A DNA stretch of 64,000 nt from Tubulanus polymorphus (taxonomy: Eukaryota; Nemertea; Palaeonemertea; Tubulaniformes; Tubulanidae), in the NCBI RefSeq assembly GCF_964204645.1, contig NC_134025.1, positions 20,986,001-21,050,000 of the forward strand, given 5' to 3'. The notes beneath the pieces were generated by a model. The model was not told the origin of the DNA. It did no database searches and saw only the letters and a list, made by a program, of their open reading frames with translations. Of this stretch, positions 1 to 64,000 are shown in pieces. Every line of letters begins with the position of its first letter. Position 1 is the stretch's first letter. A program made the translations under genes and the position numbers.

Positions 1-2759
1 CTTATATACTATGCCCACGTCGTTCCAGGCGTTTGTGAATTCAAAGAAATGTGTAAACACTCGCAAAACACGCCGGCACAATGTAGAAAACAATCCTCCA
101 AACAACCGGCAGATACACCGTGAAATTAAGGGATATAGTTTGCCAAATCACCTTTCAACATAACTGTTTATTTGTCGTTGAAAGCTTTCCTTTAAAAGGA
201 CGAACCGCCGAAGTGGTTAAACAAATATTATCCGCTATATACCACGTATAAATAAACTGTCAACTACTTGTGTATTATACATTTCAATGTTTCGGAGTAA
301 GTAAACTTTCGGAGGATCATCGAGAGGTTAATTCTACGTTCCAATAGAGAATGGATATATATATTTTTTCTCTTTGACGTAAGATTTGTTTCAACGGCCG
401 TGGTGGGAGACATGTCATTCCATACGACCCAGGACATCGCAAATAAGCGCCGCTAATTAGCGGATGGCCATGTAGATGTCCCATTTGCACGTACACCCCA
501 TCCTAACACGATTTCACAATAGTTGCGCGAAATGCCCCCCTACGATGTGCAAATTAATGCTTACAAGCTGACAATTTAGTAATTATATTTTCACCATCAT
601 TTAGCCGTAAGTCGCTTCCTGTTGAACTCGCTACTATGTTGGGTAAACACGACAATTAAAGGTGGCAATTTTCAATTTCGATTCGTATAGTGTTCTGGCG
701 TCTCCCGCGCACACGGCCACAAATCATAATCGTACCGTCTAATTGGAGATTACCAAATGACGATTGCCAATTGATGTCGCTCTAATCTATAGAGAATTCC
801 ACAATGATAACGAAATAATGTTAAGTCCGAAAATGTATCCTTGAGCTAGTAGAGTATTCCATACATTTCAACTATATTCTTATAGTCATCTTCAGGGTTA
901 CTGAATTACATCAGAAATTATGAAATATATACATATACAATCCAGAACAAAGCGACTTATTAAGTCATCTTAAGTGAAACAAACATTCTATAGAAGTGTG
1001 TTAGGACCATCTACATTGGAAACGAAAACGATTAATCTCAATGTCTTACAGTTGATGAAAAATGGTATAGGAATTCATAACTACCGTACTACGTTTCTTT
1101 CGCATCCCCTTCGTAGGCGGCCATAAATCATAATGACCGTCCAGTTTGAGATGTCCAGCTATGTCGATTGCAAATTGTTTCAATCTTCTTTGGAAGTTTG
1201 ATAAGGGCTTTCATCGATAAATTAAGAAGATAAATTTTACTGCCTTGCCTGGATGTTGATAATATGAAAAATAATTTTATCGAGACCACGGTGTTTACCG
1301 AGACGAATGAAGCAAAATGATTATTTACAAACATATTAATGTTTTTAATGAAAATTGACAATACCATAGAACATATCTTGGTTTCTTTCAAATCTGTTTC
1401 CCCAAATGTCGAAACGTCGTGGTTTCAATGAGAAAGCATTTAACTCAATCTTATCTCCACGTTATATCAAAATGTTTCATATTTTGTATATTTTTGTTTA
1501 CGGCATGTTGTAATTTATTGTGTAGATAAATGATCAAATTATTAGTATTATTTGACGTATATTTGTATCATCGGTACGAAAAGGATAATAAAGAAGTTTC
1601 CACTTTCTAGGCGCCATTTTGTGGCGGTACCTCGAGGTCCCCATTGTTGCGATAATTTGTGCTCATGTTTAAAACATAAGTTTTGAATGAACATCATATA
1701 GCTCTCCTGTCTCTTGCTTGATTAACTTAATATATACACCATTCTTGATTCTTGGATTTTTTCAACGCATTATTTACAAACATATTTATGTTTTAATGAA
1801 AATTGACAATACCAGGGAATATATCCTGGTTTCTTTCAAATCTGTTTTCCCAAACATCGAAACGTCGTTGTTTCAATGAGAAATCAATTAACGAATAATG
1901 GGGGGGGGGGACAAGAAACTATCATAAGCCCTTGTTGGCTTCATCTAGTCTCCACGTTATATCAAAATGTTTCATATTTTGTATATTTTTGTTTATGACA
2001 TGTTGTAATTTATTGTGGAAATAAATTATCTAATCACTATTATCGGACGTACGTATATTTGCATAATCGGTACAAAAATGATAATTGAGTTCCATCAGGT
2101 GTAATCTTAACTTATCTAGACCTCTATACAGTGGAACCTTAATAAAACGAACTCAGACTCATCAGATAAAAAATTGCAGAATTTCACCCCAAAATATAGG
2201 ACAATATTCAACTATTGTTTCATATTGGAACGAACTAACGGTTATCACGGACAGGTTATGTGGTCCCGTGAAATTTTGTTGTAACGAATTTGTTCCACAC
2301 TCCAGGAACAAGACTAAATTTTCACCAATCAACTCCTAATTTGAGGATACATTTAGACGGAGACCTCCCATTCAAAGGAAGTGTAGGCCTATGGATTGGC
2401 CAATATGCAACGTGTTTCGTTTTGTCCAATGAAGTCTTAAATAAAATTAGATTTCTTACAAAATAGGCTTAGAGAATTAATTGTAAATTCATTACGTGGA
2501 TATAATTAGCTACGTTTTAATGACCAAGTACAGTCAATATGCTGATTAAGTGATTGAACAAATTAGGCTGCGTCGCCCAATTCCGTCAATTCCGAGAGTG
2601 TATATAATTCAATTGTATCAACAACGTGTCCGTGACGTGACTGGTCAAACAGGAATTCCGTATATTTGCAAGGGATTTTCAGTTGTTTGTATCCGAACCA
2701 CTGCGAGTTCATTAAAATTGAAAGACACTTATTTCGATAGACCTGTTTAGAAAAGAAGG
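1..2759. other. Gene-free repeat-rich stretch
   Basis: I see no convincing coding exon here; the short open frames lack splice context and protein-like composition. The stretch holds a duplicated block (listed separately), a G-run near 1901-1910, and at about 2117 a pogo/Tigger-like terminal sequence beginning TACAGTGGAACCTTAATAAA. The first bases (from position 1) match the inner arm of the inverted-repeat element at 4336-4573, so a copy may begin outside the window. The promoter of the LRR gene should lie near the right end, but no TATA box stands out. Confidence 0.6.
1319..2085. repeat. Direct duplication of a ~270-bp block
   Basis: The segment at about 1319-1589 recurs at about 1769-2085. 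Both start with ATTATTTACAAACATAT, share the stretch around CGAAACGTCGT followed by TTTCAATGAGAAA, and end near CGGTAC(G/A)AAAA. The second copy carries an extra ~50 bases including a G-run. A related piece (CCACAAATCATAATCG at 718-733; CCATAAATCATAATGACCG at about 1121-1139) suggests a larger decayed tandem unit. Confidence 0.75.
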
Positions 2760-5700
2760 ATGTCCATGACGGCGATAGCATTTTCAGGTTCGATGGGGAA
2801 TAATGAGGTATGTATACACTTGGAGTAACGTAGTAGACAAATATTCAGTAAATCTCACTAAACTATATACCGCGACGCATCGACAATTCTTGTTGTACAT
2901 CTCTGTAAGATGATATGATAACAAGAACAATGACTATTTGAAATTGACGTTCGATTTCTCATCGCGACGATCGGCATACAGGAAATTACGATTAGGTTAG
3001 CCTTCGACGTGTGCCATGACGGGATGATTACAATGCCGTAACTTCAACAATTTCGACGGTTGATTTCAATATTCAGTTTTTGAAAATATTATTTAGGTAT
3101 TTGGTGCGAGGAAATGTTATACACGGCACAGGATGTCTACAGAACTTTTGGAAACAACGCAGTCAAAGTTGAGTCGGTGAGTTATTCTGAAATATTCGAT
3201 CATCTGCGGTTCGATGATTTATCTTTTTTTTTTAGAATTGAAAGATTTCGAAAGATTTGTCTGCATTTAAATGAAGTCAGAATTTTTAAAAAACCAAAAG
3301 GCACAGTTTCACAAAGAGGGTGAATTCATAAATCGATTGAGAGAAAGCTGAATCGATGAAGAAATTGAATCGATTTTGAGTCGACCCCATTTCAGTTATA
3401 TGCTTAAGTCGTTTCGATGTTCTATTCTAAAAGGGTTCAAATGAAAGATAATGGAACAACAAAGAAACACTCCCGTGACGATGACGATGGATGGGATACT
3501 GATTTGGAAGGAGAAGGTATGATCTTTACAGTTAGGCCTATAGGCCTATTCAATAATCTTGGACAAAGAATTGGGGGGGGGGGACTGGATGTAGGCCTAA
3601 CACTCACGATGATCTAAATTCCACAAAAATGAATCGATCCTAAAAGTTCGTTTAAAGTATATATTTCGATATATTTCGGGTGGTTGCTACCACCCTTCTT
3701 CGGTCGTAAAATGAGTAAAATGTAAATGAATAAGAAAGTCTCTTTTAGACTGAAGAAGCAACCACCCGAATATTTCTGATATTCTAAGTAAAATTTTTAG
3801 ATCAATTCATTTATTGTGGGATTTTGCTCATCGTTTTATCACGGATATTGGGATCTACAACTGATTTATCTAAATTCGTTTCAGAACAAAATACAACCTA
3901 CGATATAACCGGAAAAAGTATCTATTTGCAAGTTTGTGCTGAAATAGGGGTCGTTCCGGTGTCGTATTTCATGCGTCACATGAACGATTCGATTCTTGAA
4001 ATGAAGCATCACGGTTTAGGAGTTCTCGGCGCCAAGGCCATCGCTATTCCGCTCGTCGTAAGGATTGACTATGGAAGCGAATCTTATTTATCGAGGAAAT
4101 TATCAACTAAGAGAAATGATTGTTTGACTGAAAGATTTTTCTTTTTTTTAGACAAACACGTCCGTTTTAACGCTGGATTTATCCGACAACGCAATCGAGG
4201 GTGAAGGAGCCCAATACATTTCTGAAATGCTCACTGAAAATTGTTATATCTCAGAATTAGTAAGTTCGGCGATAGGCAGTATAAAATTTTTATTGCGGTT
4301 TTAATCGGTTTTATGGTCTATCTTACACTAATCCTGGGGCCAGTCGCACAGTCATGGCTTATATACTATAGCCAATCTATCAACCTAAGACAAGCATCAA
4401 TATTTAAGACATATTTTAGACTTAATTTCAAAATTGGTCTTAGGCCTACATCTTAAGACTGGCCTTGAGTTGTTAGATTGGCTATAGAACTAAGGTTATC
4501 TTTAAGACTGGTCATAAATATTGAATTGAAATGCATATAAGCCATGACTATGTAACGACTGGTCCTGAGTTGGGCCTAATAGGTTGAGTGTAGGAAGCAC
4601 GGTGGTCTTAATCTCAGCCTCAACTGGCAGCTGGCCCCTTGTCAACTTGGAATTATTATTAAAAAAGTGAAAAGTACCAGTCAGATTTTGTAACAGACCT
4701 TTATCCTACATGTACTTTAAATGCATCCATCGTATTTTTCTTAATAGAATTTATCGAACAATAATCTTGGAAGTGACGGAGCCATAGCTGTGTGCGATAT
4801 GCTGTCGATGAACCGGACAATTCGTAAAGTTGACATATCAGGTGTGTGGTATATTGTGTCATGAAATTATAAACTGTTTTGAATCATCTCCTCTTGAATT
4901 ATAGTAATTGTACAATAGCTACACAAATACAAAAATTCAAAATGCATGGAGGCATGAAGAAATCTAGTTTTAAGGTTTATAAGATTTTCATTCCACCCTC
5001 GTACACCCAGTCATATTCTCTTTCACACTAGACTCACACATTTCAATCTTAATTCTGATGTAAAGTCAATTTGTTTATATGTCCCATTTTTTCATTACAT
5101 AGCCAATGCTTTCAGCGACAAAGATGCGGCGGTTATAGCGAATTTCATATTGGTAGGTAATCAAACACTATATTCTGCTGTTTCCTTGACAGAGTTTGTT
5201 GTAATTCTGAAGTGGTGATCATCCGATTATTTCCAATATACAAGGCGAAAAAGTCGGAACTGATTAAAGCAATGCCAGCACTTAAAGCCTGTGGCTATCT
5301 TTAAAAGATAATTCAATTCCCAGTATAAGTCCAAATCAGATGATCCCTGCTGTAACCACATAGATTTTTGACGCCGTAAAAACCGTTACAATAATGTTTA
5401 ACTGTAAGCAATTGCAGTCAGGACGTAAACGTAAAACTCTTCTAAACTCTTCTTCAAAAATGTTTATATACATTGATACCTCTAGTATGCGTTATATGAG
5501 GGGTTCTGTGTAAGTCGATGCGCACTACGTCATCAATATTGGTGTTTCAAGATAACAATTACAACTGTGAATTTTGACATTTATTTTGTAACTTAATATA
5601 TTCCAAAACTCTAATTTTATTTTTGATAAATTTTGTTGATCATTTTTGAGAGGATGTGCGCTACGTCACCAATATATCGGGGTTAGACTGGTTGCCAGTC

Positions 5701-8700
5701 AATTCAATTCAATTATTTATATATTCAAATATAAAATGACTTTATTGATCCTTGATATATTATATGCGTATATGATTAATATCATCTATTTTATTGTCGA
5801 CATTATCAAGCAATATGTGTATTGTTTTTCAAGGCGTCATTACACTTTCAAGTTGGTAATCTTGTTCAGATAATCTGATTCCCGTATCAAGAGTGACTTG
5901 TAACCATTATCTAGACAAACCTTATACATACACAACCTTAATGCGCTCCACGCTCCAATTATTCGGTTTTACGAATGAAATAAACATTCATCGCAAATTA
6001 TTGTTTTATTTCTTATTAGGATAATAACAGAATACAAGAAATCAATATCAGCTACAATGAATTTTCCGAAAAGGGAGGAGAATTGCTCGGGCCGGCCATT
6101 TGTACGTGTTCGTTTGCGCATTCCTATATTTAAGAAAACCACCACATGGGTAGTTCTAATCATCTTGCTTTATTGTAATTCAGCCGAGAATGAAGTCATT
6201 GAGAAATTGGACTTGAGCTGGAATCATCTGCGGTTAAAAGGTGGCGTGGCCGTAGTAGACGGAGTCAAGGTAAGGCCTACGTGCGCCGATTGGTTAGATC
6301 GGGTCTAATTTTACAGAAATACAATGCAATCCCAATGATCCTATCGTTGAGACTTAGGTTTATGAGCATGACCCGTCAAAATCAACAGTTTCGCCTGTGA
6401 CAGTACTTTGTGATAAAATTTCGAAGCCTATCGTCAAATCAAAACGTTTATGTACATGTATACCGTCAAAATATCTAGCAACAGCTTAATAACACCAGAT
6501 GGCGATACCATACGATGAATGTGTGCCTTTTGGATCGTTGTTAGATGATTTGACTTAACAGACGATAGACTTTTACATTTATCAAAGTATAGACAAATCG
6601 ACGAAACGCTTGATTTTGACGGCTTATTTAATTGCTTCGATTCGATCATGTGGTGGCTCTGTAAAGGGCCTCGTATAACAACCCTATATTTGAGACAATT
6701 AAGCCGGTTTCTTTTTGTTTGATTGATATTGATGCCCTTTATTTACGCATGGTGAATGTGTGAATGTTTGTTTTCAGAATAACGCGCGCTTGAAATCGGT
6801 AAATTTGTCATTCAACGGTCTCGGAAATGAGGGAGCATGCGCGCTAGCAGAGCTATTTAAGAATAACAACGTTCTTCTCGAACTGGACTTCAGCAGCAAC
6901 AGAATTATGCCAGAAGGTGCGCTACTAATGGCCAAAGGTCTCGATGCAAATGAAACCCTAAAAGCGTTACGGGTATGTATCTTTCGATATTATAGTAAAC
7001 CTTCAGTTAATCGGATCTTTTGGGGTCAAGAAAATATCCTCCGACTTTGAAAAAGTCCGACTAGGATAAGTAGGATTTCCAGCCTTTTTCCGAAAACAAC
7101 GACTTGAGAATTGATTTCCGTATGGAAAAACCAAATCAACATCTATAAGAAATCATTTAAAACACTGAAATATTTCGGGCTAATTTTTCTATTCAAATAT
7201 ACTAACCAAATCTAGAATAATTCATTTTTTATCATCTGATCCCCGAAACTAATAATAGAATCATCTAACATTTCAGGTAGCAAATAATCCTATTGGATCT
7301 GCAGGGGCGTTGGCGTTGATAAATGCTATACATAACGACAGGAGTCTTCTTAAACTTTTCGACCTAACCGTAAGATATCGTTCACAGATGTATTGGTTTG
7401 TTATTCAGTTTACAATCGAATGTTCCATTCCGTAATCCATATATCAGCTTATTTTCATGATAAGATTAGTTAACTACAACTGCACCATCCTCGCCCGGCA
7501 GGGATTCGAACCTGATGGTATCGAGACTCGCCACAGAAAAACACCCCCGCTTTATTCTAGCCTGGGTTTTTCGATCTATATTTTATCCATGAAATCTGCC
7601 TCAGCGATTATACAACAGGCAATCTGATTGGTGACGCACGTTTTCTTGCGGCAAACCTGCGCATGTCTGATGCGCACCCGGTCTAATGCAGCAGTCCCCT
7701 GCCGAGGGAGGATGTAACTGCCCATAAGAGAAGCTATCACAGTGCCCTCGTTCAGAATAAGCTGGATATCTTACTGACCTCTTACAGGGTATTCAAGTGT
7801 GTAAAGAGTTCGATAAAATTCACAAAGAAATGCTCGAATCCGGAAGAGATATAGTAATTTTACACGGAGGCATCCTCGGCAATTACATTATCAAAGGATC
7901 TAAGAATAGAAAGGCTGGACTAATAGGTAATGAACAAAATACCTCTTAGCCGCGATCACACGGAGGCGATTTAACCCGGGCCAAATTGGCACGGATCAGG
8001 CCCGAGTAAAATTTGGCCTGTACGTAAATAGAGAGCGCGTTCACACGCAAACCAATCACTAAATACTAAACAATGCTTTAACAAAGCGAAGCGAGTCGTT
8101 TCCGGAACCAGTTGCAATTCACACGCAATTATTTTTTGGCCCGTGCCAAATTCGGCCAAAAACGCTCGTGTGATCGCTGAAGTAGGCCCGAATAAAAACA
8201 TCGGACCAGGCCCGAACAAAATTCTAGCACTGGACAAAGTTTGGTACTGGTACTGGAAATGACCCACATCGCTTTGTTTAAGCATTGTTTAGTAACGAGT
8301 GGTGTGCGTGTGAACGCCCTCTCTAATTAGACACGGGCCAAATTTGACTCGAGCCTGATCTGCACCAATTTTGCCCGGGCCAAATCGTCTCGTGATCAAG
8401 ATTATCGAGAGCATTCTAAAACCCGAGTACCCTTGAGTGATTTGCGTTTATTTTTTCATTTTATAGCTGACGCGACCGACGAAGATCGCGAAATGAGCGA
8501 ATTGTTCGGCACTCCGCTGGAAATATTCATGAAAACAGATCCGATGGCGATTCTGAAATCGTACGTTGACCGTAATAACCTACGACTCGTTGACCTTTTC
8601 AACCGATTCGATAAGGACAAGAATTACAAGATAAGTCTCGAAGAATTCAAAAAGGGGTTAGCGGTAAGTAGTATTGCAAAACTCGGCGGCGCTTGGGAAT

Positions 8701-9452
8701 TTGATGATTTTGATAATATTCTCCGTATCGTGTATATCGTTTATGAATTATATATTCAAGATGGCGGACGTTGGCCTAACAGAAAACCAAATAGAAGCTT
8801 TGATAGCAAGACTTGATAAATCTGAAAGTGATGGAATGGTAGATTACAGGTAAACGCTTGTCAAAAATGTTTATATAATATTTAGGTTCTAACCTCGCAA
8901 GTTACCAATACTCTACAATGCTATGATTATATTTGCAGGATTTTGGCCAATGGCGTTTCTTAGCTTTTCAAGTATATGTTTATACGTTCATAACATTCAA
9001 TTCTTGTTACATCAAACCTTTGACTGCCGGGTGTTTCGTTAGTTTTTAACTAAAATGTATTTATCACTAATTAAAGACTTTTATTGCCAAAATCATTTGT
9101 ATTATGTCAGTCGAAGGGTTTCCATTTATTTCGAAGTTGTTTTTGCCAATTTACGTTAATCGTTTATCGTTTTCTTTTAATGCAACGTACATTCCATATT
9201 GAATTCAAGGAATAAAAGCGAGTTCACTGTAACGGTTCATAAAAAGCGATCTTTTCATCACAGCCTAATATGTATTTTCTTTTGAAGCTACCACGGTCAA
9301 TTCCTTCGTATTTTTCACTTGTTGAAATCCCTTCTATCAGCCGTAATCGATTCCATCTTTATCATTTCAGGGAACTGGCCAAAGGATCGCAACAGCTCAT
9401 TCAAAAGATTAGAAAACTTACAAAGATGGAGAACAACTTAGTAATCAAATAG
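2760..9452 (+). CDS. LRRC74-like leucine-rich repeat protein with C-terminal EF-hand
   Basis: Fourteen exons give 506 residues: 2760-2807, 3097-3176, 3434-3516, 3885-4057, 4152-4259, 4748-4841, 5103-5156, 6184-6269, 6778-6972, 7277-7369, 7788-7926, 8467-8663, 8761-8849, 9371-9452; all phases join. Residues ~70-340 are ribonuclease-inhibitor-type LRRs with repeated LDLS/VNLS...N..G.EGA motifs. The N-terminal part resembles LRRC74A/B (DGWDTDLEGE, then VVPVSYFMRHM and HHGLG). A canonical EF-hand loop (DKDKNYKISLEE) follows near the C-terminus, then a second non-canonical loop (LDKSESDGMVDYRE). It is probably a cytosolic scaffold with a calcium-sensing tail; the exact role is unknown. The first three exons are less certain: exon 3's acceptor has a weak pyrimidine tract, and the start could instead be the ATG at 3441. 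An in-frame stop lies just before 2760. AATAAA occurs at 9571-9576. Confidence 0.88.
3664..3783. repeat. Foldback element in LRR gene intron
   Basis: Arms containing ATATTTCGGGTGGTTGC on the left and GCAACCACCCGAATATTTC on the right face each other about 60 bases apart, in the intron between exons at 3434-3516 and 3885-4057. It is a short non-autonomous inverted-repeat element. Confidence 0.7.
4336..4573. repeat. Inverted-repeat MITE, GGGGCC...CATGGCTTA ends
   Basis: The left end reads GGGGCCAGTCGCACAGTCA and the right end is its imperfect complement (TATGTAACGACTGGTCC). Internal AGACT/AGTCT-rich sequence folds back (TTAGATTGGCTATAG against CTATAGCCAATCTATC). It is related to 31113-31250, which has better preserved ends. 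It sits in an intron of the LRR gene. Confidence 0.65.
5345..5740 (+). repeat. Dispersed repeat, copy A (related to 50.05 and 62.4 kb)
   Basis: The block carries GACGCCGTAAAAACCGTTAC, two GCGC(A/T)CTACGTCA motifs, GGTTGCCAGTCAATTC and an end reading ACTTTATTGATCCTT. Copies occur at about 50055-50450 (same strand) and 62425-62760 (opposite strand). No coding capacity or clear terminal repeat is visible, so the class is unknown. Confidence 0.65.
7484..7715. repeat. Foldback element with tRNA-like B box in its arm
   Basis: The left arm (CATCCTCGCCCGGCAGGG then ATTCGAACCTGATGG) is matched by the right arm CCCTGCCGAGGGAGGATG. The reverse strand of the left arm reads GGTTCGAATCC, a tRNA B-box sequence. 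Relatives are at 31.74, 37.1 and 53.4 kb. It is located in an intron of the LRR gene. Confidence 0.6.
7953..8397. repeat. GGGCC-rich terminal-inverted-repeat element
   Basis: The ends are near-complementary: GATCACACGGAGGCGATTTA with CCCGGGCCAAATTGGCACGG on the left, and CCCGGGCCAAATCGTCTCG with TGATC on the right. The interior repeats short GGCCCGA/GGGCCAAA motifs and looks like a nested foldback. A second copy is at 13626-13853 and a fragment is near 26412-26455. An open frame on the minus strand (7971-8285) is an artefact of the repeat. Confidence 0.75.
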
Positions 9453-9598
9453 CTAAATATTTTTTCCTGATTCTTATTTTTATATACCTATAATCTACAA
9501 TCTATAGTCTCATTTGCGTATATTAAAACGTGGAAAATTATAAATATTATAAATTCGCTTATTAGGAAATAATAAATAGACATATACGTGTTGCAATA
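9453..9598. other. 146-bp spacer between convergent 3' ends
   Basis: The LRR gene stops at 9452 and the minus-strand receptor stops at 9599. ATTAAA (about 9521) and AATAAA (9571-9576) on the plus strand could serve the LRR gene. Cleavage after the second would fall at or inside the receptor's last coding exon, so the two mRNAs probably overlap in antisense. Confidence 0.6.
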
Positions 9599-12500
9599 TC
9601 AACGTCTTACTACAACGGGCGCCTGCAGTTCATAAATTGGCTCAGTTTCTGTATCTGGACCTGGTATGTTTGGCAACGGCCTTCCTCGAATTGATGTATC
9701 TTCGGTCTGAACGTTATCGTTGCCACCCATCACCATTTCATAATCAGCAAGTCCGTTATCATCGTCATAGAATGTTCTAGGCGACAGCACGGGACTGTCG
9801 TACTTCACTGATTGCGTCATTCTATTCGCTTTAATCCTCACCGACGGCTGGGCCGAGGTGAATTTCGGGCGTGATAAGTCCCCGTCTGTTCCAACGTGAT
9901 GAGCATCTTGAATATTACCGGGTTTCGGTTTGCCGAAGACGCCACTCATGTCAAAATATCCATCGCTACTTTTGCCCAGTCTCCTATTGACGTTGTTGTC
10001 TGAAGCGTACGTTTCGTTGTCGAATTCAATCGGATTTGCCATCTCCAATGTTCCTCCTCTGATCTTTTGCTTTTTTCTACGGAGGATATAGAAAAAAAGT
10101 AAAACACTGTATCCTATTCTAAACTCTTCAATCGGGAAAAGCAGGGGTGGATCTAGGACATTTGTAATGCCGGGGTCCATGAGAAAAGAAAAGATAAAGC
10201 AGCAATGCCATGGGCTACTAGCGGGTCGACCCTCGGTATATTTCAAAGGTTAATATCCGAAAGGATGAGTTTCAAATTTCCAGATTTTAACAAGTCTTTG
10301 TATATCTTGATATAAATTCAAACCTTAATTACGTAGAAGGCCAGGGTCCGGTTCATCTAAGTGATAATTTAATGAATCCCTGGCTGTTATATTTCAAAAC
10401 GTTTTTATGACTGCAGTTTATCATTGGACATATCAATGTATGGTACATTCTCGGACACTTTCTGTGCCAATTATTAAATTGCGTTCGCATGTGGTGGCTT
10501 CGATGATTTGCATCGTTATTATCCCCGTACTTACATATTTTTGCGATATCTGATTACTACTGATGATACCACGATGAAGACTATCAAAGTAGCGAGGATG
10601 GTAATTCCGGCTAACGCACCTAAAATGTATACATGTAGTTTGATTATCTATCAATAAAATCTCAATCAAACATATGTATGGGCCGATGGCTTAAACGAGT
10701 ACCCAACCCAATATCAGTCAATGTATCAAATGGAAAAATATTTCAAAACACCGGTCAACATTTAACAGCTTTTCTATCACTTGCAACCTTACGTACCTCG
10801 CGTCAGTGTATCTCCTTTAGGATTGGCACCGGTATCTATAAGAAAAAGATGTTGTATAATCGGTTGCACATTTTGATAATGAGTGACGTTATGATAACTT
10901 TAGAGAATCACAGCGCGAACTGAATTCAATACTCGGGAAAGCCTGAGTTGAGGTTCTACACCGCAGGGTCGCTGGTGGCTGACGAGACCAATTTGCAACA
11001 GGTATGTGGTCCACCCACTGCCTTGGCTGCATACACGGGTTTATAAGTTAGCCGAATACTAACTACGGGCCACATTGATACCCACCAAGTCAACTGAAAA
11101 TCACCTGATTCGTATCATACTATGGTGACTGATTCGGGCCAAACTCAAAAAACAAAGATATCAAAATATTAAAAAATATCTTTCATTCAGACAACACGAA
11201 AATCCGTTTTAACACTACGTAAAATATGAGCTTTTCGTTCTAACGCCAAATACGTATGGTACCTACGTACGTACGAATGTATTTCAAATAATTCTAATGT
11301 GGTACAAAACAGTATGGTTAGTTGGATTTTCAATTTTCGTATAAATGTAGAACCGATTACATACGCCATTTAGCGGCATACAAACCGGGTATACTAGTGG
11401 CATTTCTAGGGCTAGTGGTCAGCAATGTGGTACGATGCGATGGTACTGCGTCGGTACTAGGAGAATGAAAGCTTGTCGTATTGTTTTCATCGTAGGTGGT
11501 TGTTACTACTGTCGTCACAGTGGTTTCAATTGGAGTCGTCGGCTCGGCTGTTGTTTGCGGCAAAGTAGTCCTGAAATCTGATGCATTGAAATAATCATTG
11601 AAACAGATTTGTGTGAAAATCAATGCTTTTTGGCTCGAGAGCCCTTTATGACACTACTCTATATTTGTGAATCTAGGTGTAATGGAAATAAGTATTGATA
11701 AGTATCGCATGATTCCATAAAGTATCGTCCTGGTGACTTGGAATGTTTACCTAGTTGACAAAGACTTTTTTCGACTCGATCCTTTAAGTTGAATCGCCAC
11801 GCTGCAGCGGTACTGTTAAACTTGAAAAAAGTTGGCCAGGCCTTTTTTCCTCTGAACAGAATGATATTCGGTTTCCATGCCGTATATACGGCTTCATTTT
11901 CTACATACAAAACGAAATGTGAAAGAACGCCGTAAGATCGCTAAGAAAAGCGAAATGCTGGTGACAAGAAACTCTGTACTTCAATTAAGTACACGGACGA
12001 CAGCTAAAACATTCGTTTTTCTTTTGATATATATCACGAGTACAAATATCTCAATTATTTGAACAAACATTCGACTAAACGCTTAAATAAACACTTGACT
12101 TTAAAGGACAGAGTCATTCTCGTTCAGTACGGTTTGAAATGAGCTTGCCTATATCATTACCGTAGAGTGGATTTCGTCCCCAAGTCCACAAATCTTTCGC
12201 CAGACCAATCCAGTAACCATCGTTCTTCCCGCTGTTGATCAGTATCTCTGTCAATTTCGTGTGAGACGTTTTATCGAAAATTGAAACCAACGACCCGCCG
12301 AGCGAATTGCATCTCAAACGTGCCTCAAACCACGTCAAAGCCTCCTCGAATATGACTACGTAAGTATTTTGGTCGATTTTGTGATTATTCAAACCACGAG
12401 CAGGCATTCTATCTAGAAAAGTTATACAATGTGTTAAGTTATTCCTCATGAATTCACAGTCTTCTACATTCGTGAATGTACCCCCACGTCGATAGTCTTA

Positions 12501-15116
12501 TTCGTCGCGGTTTTGATATTCATAAAAAAATGCGAGGATAACTTACTGAAACTACATATGAAATATTTCTGAATTCCACACCGATTGCTAAACGCGTAAA
12601 ATGACGAGTTTTGTTTCAAAAAAGCTCCGCATGCCGCCGCACCGTCAGGTTTCCCGATTGACCATAATTTCGTCGAATATTCTTCGCTCGCTGAAAAATA
12701 ATATAAATCCTACATAGGATTGTAATTGATAATCAGATGCCTGACGACTTTTTTGAAACCAATAGATACGTAACTAGAAAACCTCATCGTCGTTTGTAAA
12801 ACGGCTAAATCTTTTGCAAATCATGAAAAATTTAGGTCATACCTATACGTGTAGCCTACACTCAAAACGTGTAGTGCCATTTCTTATGACTTGATACTGC
12901 ATACAAGATTGAATATTTTAGTATTATCTCATATTAATCAAATGATATGAAAATGAATTGTTAAGATTTCTTTTTTACTATATATACATAGCTTTATTTC
13001 AAGGAAAATATCACAATAAGTTATTTTGCTGAGGTCAAAATTGACCATTAATGGCATAGTTAAAAATGAAATATTTCTAGAAAGTGATACATTTAGAAAT
13101 GAAAATATTTTCTCATGTTCAGATATTCAAATGGGTAACGTGTCCGTGAGGTGGATGTTGATATGTATTATGTATAGTGTAGATGTTCTTGGGAAGGGAA
13201 ATTATATAAACCGGATAGATATTGATTAGAAAATCTCATCATATCCAAAATGTAATTTATATAGCCATATGTTTGACTGCTGCAGATTCATTTCAACGGA
13301 GAGAACAATTATTGAACCTATGATATCCGTTTATACGCCAGGAATGAACAGAGCGCGGCGTACTCCGTCTGGATGTATTCAGTTCTGTGATAAGTATAAA
13401 CGCTTTTATCTAAAATCATCGCTCTATACCTACTTTGGATATTGTAGATATAAACGTTGTCGATTCCACCGCAAAGATTATTACTGTCACCCCGACACGG
13501 TACGTCGCAATTGTTTTGACTAACCGACGATGCTGGTGACCATGATTTCGCACAAAGACACGTATCACCTCCCTAGAAAATACTATCTAAAATTCGACCA
13601 ATTATGTTCAGTAATATTTTAGCCACGGTCACAGGAGCATTTATGGTGCGTACCAAATTTGGCCCGACAAAAAACGTCGGACCAGGCTCGAGCCAAATTG
13701 CGTGTGAATCGCATATTGTTGCGGGGTGTCTCACTTCGCTTTGTTTGAGCATTGTTTAGTGGTTTACGCGCGCTCTAATTAGGTACGGCCCAAATTTGGC
13801 GCGGGCCCGATAGTACCAACTAGATCCGGGCCAAATACTCTCCGTGTGATCGCAGCTATATTGTTAAACATTCAGACAACTCCAATTGCTGGATATATCT
13901 CACAATATGTATCATCCTAACGTTGGTCGTGCCTGTTCAAACAAGCAAGTGCGTGGTTCTTTACCTGAAGAGCCGCAAATTTGTACTGTGCCTGCGATCT
14001 ACAGCTTTTGATACAATTTAATGGGCTTATTGCAGCTAGCTTTTCTGTACGCGTGAAAGTTTCGTTATCCCCTTTGTAGCATCCTTGCGCTTGTAAAATT
14101 ACGTTCCCTTCAAATGAAATGGAATATATAGAAGCATCAAATTGATGGCAAGTTAATTCTGCATATCTAATTGTACTTGAATCTTACCATTAGTCCAACG
14201 CCATTGGTCAGGGTTGTAATAAAGCCCGATTCTATATGTAAGTGATTTCGTCAATTGCGCAGAAAGAAAATGTTGTATGTCTTCATTCCTAATCTCGGCT
14301 CTCGTCGTGTCAATTGGACAGCTTACCCCCTAATAGGCCATAGGAACAAAAAACACCGGCATCAAAAGTATCTATTTTGAAAGAACTACATTTTAAAGGT
14401 GTAAAATGAACCGCGAGCACAGTTTTGTATTTTGAAGAAATTATGCTGTTTTCTTTGGACATACCTCGTGAAAATAATAACAAACTCCGTCGTATTCGAT
14501 TCCTCGTGTCGCCAGTTTCGTTGGGCATGTTATGTTAGCTCCTGTTTCTGAAAAATGACCACGTGATATTGATGTCACTCAGCTATTGCCCATTGAATAG
14601 TCATGAAAATATATATTTTTAAGTAGTGCATTTCAACTGCATTTTAGCGGGCATCATCAAATGCAATCTTATACTCATTTCTTCTTTTAATTCTTCATTC
14701 ATTTCATATACCCACAAAAGATAATTTGCATAGAAAAAAAGTTGGCACATTATACTGAAGAACTAAGAAACAAGTAAAGCTATGTTTCATCACCCTGGAG
14801 TAATCATTTGACTACAAATGATAACTCCAAGATTGCATTCAGCACGCGTATTCTTTCTTCTCGCATATTCTTTCTTCCTCTAGTTTCACAGGGCTAAACG
14901 CGATAAAATTTGTATCGTTGAAGTCAATTGTCATACAAGTATGAATCATGATACTAAAGGAACACGCGAATCTAAACAATCATATCTAATCCAAGGATTC
15001 TTAGTTTATTAAACAAATATTTACTCAATTCAGTATATACACACGGTACGAACGATTTACCTACCCGACTGAAATATTGCTACGGTGAAAATGAACAGAA
15101 AAAATGCAAGCGCCAT
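9599..15116 (-). CDS. Type I receptor: CTLD with inserted WSC, second CTLD, TM, Tyr-rich tail (receptor A)
   Basis: Eleven exons (in transcript order): 15116-15065, 14547-14465, 14329-14188, 14083-13965, 13572-13434, 12690-12547, 12412-12161, 11900-11751, 11577-11386, 10619-10535, 10076-9599; 611 residues, all phases consistent. Signal peptide 1-17; first CTLD half ~24-92 (GVCYYF, then QWRWTNG); WSC ~93-177 with eight Cys and CGGIDNVYIY; second half of CTLD1 ~179-226 (LWSIGKPDG, CGIQKYFIC); CTLD2 ~230-360 (WFEARLRCNSLGG, WIGLAKDLWTWG); Ser/Thr stalk 361-424; TM ~425-447; tail to 611. The tail holds YFDM (a YxxM PI3K-type motif), YEMV and YELQ. CTLD2 lacks a clear FIC ending. A plasma-membrane glycan or pattern receptor is inferred; the ligand is unknown. 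The paralog is at 19589-24455. Confidence 0.85.
13626..13853. repeat. Second copy of the GGGCC-rich TIR element
   Basis: This shares CGGACCAGGC, CGCTTTGTTTGAGCATTG and CTCTCCGTGTGATCGCAGC with the element at 7953-8397, but is shorter and decayed. It lies in the receptor A intron between the two WSC exons. Confidence 0.65.
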
Positions 15117-15351
15117 TTAGATTTGTTCCAACGTCTTTTAAGAAACATATATACGGGGTTTCACATTAATTTTTATCTACGTGCAGACCTATATACCGAA
15201 CAAGAAATCGATCATTAGGTCCGTGTATACACTTAGCGATATTCTGATTAAATAGTTATTACCTTACGGTACGTCGGCGGTCATATTTATCTATGCTAAA
15301 ACATTGAATTATATCTAAAACGTGTACTGCCGTCTCTATCGTCTTCAGAAC
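15117..15351. promoter_or_regulatory. 235-bp divergent start-to-start spacer
   Basis: The receptor A start codon (15116, minus) and the predicted start of the small unknown gene (15352, plus) are separated by only 235 bp. The interval must hold both 5' UTRs and core promoters, unless one gene has an undetected upstream exon. I see no TATA box in a convincing position. A shared bidirectional promoter is inference. Confidence 0.4.
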
Positions 15352-18300
15352 ATGGACAGCCCGGGGAGGCATTTTCATGAGAAATTAGACGGTGATGAAA
15401 TATAACTATGGCACGATGCAAAACAAACACGGTAAATAAGTGCATTGTAAAAGATTTTGAATATCCATAAACCGTTAGTTAATTTGTAAACAGTACTTAA
15501 AGTAATCGATGATTCATTTCTACATATTTAGAACAGCTGTGATTTTAATGGTAGATTTCATGCCCAAATGAATACGTGCGTTGATCAGATTTCATCTCAT
15601 CGCGTACATGTACAATACATGTTAGAAGTGATATCGCTAATGCATTTGTGAATGGAACTTATTTGATGTTTCAGTTGATACACTGGACAAACGGATTCGC
15701 TTTTTGTGCACTCGCTACCCATCGGATTCCGGTAAGTAATTATTACGTAATAAAGGGGGAAAATATTATCAGAAAGTGGATGAATGAAAAGTCTCAAAAA
15801 CGTCGTAACAATGAGTATCAATTTATGCCTTTGAGTTGATTATCTACCATCTTCTGCCGAGTTTGCAATATTTAAATGACTATTTAAACTATGCAATATA
15901 TCCAATGACTTTGTGATAATTTCTAAAAATCGCTGTCAATTTTGACTTGCGATGGAACTATTCTTGGATTAGAAATCCCCAAAAATATTAGGCATGTCTG
16001 ATATTTCCTCATCATTATCCCAAGACCCTTCCGTAGTATCAAATTCTGGGCTGATTGGACTAAGAAGTTGAATCCATTAATCTATGCATGCTTCGTAGAG
16101 TTCGAATCCGGCAACGAGTAAATTCTTATCTAGGTCGATGGTTCTGGTCAATCGGAAAAAATGAAACATCGAATTCGTTGATACTGGAGACACGCCCAAC
16201 AACGCACACCAACAAAATGTATTGGATTGGTTATAAGAATGAATGTTTATATGTATTTCACGCATATACAGTAAACCTTGTGTAAGTCGGGGCGGTGAAA
16301 GTCGCTTATATCGGATAAATATTGATGGTTCCGATTGGTCCTTCTCTCTTTCAAAAAATTTATATTCCGAACTCGTAGTACTTTTCTTGGTCCCAAAATG
16401 AAAAAAAAATCAGTGAAGATCTCTCACAAAAAGTCGGAGGGCTATTTTCCTCCCGTTGCAGTTAAATTTCATCTGACCCCTGCTCCTCGCTTAAATCCTT
16501 TCTTGAAGATGTTGATTTGATTATTCCGTTTACAGGAACTTAGTCTCATTTCTCGGACTTTTTTCCAGTAGGGGGATTTTTTCTTTTTCCCAGAAGATAC
16601 GACTAGCACAAGGTTTTTACTGTACATGTACATGTATAAAAAACTCATTTAACGGTTTGTACTTATAACATATTTCATTCCTTCTACAGCTTATCTATCC
16701 AAGTTTGATCTGTCGTTGGAGCAAATTCTAGAAGACTTCTTCTGGCTGAGACACAAGCGCGTTGTCATCAGCGATTTCAGCCACGTCGGGAAGGATGCAG
16801 TTGTTGTGATACGTTCTAACGACTGGTGCATGTGGACATTAACGGTGGATAATGACCAGGGTAGCGACGAAGGGGTTTTTCTGTATATCCCGTCTGTGAA
16901 CGAATATGCGCAGCTGATTAAAGGTATGGAATGTGTTTGAATTTTGGCCACGAAAGAATCGAAAGTGAAAAAGAATTTGTTAATTGATGAAAGCTTTTGT
17001 TTCATACTACATCACTATGTATTGCGGATGGAGATGCGATGATTTAAACTGGTCGCATAAGGCTAAACAAATTGATACCTTGTTTCTCATTTGATTCTAC
17101 TAAGCTCAAAGTTTACACGGCTGGCCGTCTATCTATCTTGTATAACATTACTTTTTTTTAAATCACGATCGAGCTAAAAATAACAGATCAGCAAACAACT
17201 CCAATCAGTTGCTTGCCGGTTCAGGCTAGTCGGAAGATTGTCTGAATGAACCGGAACTGATATTTCCAATTATGTACTTCGATATTTTAAAACAAAAAAT
17301 GTTAACCGACCGTTGATCACACAACTATATCTGTACTTCGATTTCCGATTTCAGAATCAAACCCCCTGTTTCGATCCCGGCAGGTGTGGTGGGTTTGTAG
17401 GGACACCGAATCAAACGAAACCTACCAATCAAATAAATAACAGGGTCAGTCCCTATACTAAGATAGAAAAAAAATAACAGACCCAGCTAATTGAAATTTC
17501 AAATCCCATTGCAGTTAACAAAATGACCCGGCCGATTAGGAAAAACAAGGTATCACTTTTAGCCTAAACACCCTAATCCGTGATAGCTGGTGATAAATAG
17601 AAAGTTCCTCGCTAAAGATTTACGTGGAATAACGTGTAGGACCACAACGTGTCAGCTGTTGGCTATATATGTTGACTTTATATGTTGACTATTGGTTAGG
17701 ATATATACACGCATGTATAACAGTCATAGAGTGGACATATTGTTTTATAGTTGAAATATGTATGATAATTTCCAACACCAGATAAAAAACGTTTTTTTTT
17801 ATATACATGTATTTTGACAAGACCGAAACCAGTCCGAATTACCAGATCAGTTTATTCTGACAATCTTATGGTTCTGCGCACAAAAACTTGCCTTGGTGAC
17901 AGGGCCTTTTCAGTGTGCGGCCCTAAACTGTGGAACAGTCTTCCATCGGAACTAAGGTCTGCCAAATCCGTTGACAGTTTCAAAACCATGTTAAAGTCCT
18001 GGCTGTTTAAAGAGCACTTCCCCACTGAGGAGATAGCGCTTTGAACACGTATTGTGGAAAGGCGCTATAGTTAAAAGACACTATGTTATGTTATGTTATG
18101 TTAATCATTTTTAAGAATTATTAGATATTGGAATGAAATTTTTCAAAATAAATACATCATTCTAAAACCAAAAGACTACTTCCATCACAAATATCGTCAC
18201 CTCACTGTGCATATTCTATGATATTTTGTTACTGTTGATCAGACCTCTTATTTTTTCAGCTGATGATAAATATGGGAATATTTTCATGGAAATATTCGGT

Positions 18301-19069
18301 AAAGGAGTTGTTCAGATGGAATTTGAAGGTATATCTGTCATATTCTGGTTCCGTTAGCTATGTTATGTAGACTGGAGGAGCTCTGATAAAATAACCTCAA
18401 ATATCACTCTGAAACTCTACAATAACAAGTAGAACAATATTACTTTGAATCAGCAGTGGTGTTTTCTCGCCGTTTTTTTTTTTCTCAGGGGAACGTATGT
18501 TTATTTTGTTAATTCATAGATCGAACATGCCAACATAAATTTTTTTCTTATTCGAAAATCGTACGTTTTTTGTTTTTTAATTCAAAAATCGGAAAAATTA
18601 TCTTGATTGGAAAATATGGCCCAGAACGGCAGTATTTCATATTTTGGAATGTATTTATGGTTTAAGGAAAACGATTTAAAATTTTGACGATATATGTCTC
18701 GTCAGTAAATGGAAAAAAATTATTTACTAATTCGATTATCGGACGAGTTATATCTCATCAAAGATTACCTGATTTTTTTTCTGAAGTCATAAATCAGAAA
18801 AAAAAACTTTTTTCTCATGTACATAGGACACTACCGTACGATTCAAACTTTCAAATTCATTATATGGTACTTGAGCTGAAATACCACTACTGATATGAAT
18901 CTATAAATTCTATAATTTCGATAGTGAGTCTTGCGCTGGACACGTGTCTATTACAAGTCAACCAATTCTGATGACTTTTCTTGTAGAATCGCCGCCAACG
19001 AACCAATCACGTTGCAGCTTCAAAGAAATTCTCGCTTCGATTTTCTGCTGTTGTCGTCGTTGTAAATAG
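15352..19069 (+). CDS. Small unknown protein with C-terminal CCC..CK membrane-anchor-like tail
   Basis: Five exons (15352-15391, 15675-15731, 16690-16923, 18260-18328, 18987-19069) give 160 residues, with all junctions at phase 1. I do not recognise the family. The body is dense in aromatic and charged residues (FFWLRHKRVVISDFSHVGKD, WCMWTLTVDND) and looks like one compact domain. No signal peptide or TM helix is visible. The C-terminus ends IFCCCRRCK: three adjacent Cys (154-156) plus Cys159 in a basic patch, as in S-palmitoylated peripheral membrane proteins. AATAAA at 19155-19160 lies about 85 nt past the stop. It sits between two receptor genes on the other strand. The first exon (40 nt) is the weakest part; the main exon at 16690-16923 is strong. 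Confidence 0.65.
16082..16215 (+). repeat. tRNA-related SINE-like repeat, copy 1
   Basis: A B-box-like GAGTTCGAATCC (16096-16107) is followed by GGTTCTGGTCAATCGG and GAAACATCGAATTCG. The same order occurs at 32695-32880 (GGTTCTAATCTC, then TCTGGTCACTCG, then GAAACATCGAACTC). It is probably a tRNA-derived short retroelement. Confidence 0.5.
16267..16624. repeat. TIR element, ACAGTAAACCTTG ends
   Basis: The element starts ACAGTAAACCTTGTGTAAGT and ends with the near-complement CACAAGGTTTTTACTGTA. The interior repeats AAGTCGGA-like units. Better preserved relatives are at 34211-34400 and 50806-50947. It lies in an intron of the small unknown gene. Confidence 0.7.
17061..17564. repeat. TIR element, GGCTAAA...GATACCTTGTTTCTC ends, copy 1
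   Basis: The left end is GGCTAAACAAATTGATACCT and the right end is AGGAAAAACAAGGTATCAC...TTTTAGCC. Further copies are at 36912, 47176, 55443 and 60209. This copy is about twice the length of the ~200-bp members, so it probably has an insertion. Confidence 0.75.
17800..18102 (+). mobile_element. 5'-truncated LINE, 3' end of reverse-transcriptase ORF and tail
   Basis: An open frame ends at 18044. Its last ~60 residues carry the typical non-LTR retrotransposon C-terminus: GDRAFSVCGPKLWNSLPSEL, then SFKTMLKSWLF. The 3' UTR reads GGAAAGGCGCTATAGTTAAA and ends in (TATGT)n. This matches CR1/L2/Rex-type LINE tails; the exact clade cannot be set from this piece. Nearly all of the element is missing. 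It lies in an intron of the small unknown gene. Confidence 0.8.
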
Positions 19070-19383
19070 AGTTCGAAAAGGAAATGGACCCAGGCCTTAA
19101 TGTATACGATCATATTATGAATTGACGATTGTGCGATATGGGCTGATTTGTGTAAATAAATCATTTTAGAGTAAAATCTCGTAATTTCTAGTTCTTAAGT
19201 GTGTGTCTTCATTACGACAAGTGTCAGAATCGATATCAAAAACCCAATGGATGTTTTTTAAATTTTCCGTTAATCCGTTATTATTCACAATATATTTGTT
19301 GAACGAAGAAATATTAGAATTAGTGGTAGATTAGCCACACCCTGATGCGGAGAAGAAATGATATGCTTAAAACCTACTATAAT

Positions 19384-19560
19384 CTACAGAATCTGAAAAG
19401 ATTGAAATCGAATTTCATTGATCAAGAATTAAAATCAAAATACACGACGTTGTTTCGCATTCTCTTTAAAGATCATCGTCAGGTTAGTTCGAAACGTCGT
19501 GAATTTTGATTTTAATTCTTGACAAACACAATTCGTTTTCAATCTTCTCGGATTCTGTAT
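19384..19560. repeat. Long-armed foldback element with CGAAACGTCGTG core
   Basis: Arms of ~75 bp: ACAGAATCTGAAAAGATTG with GATCAAGAATTAAAATCAAA on the left, answered by TTTGATTTTAATTCTTGAC and CAATCTTCTCGGATTCTGT on the right. The centre holds AGATCATCGTCAGG and CGAAACGTCGTG, shared with the element at 37588-37813. It fills the spacer between the small gene and receptor B. Confidence 0.8.
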
Positions 19561-19588
19561 AATGTGGGTTTTGAACTTATTATCAGAA

Positions 19589-22500
19589 CTAGTTTTGAAG
19601 AGTTTCGTAAGTGCTCTCTGTTTGAGGTCCTGAGTTCAGCTCCGTAGGCTGTAGATTAACAGTGGCACCGCGTGGATCCGGTACTGGATACGCGGAATAG
19701 ACGTAACAATACGGATCGAGAGTCAGCTGTTCGGTGTCATTGTTCTGGTTAAAACTTCTGTTAAACTCGTCGACGACGTCATCACTAGGAGTTGGAATCT
19801 TTTCTCGTTGTCGAACAGGTGGCGGAGGGGCGTCATCGGGTGGCGGAGGAATGTCCAACAGATTGTCGAGGAAATCGTAATCGCCAAGGTCATCACGATC
19901 TGTTAGAACGGACGTTTTAGCGGTGAGGGGAGAGTGACGTTTTTGCGTAGGTACTTTTTTGACTGGTTCGTCCACTACGCGTGTTGTATGCGGCATCGGT
20001 GTATCTCTAGATGGAGCCATACCGGATACCAAATAACCACCCTCGTCCACATTGGTTTCAGGTCCGTGTTCCTTGATCGGATCTTCGGCGTTCCCCATTC
20101 GTGAGATTTTACTCAGTTCATTTCTCTGCGAAAGTGTAACGACATTTTCGCTGCCAACCCGATAGCGTACCGTTGGTGGAACAACTGCCACGTTAGATGC
20201 GCTCTTAGGTCGGTTTGGTTGAGCTGAAACGCGACCATCATTGGGGTTGACTGCGCAAACCGGGCCGCCGATCTTCTTGATATGCGTCGTTTGTGAGGAT
20301 GAGTATGACAGATTCTCGAACTCTGACGCCGCCGGCGGCAAACGACCAGCTTTGAACTGCTTATTCGTTCTACAGAAAGAAAAAATAAATTTATTTCAAC
20401 TGGATTACCTAGGATTATCCTTTGGTTTCATAATATTTTGATTTTCTAGCTTCATAGTGCAAGATGTTTTCTTACTTCCATCTCCGATAGACTACGAATA
20501 GTAATACAAGTATACCAATAAGCAGTATGACACCAATTACAATTCCAGTTACGCCACCTACAAAATAGATTTATATGTTAATTTGGATATCTCACATGTT
20601 ATACAGGTGCCACATGATTGTATTCTATAAATGTCTATTGCCTACCGGGTCCGATTTTTTCATTCGTAGCTCCACCAATTATTGCTGGAAATTAAGGGAT
20701 GAAAGTTGCAACAAATGTGAAAGATTAATGCGTTTATTCTATAGCGTGCACGCCAAGACATAACCCGAAACACGAAACAGGAACGCTTAATCCGGTGACC
20801 GTGTGCGTTGCTCCGAAACACGAAGAGCGTTTATTGAAACACGGCTTCGCTTCGTGCGATCGTGAGAAAACCGAATCATCGAAACACAAATATCTGCTTC
20901 GTGTTTCTGGTATATTTCTTGCTGCTAGGCTTAAGAATACATAAATATATTCCTACCACTAGCCGTGTGAGTGCTGCGAATGATTTCTGTCGAAACATCA
21001 ATAGTTACTCGCTCAGTGGAATGTGGTGTAGAAGAGACATCGGAACGAATAGAGGACGCGTTGTAACCAGCTGTAGACTTTTCTGTAGATGATGTATTAG
21101 AAACGGTAGTCATCTGAGAAGAAGAAGTCTTCGGAACTGTTGTAGGACTCAGGGAAATCGTTGTCCGTGGAACAATAACTAGAAATGTAAGATCTTAAAT
21201 TGAGTAGTTGAAATATGACATTTATTACAATATGATCTGCCTGAGGAATGTTTTGTTGCCAATGATTAAGATACACTGTTTATATACAATGTGTTACAAT
21301 GATTGATATGGCCGCGTTTTGTGCAATATACCTTTTTCGCAAATCTTTTTCAATGTCGACATCGTTGCACTGTTAGATACTGTCTTGCGTTGCCATGTCA
21401 TGTGCTTTCGGGATGACGGCAACTTGTTTACCCGCCCGCAAGAAACTACGCTAGGTCCAGTGAACAACACGGGCAAATCTTTTTCCCAAGCGGTGAACAC
21501 TGCTTCATTGTCTAGAAAAGAAATCTCCATAACCACGATCACGAAAGACATATAGAATTTAGAAAACGAAAGGGTTATTCATTGCAGCAACGTTTTGACT
21601 GTAACAAAAACATTTTTATGAGCCATCATCAGATAGGCATTTCATTCTCTAAATTGTTTGTTTTTTGGGTTTATAGTCACTTATCTTTTCTAGTAATGTA
21701 TATACAAGTTGAAATACCTAAACTAACGCTGTCTCCCCAATACCACAAATCTTTCGTAAGTCCAGTCCAGAATCTTCCATCGGCGTTTTTCAAAAGTCTG
21801 GATACTGTCCTGTAAGCGGACATATCTCTGATTTCCATTAAATGACCCCCTTGCGATTTACAAATCATTCGGGCTTCGAACCAAGAACTGGATTCTTTTG
21901 ATACGTTCGCATCGATTCCTATTGGAGAGAGAAATAGAGGCGCCATATATGAAATACAGCCGACAAAGTTATATTACAAACCAATAGAAAACTGATAACA
22001 AAAAACTTGTCCAATGTGCCCAATTTTTGTCTGAAGTGTGGAACTGGACACATAGATTGATGATTTTACACCTTTTGTCGATCAACATTAAAGAGGGTCC
22101 CAATGAACCTTATTTCTTTGGTTCTCGAACCTTTTTCGGTGGATTCACTGGCGGGAGTGTCATGACCAGAGCGAATACAAAAAGGGAAATTAAACTGGAA
22201 TCTCGTTACAACGAACTTCAATCTGTTCGTTATGACCGATACCCGGTAGTTCGTTATGTCTAGACGTATGGAAATCATTAAATTCTCTTACTTGGGACAC
22301 GATTTTGAATTTGGAATATCCGATTAATCGTTGTATCTGAGTTCGTTGTAACGAGGTTCCACTGTAGTATCATTATTTCCATGATTCCGCTTTGAATACT
22401 CACCCGACATGCAGATAAACTGTTTTGGTGATATGCATCGTTCGACTGACATCGTGTACTTGTCTTCGGTGGCGTTGTGTTGCAGTGCTCCACATCCTAA

Positions 22501-24455
22501 AAAACCATTTGTCTCATCAGGATAACCACTCGGCCACACATCCTCCGGTAGTTTATCCGTAGCTGATGAAATAAATGAACTTTCGTTATCCTACAACCGC
22601 ATGTATGAATGTTTTTTTCTAGCACATGTTCATCTCTTTCCGTACCTCGAATACTGTAAACGTTCACTGAGTCGATTCCTCCGCAAAATTGCAGCTGATC
22701 TCCGGGACACGATACGATACACGTATTCTGTGGCTCAGTTGGCATCCAGTTGGCGCTGCAGAAACATTCATTTCCATTCTGAAATGATTCACAAATTTTA
22801 AATGAAATTCAAAAGTCAATAGGCTTCTTCACATTCGAACTGTGAATGAAATATCGAGGGAGGGCGGGGTTGAGATACGTAAAACTTTACTTTGATTCCG
22901 GCGTGAGAATTTGTACTGCCCTGTCGCTTACATTCGGCGATACATAACGCAGCAGACATATCCGTGGATGATGCTGCAGACCTTAGCGGTTCAAAGTATT
23001 TCGTTGAGAAGCAACCTTGGTTGCGCAATGGTAAGTTATCTATAATGAAAACAATCCGTTGAGGATTTTGTAATTGAAATGCAAGGATACAGGTAAACGA
23101 TGTCGCGTTTAGAATATTGAAAAATTAGGTATTTTTTTCGTTTTTACGAGTTCAAAACTTAAGGAAACAATGGAATCTTAATATACAATGTATTATCAAA
23201 TTAGTTTTGAAATAAGCTATGTTGACCTTACCTGATATCCATCGCCACTGTGTTTTGCTGTAACTTAAGCCGATTTGAAATAAATGCCATTCTCTAGTCG
23301 ATGCCTCCTTGGCGAGAACGGTGTTTATGCTCTCATCCCATATGTTCACTAATTCCGTATCCCGAGGACAAGTTTTCCTCTGTAAAAAGTGACGAAAATA
23401 AAAGTGTCGAATCTAAATTCGATGCATACTCGCCGCATGGAGCGAGTAATAAGTTTATCAAATGGCGATATCTCTTATAGGGACTGTGCATAAAAAAACG
23501 TACACACAAAATTGTAAAATCCACAGAATGTCCACATTGCACTAACATTATTGCCAATCAGACACAAAAGCAATTTAAGACATCGGATATCCAGTCATGC
23601 AAAATAATGGGTTTTTTATATTCACTTATTCATTTTATTATATACACTCCGGACTACGTAATATATATTATCTTGAAAACATATATGTGAACATTTTCTC
23701 TAATTCAAAGTTGGAGTAATCAATATCCATGTAAAGCACTTGAAGTCAGAAGAGAACATAGATCATCTGTCAGTAGAGAACGCCGACATTATCATCCATA
23801 AAGGATGTCCCATTGGTGATCAACCCTTCCCTTGAAGTTACCGTGAAGAATGACTACCACAACCAAACAACCCCCTCCACCGTGTCCACATAAATCCAAA
23901 GTTCACACCCCTCGCCGTTCGACCTTCGACGTCTTTTATGAACAGCCCCTAATTAAACTTTCACGATGAATCGTTAAGTGGTATATTTAACCCAGGCATT
24001 TTATTTCAATTCAAGCATATGTTATATGATATCTTACGTTTTCTTTAGCCGGATCGAGGAAGTAGTAACATACACCGTTATACCAGACTCCTTTATCGAT
24101 GGTCAGGACAGTTGGACATAGCGTACCGGTACTTTCTTGGCAATCTAATCGATGAAATAGCACATCATTGTCACATATACATAAAAACCGGTTCTGGCGT
24201 TAATTCGGGTACGGTTCAAACGATCATCAAAATGTCTTGATTTCATTTTCTTTCAAAACCTAAGCCTGGACCCCGTCCTGAAGTTATAAATTTGGATTTA
24301 CCACCTGGGTCTAGAATGGTTGCTCCATTTCAATTATATAGGCGAGACCGTACCAAATGAAAATATGATAATTCTTACTCCTAGGCTACAAATAACTCAC
24401 GTGAGTGGATGATCAAGCACCCGAATATAATCATTGCATAGTACACAATAAACAT
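19589..24455 (-). CDS. Type I receptor: CTLD with inserted WSC, second CTLD, TM, long Tyr/Pro tail (receptor B)
   Basis: Twelve exons (transcript order): 24455-24401, 24144-24038, 23379-23232, 23039-22891, 22778-22646, 22562-22404, 21918-21718, 21511-21332, 21178-20957, 20684-20646, 20557-20476, 20369-19589; 751 residues, all phases join. Signal peptide 1-18; CTLD1 first half ~24-103 (NGVCYYF, QWRWISG); WSC ~112-197, eight Cys, CGGIDSVNVY; CTLD1 second half 198-250 (WPSGYPDET, KQFICMS); CTLD2 251-377 (WFEARMICKSQGGHL, FWTGLTKDLWYWG, KKICEK); Ser/Thr stalk to ~464 including a 39-nt micro-exon; TM ~466-486. The tail holds YDFL, an ITIM-like STYETL near the C-terminus, and DIPPPPDDAPPPPVRQ, an SH3-ligand-like stretch. 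Architecture and phases match receptor A, so this is a tandem paralog with a diverged tail and therefore probably different signalling output. Confidence 0.86.
22084..22366 (-). repeat. pogo/Tigger-like terminal repeat fragment
   Basis: On the minus strand this begins TACAGTGGAACCTCGTTACA followed by ACGAACTC, a terminal sequence typical of pogo-family MITEs. Internal GTTCGTTATGACCGATA and CTCGTTACAACGAACTTC repeats follow. A related end is at about 2117 (+). It lies in a receptor B intron. Confidence 0.55.
23478..23953. repeat. TIR element, GGG(A/G)CTGT.CATAAAA ends
   Basis: The left end is AGGGACTGTGCATAAAAAAA followed by CGTAC; the right end, read on the minus strand, is TAGGGGCTGTTCATAAAAGA followed by CGTC. 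The element at 40257-40697 has similar ends (GGGCCGTGCATAAAGTATGT). It lies in a receptor B intron. Confidence 0.65.
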
Positions 24456-25561
24456 ATTTATTTCATTTCCATATGTTCCACAATACTTCCTTCATATTCT
24501 ATACATAGAATAACTGATAAAAGATTGATTTCTCTTCGAACCGTTATCGAGGGTCAAACCTAAATATGTCGCCTCGTGAGAAATGATAGGGCCGGTATTC
24601 AAATTTCAGAATGTCAGTTCTTATCATTAACATTATTCAACCAGTCCTACCTGCACAAAATTCCCCTTGGATACTAAATGACGGATGCGTGAATGAGATT
24701 GAGAATGTTACCGGTTGGGTGATTCTAGTAAAGATAGTTAAGGGTCCTGAATACTGCAAGAAGACTTGTACCGTACGATGGGGACTCGGGTTGTCGCCGT
24801 ACCCAACTCAACAAGTCGGCATAATTATGTCGACATCGCGAAATCGCGGGATTAAGTCGATTTCGACATATCGTGTTCTTTTGATGACATATTTCGCTTT
24901 TTTGCCCATTTCCCACGTGAAGATTCGTCATTAGTGACGACATGACACGCGTCGAAATGTTTGATGACTAAATATCAATTCAGGCACTGGACGCCGGAAA
25001 TGGACTGATCAAAGATTGAATGCGGCATGAATATCAAACAAGTCTCAGGGATCGAAAATTTGTTTGATGTGCGCGTAATTCATTCACAGCTGAGAAGTCA
25101 CCCTCATCTTTCAGGACTGTGAATTTGTTGATGGGGTTGGGCGGGCCAATCCAAAGTAACGAGAATGCCCGCGGGCTGGGAGCCGGTCACATGCCAGCTG
25201 ATGTGGCCAACGAGCTACCATAACCACAGGGGCTGGTATCAGAGTTGCAGCTAATGTAAAAACGATAATCTGTTAATCCAATGTCTATAGTATAGAATAC
25301 TATAGACAGTGTATTAGTAACAGATTATCGATAGCTGTTAATCCAATGTCTATAGTATTTTTCGGACATTGGACTGTGGTCGTAACAAAATCAAATTCCT
25401 TATTTTTGTACGTTATGAAACATTTACTTCATTTCATTCAATTTTTGCATGTTCTTATATACATTTCCGCGGCCTGGTTGTTGTTTTATCCTCATAAATA
25501 AAATAAATTGAATTTAGTACTTTCGAGGCCGCGTCCGGGAATTAGTGTGGCTGCTAGAAAT
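24456..25561. other. Divergent intergenic spacer, receptor B to DERA
   Basis: About 1.1 kb between the receptor B start (minus) and the DERA start (plus). It contains a hairpin at 25263-25330 and otherwise unique sequence with no convincing exon. Both promoters should lie here. Confidence 0.55.
25263..25330. repeat. Hairpin, ~30-bp arms
   Basis: CGATAATCTGTTA plus TGTCTATAGTAT on the left pairs with ATACTATAGACA plus TAACAGATTATCG on the right, with a short loop (AGA). The left half (CTGTTAATCCAATGTCTATA) is repeated directly again at about 25336-25358. Confidence 0.7.
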
Positions 25562-28500
25562 ATGGCTGCTAGAAATCCTGGATGCGATTTTGGTAAGATA
25601 ATTTTTGCTGTATTCTTCTCCTTATCGCCGTCGAATGCATGCTTATTTTTCAATTTCGTACGAAGATATACGATCTGAGGCATATACTACGGTATACGAT
25701 TCATGTCATTGGAATCTAAGCCTTCAAAACAGAAGGAACAAAACTATCCGGTCAAACATGTCAAACAAGACAAACTATTTACAGATGTATACAATTTCAG
25801 GCGTGAATATGTACTTTTCGGAACTTTGATGAAACTCATAGCCTGAAAATTCCTTTTTTTCTGTATGATTGTACAAAATGGGAGCGACTGTAGTTCAGGT
25901 TTCCCTAATGCCAATGGTTATGTAACTAACCTAACCATAACAGTAACACTGACCACGCAGTCGAAGGGTGACCTTTACTACTACTACACTGCGTCTGCAG
26001 TTAGACCACAAAATGTGTCATTGTGGAAGGCAATAAACAAACATGAATAAATTAATTGAGGAAGGCCCTATATACCTTACATTGAAATTTTCTATTTAGC
26101 TGCTATTTATTAAGTTGCGATAAATTTCTTGTTTAGATCCGACATGGTTCGAATCAGTAGATATAAATCTTCCTGCGGTGAAGAGAAGAGCGGCGACTCT
26201 CGGCACAAGAAGAACTGTTAAAAAACAGTGGCAGGTAGCTATAACACTGGGCCAGAATGGAATCTTCGAGGCGTTCTAGCAGTTTATTAACGAAAAGTGA
26301 TATTTGGTGATATCTTGATATTTGGTTTGTATGTTTTGTTAGAAAATGCCATACTCTACAACTTTGCTATTTATATTGATTACAAAATATGCATAGGTAG
26401 CAATTGTGAATGTGCTCTCTAATTAGGTACAGGCCAATTCGCCTTTGTGTGATCCCAACTGGTAAAGAATATTCACATTTTAAAAATTTCATCGTGAACA
26501 AATGTGAAGTATGCAGGCTTTCTTCAGTGAAACAGGAGTGCAAGAAAAGAAATTTGAAAATGAGAAAATTGGACGATGCACCAATCTCACAACTGTTATT
26601 ATTATTAGCATTGGTTGACGTCTATGACGTCATGCCAATGCTAGTAAAATGGATCGAAAATAGTAGTACGAAAAAATAGCGCCGACTCTTCTCATTTTCA
26701 TAGTAACTTCAAATTGTCACTCCGTTCACGTAAAACATTAGAAACAGCTGAAAATGACTAAAAAAAATGTTTCAATTATTCCCCACAACATAGCGTCGCC
26801 AGATTTCTGATTTAATGGTCCAAAAAGTTATTCAATCGCATTTTTCTCGTTCATTATCTGGTAGATGAGAGCGGGTTAAACAATCGCGTAGCGATATGTC
26901 CGCATTGACATTGGCAGTAAAGATTGGGGAACAGCCTCTTCTGAATAGAAAAACTATTAAAAATTATGTACCTCCGGTTTATAAATATCACAGTGTTTGG
27001 ATATCACTGTTATTCCAACTATCAGTATCCATGGGATCATTTGGGATTAATTCTCGTATGTGATCGTGCGGGAATGCCTTTACTAAAGTAAAAACCATTT
27101 CACGATGACACGAAACATCGAACGGTAAACGGTAGGCTACCACCATGATACGATATCACCAATAAAGAAAGATCATTTTATTCAATTTTACCAGAGTTGT
27201 TTATTGGAGGAAAATATCATTGTTAAGTACGCCGAGAACAACCATGTTGTATTATCAATCATTTGACTGACATAGTAAAATTTGATTCGGCAATATTCTA
27301 ATATAAGTTTTCGTTTAGGACGCCCTACACGCCTGCTGCGCACTCATGAGGCGGTAGCACCCTCTTATGCACTCGGCAGAGATTCGCTTTGTAATGCGCG
27401 CCGGGAAAAAATACCTTTTATTATCTTGTCCATGCGTTAAACAACAGTGATTGAATTTACGCGTTGTTTGTCGTAAATTGCAATATTGCCATGGTTATTT
27501 GCCGCTGCTGTAGTTTTTTGGAATTAAATCGAGCGGCCTCTGTAGCTCAGTGAGATAAGGTGTGATGCTGTTGAATCCACTATCAATGCTCAGTTACAAG
27601 TGGGTTCGAGTCCTGCTTGCTGTGAACAGTGTGCGGGCATCACTTCAAAGGCCGTACCGTCGTGAGGTTAAATAAACAATCCAATAGGAATAGTATTGGG
27701 AAACCAAGATCCAAACGACGTACGTAAAGCCAAACAAACAAAAAGACAAACAAACAATCATCAGCCGGCCTCAGTGACACCAACGCCGGCATCGCTCTCT
27801 GTGACGTTTTGCATGCGTACATGCATCAGAGCTTGGAGCTCTAAGATCAGAGGGTCTTGCAATTGCATTCAGAAAAATCGTTCTGTTTTTGTTTTCATTA
27901 TTCAGTGGGGCCTAACAGTTCATGCGTAAAAATGGGTTTTTGTATCCAAATCTTGAATGATATAAATATCTTGGCTGGGACATGATGGAAAACATCAGTT
28001 TAACTAGTTTCGTCTTTTTAACAGAATCGCATTAATGAGGTTTAACAGTACAAATAGCCTAGGCTAAATCGTTCGGCAGAAAATAAATTCATTTTCAGGA
28101 ATAAAATCGTACTAGACAAATAGACCTTTAAGTCTGTGGTCCTCCCAATCAACATCGTCATAGAAGATTTGCCGGCAGATGTAAAACATTATAACCACTA
28201 AATACCACAGTATAATCTACCAATGCTTCAAGGCACATGGGCCTCTTGTTTCGATTGTTGCCCAGGCTCAAGGCCAAATTTGTGAAATTGAACCTTGTGA
28301 AATTGATAAGTTTTTCTAATAGTTGGTAAAAAATAATAATACTCCGGTAGTATTTATGAGGCTTGTGGCGTTACATCCAGCCAGGCTGCTCATAGGCACT
28401 CTACAGATATCCTTCCGTTGTATTTGATACCCAGCTGTATCTTTTAAACCCAACAGCCAACTCCCTGGGGAGAAGTAACTTGGGAGGTATCTATCAGGCC

Positions 28501-31500
28501 AGGTAGCCATTTAATCCTGTGTTTGGACAAGCAACGAGGAAAAGTGTCATGTGCTGTTAGGGTATTTGCCCGGGGACTCTATGGTGATGTACGCAATTTA
28601 AATGACCCAACGACCCTGCTTAAACGTTGTTTCGTTTCATTTTCAGACCGCTTGGCTGCTTCGCGCTGTTACGTGCATCGATCTCACGACCCTTTCTGGC
28701 GATGACACGTGCGCGAACGTACAACGACTTTGTTACAAAGCCAAACAGCCGATCAGAGAAGATCTACTCAAATCATTAGAAATGACGAACAAAGGTAAGA
28801 TTTGACATTTAGCTCTGTGTTTGTGAATTATAGAACCACAAAGCTCCGGTGAAAGTTGTTTCCAATGAAACGGGCGCTATACCAATGTTTGACATTATTA
28901 TCATCTGATGCAGCCATCGAATATATTTTCTTGATTAAGTGCAATCAGTTGTTCATCTTTAAATATATCCTATCCATCTTATGGGCTTGTCCAGGGAAGT
29001 CCTTTTTCATTCCTCGACCCACTGAATGCCACATAAGATATTTTATGTTCGGGGTTTCTTAGTTGTAATTTGAGGAGCGAGACGAGAAAAGGCCCTTCAA
29101 CCATTAAACTCTGCCACCACCAGTATCCAGTATTCTATTGCATGAACCCTGCAGGCAGTGAAAGTCCGACATCGTAAACTCCTGGGCCCCTTAAAAGAGC
29201 ACTCCTGGACCCATTTTTTGTTGTCCTTTAATTAAATTTCACTAATTTGTTAGTTTAGGATGTTAAGTTATCCACAATATGACCAGATCCACACTGGTAA
29301 ACCCGGTGCCCATATCCAATTTTGGAATGTTTTCATATAGAAAAACTCACTAGCTGACTAATTATGCCCTACGAAATTAATGACTAGTGGATTTTTGAAT
29401 TGAAATCATTTCATTTGATATCTCAATGTATGACGTCAACCGATGAGCACCGACAGGTTCCGTAATTATGGTACTGATGTTATATATATTACAAAAAACT
29501 CCAAAAGCATCAACTTATAGATTATAATCAAACTTATTCATGATTTGTAGGTATATCTTGTGGTGCGGTTTGCGTCTATCCAAATCGTGTACCCGAAGCC
29601 GTGAGATTTCTAAAAGAAGCCGGAGCTAGTCACATACCAGTTGCATCAGGTATCATTACCGTATTACGAGTATCGATCAAATCTACGAACCTGTATTCCA
29701 GGAAATTTATTCTGTCAAAGTTTGTTTTAACGACATCCTATCATTTACAATATATACCGATGCCTACTTTGGAGTGGCGTGGCCTAAAAGTTAAGGCGTT
29801 GGCTTCTCAATCGAGATGTCCAGTGTTCGAACCCCGGCTATGCTGTAGTGTCCTTAGGCAAGGCATTAATTCACACTTGCTACCGGCTGACGACGCCTGA
29901 TCGTGATTTGCTGATCGGTGTTGTATCTCCCCAGGGAGAGTAAGACTGCTATGGAATGGTAACAGAAGCTGGGTAATAATAATCAGGTTTGACAGCGCAG
30001 CTGAACTTTGTACACAGGTACATGGAAAGAGGCGCTATCAAATTTGTGTTTATTATTACTTAGCACCAACATTTTTCCAAGAACTAAGTGCTACCTGACC
30101 TTACTGAAATTCAATAAAGATATCATTGTGCATACGTAATGCCTAGTTTCAACTATGGCTTTTTTATTGACTTCTAAGCTGTAGTTGTTACCATAGAAGT
30201 TACTAAGGGATTTTGATAACTGACTGAGTTGAGAAATGAAACAATTCACTCAGCAATTAGAAGGTGCTATGTTGTCTCCTAAGAATTAGTATACAAGAGC
30301 AACAGGTTTAAGAAGGTATGGTAATAAATCATATCACACGGTGCATCTTCTATCTTCAGTGGCAACTGGTTTTCCAGCCGGTCAAACTCCATTGCAGTGT
30401 CGTCTCGCCGAAATTCGCTGGGCCGTGGAGCACGGTGCTAAAGAGATCGATATCGTGATAAACAGGACGTATGCTTTGGCTGGTAACTGGAGAGGTAAGT
30501 CAGATGAATCAATTATGTATGAGTACTTTAACCCATCTAGTGTATTTTGTTGTTTCACTGATTAATGCGATGATCGAGTGGGTCCTGCCTGCCTGTGCAA
30601 GTTTATGGTGTTAATTTGAAGCCTGGACCCATCCCTTAAAACACTAAATACTTCTGACCATTTACAAGTTGTGCTCATGAAGGCTTCACTAGTGTTTGTT
30701 CCGGGAAACTAACTTGAAAACTAAGCTTCAATGGTATTATTGGAATTATGATTTTCGAATTGTAGAAGGCCATATACTATAGGACTCGGGGGTAGTGTAT
30801 CTATATGGCCTTTTACAATTTGAAATTATGGATGTGGTCAGCATTCAAATTGTCCGAATATATTATGGATTTCATGACCTGGCATTTACATATTTATAGG
30901 AGTGTATATTGAGGTAAAACAAATGAGGGAAGCTTGTGGCGAGGCTCATATGAAGACAATACTTGCTACTGGTGAACTAGGTTCACTCACTAATGTTTAC
31001 AAGGCTAGTATGGTGTGTATGCAAGCAGGTTAGTACCGTCTACTTACTGTATTCTTCCAAGTGGTTGAATTAAGAGAGTTCCTTTTTGCATCGTGAATAT
31101 TTTATGTATTCAGGGGCCGGATCCATAGTCGAGACTTATCCAAAAGTGGTCTTAAATCTTAAGACTTGTCTTAAGTTGTTAGATTAGCTATAGAACGAAG
31201 ATAGTCTTCGACTGGTCTTAAGTCTAAGCCATGACTATGGAACCAGCCCCAGTAAACTTTGCCCTACTCAGTAGCATTGGGACTGAATATATCACGGAGT
31301 CGATCAAATGAATTGCAAATCAGGCAATTGTTAAAAAATTTACAGATTTTACCAGTTTTCTGATCTTCTTAGCTGGTAAACAGATAAATTTTACCAGTCC
31401 AAAGATGGCTGCTTTCTTGAAATTTTATTTTCACTGTCCAATCATTCTTGAATAGAACTGTAGTAAGGTTGGGTATACTGCAGCTTGAGTAACATGTTAC

Positions 31501-32339
31501 GGTAATGTAAATGAGTATTGAATGAATTTTTTGTCTCTTCAGGAGCTGACTTCATTAAAACATCAACAGGCAAGGAAGGCGTTAACGCTATTCTTCCAGT
31601 TGGAATTGTCATGGTTCGCGCAATTCGAGATTTCTTCCAAAGAACTGGATACAAGGTACATCTGAATTTATCGTAGTCCTTCCAGTCTTATCAGCAGTTT
31701 TCGTGGTCCAGTCATTCTAGCTCAAAATCGCCTTTACAATCCCATCCTCCCTTGCCGGGGATTCAAACTTCATGGTATCGAGGATTTCGTACCATTCACA
31801 GAATCATGATCGATGCTATCAGATTTGAATAGATTAGGTCCCCATAAACAAATTGCCTTTCACAAAAAGATCAGAACCCCAAGTGGAAAATGTCCTTCGC
31901 TGTTTTAGCTTTCATGAGCTGGATTTATGGATCGCAGTTTTAACATTTTACTTCGGTCAGCGATCAGACAATATTGCAGTTAGATAAACGCCGGGGTCAG
32001 TTTAAACTGGCTGATATTGCGAAACCAGCCCATGAGGCTTTAGCACCTCAGATATAGATATTTGTTCCGAGTACACTTTCGCCAGCTCGGCCTGTATTTA
32101 CCGGTACGCTATTTTTACGCCGCATTTTTTAGATCGGGTTCAAACCAGCCGGTGGAATACGTTCGGCTAAAGACGCGTGCACGTGGCTGTCGATGATGAA
32201 AGAGGAATTAGGCGACGAATGGATGCGCAACGATCTGTTTCGAATCGGCGCCAGTTCGCTGTTGACGGACATCGAACGGCAGATATTTCATTGCGTTACC
32301 GGACGTTATGCGGCCGCTCATGAACTGGCGATGGCGTAA
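25562..32339 (+). CDS. DERA: Deoxyribose-phosphate aldolase (DERA)
   Basis: Eight exons (25562-25592, 26137-26234, 28647-28794, 29551-29649, 30360-30494, 30900-31028, 31543-31655, 32133-32339) encode 319 residues, almost the same length as human DERA. The class I aldolase converts 2-deoxyribose-5-phosphate to glyceraldehyde-3-phosphate and acetaldehyde in deoxynucleoside catabolism (cytosol). Diagnostic motifs are TFIDLTTLSGDD-like CIDLTTLSGDD, GFPAGQT, EIDIVINR, TILATGELG, FIKTSTGK with the Schiff-base lysine at residue 219, and GFKPAGGIRSAKDA with the second active-site lysine at 255. All splice phases join, no stop interrupts the frame, and the start MAARNPGCDFD precedes the conserved TRRTVKK block as expected. 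Single-copy housekeeping gene. A polyadenylation signal AATAAA at 33482-33487 would give a ~1.1-kb 3' UTR. Confidence 0.97.
26412..26455. repeat. Fragment of the GGGCC-type TIR element
   Basis: GCTCTCTAATTAGGTACAGG followed by CCAATTCGCCTTTGTGTGATC matches the terminal part of the elements at 7953-8397 and 13626-13853. It lies in DERA intron 2. Confidence 0.5.
27534..27690 (+). repeat. tRNA-like SINE head or tRNA pseudogene
   Basis: GGCCTCTGTAGCTCAGTGAG carries an A-box, and GTGGGTTCGAGTCCTGC (27599-27615) a perfect B-box. The spacing and the body between them do not fold into a normal cloverleaf, and sequence continues past the expected 3' end, so a tRNA-derived SINE is more likely than a working tRNA. 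It lies in DERA intron 2. Confidence 0.5.
29770..30058 (+). mobile_element. tRNA-derived SINE with LINE-like 3' tail
   Basis: The head has GGCGTGGCCTAAAAGTTAAG as an A-box region and GTGTTCGAACCCCGGC as the B-box; the centre holds CTTAGGCAAGGCATTAATTC. The 3' end GGAAAGAGGCGCTATCAAAT then (TTATTA)n resembles the tail of the LINE at 17800-18102 (GGAAAGGCGCTATAG). It lies in DERA intron 4. Confidence 0.8.
30744..30829. repeat. Hairpin, ~35-bp arms
   Basis: GAATTGTAGAAGGCCATATA on the left is complemented by ATATGGCCTTTTACAATTTG on the right around a ~25-nt loop. It lies in DERA intron 5. Confidence 0.65.
31113..31250. repeat. MITE with GGGGC(C/T)GG(A/T)TCCATAGTC ends
   Basis: The left end is GGGGCCGGATCCATAGTC and the right end GACTATGGAACCAGCCCC: an 18-bp TIR with few mismatches. 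Internal AGACTTGTCTTAAGTTGTTA and CTGGTCTTAAGTCT match the decayed element at 4336-4573. It lies in DERA intron 6. Confidence 0.8.
31739..31790. repeat. Single arm of the B-box foldback family
   Basis: CCCATCCTCCCTTGCCGGGG followed by ATTCAAACTTCATGGTATCG matches the left arms at 7484 and 37097. A right arm is not obvious. It lies in DERA intron 7. Confidence 0.45.
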
Positions 32340-32694
32340 CTTGCCCCGAAAAATACTAAGGCTGCGGTAACGTTGAATCCTGCTGTCTTCTATCATTTTA
32401 TGCGATGTAAACTGTAGGGGTCAGTTTTATAGACTGGTATTAACTTTAACCCAGGGTTAACTCAATTGAAAATGAATTGAACCGTGTTCTGTACAATGAT
32501 CTAACCCTGTCGCTGCGTGCGTGCTTGCACTGCCAGTGCGTATTACATTTTCATTAAGAAAATCCGAATTTACAATTTCGTTGCATACAAAAATTGTCTC
32601 ACATGCGTTTCTAATCTTTGCTGTGTGCTCTATGCAGGTTAAACGTTACATTAACAAAATATTTGGTATCAGAAACGTAGAGTATGAAAGGCTT

Positions 32695-32880
32695 AGTTGC
32701 AGAGTGGTTTAATAAAGCCATCAGTTGTTGGTCTTGTCAATCCAAGGTTCATTGGTTCTAATCTCGGAGGCAACAGAGTCTCTTCTCTGGTCACTCGCCC
32801 CAAAAAGAAACATCGAACTCAGTAGACACTGATATTCCAAACGTACTCTAGGTCTATGTATTTTGTGTTGTTTGTTTGAA
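32695..32880 (+). repeat. tRNA-related SINE-like repeat, copy 2
   Basis: GCAGAGTGGTTTAATAAAGC resembles an A-box region and GGTTCATTGGTTCTAATCTC the B-box. Downstream CTCTGGTCACTCGCCCCAAA and GAAACATCGAACTCAGTAGA parallel the copy at 16082-16215. Confidence 0.55.
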
Positions 32881-34210
32881 TGCCGTATTCATTTTGTTTC
32901 CATCAAAAGGTTTGCAAAAAATGTTCTAGAATCTTTGTTCCAAATCACAGTCATCCCATGAGATACAAAAATAATTCATTGTAACCGCAGCCTTATAAGA
33001 GATTGGAATGGTTCTTGTTTTCTTGATTAATTATGTTACCCTTGCGAATATTGAATTGATTTGATTGATGCGAATGTTAAATTGACTTGATTGCTTCTTG
33101 GTAGAACTTTAATTCTGTCTTTTGTTGGGGGGAGGGGGTGTTTGTGGCGTGCCAAATCTTTGTCGTCATCTATTCTATAACACATGATTTGTTGTTACAA
33201 TGATGAAAATTTTAAGCTAAATCTCAGTTCTTACTGCAGTAAACTCTCCCTTACTCTGTAGGGTTGGAAATAGAAGGCTTTTCTAAAAATATGTTAGTGA
33301 AATTCGCCGACTTGGTCCGTACCGAGTAAGGAGAAGTGTACTGACTGTACTAGCATGATGTGAGGTGGATGAACCGTTACTGGTTCCTGGTTTTACGTAA
33401 TCCGTTAATTAGAGACAGTATTATTTTTACACAATTGTATGTGCTATATACATATCTATCTAATATCTTCTGGTATAATGAAATAAAGACGTATACATGT
33501 TAACCACGTTCAAAGTACGTATTTGCGTTATAACTTTCGTTGGAACAGATAAAGGTTGATCGTGTCCTGCTTCTCAAATCTCTTCTTTTCGCTGTTTGAA
33601 CGTTCTCGGTATTTGCTTTATTACTACCGCTATTGCTGATCGAGATAAAGGCTGGTCGTGTTCCGCTTCTCAAAAATTTCTTCTTAGCACTGTTGGAACG
33701 TTCTCGCTCAAGTTCCTTATCACTCGATGGACCTTTAGATTTACCATCAAATGGATTGTAGATGCCACCCTATCCCGACACTCTGAATAGGCGATCGTCT
33801 AGACTTCACGCTACTTTGAATGTTTGAAGATGTTCCTGGGGATTGGTACTTGTACACATGTAAGTCGTGCTGCTATGTGATATTACATGTACATCTCATC
33901 GTAATACATGTGTATGTACTTCTAATCGTAAAAGGGTAGAATCGTGGCTTCTTTATAATGTTTTGGATTTGGTCCCAAAACGTATGTAGTAGGAGTACAT
34001 GTAGTAGTTGTGTAGTAAATAACAGCAATGTAGTCTTACGTCTCCATCTTGTAGATTCGTCTGTTTATTTCTCGTGGCGTAAAAAACAGTTTTTGCAATG
34101 AAAAGTCTATTTCAACTGGACATCCTGTAATTGACCCGATATTGTAGTTCCTTTTAAGCGATTCCATATTAGTTCAATAATACTCTTCTTGCACGACGTA
34201 CATTTAAATT

Positions 34211-34400
34211 ACAGTAAACCTTGCCTAAGTCTGATCTTTTGGTACCAAGAAAAATCATCTGACTTAGAAAAAGTCCGAATTTGAATAAGTCAGATTTCCA
34301 GGCTTTTTCCGAAGGGAAAATCGGGAAAAAATCAACATTCATCGGATATGAGCGATTATCTGACTTTCACCGATCCGACTTAATACGCAAGGTTTACTGT
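34211..34400. repeat. TIR element, perfect ACAGTAAACCTTGC ends
   Basis: Starts ACAGTAAACCTTGC and ends GCAAGGTTTACTGT, exact complements over 14 bp, flanked by T/A. The interior alternates AAGTC(T/A/G)GA-like units. This is the best preserved member; relatives are at 16267-16624, 50806-50947 and about 6996-7110. Confidence 0.85.
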
Positions 34401-34443
34401 ACGTATTCGTGTATCCGATCACGAACCCTAACCACGCTGAGAC

Positions 34444-34479
34444 CTACGAGCAATTATCTGTTCAGATAATTGCTCGTAG
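34444..34479. repeat. Perfect 36-bp palindrome
   Basis: CTACGAGCAATTATCTG is followed by TT and then its exact complement CAGATAATTGCTCGTAG. It lies ~300 bp upstream of the coiled-coil gene. Confidence 0.9.
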
Positions 34480-34783
34480 CTGAAACCACGTCGTAAGGTT
34501 TATAAATGCGGGTGCTGATTTCGTCTCAAATAATTTTTCATTTGAGAAAATTCTATGGCTTTCTTAAGTAGAAAGTTTGACAAACCATAGCAACCGCGAA
34601 TTATAACGACTCTCTCTAATCACGTGGTATACCTTCTTGATTTTTTAAAAGGATTCTCACTATCCCTCGCTACTGCACATTAGTTTGGAGCATAATTCCG
34701 TTAATCGTCCATAAATCTTTCTAAGGGGCTGTAGTGCCATTACACGAACATCCGATGCATCGATAGAAAAAAATTATCAACAA

Positions 34784-36821
34784 ATGGATCGCGATAAACG
34801 AACTATGAAATGCGACGAGTGCGATGCAGATCCGAATCGGTCTCAAACCCAGGAGCAACAAATTGCCGAATTGACACAAAGACTAAAACAAAACGAAGCC
34901 GAAGTTGTAAGTTTAAAGAAGCTTCAGACGGCTACTTGCGAGGACTTAACGGCAAAAATCGACACGAAAAATGTCGAGTTGGACTATTTCGTGAGCGAGA
35001 AGAATGAATTGTCCGATGAGATATCAAGTTTACAAGCGCTTATCAATGACAAGGACGAACTTATAGCTCTCATGGACGAACAAATAAATGAGTTAGAAGA
35101 AAGTAACGGTTAGTTCAAGCAGCTCAGGAAATATGGACATTTCGTCTTGTTTTGAGCCCAAAGAACTTCTGGTTAGGTGACACATATAGGCATGCAAACC
35201 TGGGTGAAAATGATTCCGTTTAAGCCCAACGCTTAAAAAAACGTTTTGCGAAATACGTTTTGTGAAAAACGTGTTTTCTGTTTCGGCGAAACAAATTTTT
35301 TGCCGTTTACGTTGGGCTTTAATGTTGCCTACGTCTGCATGTCGACCTTTTACCACGAACCGAGATATAGGCCCCTACTTCACCCAGTCCTGAAAGTGGC
35401 CGGTTCGCGGCGCTCCGTATAGGCCTACTGAGTGTTCTAAGAGCTCGCGTCGATAGCGATATACCACTAACACTAAGGTTCTCAAAGAAGCCTATACATG
35501 TACCAGGGTGGCCACCTACCTGGAAATCAGGAACAAGTCAGGGAATTTGTTGAGATTGTTATAGGCCTATAGAGCGCGCGTAAGATCAAACAGTTTCCGT
35601 CTAAGCCTTATGTATTTGACTGTGTTAATTGATCGGAAAACAATGTGCATGTCAGGGAATAGTCAGAGAAAAGTCAGGGGAAATAGCAAATCAAACTGGC
35701 CACACTGATGTATGCTAAAATTATATGACAAGAAAACATTTCCCTTATGTGCGCGTACTCGTTATTCCTGCTTTCACCGTTTCGGTTATGATCCACTCTT
35801 CTTCTATAGACGAGAAAGGACGAACGATTCGAGCTTTGGAGAAAGCGTCGAAGGAGCTGAAAAATTACAACGCTCAATTGAGTATCGACAGGAAAAATGT
35901 TTGCGAAGAAAATCGTAAAATGAGAGAAGAAATAGTCGGGATAAAACTCGAGAAAATGGAACAAGAGATAATAAACAAGAAACTAGCCGAAGAAGTGAAC
36001 CGACTGACGGACAAAACCAGATCAAAGACGGGTGAAATCGCTATCCAGATTTTACGTATATTTGTAGCAGAATTTTTAGAATATTCTCATTGAAAACGTT
36101 TCATCTTGCAGGTAGATGTGGAGGCGTCGTCACCAGCGAGAGCGCGTCGTCTTGGAATACATGCTCCAGTTCGTCAACCGGATCTTCGTCATCACCGACG
36201 TTTTCATCGGCCGAGAACGTGTCCATCGAAGAAATGATCGCCTGCTGCAGCGAATCGGATAGCCCGGAACAATCCGTGTTCGAAGAATTGGAACGTTTGG
36301 TTTTCGAGGAAGACGCGTGCGGCGGTGATAACGACACGACCTCCGCGTACTCGAGTCTCACTTTGTCACGGACGCAATGTAATTCGGATGATGCCGAAGG
36401 TATTCCCGCATTCATGAACGAATACTACACTCACCGCACCGAAGAAGATACGGATTTGGATCTTGATACTTACGTGTTAGTAGATTCTGTCGAGTGCGAT
36501 GTAGAAAAGCGATATGACGACGAAAACTCTGCATTATTCGATATTTCCTCGCCTAGAACGCCCGATTTTGGATGCGGTTGTTTTCCGAGTAACGAGGTAA
36601 CGATACGGTATCAGTCGACGCGTAACCTTTCTAGCATTAACGCTGATTCAAGTGATAATGTCAGTCTCGGTGTTTTTGAATTGTCAACCGACGCAGAAAT
36701 TGCCGCAGAAAATTCAAAAAGGGAAAAGTTGAGAAGGGTCATTAAATTTACCGATGGAATTTTGTCTGACGAGCTAAATTTTCTGATCTTCCACCGCAAA
36801 TTAGACATCTCTGTATTTTGA
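34784..36821 (+). CDS. Unknown protein: N-terminal coiled coil, Ser-rich/acidic C-terminal half
   Basis: Three exons (34784-35108, 35810-36031, 36112-36821) give 418 residues with phase-1 junctions. Residues 1-20 contain a CDEC motif. Residues ~23-180 are almost unbroken heptad-like, Lys/Glu/Leu-rich coiled coil (EQQIAELTQRLKQNEAEV, then LDEQINELEE-type and KMEQEIINKKLAEEV segments). From ~183 the protein is low-complexity and acidic: a Ser-rich run (STGSSSSPTFSS), then Glu/Asp-rich segments, an SPRTPDF motif and a basic KREKLRRVIKF near the end. No signal peptide or TM helix, so a cytosolic or cytoskeletal adaptor is likely, but no family is recognised. AATAAA overlaps the stop codon (36821-36826) and repeats at 36825-36830, so the 3' UTR is probably only ~20 nt. 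Confidence 0.75.
35504..35707. repeat. MITE with CAGGGTGGCCAC ends, copy 1
   Basis: Left end CAGGGTGGCCAC, right end GGCCACACTG, rich in CAGGGAA repeats. An opposite-orientation relative is at 49266-49496. It lies in the first intron of the coiled-coil gene. Confidence 0.8.
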
Positions 36822-36911
36822 ATAAATAAAAATGTGATTCCTGCGATTCAGTTTCGGAAATGTCTTCTGTAGTTTTTCTCTAAATTTTGGGATCCTTCAC
36901 CTTTACCTTTA

Positions 36912-37254
36912 GGCTAAAAAAATTGATACCTCGTTTCTCATTTCTGCTTAGCTTAGCTTAAACGTTGACCCGGCCGACCGCCTTTCTACCAGCATACATA
37001 AATGTTTTAAGACATTATCAATTTTACCATAACGGTCGCGGCAGCTATAGAAATGAACTGACTACAAATTTCATTGCATTTTACAAGATAGCTCGGACAT
37101 TCATCCTCCTACGGCAGGGATTCAAACCTGATGGCATCGAGATTGCCACGGTTCGTGCCGTGGCTGAGTGTAGCGATGCCATCAGGTTCGAATCCCTGCC
37201 GTGGGAGGATGGGACGATTAGGCGCGAGAAACAACGTTTCATTTTATGTTAGCC
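36912..37254. repeat. GGCTAAA TIR element, copy 2, with a nested palindrome
   Basis: Left end GGCTAAAAAAATTGATACCT, right end GCGAGAAACAACGTTTCA...AGCC. A foldback element (37097-37212) has inserted within it, interrupting the ~200-bp unit seen in other copies. Confidence 0.75.
37097..37212. repeat. Long palindrome with B-box (GGTTCGAATCCCTGCCG) arms
   Basis: Arms of ~40 bp: CATCCTCCTACGGCAGGGAT ... AACCTGATGGCATCG on the left and CGATGCCATCAGGTTCGAAT ... CCCTGCCGTGGGAGGATG on the right, separated by ~36 nt that also partly folds (GCCACGGTTCGTGCCGTGGC). The right arm contains an intact tRNA B-box. Confidence 0.85.
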
Positions 37255-37587
37255 TTAGGCTATATCTGTATTTCATGCTAAATCGACTGAATAACTGGAT
37301 TTGTAATCTAATGAAAAGCGATTTCAAGAAAGAATACTTTTTTATAATGGCTTATATTTTCAACATGACTCCGCACAAAATAATCTAATGCGACTTATAC
37401 TCGGCATTAATCGAAAAGTTTAATTTACAAAAATAAATCATATTCGGCGAGTGATGAAGTCGTTGAAAATGCGTCTAACGTCAGTACTGAAACGAAAGAA
37501 ACAAACAATATGGGTTGTCGTGCAGAAAATGCATGAAAGGGGAACCTACGACCTGGTAGAATAGCCACAATGAAACATAGAAGACGA

Positions 37588-37813
37588 TATAATAAAAAAC
37601 AACTATTTACAAATTAAAAGTATTAAAAACCGATAATTTATTGAATGGAAAGATACAAAAGACACGACATTTCGATCCCATCCTAGAGATCATTCCTGAC
37701 GATGATCGATAGCGTGAGATCGAAACGTCGTGTTTTTTTAATACATTTTTTTCTTTCAATAAATTATCGGTTTTTAATACTTTGGATCTATAAATAGTTG
37801 GTTTTTATTATAC
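37588..37813. repeat. Long-armed foldback element with CGAAACGTCGTG core
   Basis: The arm AAGTATTAAAAACCGATAAT...TTATTGAA is perfectly complemented by TTCAATAAATTATCGG...TTTTTAATACTT over 28 bp; the outer parts (AATAAAAAACAACTATTTA / TAAATAGTTGGTTTTTATT) extend each arm to ~60 bp. The core CCTGACGATGATCGA ... GATCGAAACGTCGTG is shared with the 19384-19560 element. Confidence 0.85.
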
Positions 37814-38030
37814 CTACGACCTCATGTAGCAATCGAGGATTCCGCTTATGGCAGGCGAGGAACCACCAGGTTCGCTAGTAGTTACTCGGTCTTCCGCGTT
37901 CAATTTCTTCTACATTTGAACTTTTTAGTAGATAAATCAATTATTAATGAAAATATACCGATATCTGAGTAGAAAAAATTAATTCATTGTATATTTGTAG
38001 GTCCTGTGATAATAGGCCTGTATGGATTCG
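37814..38030 (+). repeat. Dispersed repeat (GCAATCGAGGATTCC...GGCAGGCGAGGA), copy 1
   Basis: Shares TAGCAATCGAGGATTCCGC, GGCAGGCGAGGA and AATTTCTTCTACATTT with 52525-52640 (+), and AAATTAATTCATTG/GATATCTGAGTAGAAAAA-type sequence with the reverse-oriented copy at 51830-52020. Class unknown. Confidence 0.6.
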
Positions 38031-39749
38031 GGATCCTAGAAATCCAGTTCAAAGTTTATTGAAAATAAACTAATATTGACAACGTTAGACTTATCGCTCG
38101 TCACGCCAGCTGATGGGATAGCTGAAGTAGTGGTCCCTTATTGCTTTCCATCACAAAGGTCACTTTGTGTACAGGTCCCAATAGCCCACTTAAAAAACAA
38201 CAGTCCCGCGTGCTCCGCGAATTTGTTAAAGAGCATTCGTGCATAAGGGCTCTGGGAAATCAAAGATGGTCATTAATGTTAGCTCTTTTACTGGTTAATA
38301 ATGCGACTATTTATTGTGCGACAGCTAACCGTTTTTTAGAGCATTCGTTTAAATTTGGCCCACTCCCGTGGGAGCAACGCTGTGTGGCAATAGCTCGACG
38401 TGGCTGGTATTTCGATATAGAAGTGCCTTGTGTGATCGTGTTTTAATAAACGTTGTTTGCTGTTGTGCAAAAGCGAAAAACGTGCCGCTTACAATTAATG
38501 ACGTTATATTAAGTTCAGCGCGGGCCCTATACACATCGGCCGATAGCGGGACAACCGCGAACCTGATTATCGCTCGATGGTGTCAACTCATTTGGGACAG
38601 AAAAACACAGAGAGTAAAACACAAGATGCGATTACCATATATTCATGAACGTTAACGAAAAGTGACTGAAAAATTTGGGCTGTTGAATAAACGCCAACAC
38701 TCGAATTACGTATCTGAAACGATGTTCCCCGCGTGCGGAATATTGTTTGCTTCACTGTAAGAGGATTTTGATAATTCAACAGTGTTGTGAGGCATAATCA
38801 GAATTTCCAAAAAATGACTCGTAGCATGAATTGAAACGTCAAAATCCTCTTACGGTCTTTATTCGCGTGTGTTTCCTATACCGGTACGATAGAATTTTGA
38901 TATACGGAGAAATAAAGACATAGAATGTTAGACAGAAAAAAAAACAACATCGATTAAAAATGAATATCGACAACTTACGTCAGTTTATCACAAAGTTAGT
39001 CACAATACGTACGCATGCTATACATGTTAGGATGAAAATTATTGTTTTTCCTTCGATGACGAAGAAGCACATACATTTCTTGTCATTCGTTGATATTCGC
39101 GTGTAAAATTATATAAACAAATAAAAGATCGATGCAGCTATATATTACTTTTAATTCATTTGGACTACAGCGAAGGCGCGTGGTATATATGTATATATAT
39201 TTGGTGACATCACGACACAAGAGGGAATTGAAGCTGTGAATTGACTCGCGCGCATTTTGGAATAGATTCCGATTTCTAAATCATCTACGTATACAAAAAC
39301 GTTACAGTGTCGTAATTGAATGCATATACTTTGTGAATTATCATTTTTACCATGGGTTAATACACGGTGGTGGGCGTTACACGTACGGCAGCAACAATGA
39401 ACAATTCATGACTAGCGTGCATACGTACCGTTAACGTAACCTTTGTCGGTGTGTTGAGCTACTTTTTACGTACCATGACGCATACACACATTCCATTTCC
39501 TGTCGGTCGACACAGAGGCGGACATCGATGCCCCTTTCTGGCTCTTTTCTCGACGAGATTCGCTATTTGGTTTTTCGCACGGTTTGGCTCGAGCGATTGT
39601 TCCCTCCAACCAGAAACTGCGCGGCGAATAGAAGAGCAAACATTATCGTTACCTATATTGTTGTAGGATTACCTCCATCTAACGCAATGTCTGTGTATAG
39701 AATCTGAGAGGTGTTGGGCATAAGTTGATAGAAGCCCAAGGATATGCCC

Positions 39750-39930
39750 GCAAAAAAACTGGTTTTAACGTAGCGTTAAAACGAAAAGTTGGTTTTAACG
39801 CAGCGTTAAAACGAAAAACTGATCCTGACGATAAAACGATAAAAGACCACATTATACCCAACAACTCGTTTTAATTGTGAAGTTAAAACGGAAATTTGGT
39901 TCTGACGTGGTGTTAAAACGAAAAGTGATA
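39750..39930. repeat. Palindromic tandem array, ~32-bp units
   Basis: Units of the form TGGTTTTAACG(T/C)AGCGTTA...AAACGAAAA occur in tandem at about 39759-39790 and 39791-39822, with degenerate units at 39823-39850 and 39869-39927. Each unit is itself a palindrome (GTTTTAACG...CGTTAAAAC). Confidence 0.75.
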
Positions 39931-39991
39931 AATGTAGAATGAATTGGTGGAGATCGAGTGTCATATTTCTTTTCTGATGTTACTCGCCAGT

Positions 39992-42900
39992 CTATTTACT
40001 TGAATGATATATGTCAATAAAGTTTAGGTTATTTAAGAAATACGCACTCAGTTTTTTGATGCCCATCAATCTGGTTAAAAGATTGTTAAGTCGCGAAGTG
40101 GATTGATCAGATTTGACAGGATTATCAAAGCGGTTTAGGAATTGGTATTCGTCGTTCTGTAGTTCGTTGCTAGTTGTTCTTGAATCGCCATCGTCTGGCA
40201 CCAACGGATAATCTATAAAGGATGAGAGAAATATTTCAAACATTTTGCAACTTAACGGGCCGTGCATAAAGTATGTACGGGCGTAGGGGAAGGAGTTTTA
40301 GAAATCCGTACAAACGCGCACAGGGGGAGGAGAGGGGTGAGCTCAAGGCGTACATGCTTTTCTTAGGGGGGGGGGGGATAAATGTTTATTGTAGGTAGTT
40401 TGTGCACGAAACACAATTTGATTTTTACAAATATCCCTTATATTTGTTGGGATTTCCTGGGAATTCCCCACTCTCGGTCTTTCACTTCGTCAATACGTAC
40501 ATCGTCGTCGGAGCTCTGATGAATGCTGGTGAATTTTACCTTTTTTAAATCATGGATCCTGAAAAGTTCATTTTTACAGGGAGGGGGTCAATCATGAAAG
40601 TATATTCGCAAGAGGGGGTTATAGAAACACGGAGAGAGAGTGTACATGGGGAGAGGGGGGTTTAAAATGCCCGGAAGTCAAGCGTCAGCACGGCCCCTTA
40701 CTTTTCGTATCTGGACATGTTAATTTAGATATGATAGAATATGTATCATATGAACGTTGTAATCTTGATTGGTCTTGGTTGAATTTGGCGCCATTTTTGC
40801 GGAAGACCATATGACCATTTGTTATGAAGTCGAAATTTCGACTTTATAACTCGAAATCAAACTCTGAATTTTTACTTCGTAACTCGAAATTTTGACTTTA
40901 GACACATGCGCGCACGCTATATTGTAAAATTTACACTATAGCACAACGAGATAATTTTAGTCCTGATTTTGATTTGCTTTTTCAATTTAGATTTTCTTTT
41001 TCATATTCCCCGGTATTATCCAAGTGCACAAGGCTTTATTCCCTCTTTGTACAGTTAGTTTATGTATATCATGTCATATATGTTTATACCAACGTCGTAT
41101 TAGAAATCCATCAGCGAAATGCCACCGCGACAGGCGGGCGGATATAAGGTCGACTCACCTCTACCTGCAACGCGACGCGATCGGTTGAAACCGGTGGTGG
41201 TAATGGGCGATTCGGTCGACTGCTAAGCGATCGTCAGCAACGGTTTGCGAACTAACAGTTTATATCAGTCGCAAGAGGAGCGTTAAGCGGCCCCGCACAC
41301 TAGCGTCAAAGCCGCCACAACAAGTAAACCGGCGTTAAAATCACCTAGTGTGCGGGGGCAATTTTCAGGCGTTTTTGCCGCCGATATCTAACATGTTTGA
41401 TATCTTTAGACGCGGTGCGGCAAAACGCATGGGTGTGCGCCTAATTCTCCGTCAGTGCCGCAGGATTTAGCCGAATTTAGCATGCGTCGAGATCATATTA
41501 ACTGCGACTGAAAGAGATGGTCGCGTCGCGTCGTGTCGCAGGAATAGGACACTGTTATTATCATCATCATCATTATTTGTGACATGCCAATGAATTTGGC
41601 GTTGAACGTCGAATGTTATTTTGCTATTTGGAATGTTGTATAAAATTCGATGAGTACCTTTATGCCAACGTTAAGATACATTTAAGACACACAGAACATG
41701 ACAGAAAAATCTTGTATTCGGAAACTTCCGAGCACTTTTTCTATTCCAATGAGCGAAGTATTGTGTCTGCAAAAATAGCTAACTCCATAGATTTCTAATA
41801 TTTCTTTGACAAGACATTAAGACACACAGAACATGAGAAAAAAATCTTCTATTACAATGAGAAAAGTATTGAGTCTGTAGAAATAGCTAATTTTAATTTT
41901 CTAATATTTTATTGACAAGTATTTGTGAACGTCAAATGTCTTGTTTTTGTGAATGGGTATATATGTACTGTTCAATGCGGGTTTAAAGCTCGCCATTAAC
42001 TGGAAAATGATAATAAGAGATGGATTACAGAAGCCAAAATAAAACACGATAAGGATGTTGCCGATAACGTGGTATCCAATGATCGTGGCGGAAGTTTCGT
42101 GGCAATAAAGCCATCATTTCTAGTCTATTTAATCAACTAATGTGAACATTGTGAAATGTTTAACCTTAACTCGCTTATAGCCTTGCATAATTCGTTTCTG
42201 CACTGCCTACAGAAAGGCCAGCGGGGCCAATTTCTTCGAGATTAATTTTCGTCGTTTTTCAACGAATTAGAAGATTGTCAATTTTTGCAACGACGGTAGA
42301 TTCCACCTTCCTCGATTACGGACGAAAAGCACTCCTGTCAGTGAGTCTATACGCTAACCGAGTTGGTGGAGTCGACTCGTTTTCCATTTTTGGTATTTGC
42401 TCGCACAGTTGTTTAACGTAATCCGATGCAAAGATACGATGATTTCAGGAATTGCAGCCAAGTTATTTGATACTTGTTAACATTAAAAACACGAGAGATA
42501 CCGGTATCACGTAGTAATACTGATTTTGATATATTTACATACGACAGGCGTTAAATGGCAGAGGAGATAAAGAAAGATGAAGCCTCTTTACTTTATCGAT
42601 TAACTCAATGTCACAATTAGTAATGACAATCATAAGTGCGAAATTTGATTACAAGCGAAATTTACAAGGGAAAGAGAAAACCCAATAACTATAACACAAT
42701 ATTTTGATCGTTGGCGGTATACGTAAGAAGTAGTAAGTAGTAAGCGATGGATATCCAAGTCCAGTTTCACCAATTGGCTAATTTATGATCTTTCATCGAC
42801 AACCTGCTCATTTTCGTTCAATGACTTCATCAATTGAGTTACTTTGTGATGATAATCTTGGTGAATATCAGACGCCGGAAAGATTAGAAATTGTGTAACT

Positions 42901-45900
42901 GAGTAACAAATTTTCCTGTTGCATTTGATTTGTGAATGTCGATGAAAATATGAATACGAAGAGAAGAAGCATTTCCACGTGGAAGAGATTGGCCGCGGAA
43001 AACACAAATGGCTCTGAATAGTTAACACGGCATTTGTTAGCGCATATACTCACCCAGGTCGCCGCATAAGCAGGAACTATGGTCAGTAACGTACTGACAC
43101 GCTAATGGACAAGGCAATTCGCCTGAAATTAGGAATGACAACAAAAAATGTTCATTAGATAAACTACACGGCTTCCTTATTGCACAAACGCTTAATCTCC
43201 GGTCCTCGCGGAGCGCTCTGACAGCCGCAGAACTGCAACTAACCAATAAAGGAATTAACCGCATCCGCACCGGCGCAAAATTATGAACGTTCATTGGCGA
43301 CCTTACAAAGCTTCTCGGTCGTTTATAATGATCACTTCGGATAAATCGTTATATAACGCGCGCTAACCTAACTTAATACAATCATCGCCGCCGTTGCGAC
43401 GGTAGAATAGAGAAAAATGGTTTTATTTTTTTCGGCGGCGCGTTCGCTAATTTATATTTGTTTCATTTTCACGCATCCGTATAGAATTCTGATCAGATTC
43501 GCGATCTCCTAGATTTACGACATATTGATGATGTACGTTGTGACGCCTGACGTTCCGAGTAACGCATTTGTTCACTAATGCAGCTAAGTTTTATGGTCAA
43601 ACAACTTCGAAATTTACATAGTTTATGGGCACGATAAATACAACGATAACAACCCGACATATGATGATAATATTATCATTTGATGACGATACCATCTAGA
43701 TTTGCATATTTTGTTATTTTATCCATATAAACCGCGTCGGTGCTAATTTTGACTCGGCGATACCTGATGCATCGGAGTCATTTTACAAAATAGGAAAGCG
43801 ACCCGAATTAGATTATCCGACAGGACAATTTCAGTTGTTATTCTAGAGAGCAATGCACGCCTGATGAAGGCTAATAGACTTTAACCGAAACGTGGCTCGA
43901 AATATATTTATCGAAAACTTTTCACCTTTGGCTGAATTTATTGCGCGATTTCTCTCTGATATCCATCTAACACGGATATATCTGTATACTATAGTAAGTT
44001 CTCTAACGCGTAATTCACTGAACATCTCACGTTTACCATGGGTCACGTCGGGGCCTATAACTTATCCACAAAATGCAAGAATGCATGAAGGGGTGTATCC
44101 GAAATCATCAGTGGGACCAGAAATTTGATCGATCGTTCGGCAATTCAATTTTCATTGTTCAACCTATTTTCATGGTTATTCATATCAAATAACTCCTTCT
44201 ATTTTTTCATAGAACACATTGCCTATAATATTGTAATTACTGCATTCTTCGTATTCCACTCTTTATATCTACCCGTCCATTGGAAGGGTATTTGGCTAGT
44301 TGTGTATGTTCTTGACTCAAAATTCCAGATGTTGTTTAGTTTATGAATGGAATGAGAAACGCGGTAGAGTCTAATAGTCGCAATCATGGCAAAAACGCCT
44401 AGAAATCCACAGAACGCACGTATACAGTGTTTCGAAATTGTTAGTAAGCGTGGTAACATTTTCGGCCATGAATAATGCTCGAATTGAAGTCTCGAGTTCA
44501 TGATTTGAAATCTAAGATCTCCTACGTTGATTCACGGACTATCGAAAGTTAATGGAATCAGAAATTCTTACCGACTTGAGACTAGACACTGCGTGACTAG
44601 CAAAAATGACAACTGTTTAATTCCAACCGCTAATTGACCATCCCGTTGCTTAATCTAATCATTTGGTCTCATCTCAGATCTAATGAAATAAGACCGGCCT
44701 AGTACCATAACGCCATAACTAAGGCTCAGTCCACACATGAGCCTGAAATGGACTTACGTAAGATAAGTTAAAAAACCTTGGTCTTGAAACTAGGGTCCGG
44801 TTGCACGGCCATATAGCTGCACTGGTCTTAGTTACATGCAAATGAAACCATAACGTCTGCCCAAATGGCCCGTGAATGATGAACCGCATCTGGGTCCCTT
44901 TCAGTGCTGACTTATTAATACCCTAAAGTGCTGGAGATAATTTGAAAATTTTTAAAAATTCCACCCTAGTGTGTTGAATAACGGGAATACCACTATAGTG
45001 CGTCTACACCGCGGCGGGGTGTATCGTTAGTTACTAGTATTTCACTATGTTTGACAGGTGCTGCCATTTTTCAATAGAGATAATTACTAATTACATCAAT
45101 ACACCGCAGTGCAGTGTACTAGCAAAATCCATCACCGATTCATACACCGCACTGCGGTGTAGAAGCACTGAAAGGGTTAACTTGAAGGCTTTTAGCTCGC
45201 TTGTTCGCTTTATAACGTTCTAGCCCAAATCCATCTGCACCCAGTTCCCCAGTCGCGAGTTAGAATTTACTCATAGTCGAAATTAGTTCATTTTCAATGA
45301 GCTTATGCTTGGCCAAATGTAACCCGGAACTATAGAACTGGGTCTTGATGGCAAGTCATTGTTTATAATTAAGCGTGGGCGTTGTTGTGGTAACACGCAC
45401 TTGGTGACAACAACGAGCCATTTACCATTAATAAGCAAAACAGTTGAATTTCACTTAAACAAGTTAATTATCGGAAATGAAATGGGAAGCTGTCAGTCAT
45501 CAACGCGCTTTGATACAGAATATATATCGTGGGATTTGTATATTTGATTGGAATACACAATCATAATTTGGTTCATAGAACTGCATAGTACTGGAATATT
45601 TAAATTCCACATCTATATTCAACAATTCACAAAATATGCAAAATATTGACACGTAGACATAAATTTATTGGGTTCAAGTGCTGGAATATGAAGTGATGGA
45701 AAAGGGTCGTTTTTTATACTAGTTGTGTGTCGAAATTATTGGGAAAACGTGACATTTCATTGTAAAAGCTACGTGCCCACACGACATACGTTGTGTTGAT
45801 ACAGACGATTCCCACTTTGGATCGTATTTCATATTTTTAAAAGCATAATATTCGCTTGCATTTCCATATTCATAATCAAATAAAACTCAACGGATTCAAC

Positions 45901-46762
45901 ATATATACAAGTATATCTGAACTCACGTGCCGAAGTTATTTCTATCAAACCTGAAATGAAAAACGAGATAGAAGTCGAATCATCATTTCAGTTTTGTGTT
46001 TTCTTAGAATGAAAGCGAAATCTTAACGAACATTCGTCAAATGAATAATTCAGATATCATATTTGGTCCGAGTGTATAAATTCCTATGAGAATTATCATA
46101 TATGACTACCCGATAAAATGAGTATTGTCGGATACAAAAACTGGATTTCTCAGATCAGTTTCTTATACAATTCGGGTACTTTAAAGCCAGTCAATTACCC
46201 CATATCTTGAGAGATTCTGGTGACAAGACTTCGACAGAAAATATTATCGGGCATATACATTCAGATCTCTCCATAAAAGTGTCTATCATAGCCAGTGAAT
46301 TATCATTATAATAGTAATTAACCTCACTTGAGGGTACTTCCGTAGTTTAAAACTTTTCCATTAATTATGCCGTTTGAAGTCAATAAGCTTTTTCTGTCGT
46401 AACGGTCTCAATTGCCACATGTAACTTACAACTTACTGTGTAACTAGATTATGAGGTAATTTCGTAAAAAAACTGATCGAAAAGTCTTTCGTTTTATCGT
46501 ATTTATCAAAAATATTTGATGGAGTTGGACAATATCAACTGAATTGCACATTCCATTCAGTATATCGTTAAACGCTTATGAAAAAAATCAAGATATTTAC
46601 GTACGTACCTATGAATACGATTGCTATAAGGCATCCAGCAGTTGTTTGTGTCCAAAATCCTCCTCGATTTAACAAATCGGATCGTCTAGCCGGTGAAAAA
46701 CCACCAACCTTACGATGTTCTTTGGAACAGTCAATATTTGAACAGTTTCTGTCGGCAAGCAT
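39992..46762 (-). CDS. Unknown single-pass membrane protein with C-x3-C-x8-C-x-C module
   Basis: Four exons (46762-46609, 44398-44273, 43122-43054, 40212-39992) give 189 residues; all internal junctions are phase 1. An in-frame stop precedes the ATG. Residues 1-41 are hydrophilic, with Cys7 and Cys12 and basic residues. Residues ~43-64 (AGCLIAIVFIG joined to VFAMIATIRLY across an intron) form one TM helix, so this is probably a signal-anchor (type II) protein. Exon 3 encodes a small Cys module, CPLACQYVTDHSSCLC. The C-terminal exon is hydrophilic (DYPLVPDDGDS, LNNLLTRLMGIKK). I know no family. The Cys exon resembles one in the next minus-strand gene (58153-58094) in spacing and symmetric intron phase. 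The first two exons join well but rest on phase and TM continuity only; a downstream continuation past 39992 is possible. Confidence 0.55.
40257..40697. repeat. TIR element, GGGCCGTGCATAAAG... ends, G-rich interior
   Basis: Starts GGGCCGTGCATAAAGTATGT and ends with CGTCAGCACGGCCCC. The interior holds G-runs (e.g. 40368-40378) and GAGGGGG motifs. It sits in the last intron of the membrane-protein gene. Confidence 0.65.
41120..41550. repeat. GC-rich nested inverted repeats (GCGACGCGATCG type)
   Basis: ACCTGCAACGCGACGCGATCG-like sequence at ~41165 faces TCGCGTCGCGTCGTGTCGCA at ~41520. An inner pair GCCCCGCACACTAG / CTAGTGTGCGGGGG lies at 41291-41304 and 41345-41360. Related GC-rich motifs occur at 55780-56080 and ~56570. 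It is far more GC-rich than its surroundings and lies in an intron. Confidence 0.65.
43860..43894 (+). repeat. Hammerhead-like motif (CTGATGA ... GAAACGT)
   Basis: CCTGATGAAGGCTAATAGAC followed by TTTAACCGAAACGT: the hammerhead core CTGATGA, a short potential stem (GG.TAA / TTaACC) and GAAA with the ACGT stem III palindrome. The base after ACGT is G, disfavoured at a cleavage site, so it may be inactive or a chance/decayed transposon end. Confidence 0.35.
44896..45181. repeat. Inverted-repeat element with ACACCGC(A/T)GTGCGGTGT cores
   Basis: Outer motif CCCTTTCAGTGCT at ~44897 faces AGCACTGAAAGGG at ~45165. Inside are palindromic ACACCGCAGTGCAGTGT and ACACCGCACTGCGGTGTA. It lies in the first intron of the membrane-protein gene. 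Confidence 0.65.
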
Positions 46763-47175
46763 TTCAGCAATAATTTATTGTAAACTTATATTAGCGTCTG
46801 CTACCGGTGGCGGAAAGTATCGACAGTTATATCCTGACCGCGTATGATGCACCGCACACGCGTCAGCCAAGTTACTTACAACACCGTGGACCGATGACGT
46901 CACGTTATTGTTCTCGACGAGCTTCCGTTGTGTCTGCAGAGTTCCTCAAATCACGAATCGACATATGGCATTCGCGGTCAGATTCTGTCGTAATGAGCGA
47001 CAATCTCAGAAAGTTCTTACACCGCTCAGCGAATACATAATATGTATTGATGATATACTTATGTTTCGTTTCGTAACAATCTAAAAGCAGGTTTTTTGGC
47101 GCCAGGGATAGGATTGTCGAGGAATGAAGTGGAATGAAGATGATCTCAAGAAATGCATACATCTATAAGAAATAG

Positions 47176-47390
47176 GGCTACAAAAGATACCTCTTTGTTT
47201 CTCCTAGTCGGCTGGTTCATTTTGTAAACTCCAATAAGGTTTTTAAACATTTCATTTCATTATAGCTGCTGGGTCAGTTATGGATAGCTTGATTATGATT
47301 TTTAAAAAGAGTCAGGGTAGATAGGTGGGCAGCCGGGTCAACTTTTTAGCTCAGCAGAATGTAGAAATAAGGTATCATTTTTCTTTAGCC
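47176..47390. repeat. GGCTAAA TIR element, copy 3
   Basis: Ends GGCTACAAAAGATACCTCTT and AATAAGGTATCATTTTTCTT followed by TAGCC. The interior carries GTCAGGGTAGATAGGTGGGC and GCCGGGTCAACTTTTTAGCT, the complement of the plus-oriented copies. Confidence 0.75.
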
Positions 47391-47441
47391 TAATCATATT
47401 TTGTTACCCCATCGAAGATATTCGTAACGGTATTTATATGA

Positions 47442-47729
47442 ATGATTAGTTATATTGATACATTTCTTATACTACGACTAATCGTCAACTCAATAACATT
47501 TCTGGGAATAGCAATAGAATTATCAATTCACGAAGTGTCGCACGCTCGCGCTGATGAGGTTTGTGACAGAAAAAGCTCGTTTGAAATCAGCAGGAGTTTC
47601 CAGTACGCGCAGTTACCGTACACATGCGGAAACTTCCGTTGTCCGTCCAGTGACTTTGGCAATTATCTTGACAAGTTATTTCCGAAGTCGGATTCTGAAG
47701 CTTACGTTCTCAATGGCGATGTACTCTAA
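47442..47729 (+). CDS. Weak candidate small secreted protein (95 aa)
   Basis: A single open frame begins with a hydrophobic segment (LILRLIVNSITFLGIAIE) followed by an ARA-type cleavage-like site and a hydrophilic part with three Cys (DEVCDRKSS, YTCGNFRCPSSD). No splice sites, polyadenylation signal or recognisable family support it, and a second frame overlaps it. Chance is quite possible. Confidence 0.15.
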   Translation: MISYIDTFLILRLIVNSITFLGIAIELSIHEVSHARADEVCDRKSSFEISRSFQYAQLPYTCGNFRCPSSDFGNYLDKLFPKSDSEAYVLNGDVL

Positions 47730-49265
47730 ATCTGAAACATTTGTACAATGGAAACCACTCAGGCCGAATAGTTATTTAGACGGGATCTAGGCTTTGAATT
47801 TGCGATGGGAAGTTATTTCACAAGCTTTCGATATACGCCATTGAGGGACCAGGAAATATTTCTTAGAAAACTTACGAAAACGATATCGAAATGGATACTA
47901 TAATATATTTTGGGTTTCTCTCTGGGACTTGTTTTTAGAAAACTCTTTTATCACTTGTGTGAGCCTTTGTGGATATATGTCAGACAATTCTTTTCCAAAG
48001 TCCTAATCAAAGCTGCGCGAAATCTCGACAAATGTTTCATCTAATCCGCTGTTTTCCGTTTGCCATTCTCAATCATCATCGTTAATCACGCAGGCAGGTC
48101 GAAGTGTGAAGAATAAAAATCTACCTTTTTGACTAACGATCATTGGACATTTTGGGTCGTTAACGAACAATGGGGCATTTTGGATCGAAAGATGGTCAGT
48201 TTACATCGCAATTCTCCTATTTTGCGCAAAAGGCGTTAGAAGCCCTGATATGTAATGCCTAGTTTTTGAGTAGTCGAGATGTCATCATACTGAACGTAGA
48301 ACAATAGAGATAGAAACCTTTTTTTTTTAAATCAGAATCGCCCAAATTAATTTCAGCAAAGCATTTCTCTTCCGTTCAGGATGTTGACCGATACTTACGA
48401 AAACATATGAGAAAACCTTCTTCAACAGCATCTGTTTCGTCCACCGAAATGTGTTGTTTACGCGCGGTGTTTTTCTTCCAGGAAATCACACCTCCCACCC
48501 ACAACAATTTCCCTCCGATATCGGAAATCGTGATCAGCCATCGCCGTGCATTATATAACGTAGCTGATCGGCTAAGTAAGCATAAAATAGATTAACCGGT
48601 CAGTATAATAGTTATCATTTATTGCCCAGTATAATATAGTCAAGGCAAGAATGATGTATGGTATAAGGTGATGTAACTCGAAAAACGAAAAAAAAAACCC
48701 AAAATATTCCTGAAGATGACTTAGGATATAGACGAAACGTTGAATAAACTACTTGCTTAAAGAAACATTCTCGGACCTTATTTTTTCTCGTAATTATTGT
48801 GGGAATCGCTTTATGTAAACTGTAGCGAGGCTTCCGATTATGACCGTTCTGACCGACTGGCGCCGGGTGGTATCTCGTGAGACGTTCGGGGCCACTATAA
48901 TTTGATCAGTCCAAAATTGGTCGGGAAATGAACGAGAATTGACGGCAAATGAATGACGCCGTTATATAGGCGCATGAGCTAATGCCGGCCAGTCGATTAA
49001 TCAGCGATAAATAAAGATATTGCGTGGTGATAAAGCGATACGGTAACACGGCGTATAAACACTAACCGGCGTTTATGAAGTCGACAACTGACACCGCGGC
49101 CATCTTTATTTGACGGGTAACGCGTGACACATAGAAATCACGCAATTCACCCCTCGGATCGAGGATCATAATTAATCGGCCAGACTGGACACCCGTTTGC
49201 TGGCCGTCACATCGACGCGACAAAATTTGTCGTTTTTCATAGGAAAAACTCGAACCTTTCCAATC

Positions 49266-49496
49266 CGGGGTGGCCACTTTTCTTTTGACTGGCTTTTCCC
49301 TGACTATTCCCTGACAGGCACGTTGTTTTCCCTGATTTTATCTGCTAAAATTACCAATTAACACAGTCAAATACGTAAGATATAGACGGACACTGTTTGA
49401 TTTTAGAAAAGATTCCCTGACTATTCCCTGACTTTTTTGAGAAAATTCCCTGCGTTTTCCCTGAATACCCAGATTTCCATGTAAGTGGCCACCCTG
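49266..49496. repeat. MITE with CAGGGTGGCCAC ends, copy 2
   Basis: Opens GGGGTGGCCACTTTTCTTTT and closes AAGTGGCCACCCTG. Inside are at least six TCCCTGA(C/A/T) repeats. It is related to 35504-35707 in inverse orientation. Confidence 0.8.
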
Positions 49497-50054
49497 CAGC
49501 CTAATGCCGTTGTATTCGTTTTCCCACCTGGTGACTATTTAATAGGCTAAATGGGCAATGTTTTTACATTCTGGATCATACCCAAAATTCTCATTAATCC
49601 GTGATATGGTCACCGCAATATATACGTATTACGTGTTTTCAGCCGTAAGTCTACTCAAAGATAACGACCTAGGAAAAATCTGTGAGTGACTATATTTGTT
49701 TGACGGAAATGACGACCGATGCATGAATAAAAGATGACTTTCTATCGTATAATCTGTTCCCCTTTTACTCACTCTTGTCAGGCGATATCAATAACAGACG
49801 ACGCATCTATCCTAAATTCAAGCAACTTCAGCATCATTTCCTCTACTGCAATAACATTTGCCTCAATTAAGTCAGAACTGTTAAGCTGGGTCCACACTGC
49901 ACACCGCACTAGCGAGTTTCTTATCAATGGTTTTTATGGTTATTATCAAATCGAAAGTAAGTGTAGCTTGTTCAGTCACAAGATATTCGTAAAAATTAGA
50001 TAAGTGTTTGAAGTGTTGAAGAGGACCTGCCTCTAGTGGAAAACTGAAACAATA

Positions 50055-50450
50055 TCTAATTTTAGTTGCCGTATTCTTTTTAATATGTTAGTCTTAAGTG
50101 CTTTTTGATGCCGTAAAAACCTTTGAAATAATTTGTTGATACATTTATAACTACTATGCGTTATTCAAGAGTTTCTATCTGAGTCAATGTGCACTACGTC
50201 ATCAGTCTTGGCGTACAAAATAAAGAAAGAATACAAATGTGATTAATGGCGTTCATTTTGCAATTAAATACATATGTTTCATGACTTGTATATTATATTG
50301 AATGAATTTGTATGCCTTTTTTATAATCGATTTTAATGATTTTCATGCGCCATCGATATTGGGGATGGCCTGGTTAGACTGGTTACCGGTCAATTGAATT
50401 CAATTGTCGATATGTTTAAATTCAAAATAGCTTTATTGATCCTTAATTTT
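50055..50450 (+). repeat. Dispersed repeat, copy B (family of 5345 and 62425)
   Basis: TGCCGTAAAAACCTTTG, ATGTGCACTACGTCATCAGT, GACTGGTTACCGGTCAATTG and GCTTTATTGATCCTTAATTT align in order with copy A. Confidence 0.65.
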
Positions 50451-50805
50451 ATATCATGTTCATTCATTGTCAATTATATTAAGCAATATATCTATATACG
50501 TCCTATCTTCAAGACGTCAATTAACTTTCAAGTTAGTTTTCTTGTCTATGTATAGTAACCCACAGTTTAGTTTTCTAGTTTAAATCAGAGGCGTGACAAA
50601 ATACGCCAACAACGACCGATATTAATCAATATTGCAGACGTGTTGACGATCCATTAATAAGATACAATTTAGTAGGAACTCCCTGTCCACAGAGAATGCT
50701 ATGACAACAGTTTTCTTTTGTGATTTAAATATCATATAAACGTCCAAACTGTATTAAAAAAAACTGTCTCGAAAATTAATCGATAATGATGACAGTTAAC
50801 TACAT

Positions 50806-50947
50806 ACAGTAGACTCCGCCCAAGTCGGAACCGATCAACTCGGATAATTTTTGAAATATTTCTTGTGACAATGAAATGTTTACGTAACGTCCAACTCGGG
50901 AACATTTTTACGGTCCCAAAAGTTTTGACTGAGCGAAGTCTACTGTA
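50806..50947. repeat. TIR element, ACAGTAGACT(C/T).GC.CA ends
   Basis: Starts ACAGTAGACTCCGCCCAAGT and ends GACTGAGCGAAGTCTACTGT. The interior AACTCGGATAATT and CCAACTCGGGAACA is related to the ACAGTAAACCTTG family. Confidence 0.75.
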
Positions 50948-51829
50948 TTTCTTTTAATATGACTTTTTAATAGTCTTATTTTTTGCTTTATTTTCTATTT
51001 CATTTCTATGTTTGGTTCTTTCGCATCGACAGTCGTAAATATCAATGAATACGATATGTCTCAATGACCGCAAAATTTGAAAACAGTCTACGAGGCGATG
51101 AATATTTGATTCTGTATTTTTCTGCAAGATGATATTTCATCGAGAAATCGAAAAGAAAAGATATTCAAAAAATGCCTACAATAAGCTTCCGTACGTATTG
51201 GACAAAGGCTTGTAACGAAGATGAATATCGCCGCCATTAGACCATCACTAGACTCTATAAATCGATATTCTCGGAAACTGAGTGAAACAACAATCATTCT
51301 TCCAAAACAGACATAAGTACCATATATATTATTGAAAAATCCCAAATCGTGTTAGAGCATGATATGAATATCATAATGAATCTGCTGCGCTGAGAGGGCA
51401 TCGAGAATTTGACATGGATGGAAACGCAGTATACGTATTCGCTTAAATGTGTTTCCTTAAATATCTGTCAATATCATTCACACAGTTAGATATTCAAAAA
51501 GTTCAAAATATATTTCCTTAATTGTTGTGTTAAAGCTGTATATATGTCCACTTCATATTTCTCAAGTTTATTCATACTGTTACAAAAATGCATTTCCCTT
51601 TGTACATTCTAAAATAATATTTGTGTTGTTTTAAAGCTTTATCACTCTGGCAACCAATGAGGAACCGCAATATCTGTCTGTTGATTGTAAATGTTTCATA
51701 TTTTTAAGTCTTCCTCCATGTACCATTGAGCTGGTTGAAATGTTAATAAAATCCTATTCTAATCCTTATGTTGTCACAACTCATTTTCAATTAACTTTGA
51801 TCTGGATTTTTAAGCTCCCGAATCCATAT

Positions 51830-52020
51830 ATCATCACAGGACCCACGAAATATACAAAAAATCCATTTTTTCTACTCAGATATTGGTATAGTTTTCATAA
51901 ATAATTGATTCGTATAAGAAAATGTTCATCCAGGCGAAGGCGAAGGCGGAAACTACTACAACGAAACTGGTGGATCCTCGCCTGCCATAGGTGGAATCCT
52001 CGAATGCCACAGGAAGTCGT
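51830..52020 (-). repeat. Dispersed repeat (GGCAGGCGAGGA family), copy 2
   Basis: On the minus strand this carries GGCATTCGAGGATTCC, ATGGCAGGCGAGGATCCACC and CTACTAGT-like downstream sequence, as at 37814-38030. Confidence 0.6.
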
Positions 52021-52524
52021 ATGTTCCCCATACTATGCTCTATAAATATTAAGGCGTATTAAACTAATTTCGAATTGAATTTGAATTTTGAGTTATCACC
52101 ATTCAAGACCGTTCAATTCCGTAAATTTAGACCAGTGACTGTACATGCTTTATTCTATGAGCATAATTCAGGTAATTACGTCCTATGTTTGATGAGAAAA
52201 TGAAAGATACAACGAATCGATCGTGTTTTGTCGAATGCAAACGTATGAAGGAAATTATTCGGTAAAACTTCTCTTTTTTTTATTCGTGAGTGGTAGTCTT
52301 CATGACGTACACATCTAAAACATATCTTGCGAAAACGATTGAATTAGATAAAGTGAATACGCTAGGTTGTATTTGTCTCCTCTATATCGGTTAGTAGATT
52401 GTTTGAATTATTTTCTACTGAAAATAGATCGAAAGATCTACATTGACACGTTGATAGAATTGATGCAAGCGGAGAAATGTATGTTCGTATTTTTAATTCG
52501 TATTGAATGGGGTACCGGCACCGC

Positions 52525-52640
52525 TACTGTGGCAATCGAGGATTCCACTCATGGCAGGCGAGGAGCCGCCAGGTTCGCTAGTGGTTACTCAGTTACCGCG
52601 CTTCAATTTCTTCTACATTTTAATCAAATTCGAATCAACT
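52525..52640 (+). repeat. Dispersed repeat (GGCAGGCGAGGA family), copy 3
   Basis: GGCAATCGAGGATTCCACTC, GGCAGGCGAGGAGCCGCCAG and CGCTTCAATTTCTTCTACAT match copy 1 closely. Confidence 0.65.
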
Positions 52641-53019
52641 TTTCTCATCCGCAGATCTTTTTTCATTAAAACTATACCATACACTCATTGGGGACGCCAA
52701 TCCTATATACATACTTGATGACTTGTTTGACAAAATTTCCATTTAGGAGCTAAAAATCCAGTGAAAAAGAACTAATTTTCACTATCTACAACCGAGTACA
52801 TTGTTGCACCATCTGGTGTGTGCCGGTACCCCATTACTGAGTTACTGGAAAATCGTATATTTAATACGTGTAGACCCATTGCCTCTAGTCCACGGTAGAC
52901 TTTATGACGGGGGCACTATACAAACACAAATTATCTAGTTACATTTGTTCAAGTTTTTATCTTCTTTGCTGATTACGGTGTTCAAGTAACTCGTGAACGC
53001 TCAATCAGATACCTTTTTG

Positions 53020-56000
53020 TTATTCTCTTTCATAGCAGATGCACTCCTTGTCGCTGATAGGAACACACAAATATTTCGACGGATCGCCAGAAACGATGCA
53101 TTCTCGATAAGAAGGCTTCGCGTTTTTGCCTATGCCTTTCGAACCTGCTCCAAATATCGCCAATCGTCGGCCCGATTTGCATTCGCAAACTGTACGGCCA
53201 TTTTCAGTTTTTACTCCAGTACAGTAGTTGGGGCATTCTGTGCGCGCTTCACGAAACCGGCGAAGTTTTCTCGGTCGTTCTATTGAAATAGAAAATGACA
53301 GATGACTAAGTATAATATAGAAATAAACCAGGTCGAAATACAGGTCTCAAATTATTCATCTTTCGAAGCACGTAAAAATCACCCTCCCTCGGTGGTGATT
53401 CGATCCTGATGGCATCGAGAGACTACGGCTGAGTCTCGCGATGTAGCATCAGGGTCAAAGCCCTGCCGAGCAAGGATGATAAAAACAAATGATTCTTAAT
53501 AATGCTGCTAACTTAGTCAGGCTGTGAGTCATAACAACCAATAAAAAGACCCTGACATTCTCTTAAGAACCAATAGGGTTACACTGTTACTTGCAGTTGG
53601 GACGTAAAACTTTAAACTAAGCTGAACTGTGAATTAAACGTCATGAATACGGCTACATGTGTTACCGGCTAAGGTAAAATCTAGCAAGGAATTTACTTTA
53701 ACCGATAGCTAAAAATGCGCAGCCGGCCTTACATCATAACTTCGGCACAATTTCAAATAGATAAAAACATATTGAGTAAAATTCCACAATATACAATCAA
53801 AAACAACAGCTATTGTTATATTCCTGACGTTTCTCTGACAAATACTTTTTTCAGATCTTTCAAAAGCCTTTTATTCACTTAATATAACTAAACTCTTAAA
53901 AATTTGCATTGTTATGGTATTAGAAGGATTTCACTCACGTGGTTTCGTAGTTACTTAGATAAAAGAAAGATGTACGTTAAACAGAATGGTGCGAAATCAA
54001 ATATTTATTATATTGAGTATTGAATCCCGCAAGGTTCGGTCTTTGGACCACTTCTCTTTCTTTTATATACAAATGATCTTTGGAAATCACTTCTCTTAGA
54101 TTTCTTTAATGTATTCTATTCGCTGATGAAATATACTACCATTAGTATTACTGGTAGAAATATGTGTACAATTCCCAAAGATGTAAATACTTATCTCAAA
54201 ATACTCATTGGTTCTCCGGAAACTCACTCTAAATCTAATCATTAAACCTTTTCAATTCGATCTTACTGAAGCACAGCCTTCATACTTGTACTGTGTCCTT
54301 CATTATACTGCCTGTTACGTCATCACATCCGATTGTTTGGTTTATAAATTGTGTAATATTGTACCGATAAGTACGCCAGTAGTTTTATTTGTAAATTACC
54401 TCTGAAGTATAATGTAAACAAATTCACATTCAAATTCAACTCTGAAGATGGGTGGAAGTTAGTCGTCGAATAAACACTATAATCCGTGTACACTGTAGAA
54501 AAATGAAGAAATCCCACACTTCGAATTAAATTATACGATAGAATTTATCATTTTGAAACCGCAACGTTTCGGCTGTTGACTAACAGCCATCATCATTTGT
54601 AGCTGCAGCTGATTCGGGCCATAATAGAAAAGAATATGTGATTCATTCTCCACCACCAATTATGTTTGTTATTTTACACCAGACGAAAATCCGTCTTAAA
54701 GTCGTTTAGATAAAGTTTCTTTTAACGTATTTTTCGTGTCGTCTAACAATTATTGGATATTGAGGACTCGTATTTTCATAACAGGACCCCAATCAGCCAC
54801 TCTGTAAAACTATGGATTCAGCAATAAACTACGTCATTGAAATTGCGAATCCTACGACATAGGTTTTCGCGTATTTCGAAAAATCATAACTTAAACGAAA
54901 CACAAGTGTGTAAGTATTTGTGTAATAACGGAACGTTAGGTCAACATATTCTCCACGTTTCGTATGGTCGGTGAGAGGATTTTTACATACACCAATCTTG
55001 AAATCCAAGTCCTTAAAATTGCATACGTAGGTAATGGTAATAGTTACGCAGATTAGTGGGTATCGACGGTATCCAATGACTCGCATCCAGTTCGTGTGCC
55101 CCGAAGGGAATATCTAAATTTGAATGTTGAATGTGAATAATATTTATCCATTCGTATATGTATCGTATGACTTATGTTTTATACCAATGAAAATCAGGTT
55201 TAAGGTATTTATGTCGTTCTACAATCTCTGTTATCTAATCCAATAAATGAGGTTTTTTAAAGTCTGGTTCTTTTTATCTTTTCGGAGCCATTTTTCCACC
55301 CTCCTCGGGAATACCGGTAATCGTTTTAAAACCACTAACTGAGGAACCTTTTTATTAGAAACGATCCTCGCAAAAATCTCCTGACTATGTTTTAATTGCG
55401 AAATACGTCTAGCCGGCCGTCATATCTTAAAGGCTTGTGAAAGGCTGAAAAAATTGATACCTCGTTCCTCCTTTCTGCTGAGCTTAAAAGTTGACCCGGC
55501 CGGCCGCCTATCAACCCTGTACATAACCTTTTTTAATCATGATCAAGCTAACCATAACAGACCCGACAGTGATAGAAATGAACTGATTTCATTGATTTTC
55601 AAAATGACACGGCCGATTAGGAGAAACAAGGTATCCTTTCTGTTTAGCCTAAAGAGAATGTTAAAAAAGAAAGTATATTTTGTCAACGGTACACCAGACA
55701 CTCGCATTATGATATCATATGATATGATATGTGTCACGCACCCTGCATTTTTCTCGTATGTGCTTAACAACCTGCGACCGCTTGCAACGCGATGCGATCG
55801 ATTGCAAGGGTCGCAAATAGGAATCAGGGCGCTCTACAACTGGCAACTATCTAGAAGCGACGAATTCGATCAACTAGCAGCGATCGTCCGACAGATTTTT
55901 TCCAGTTGCGGTGACCTGAACACGTATTTACGACACGTTTGTAAGCGACAGCGACGGAAAAACCATCCGTCGCTCTTTAGCTGCTAACTTTTTCAGTAAA

Positions 56001-59000
56001 GCGTCATAGCGACCCTCCACTATAGCGCCGCGTTTTTGTCGACCTGAGCGCTGCAACCGATCGCAGCCGGATCGCGGCTAATCTACGATCACGTGATTGT
56101 TCAAAAAGGTAGTATCAGTTCGTATACCATACACCCTGGTTTAAATATAGTCATTTTCTATACGTCTCCAAGACAGATTTGAAAAATGACTATTTTTCCT
56201 TGTATTTAAAGGCAATCTGGACCTCTTACGTAGATTAGATACTTCTAGGAAATATGTTATTCACATTTTTCTGACTATATTCTGGAATACAGTGGAATAT
56301 AGCTTGGATCCGCCCCTGAGTTTTTTTTGCGATATATGGTATAAACATAAATGAACTTGAATATATACTTCCCTTCAAGGGAAGTTGAAATAAAGATCTG
56401 TTTCGTAGACGAATCATTTTCTGGGTAGGACACTAAGCACAATGATTTGAAGTCGCTGTACGGTTTTTATTTATTTTTCTAATCATTTATCGAGATTGTT
56501 GGTATATCGTAACCGTTAATCGGTCAAATGATCAACGACTGTAGTTAGTGATAATGACGGTGACCTGCAACCGATCGCAACCAGTCACTGGCAGTCGCAA
56601 AGCTGACCTACACCAGCCTTGTTTCAGGAGTATATATGTCAAATAAAGAAACTATAACTTTTTTGATGAAATTCTATAGTATAAGTTCGAATACACATCT
56701 GAATTGATGACTCTTAGTCTATTCGTTTTCTTCGAACCAAATTCTGTACATTCTGAAATCAATAACTCTAAAGAAACGAACGCGTTTTGCAATGTCGTCT
56801 TGTACCGTCCAGAAATCTGTGCATGCCCGTGTCGCTGATTTTACATTGACGCCCATACTGTATTTCATCTGAACCTAAATCATCCTTTCAAAACGATTAA
56901 ATAATTGAAATGAAAATTGACTCCTTCCTATAAGCTTTGAAAGATAAGCGCAAACTATGTGGTGGTACTTGTCATACAGTCGTTGCAGACCTCGCGTTAC
57001 GATCGAAGGGAAGGTGGTTTGTGCGCGCGTGTAGATTTCATCTTCGAATATCTGGCGAAATCAACATACTTACTTTTCAATAGATACCCCGTACTTCTAC
57101 GGGGGGTTATCAAGTCTTCGGAATCCACGTCTTCGTCGAGAAAACCGTTTATACGTTTGTCCATACCATCCGGATACTGCCGCCTCTCCACGTTTATATG
57201 TCGGCTAGCCTCGACCGGTTCCAAATCTAAAATTAGTTTTACATTAGAAATAAGGATTGCTGTCACTTCTAGATTTTGCTCCTTTTTTGTATAGACTTAA
57301 TTATCAATACTATTTTAACCAAAAAAATTGTTTCATCTTTTATTTTACTTTACTTTATTTGACAAACTCTTGGTCTTAATATGAGTGATATATACAGTAC
57401 ATAAAAAAGATACATTATATGCGACGTACAGTAGGTGAAACCTTATCAGATATTGGTTTACATGCGAGTTATTTTTAAGGAAAAGTGAAAAATCTCATAA
57501 TGTTACCAATAAAAATACACAATTTACGAAGTTCGGCTGTCTCTGGTTTGCATTAATAACTTATGTTTGAAAAAGGTTGGGGTTCGTATAAGATTTGCTG
57601 TCTAGATATAATTCCCTGCTATCATTTAAATATGTACAGTTAAAAAGGTAGTGAAATTCGTTGGGCGCTTATTTTTTAGCAGTTCGAAAACTTAATTATG
57701 AGGTTATTTGGAAGATCAGGGACTAGATTGTTTTCCAGGAGTAAATCAGTTTTGAAACTAGCAAGATATCAATGAAAATATATCTATCAATAATTCAATC
57801 CATCCAATTCTGAAACTATCACAATTCACTAGTTCGGTGAAGCTGATTGACCACATTTCAGTGTAACTAAACTCGGCTATATATTTGATCTCATTGGGTA
57901 TATATGTATATTGGCTCGTTGATGACGAAGATGGATAGTTAAATCTATTTCAGCGCGTATTATATTTCATTACGGCGAAATGACAAAATTCAGTTTTCAG
58001 AGACAAGCAATAAATCCTATTCACATGCACAATGATGAACTGAAGTATGAATTTCGCCAAACAATAAATGCGTACATACACATACATACATACCTCTGGA
58101 ACATTCACAAGAATCGCCATTTATCTTTTCAAAACAACCTAATGGACACAAACCTAGAAAAGGTATCGACATGCGATGTTGAAAAATGTTGTTTGAATAT
58201 TCATACGTTAACCATGATCCACAGCGTTTCCACGATATACACCGAGTACAGTACATATGGGAACGCGGTCGGATTGTCAGTCGCCACGAATGTTGTGAAG
58301 ATGATTTCGAAAGATAATAAAACCGTGCTTCGTCTTCATAACGCATGATTCCGGGCACAAGTTTTAAAGAATATTCATATTAAAAAAGAAAAAACATGCT
58401 CGAGTGCCAGAATGATCATCAACCCTGGCACTTCTAAAAATGAAACGATCTTCTCAATATTCAAATATGCATACATATCGGGCATGACACATTCTATTCT
58501 CAAAACGAAAACGCAGAAAAAAATGTCAACATGCTTGAACACTATACGGTACACGCGGAAAAAGTGATAAATCATGCTGGTGTCAATGATTCATTTTACG
58601 AAGGATTTTTCATTTTCACGCTCGCAGTGAGGATCATGCAAAATTTCAAAAATGTTTCAATATATTAAATGACCTATCCATTACAGTATTTTACCACCGA
58701 GTCACGAACACACACAAAAATAAGAAATTTGCACTTCCATTTGGTATGATCGGCATGGGATCGATATGACCAAAATGGAGTATTAGTACCATGGGAACGA
58801 TGTTTCGTGCGTTATTGTTATTCATTTATTTATTTTATAGTGGCATGTTCATTACATATGAATATAATTAGAAAGTAGACATAGAAATAGTAGCCAGCCC
58901 TAATTCAGACTGATAAGTTACTTCATACGAAATGATTAAACAGAGTATGTACATTCAAAAAGAGTTTACCTACAGAATTAATGGCAGTTACACTATAGGA

Positions 59001-62000
59001 GATAAAGACGAATTTCTTTTTGACTACACAGCAATTAAGAAGTTGGAAAGTACGAGTTTTTTCATCTTTTTTTCAATATGTAATTTTGCTAAAATTTCTA
59101 ATTTTCTGTCATACAAGTGTAGTAGACACTTTGATAAAGAATAAACAACTACTACATAATTCGCGTGATCGAATTGAAACTGTTTGTGAAGGTGATAGAA
59201 ATGATCGGTAATTTTCAAACTGAGGACATTCCATGAAAAAATTAAATTCACTTTATAAGCACTCTGTATAAACAAGTTCGCCAGTAACAAAGTTGCCTGG
59301 TGAAAATGAGTCAATCGAATCAGTTCTCTAAATCTTGTCTTTCGGACTAATAAAGGCTTCCGATGCACTTCATAAAGTTATTCATAAATTTATTTTTTTC
59401 TGTGAACCTTTCCACTATACGGTGTGTTTGAGAGCATGACAATGAGAAAGAAGGTAATACTCAGACAATATCTATCAATACAGTTATAGCATCAGTAATA
59501 ACAGAAATCTATCCTATCTTCAAAAGGTAGGATTTCTGCCTGATTCTTGATTGTATCTCGTATAACCTTTGTAACTATAGGATACGACTTCGTTCAAGCC
59601 TAATTAAGCTTCTCTCGGGTATTCGCAAAATGATAATTCTTTAATTTTGACCAGCTTTCAGAGTCTTTAAACGGTATTCCATAGAACGTTCGTATAAATC
59701 TTATTCATACGGAATCAACAGGGTTTTGGCATCACAACTGACACCGAATCTGTACGTGTTAAACGCCTACGGTCTGTTTTCACGCGTTATAGGAATCTTC
59801 ACCAAATGATACGCATCATACGTAGGTCTATGCGTTTGGTCAGACAGAAAAAGAATTTTGATTTTGATAATGACACGAATATTTTAATGGAGAATGACTT
59901 CCGATTGCCCAGTGGTGAACTCCCCAATAGACACGGATGGATGATGTCCATTAAAGCGGTGTGTATCATCTCGTCAGAGTCACTTTCATTACTGATGAAT
60001 TAATAATCAGAACGGCTACGTTAAAAGCATTGCCTCCGTTTATAATCACAATGTGGATGTAACGCTTAATTTGAAAGTTCATATTCACAACCGACGCGCA
60101 TTAACTTTACACGCATCTTTTGCAAAATCCACTGCTGTATTTCCCTGAGGGCGCGCGTTGAAATTTATAAATCATCCGAATTCTGTATATGTTAAAAGTT
60201 ACTGACAAGGCTAAAAACTGATCCCTTGTTTCTCATTTCTGCTGAGCTTAAGAGTTGACCCAGCCGGCCGCCTATCTACCCTGTACCTACTTTTTAAAAA
60301 ATCTAATATATATGAACTAATTACTAATTCTATTGCAAAGTGACCCGACCGTTTGGGAGAAATAAGGTATCAATCGATTTCACTCTGGCCTAAAACATCA
60401 GCAGGGTACTCGTATGGACTAAGTAAAATACTCTTCTTCGGGGAGGTTCGAGTGCTACATTACATTAACGGACTATTTAATTGCTCGTGCGGGTGGTAAT
60501 GTACCCGGTATACGAATTAAAAATTAATCAGCTCAAGCGCTTTTGCTGTCGGATTCAGAAGATTTTGCTTGAATAGATATGAATGCCTAATAGGCAAATC
60601 GATGCACGAATCTAGAATACTAGAACGTATTTTCAATGCGAATGCCTTATCCTAATAGATATATTCGAAACTAATTGAAGGGTTGCTTTTCGGTGAGAAA
60701 CTATAAGAAAATGATTCAAATCGATCCATTTCGATTCATTTCGGTTAGTTCATAAAGATATGAAAATTTGAGAAAAACATTGTGGCAGCTTCTCTACGCA
60801 AGCCATCTTATCTTCTCTACGCAAACCTTATGCGCGGTCGTTAACAGAGTGAAAGAAATTAAAAACTAGACTGAAGTCGGATTGGGTTTAAGTATTTCAG
60901 TGTGGCATGAGCCCAAATGTCCTATATGCATCGTAACAGTTGCCTGATGCTGTATAACAATATGTGCATTATTTGTTACATTAAAGTGGGTTTTTAAGAT
61001 ATCAAAGATAGGTTTTTAATTTTTCGTTTCGGGCTATGTAAACTATATCAAAGGACTGTAGACATTACGCGAGTACGAAAAAACCTGAATCCGTGTATAA
61101 ACAACGCGGAAATCCCCTAAAATAACCATCATTAAGTCCATATCAATTTTGATTAATCAACCAATGATGTCTTCGCTTTCCCGTCGAAATGAACAACCAA
61201 CGCCTAATTTCATATACATACATGCATGAATGATATTTCGAGCTAATTGGTTCGGTATTTGTGTACGTTTCGCGCGTCGCGGTGGAACCGAAAAATGTGG
61301 CAACTAGGCAAAAGCAACCAAGTTCAAAGATCGTGACTGATAAAAAGGCGTGTCATTCATTGAAAATGAATTGTAATAAAGTAAGGAAAATTATCTTGGA
61401 TCCCATTGATATTTCTTGAGAAAGAGTTAGCCCTATTTTAAAACAAATATACCCGAAATTTCGCATTAGAATCGGAGACGTTCTACAAACGGAACGAAGC
61501 AAGAACATGACCTTGAAAAAAACATTTCTCTGAAAATTCATTTCGTTGCTGTCGTGTTTTAAAGTCTTCTTTCCTGAAGTGACCGTTTGTCTTCATCTCA
61601 ATACAAAATACTTGATAAATAGAAAATTTTCTAGTCTGGGTCATTAGCATATATAACACCAACTAATAAAACTATCTTACGATTTCTAAGTATGACAACC
61701 CCATCATTGCCCGTGATTGCTATAGCATAGCATATGCTTAAACCGGTAGACGGCAAACTTAAAAAGTATAATATGAATTGAAGAACTTATTCTTATCAAC
61801 TGCTTTTACTTACATACGACTTTTCTTTATTCCATCGAGATTATGTTATCGTTATATTACACGGTATAGATTTTTGCCCCGTGGGTGTTTGGTTGAAATT
61901 GATAGGGGGTTCTAACGAACGATGTAGTGCATGGAGCACGAGCTTTGGGCTGGTTTTTTGTGTGTAAAATACTGCAATGGAGTATATATAAAAATAGGCA

Positions 62001-62615
62001 GGCAATCGGAATTGCTCAGACTTACCTGCATCTGTGCTTTGTAGGAAGACCGCGTAAACTGCAATTGAAAACGAATTTTGATAGACACATGACACAGGGA
62101 TTTTACGTACAATATTTCAATTTCAATCAGCGACGTTTTAAAAAATATCCTGCCCCAAGGCTTATATCATGAATAATGCATCGGCAGAAGTGTCATAGAC
62201 GGTTACAAATCAATCATTTTAAAGGAATTGCCCGTTTCTACTTGAAAGTTGCACTTTTTAACCACGGCTCAATGCGATCAAATACTTTTTAAAATGTACG
62301 TCATAAGCGAATAAATCATAGTATATTACTTATCAAAGCAAGTAAACTAACTTAAAAGTCTATTGGTGCCTTGAAAAATAAGCCATATATTGCTCAATAT
62401 TGTCGACTATTAATGATATAGTATGAATATGATATTAAGGATCAATAAAGTTATATTGGATTTGAATATATCGATAATTGAATTGACCGGCAACCAGTCT
62501 AGCCCCGATACATTGATGACGTAGTGCACATCCTCTCAAAAATAATCATCAAAATTTATAAAAAAAATAAGAGTTACGGAATATATATACCTACAAAATA
62601 AACGCCTAAATTCAT
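53020..62615 (-). CDS. Predicted secreted dibasic-rich, Cys-rich precursor (prohormone-like)
   Basis: Six exons (62615-62591, 62058-62026, 58153-58094, 57226-57074, 55113-55027, 53279-53020) give 205 residues; every junction is phase 1. Residues 1-19 form a signal peptide (MNLGVYFVVYAVFLQSTDA). A Cys module follows (CPLGCFEKINGDSCEC, 22-37), then dibasic sites RR54-55, KR63-64 and RR82-83 bracketing an acidic segment, then a very basic stretch (RPRKLRRFREAR, 121-132). A second Cys module lies at 135-153 and four more Cys at 180-201. I recognise no family; secreted peptide precursor or matrix/inhibitor protein are both possible. The last exon is strong, the 57226 exon good; the 25-nt and 33-nt first exons rest on phase and signal-peptide fit alone, and the first lies in a dispersed repeat. 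Confidence 0.5.
53381..53482. repeat. B-box foldback family, copy 4
   Basis: Left arm CCCTCCCTCGGTGGTGATTC...CCTGATGGCATCGAGA; right arm TCGCGATGTAGCATCAGGGT...CCCTGCCGAGCAAGGATG. More decayed than 37097-37212. Confidence 0.65.
54552..54598 (-). repeat. GATGATGGCTGTT..AACAGCCGAAACGTT motif
   Basis: On the minus strand TGATGATGGCTGTTAGTCAA followed by CAGCCGAAACGTTGCGG. A 7-bp stem (GGCTGTT/AACAGCC) separates a TGATGA box from GAAACGTT. It resembles the hammerhead core but with A instead of C before TGATGA. Confidence 0.4.
55443..55649. repeat. GGCTAAA TIR element, copy 4
   Basis: GGCTGAAAAAATTGATACCT at the left, GAGAAACAAGGTATCCTTTC...TTTAGCC at the right. The 177-residue open frame over it (55454-55987) runs from this repeat into the next one and is not a gene. 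Confidence 0.8.
55770..56090. repeat. GC-rich inverted repeat, CCTGCGACC...CGATCGCAGC
   Basis: CAACCTGCGACCGCTTGCAA with GCGATGCGATCGATTGCAAG on the left, and CTGCAACCGATCGCAGCCGG on the right. A related short piece GACCTGCAACCGATCGCAAC is at ~56563. It lies in an intron of the secreted-precursor gene. Confidence 0.6.
60209..60390. repeat. GGCTAAA TIR element, copy 5
   Basis: GGCTAAAAACTGATCCCTTG left, GGGAGAAATAAGGTATCAAT...TGGCC right; the interior GAGTTGACCCAGCCGGCCGC matches the other copies. It lies in an intron of the secreted-precursor gene. Confidence 0.75.
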
Positions 62616-62760
62616 AGTTGTGATCGTTATTTTGAAACGCCAATATTGATGACGTAATGCACATCGACTCACACAGAACCCGTAAAATAACGCATACTAG
62701 GTATCAATGTATATAAACATTATTGTAACGGTTTTCACGGCGTCAAGAATAGATTAAAGT
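62425..62760 (-). repeat. Dispersed repeat, copy C (family of 5345 and 50055)
   Basis: Read on the minus strand this gives GACGCCGTGAAAACCGTTAC, TCGATGTGCATTACGTCATC, GAGGATGTGCACTACGTCAT and GGTTGCCGGTCAATTC, in the same order as copy A. The proposed first exon of the secreted-precursor gene (62615-62591) falls inside it. Confidence 0.7.
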
Positions 62761-64000
62761 ATAGATTAAGTTCAAATGTATGTATGTATGTATGTATGTA
62801 TGTATGTATGTATGTATATGTATGGCAAATAAAATACATATACATACAGAGAGCGGGGATAAGATGATAAATCAAACTCGACCGTGGAGTAAAATATTGC
62901 CGGATTAATAAAATACCGGCTAATACGCGAATCCGTTTAGACCAAATCGCGAAACGTTTTTGATTGCAGGCTTTTATCAGCGCAGATACACCTGGTTAAT
63001 GAACTATGGCAGATTCATGAAGCTTTAATGATATGACCATAAAATCGCAGCGTGCATTCTGTACATATTAACAAACAATTTAAACGTCAACTTTCAACCG
63101 TGATATGTATACTGCAGTGGATACATATACCCGAGAAATCAGAGAAAAAAGAAAATTATCACTTCATAAAAGGAAATTTCGGTTAACCTTTTATGCGGTA
63201 TCGACGCCCAGTGAAAACTATTGTTTCATTACTCGACGTAACTTCAGTCATTTTACTCTCCGTTATTTTCTTACCGTACTTTCTGTCCCGTATTTATTTA
63301 TGCATTTTTCGCTCTTTTTAAACTATTTGTGGTATAATTCTATAAGATATATTCAACCGGACCTTGGGTGGATTTATATACGTTTCATAATTTTCTAACC
63401 TCGTGAATACCTAAATTTCCAATTTTCGAGTTTTTCAACGATATATTCAACTTCTGCTATGTGCGTTATAAAAAATCAGGGTACGCGTGGAAAAAATGTT
63501 TTTCTTCAAAAGCAGTAAATGGTTATAAACTATTCTTGTAAAATGGCATTTTCTACAATTTACCTAAAATGCATCAATAGTTCTATCTGTTAAAATTGGG
63601 CTTATCTATTTGTCTTTTTCTTCTAAAAAATGAGTCTAAAAGTCTAAAAAAATCTCTCTTGTATCGCTAATTTCCAGAAAAAAACATAAATCGCATCTCA
63701 TGAATTCCTTATTTCAGTCTTTAGAACCGGTCTCTAGGTTGTTTGTTCAATAAAGTTAATGCGAAAAATATAGATTACTTCGATATCGATCCGATAGTAC
63801 TTACCAGATCAGATTTTACTTAACCATCCGAAAAGTTGGGGGAACGGGGGGGGCGTTTTGTGGTAGCTGATTAAGGATTCAAAGTTTACACGTCTTGGTA
63901 AAGTTTATAGAAGCTAACAATATTGACGTGGCATGTCTTAACTATTCAGGCCTAAAAATAAACTAAATAATTTGGTTTGTTTCCAAATGGCACGCACTTT
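62616..64000. other. Right-hand gene-free stretch
   Basis: Beyond the predicted start of the secreted-precursor gene I see only the end of repeat copy C, a microsatellite and AT-rich unique sequence. A donor-like site at ~63803 (minus) follows sequence with stops in all frames, so it is not supported as an exon. Confidence 0.5.
62777..62826. repeat. (GTAT)n microsatellite
   Basis: About eleven uninterrupted GTAT units followed by an imperfect ATGTATGG end. Confidence 0.95.

What the first reader, a model, noticed from the sequence alone, without database searches (positions are those of the whole stretch)
12547..14547. WSC domain nested inside a C-type-lectin domain (receptor A)
Seen: CTLD-like sequence runs to QWRWTNG, then an 8-Cys WSC domain (GCYKGD ... 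CGGIDNVYIY), then CTLD-like sequence resumes (LWSIGKPDG ... CGAF ... CGIQKYFIC). Known: in CTLDs the W.W..G core is followed by the long loop, the PD-type motif and the last two Cys, so the two flanks make one domain. Inference: the WSC sits in the long-loop (ligand-binding) region. Polycystin-1 has WSC and CTLD side by side; a nested form is not one I know.
Basis: partly seen in the sequence, partly recalled or inferred. Interest (0 to 1): 0.85.

Follow-up and report, generated by a model that had tools for sequence, protein, structure and literature searches.

The report
Lectin fold carrying another domain inside
In this apparently animal genome a family of predicted cell-surface receptor genes carries one whole small domain (WSC) plugged into the loop with which another, a C-type-lectin domain, usually binds its targets, which suggests how new recognition receptors can be built by shuffling exons.

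Summary
[quoted passage not shown] Gene B (24455-19589) has the same layout and phases. Seven more genes of this genome have it: nine in all. Each WSC has 8 Cys; its borders are phase-1 introns in 8 of 9. In the ninth (gene C) the back halves of WSC and CTLD share one exon. With the WSC left out, the flanks pass Pfam's Lectin_C cut-off in 8 of 9 genes, and a profile of six of them matches solved CTLDs over nearly its whole length. The second CTLD has the same phase-1 intron without a WSC: an empty site. Exon shuffling of a WSC module into a loop intron, then gene duplication, fits best. No structure model could be made and no transcript was seen. Receptor function is inferred. No description was seen in the papers searched.

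The parts
15065..15116 (-). Gene A exon 1: start codon and signal peptide (by eye), ends phase 1
14465..14547 (-). Gene A exon 2: CTLD1 front part (CP...GVCYYF), ends phase 0
14188..14329 (-). Gene A exon 3: CTLD1 front half to W.W (IGLYYNPDQWRWTN), ends phase 1
13965..14083 (-). Gene A exon 4: WSC front half, phase 1 to phase 0
13434..13572 (-). Gene A exon 5: WSC back half with CGG motif, phase 0 to phase 1
12547..12690 (-). Gene A exon 6: CTLD1 back half (W..GKPD..CGAF..RC....FIC), phase 1 to phase 1
12161..12412 (-). Gene A exon 7: CTLD2 front half, ends at the matching phase-1 intron, which holds no WSC
   Evidence: Lectin_C 31.7 bits
11751..11900 (-). Gene A exon 8: CTLD2 back half (diverged; this CTLD2 has 2 Cys)
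11386..11547 (-). Gene A exon 9: Thr/Ser-rich stalk
10797..10835 (-). Gene A exon 10: short stalk exon
10535..10619 (-). Gene A exon 11: transmembrane segment (by eye)
9599..10076 (-). Gene A exon 12: cytoplasmic tail with several Tyr, stop codon
24401..24455 (-). Gene B exon 1: start codon and signal peptide (by eye)
24038..24144 (-). Gene B exon 2: CTLD1 front part
23232..23379 (-). Gene B exon 3: CTLD1 front half to QWRWIS, ends phase 1
22891..23039 (-). Gene B exon 4: WSC front half
   Evidence: WSC 39.6 bits
22646..22778 (-). Gene B exon 5: WSC back half, ends phase 1
22404..22562 (-). Gene B exon 6: CTLD1 back half (W..GYPD..CGAL..RC....FIC)
21718..21918 (-). Gene B exon 7: CTLD2 front half, matching phase-1 intron, no WSC
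   Evidence: Lectin_C 35.7 bits
21332..21511 (-). Gene B exon 8: CTLD2 back half
20957..21178 (-). Gene B exon 9: Thr/Ser-rich stalk
20646..20684 (-). Gene B exon 10: short stalk exon
20476..20557 (-). Gene B exon 11: transmembrane segment (by eye)
19589..20369 (-). Gene B exon 12: cytoplasmic tail with Tyr motifs (YVYSAYPV, YETL), stop codon

Best explanation
Gene A is a type I membrane receptor of a family of at least nine paralogues in this genome. A complete WSC (PAN/Apple-type) domain is inserted into the long loop region of its first CTLD. Shown by sequence: the order CTLD front half - WSC - CTLD back half - second CTLD in nine genes, and the WSC borders in phase 1. Inferred from sequence: the two CTLD halves fold together, tied by the usual disulfide from helix 1 to the C-terminus, so the WSC stands out from the face with which CTLDs usually bind ligands. 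Inferred evolution: a WSC exon pair with phase-1 borders was shuffled once into an existing phase-1 intron of the loop, and the gene then duplicated. Inferred function: the CTLD is a scaffold without Ca2+/sugar motifs, the WSC is the recognition head (WSC domains occur in a beta-glucan-binding fungal lectin and in the Wnt co-receptors Kremen), the stalk lifts the head off the cell, and the Tyr-bearing tail signals or drives uptake, as in innate recognition receptors.
For: Two complete 12-exon models with identical phases and GT-AG introns. Seven further nested genes C-I, modelled over CTLD1-WSC-CTLD1-CTLD2 (back half of CTLD2 of I not modelled). WSC has 8 Cys in 9 of 9; borders are phase-1 introns in 8 of 9 (in gene C the 3' border lies inside an exon). 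Joined flanks against Lectin_C: A 24.2, B 21.7, C 31.3, D 32.2, E 36.0, F 43.1, G 47.1, H 35.9, I 35.2 bits; 8 of 9 over the 22.6 cut-off. In intact G the best Lectin_C stretch is the front half (profile 5-67), in intact I the back half (68-106). A profile of the joined flanks of A-F matches solved CTLDs over positions 16-131 of 132 (CLEC4C 3wbq, E 1.7e-10; PLA2R 7qsr 1.9e-20 over 19-130) and the family's own CTLD2 profile (hhalign 97.4%, 116 columns). Cys counts: back half 3 in 9 of 9, WSC 8 in 9 of 9, front half 3 in 7 of 9 (B 4, C 2); if all pair, the back half needs a partner outside itself. Gene C has the WSC back half and the CTLD back half in one exon. H against I: pN/pS about 0.325/0.669, 0.215/0.902, 0.33/0.839 in front half, WSC, back half. 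Trees: nine nested WSCs on one side of a branch against 7 of 12 other WSCs collected (95/97); nine CTLD1s against eight CTLD2s (89/91, under the tool's mark for firm support). EPN/QPD in 0 of 9 nested CTLDs, WND in 1 of 9. The Wsc1 paper PMC9024836 (passages) gives the strand order b1-b5-b3-b4-b2; I infer that the two ends lie close together, which suits a loop insertion.
Against: No structure model: structure prediction turned the spliced sequences away. No transcript evidence. Gene B's joined flanks miss the Pfam cut-off by 0.9 bit. As single sequences against a profile of six CTLD2s, only E and F of 6 joined flanks beat all 1,200 shuffles; C, D and B fell within the shuffles and A was not listed, and the front half of F alone already scored 13.2 of its 17.5 bits. 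Helix 1 of CTLD1 is shortened in A, B and D, and missing with its Cys in C (by eye). With all 12 other WSCs, the long row L015 among them, the nested WSCs are not one side of a branch, and both WSC trees carry long-branch warnings. Silent sites of H and I are near saturation. Ligand, expression and signalling are untested.
Confidence: 0.62

Rival explanations
1. The two WSC exons are an optional cassette: the usual transcript joins exon 3 to exon 6 and makes an ordinary CTLD, and the WSC form is a minor isoform.
For: In the 8 genes other than C the WSC exon pair is flanked by phase-1 introns and its length is divisible by 3 (258-309 nt), so skipping both keeps the frame.
Against: In gene C the WSC back half and the CTLD back half are one exon (313 nt; WSC front exon 143 nt), so the WSC cannot be skipped in frame without the CTLD back half. 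The WSC is open with 8 Cys in 9 of 9 genes and has the lowest pN of the three parts between H and I (0.215).
Confidence: 0.13
2. The nesting is real but the WSC is a passive spacer or loop plug; ligand binding rests on the second CTLD or on other surfaces.
For: The surface of the yeast Wsc1 domain shows no apparent pocket for ligands such as glycans (PMC9024836, passage). A second CTLD follows in all nine models (8 with both halves).
Against: CTLD2 has EPN/QPD in 0 of 8 and WND in 0 of 8, and only 2 and 3 Cys in A and B, so it is no obvious sugar binder either.
Confidence: 0.2
3. The flanks do not form one CTLD: they are degenerate remnants beside a functional WSC.
For: Flanks of A and B are weak Lectin_C matches (24.2 and 21.7 bits); helix 1 is shortened; weak single-sequence scores.
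Against: Seven other members score 31.3-47.1 bits; Cys counts; H and I flanks change amino acids less than silent sites; matches to solved CTLDs.
Confidence: 0.04
4. Gene-model artefact: exons of two genes or pseudogenes placed next to each other.
For: No RNA evidence is held; the models were made by hand.
Against: Nine genes on four contigs with the same order, strand and phases; one contiguous exon spans the WSC/CTLD border in gene C.
Confidence: 0.01

Closest known systems
Polycystin-1 (PKD1) and sea urchin SpREJ proteins
   Same: Human PKD1 has a WSC and a C-type lectin domain in one membrane protein (PMC1934368, passages).
   Different: There the WSC and the CTLD are separate domains (recalled, not tested here). 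The paper names WSC for SpREJ6, 7, 10 and hPKD1, and CTLDs for SpREJ1, 2, 3, hPKD1 and hPKD1L2. Pfam on full A and B finds no PKD or REJ domain, and the WSC lies inside the CTLD.
Kremen-1 WSC domain (5fww) and yeast Wsc1 (7pz2; named from PMC9024836)
   Same: Among the nearest solved relatives of the WSC part (E 1.7e-13 and 3.4e-8); 8 Cys and CGG motif (PMC9024836, passages).
   Different: The match covers only the WSC part of the profile (88-172 and 103-176 of 228); no CTLD around it there.
C-type lectin-like domains such as PLA2R, DEC-205, CLEC4C, langerin
   Same: The profile of joined flanks matches them over nearly its whole length.
   Different: They have a loop, not a whole domain, at this place; with the WSC left in, the best stretches listed cover one half each (60 of 80 shown).
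WSC-rich genes of the same genome (L013, L016, L015)
   Same: Same domain kinds; L013 has 6 WSC exon pairs followed by CTLD exons on the same strand.
   Different: In the stretches read, WSCs stand beside, not inside, CTLDs.

Membership tests
WSC domain (PF01822) | Pfam match above the curated cut-off 27.8 | tested here: met
   A 47.5, B 39.6; C 43.9, D 52.8, E 52.0, F 56.4; G 53.1, H 53.7, I 62.2: 9 of 9
WSC domain (PF01822) | Eight Cys | tested here: met
   8 in 9 of 9
C-type lectin-like domain (PF00059) | Match of the flanks, WSC left out, above the curated cut-off 22.6 | tested here: met
   8 of 9 over the cut-off; B 21.7 just under
C-type lectin-like domain (PF00059) | Four core Cys (helix 1 to C-terminus; b3 to b5; pairing recalled) | tested here: met
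   8 of 9 by eye on the sequences; gene C lacks the helix-1 Cys; counts
C-type lectin-like domain (PF00059) | Double-loop fold | not testable with these tools
   spliced protein not accepted for folding
Ca2+-dependent sugar-binding C-type lectin | EPN or QPD motif plus WND | tested here: not met
   EPN/QPD 0 of 9, WND 1 of 9
Polycystin-1/REJ family | PKD, REJ, GPS, PLAT domains and several transmembrane segments | tested here: not met
   Pfam on full A and B finds only WSC and Lectin_C above cut-off; one transmembrane segment besides the signal peptide, by eye

The most novel reading that the evidence does not exclude
The phase-1 intron in the long loop of CTLDs is a natural docking port: in this lineage a whole recognition domain was plugged into the ligand-binding loop, turning a CTLD without Ca2+/sugar motifs into a display platform for a WSC head, and this design then expanded into a receptor family of at least nine genes, probably for self or microbe recognition.
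Probability: 0.35. Interest if true: 0.8.

Novelty: new variant of a known kind. Interest (0 to 1): 0.62.

Why it matters
The long loop is the part of CTLDs that differs most between receptors (PMC7618208, passages). Here it appears to accept a whole independent domain while the fold survives. That gives a natural example for domain-insertion engineering of lectin-like receptors, shows exon shuffling into a domain and not just beside it, and points to an uncharted receptor family whose ligand can be tested directly.

Tried and rejected
Exon profiles made from A and B alone did not find the CTLD back half of D; I found that exon by reading the translation. Single-sequence search of joined flanks against the family's CTLD2 profile was weak, so I rest on Pfam, PDB and profile-profile results. 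Other Pfam hits (such as Kazal, RIFIN, scorpion-toxin-like, Chordopox A33R) were all under their cut-offs and taken as chance.

Considered and rejected: a WSC beside a CTLD (the flanks are complementary halves of one profile); a mis-joined gene model (nine genes, one exon spanning the border); several independent insertions (the trees allow one gain; the tree, with all 12 other WSCs, does not show it; rows dropped: L015, L016_w2 and three L013 rows).

Literature: searches. 'WSC domain' with 'CTLD' gave 0 papers; 'WSC domain' with 'C-type lectin' 11, of which two titles concern polycystin or SpREJ proteins; the other nine were not opened. 'C-type lectin domain', 'inserted' and 'WSC' gave 3, seen as a listing; 'Lectin_C', 'WSC' and 'domain architecture' 0; 'C-type lectin' with 'nested domain' 1, not opened. 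I saw passages only of PMC1934368, PMC514892, PMC7618208 and PMC9024836; everything else as listings. The library lacks most papers of subscription journals, so a description elsewhere is possible.

Full report
What is there. Exons were read by hand from the sequence and checked by script: gene A has 12 exons from 15116 to 9599 (615 codons with the stop), its neighbour gene B 12 exons from 24455 to 19589 (752). In both, every intron is GT-AG and the phases at exon ends are 1,0,1,0,1,1,1,1,1,1,2. The predicted proteins read: signal peptide, CTLD1 front half, WSC, CTLD1 back half, CTLD2, Thr/Ser-rich stalk, transmembrane segment, cytoplasmic tail.

Is the WSC real? Pfam gives WSC 47.5 bits in A and 39.6 in B (cut-off 27.8). 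All nine family members pass and all nine WSCs have 8 Cys. Solved relatives include Kremen-1 (5fww, E 1.7e-13) and 7pz2 (E 3.4e-8), which PMC9024836 names as yeast Wsc1.

Do the flanks make one CTLD? In intact A and B Pfam sees Lectin_C only in CTLD2. With the WSC left out the flanks score (cut-off 22.6): A 24.2, B 21.7, C 31.3, D 32.2, E 36.0, F 43.1, G 47.1, H 35.9, I 35.2 bits; 8 of 9 pass. In intact G the best stretch is the front half (profile 5-67), in intact I the back half (68-106). A profile of the joined flanks of A-F (132 positions) matches solved CTLDs over nearly its whole length: CLEC4C 3wbq 16-131 (E 1.7e-10), lithostathine 1lit 16-132 (2.5e-10), PLA2R 7qsr 19-130 (1.9e-20, several CTLDs in that chain); 155 distinct chains at E up to 1, 60 shown. 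A profile with the WSC left in finds CTLD chains by one half each in the rows shown. Profile against profile, joined CTLD1 and CTLD2 of A-F match at 97.4% over 116 columns. Against this, as single sequences versus the CTLD2 profile only E and F of six beat all 1,200 shuffled controls; C, D and B did not and A was not listed. Cys counts add an argument: the back half has 3 Cys in 9 of 9 and the WSC 8 in 9 of 9, so if all pair, the back half needs a partner elsewhere; the front half has 3 in 7 of 9, 4 in B (one of them right after the signal-peptide exon) and 2 in C, which lacks helix 1.

More members. The family searches and protein searches with A, B, F and C led to seven more nested genes: C (C11:4.30 Mb, L005), D (C6:3.16 Mb, L006), E and F (C6:7.91 and 7.89 Mb, L007, L008), G (C6:5.19 Mb, L009), H and I (C3:4.27 Mb, L010). 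Their exons were modelled (CTLD2 back half of I not modelled; ends of the genes not modelled). The order CTLD front - WSC - CTLD back - CTLD2 holds in 9 of 9. The WSC is entered in phase 1 and has its inner intron in phase 0 in 9 of 9; it is left by a phase-1 intron in 8 of 9 (in C that intron is absent). Nine is a lower bound: I looked at few of the 89 WSC matches. Of five other loci with WSC matches (L001, L002, L013, L015, L016; 3.2 to 9.9 kb each) none showed the nested order; L013 has six WSC exon pairs followed by CTLD exons.

Gene C is the sharpest evidence. One exon (L005 5150-4838, minus strand) runs from the WSC motif CNC through CGG to W..GRP..C....KC....FICEYS without an intron. 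Its WSC front exon has 143 nt and the shared exon 313 nt, so the WSC cannot be skipped in frame unless the CTLD back half goes too. In the other eight genes the WSC exon pair has 258-309 nt and could be skipped in frame, so an isoform without the WSC is not excluded there.

How it arose. CTLD2 of the same genes has a phase-1 intron at the matching place (8 of 8 with both halves modelled); these introns are 73-260 bp by their coordinates, too short for a WSC exon pair. In six further loci scanned for CTLD exons with W.W, three exons in L011 and L012 matched the motif and all three have a possible phase-1 donor 6-8 residues on. The simplest account is that a WSC module with phase-1 borders was shuffled into such an intron. 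In the tree the nine nested WSCs fall on one side of a branch against seven other WSCs of the genome (95/97); five of the 12 collected were left out (L015 and L016_w2 as long rows, three L013 rows as near-copies). With all 12 the nested ones were not one side of a branch, L015 falling among them on a very long branch. The nine CTLD1s fall on one side against eight CTLD2s (89/91). This allows one gain before the duplications but does not prove it. Between H and I amino-acid-changing differences per site are below silent ones in all three parts (pN/pS about 0.325/0.669 front, 0.215/0.902 WSC, 0.33/0.839 back; part borders approximate, silent sites near saturation), as expected if the nested form is kept by selection.

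Where the WSC sits. A CTLD review (PMC7618208, passages) places WIGL in strand b2, WND in b4 and the Ca2+ sites I-III in the long loop region. The WSC lies after W.W and before W..G.P, that is at the start of this loop (mapping by motif, not by a model). PMC9024836 (passages) gives the WSC strand order b1-b5-b3-b4-b2; I infer that its two ends lie next to each other, a good shape for a loop insertion.

What it may do. EPN/QPD is absent from 9 of 9 nested CTLDs and WND present in one; CTLD2 has neither in 8 of 8. Canonical Ca2+-dependent sugar binding by the CTLDs is therefore unlikely. WSC domains occur in the beta-glucan-binding fungal lectin SiWsc3 and in the Kremen co-receptors, though the yeast Wsc1 surface shows no apparent ligand pocket (PMC9024836, passages). 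A Thr-rich stretch follows CTLD2 in A-F (G-I not read that far); in E it is a PTTTT-type run of several hundred residues. The tail of B and an open frame downstream of D, taken as its tail, share YVYSAYPV; the frames downstream of D and F have NPxY-type motifs (not spliced into models, motif meaning recalled). The most likely role is a recognition receptor whose WSC is held out on a CTLD scaffold. This is a proposal; ligand, expression and signalling are untested.

Known or new. WSC and CTLD occur in one protein in polycystin-1 (PMC1934368, passages). In the searches I saw no description of a WSC inside a CTLD, from listings and the passages named; the library lacks most subscription journals and I could not search other animal proteomes.

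Noticed in passing
window 6733-8816, + strand: Open frames with a leucine-rich repeat (LRR_6 36 bits, 6733-7047) and an EF-hand (EF-hand_6 29.4 bits, 8331-8813), possibly one gene next to gene A on the other strand.
   Followed up: partly
window 36036-36821 and 55385-55987, + strand: Two long open frames (261 and 200 codons) without a Pfam match at E up to 0.01.
   Followed up: partly
L013 328-4717 (C9:13.94 Mb): Six closely similar WSC exon pairs in tandem, followed by CTLD exons on the same strand.
   Followed up: partly
G000 as a whole: At least 89 WSC matches, exon by exon, with clusters on C3, C4, C7 and C9: an expanded domain family in this genome.
   Followed up: no
L015 1765-2517 (C4:24.42 Mb): WSC followed in one frame by sequence that looks like a PKD repeat (by eye), perhaps a polycystin-like gene.
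   Followed up: no
L007 1573-3894: Gene E: one open frame of 774 codons, mostly Thr/Pro repeats, with a hydrophobic segment near its end.
   Followed up: no
gene B tail (window 19589-20369) and L006 7489-8244 (downstream of gene D): Shared motif YVYSAYPV.
   Followed up: no
L008 3495-5898: The 2.4 kb intron between WSC and CTLD back half in gene F holds a stretch that reads MDLCRLCGSSSYR, perhaps mobile-element or zinc-finger remains (by eye; a Pfam try failed on stop codons).
   Followed up: no
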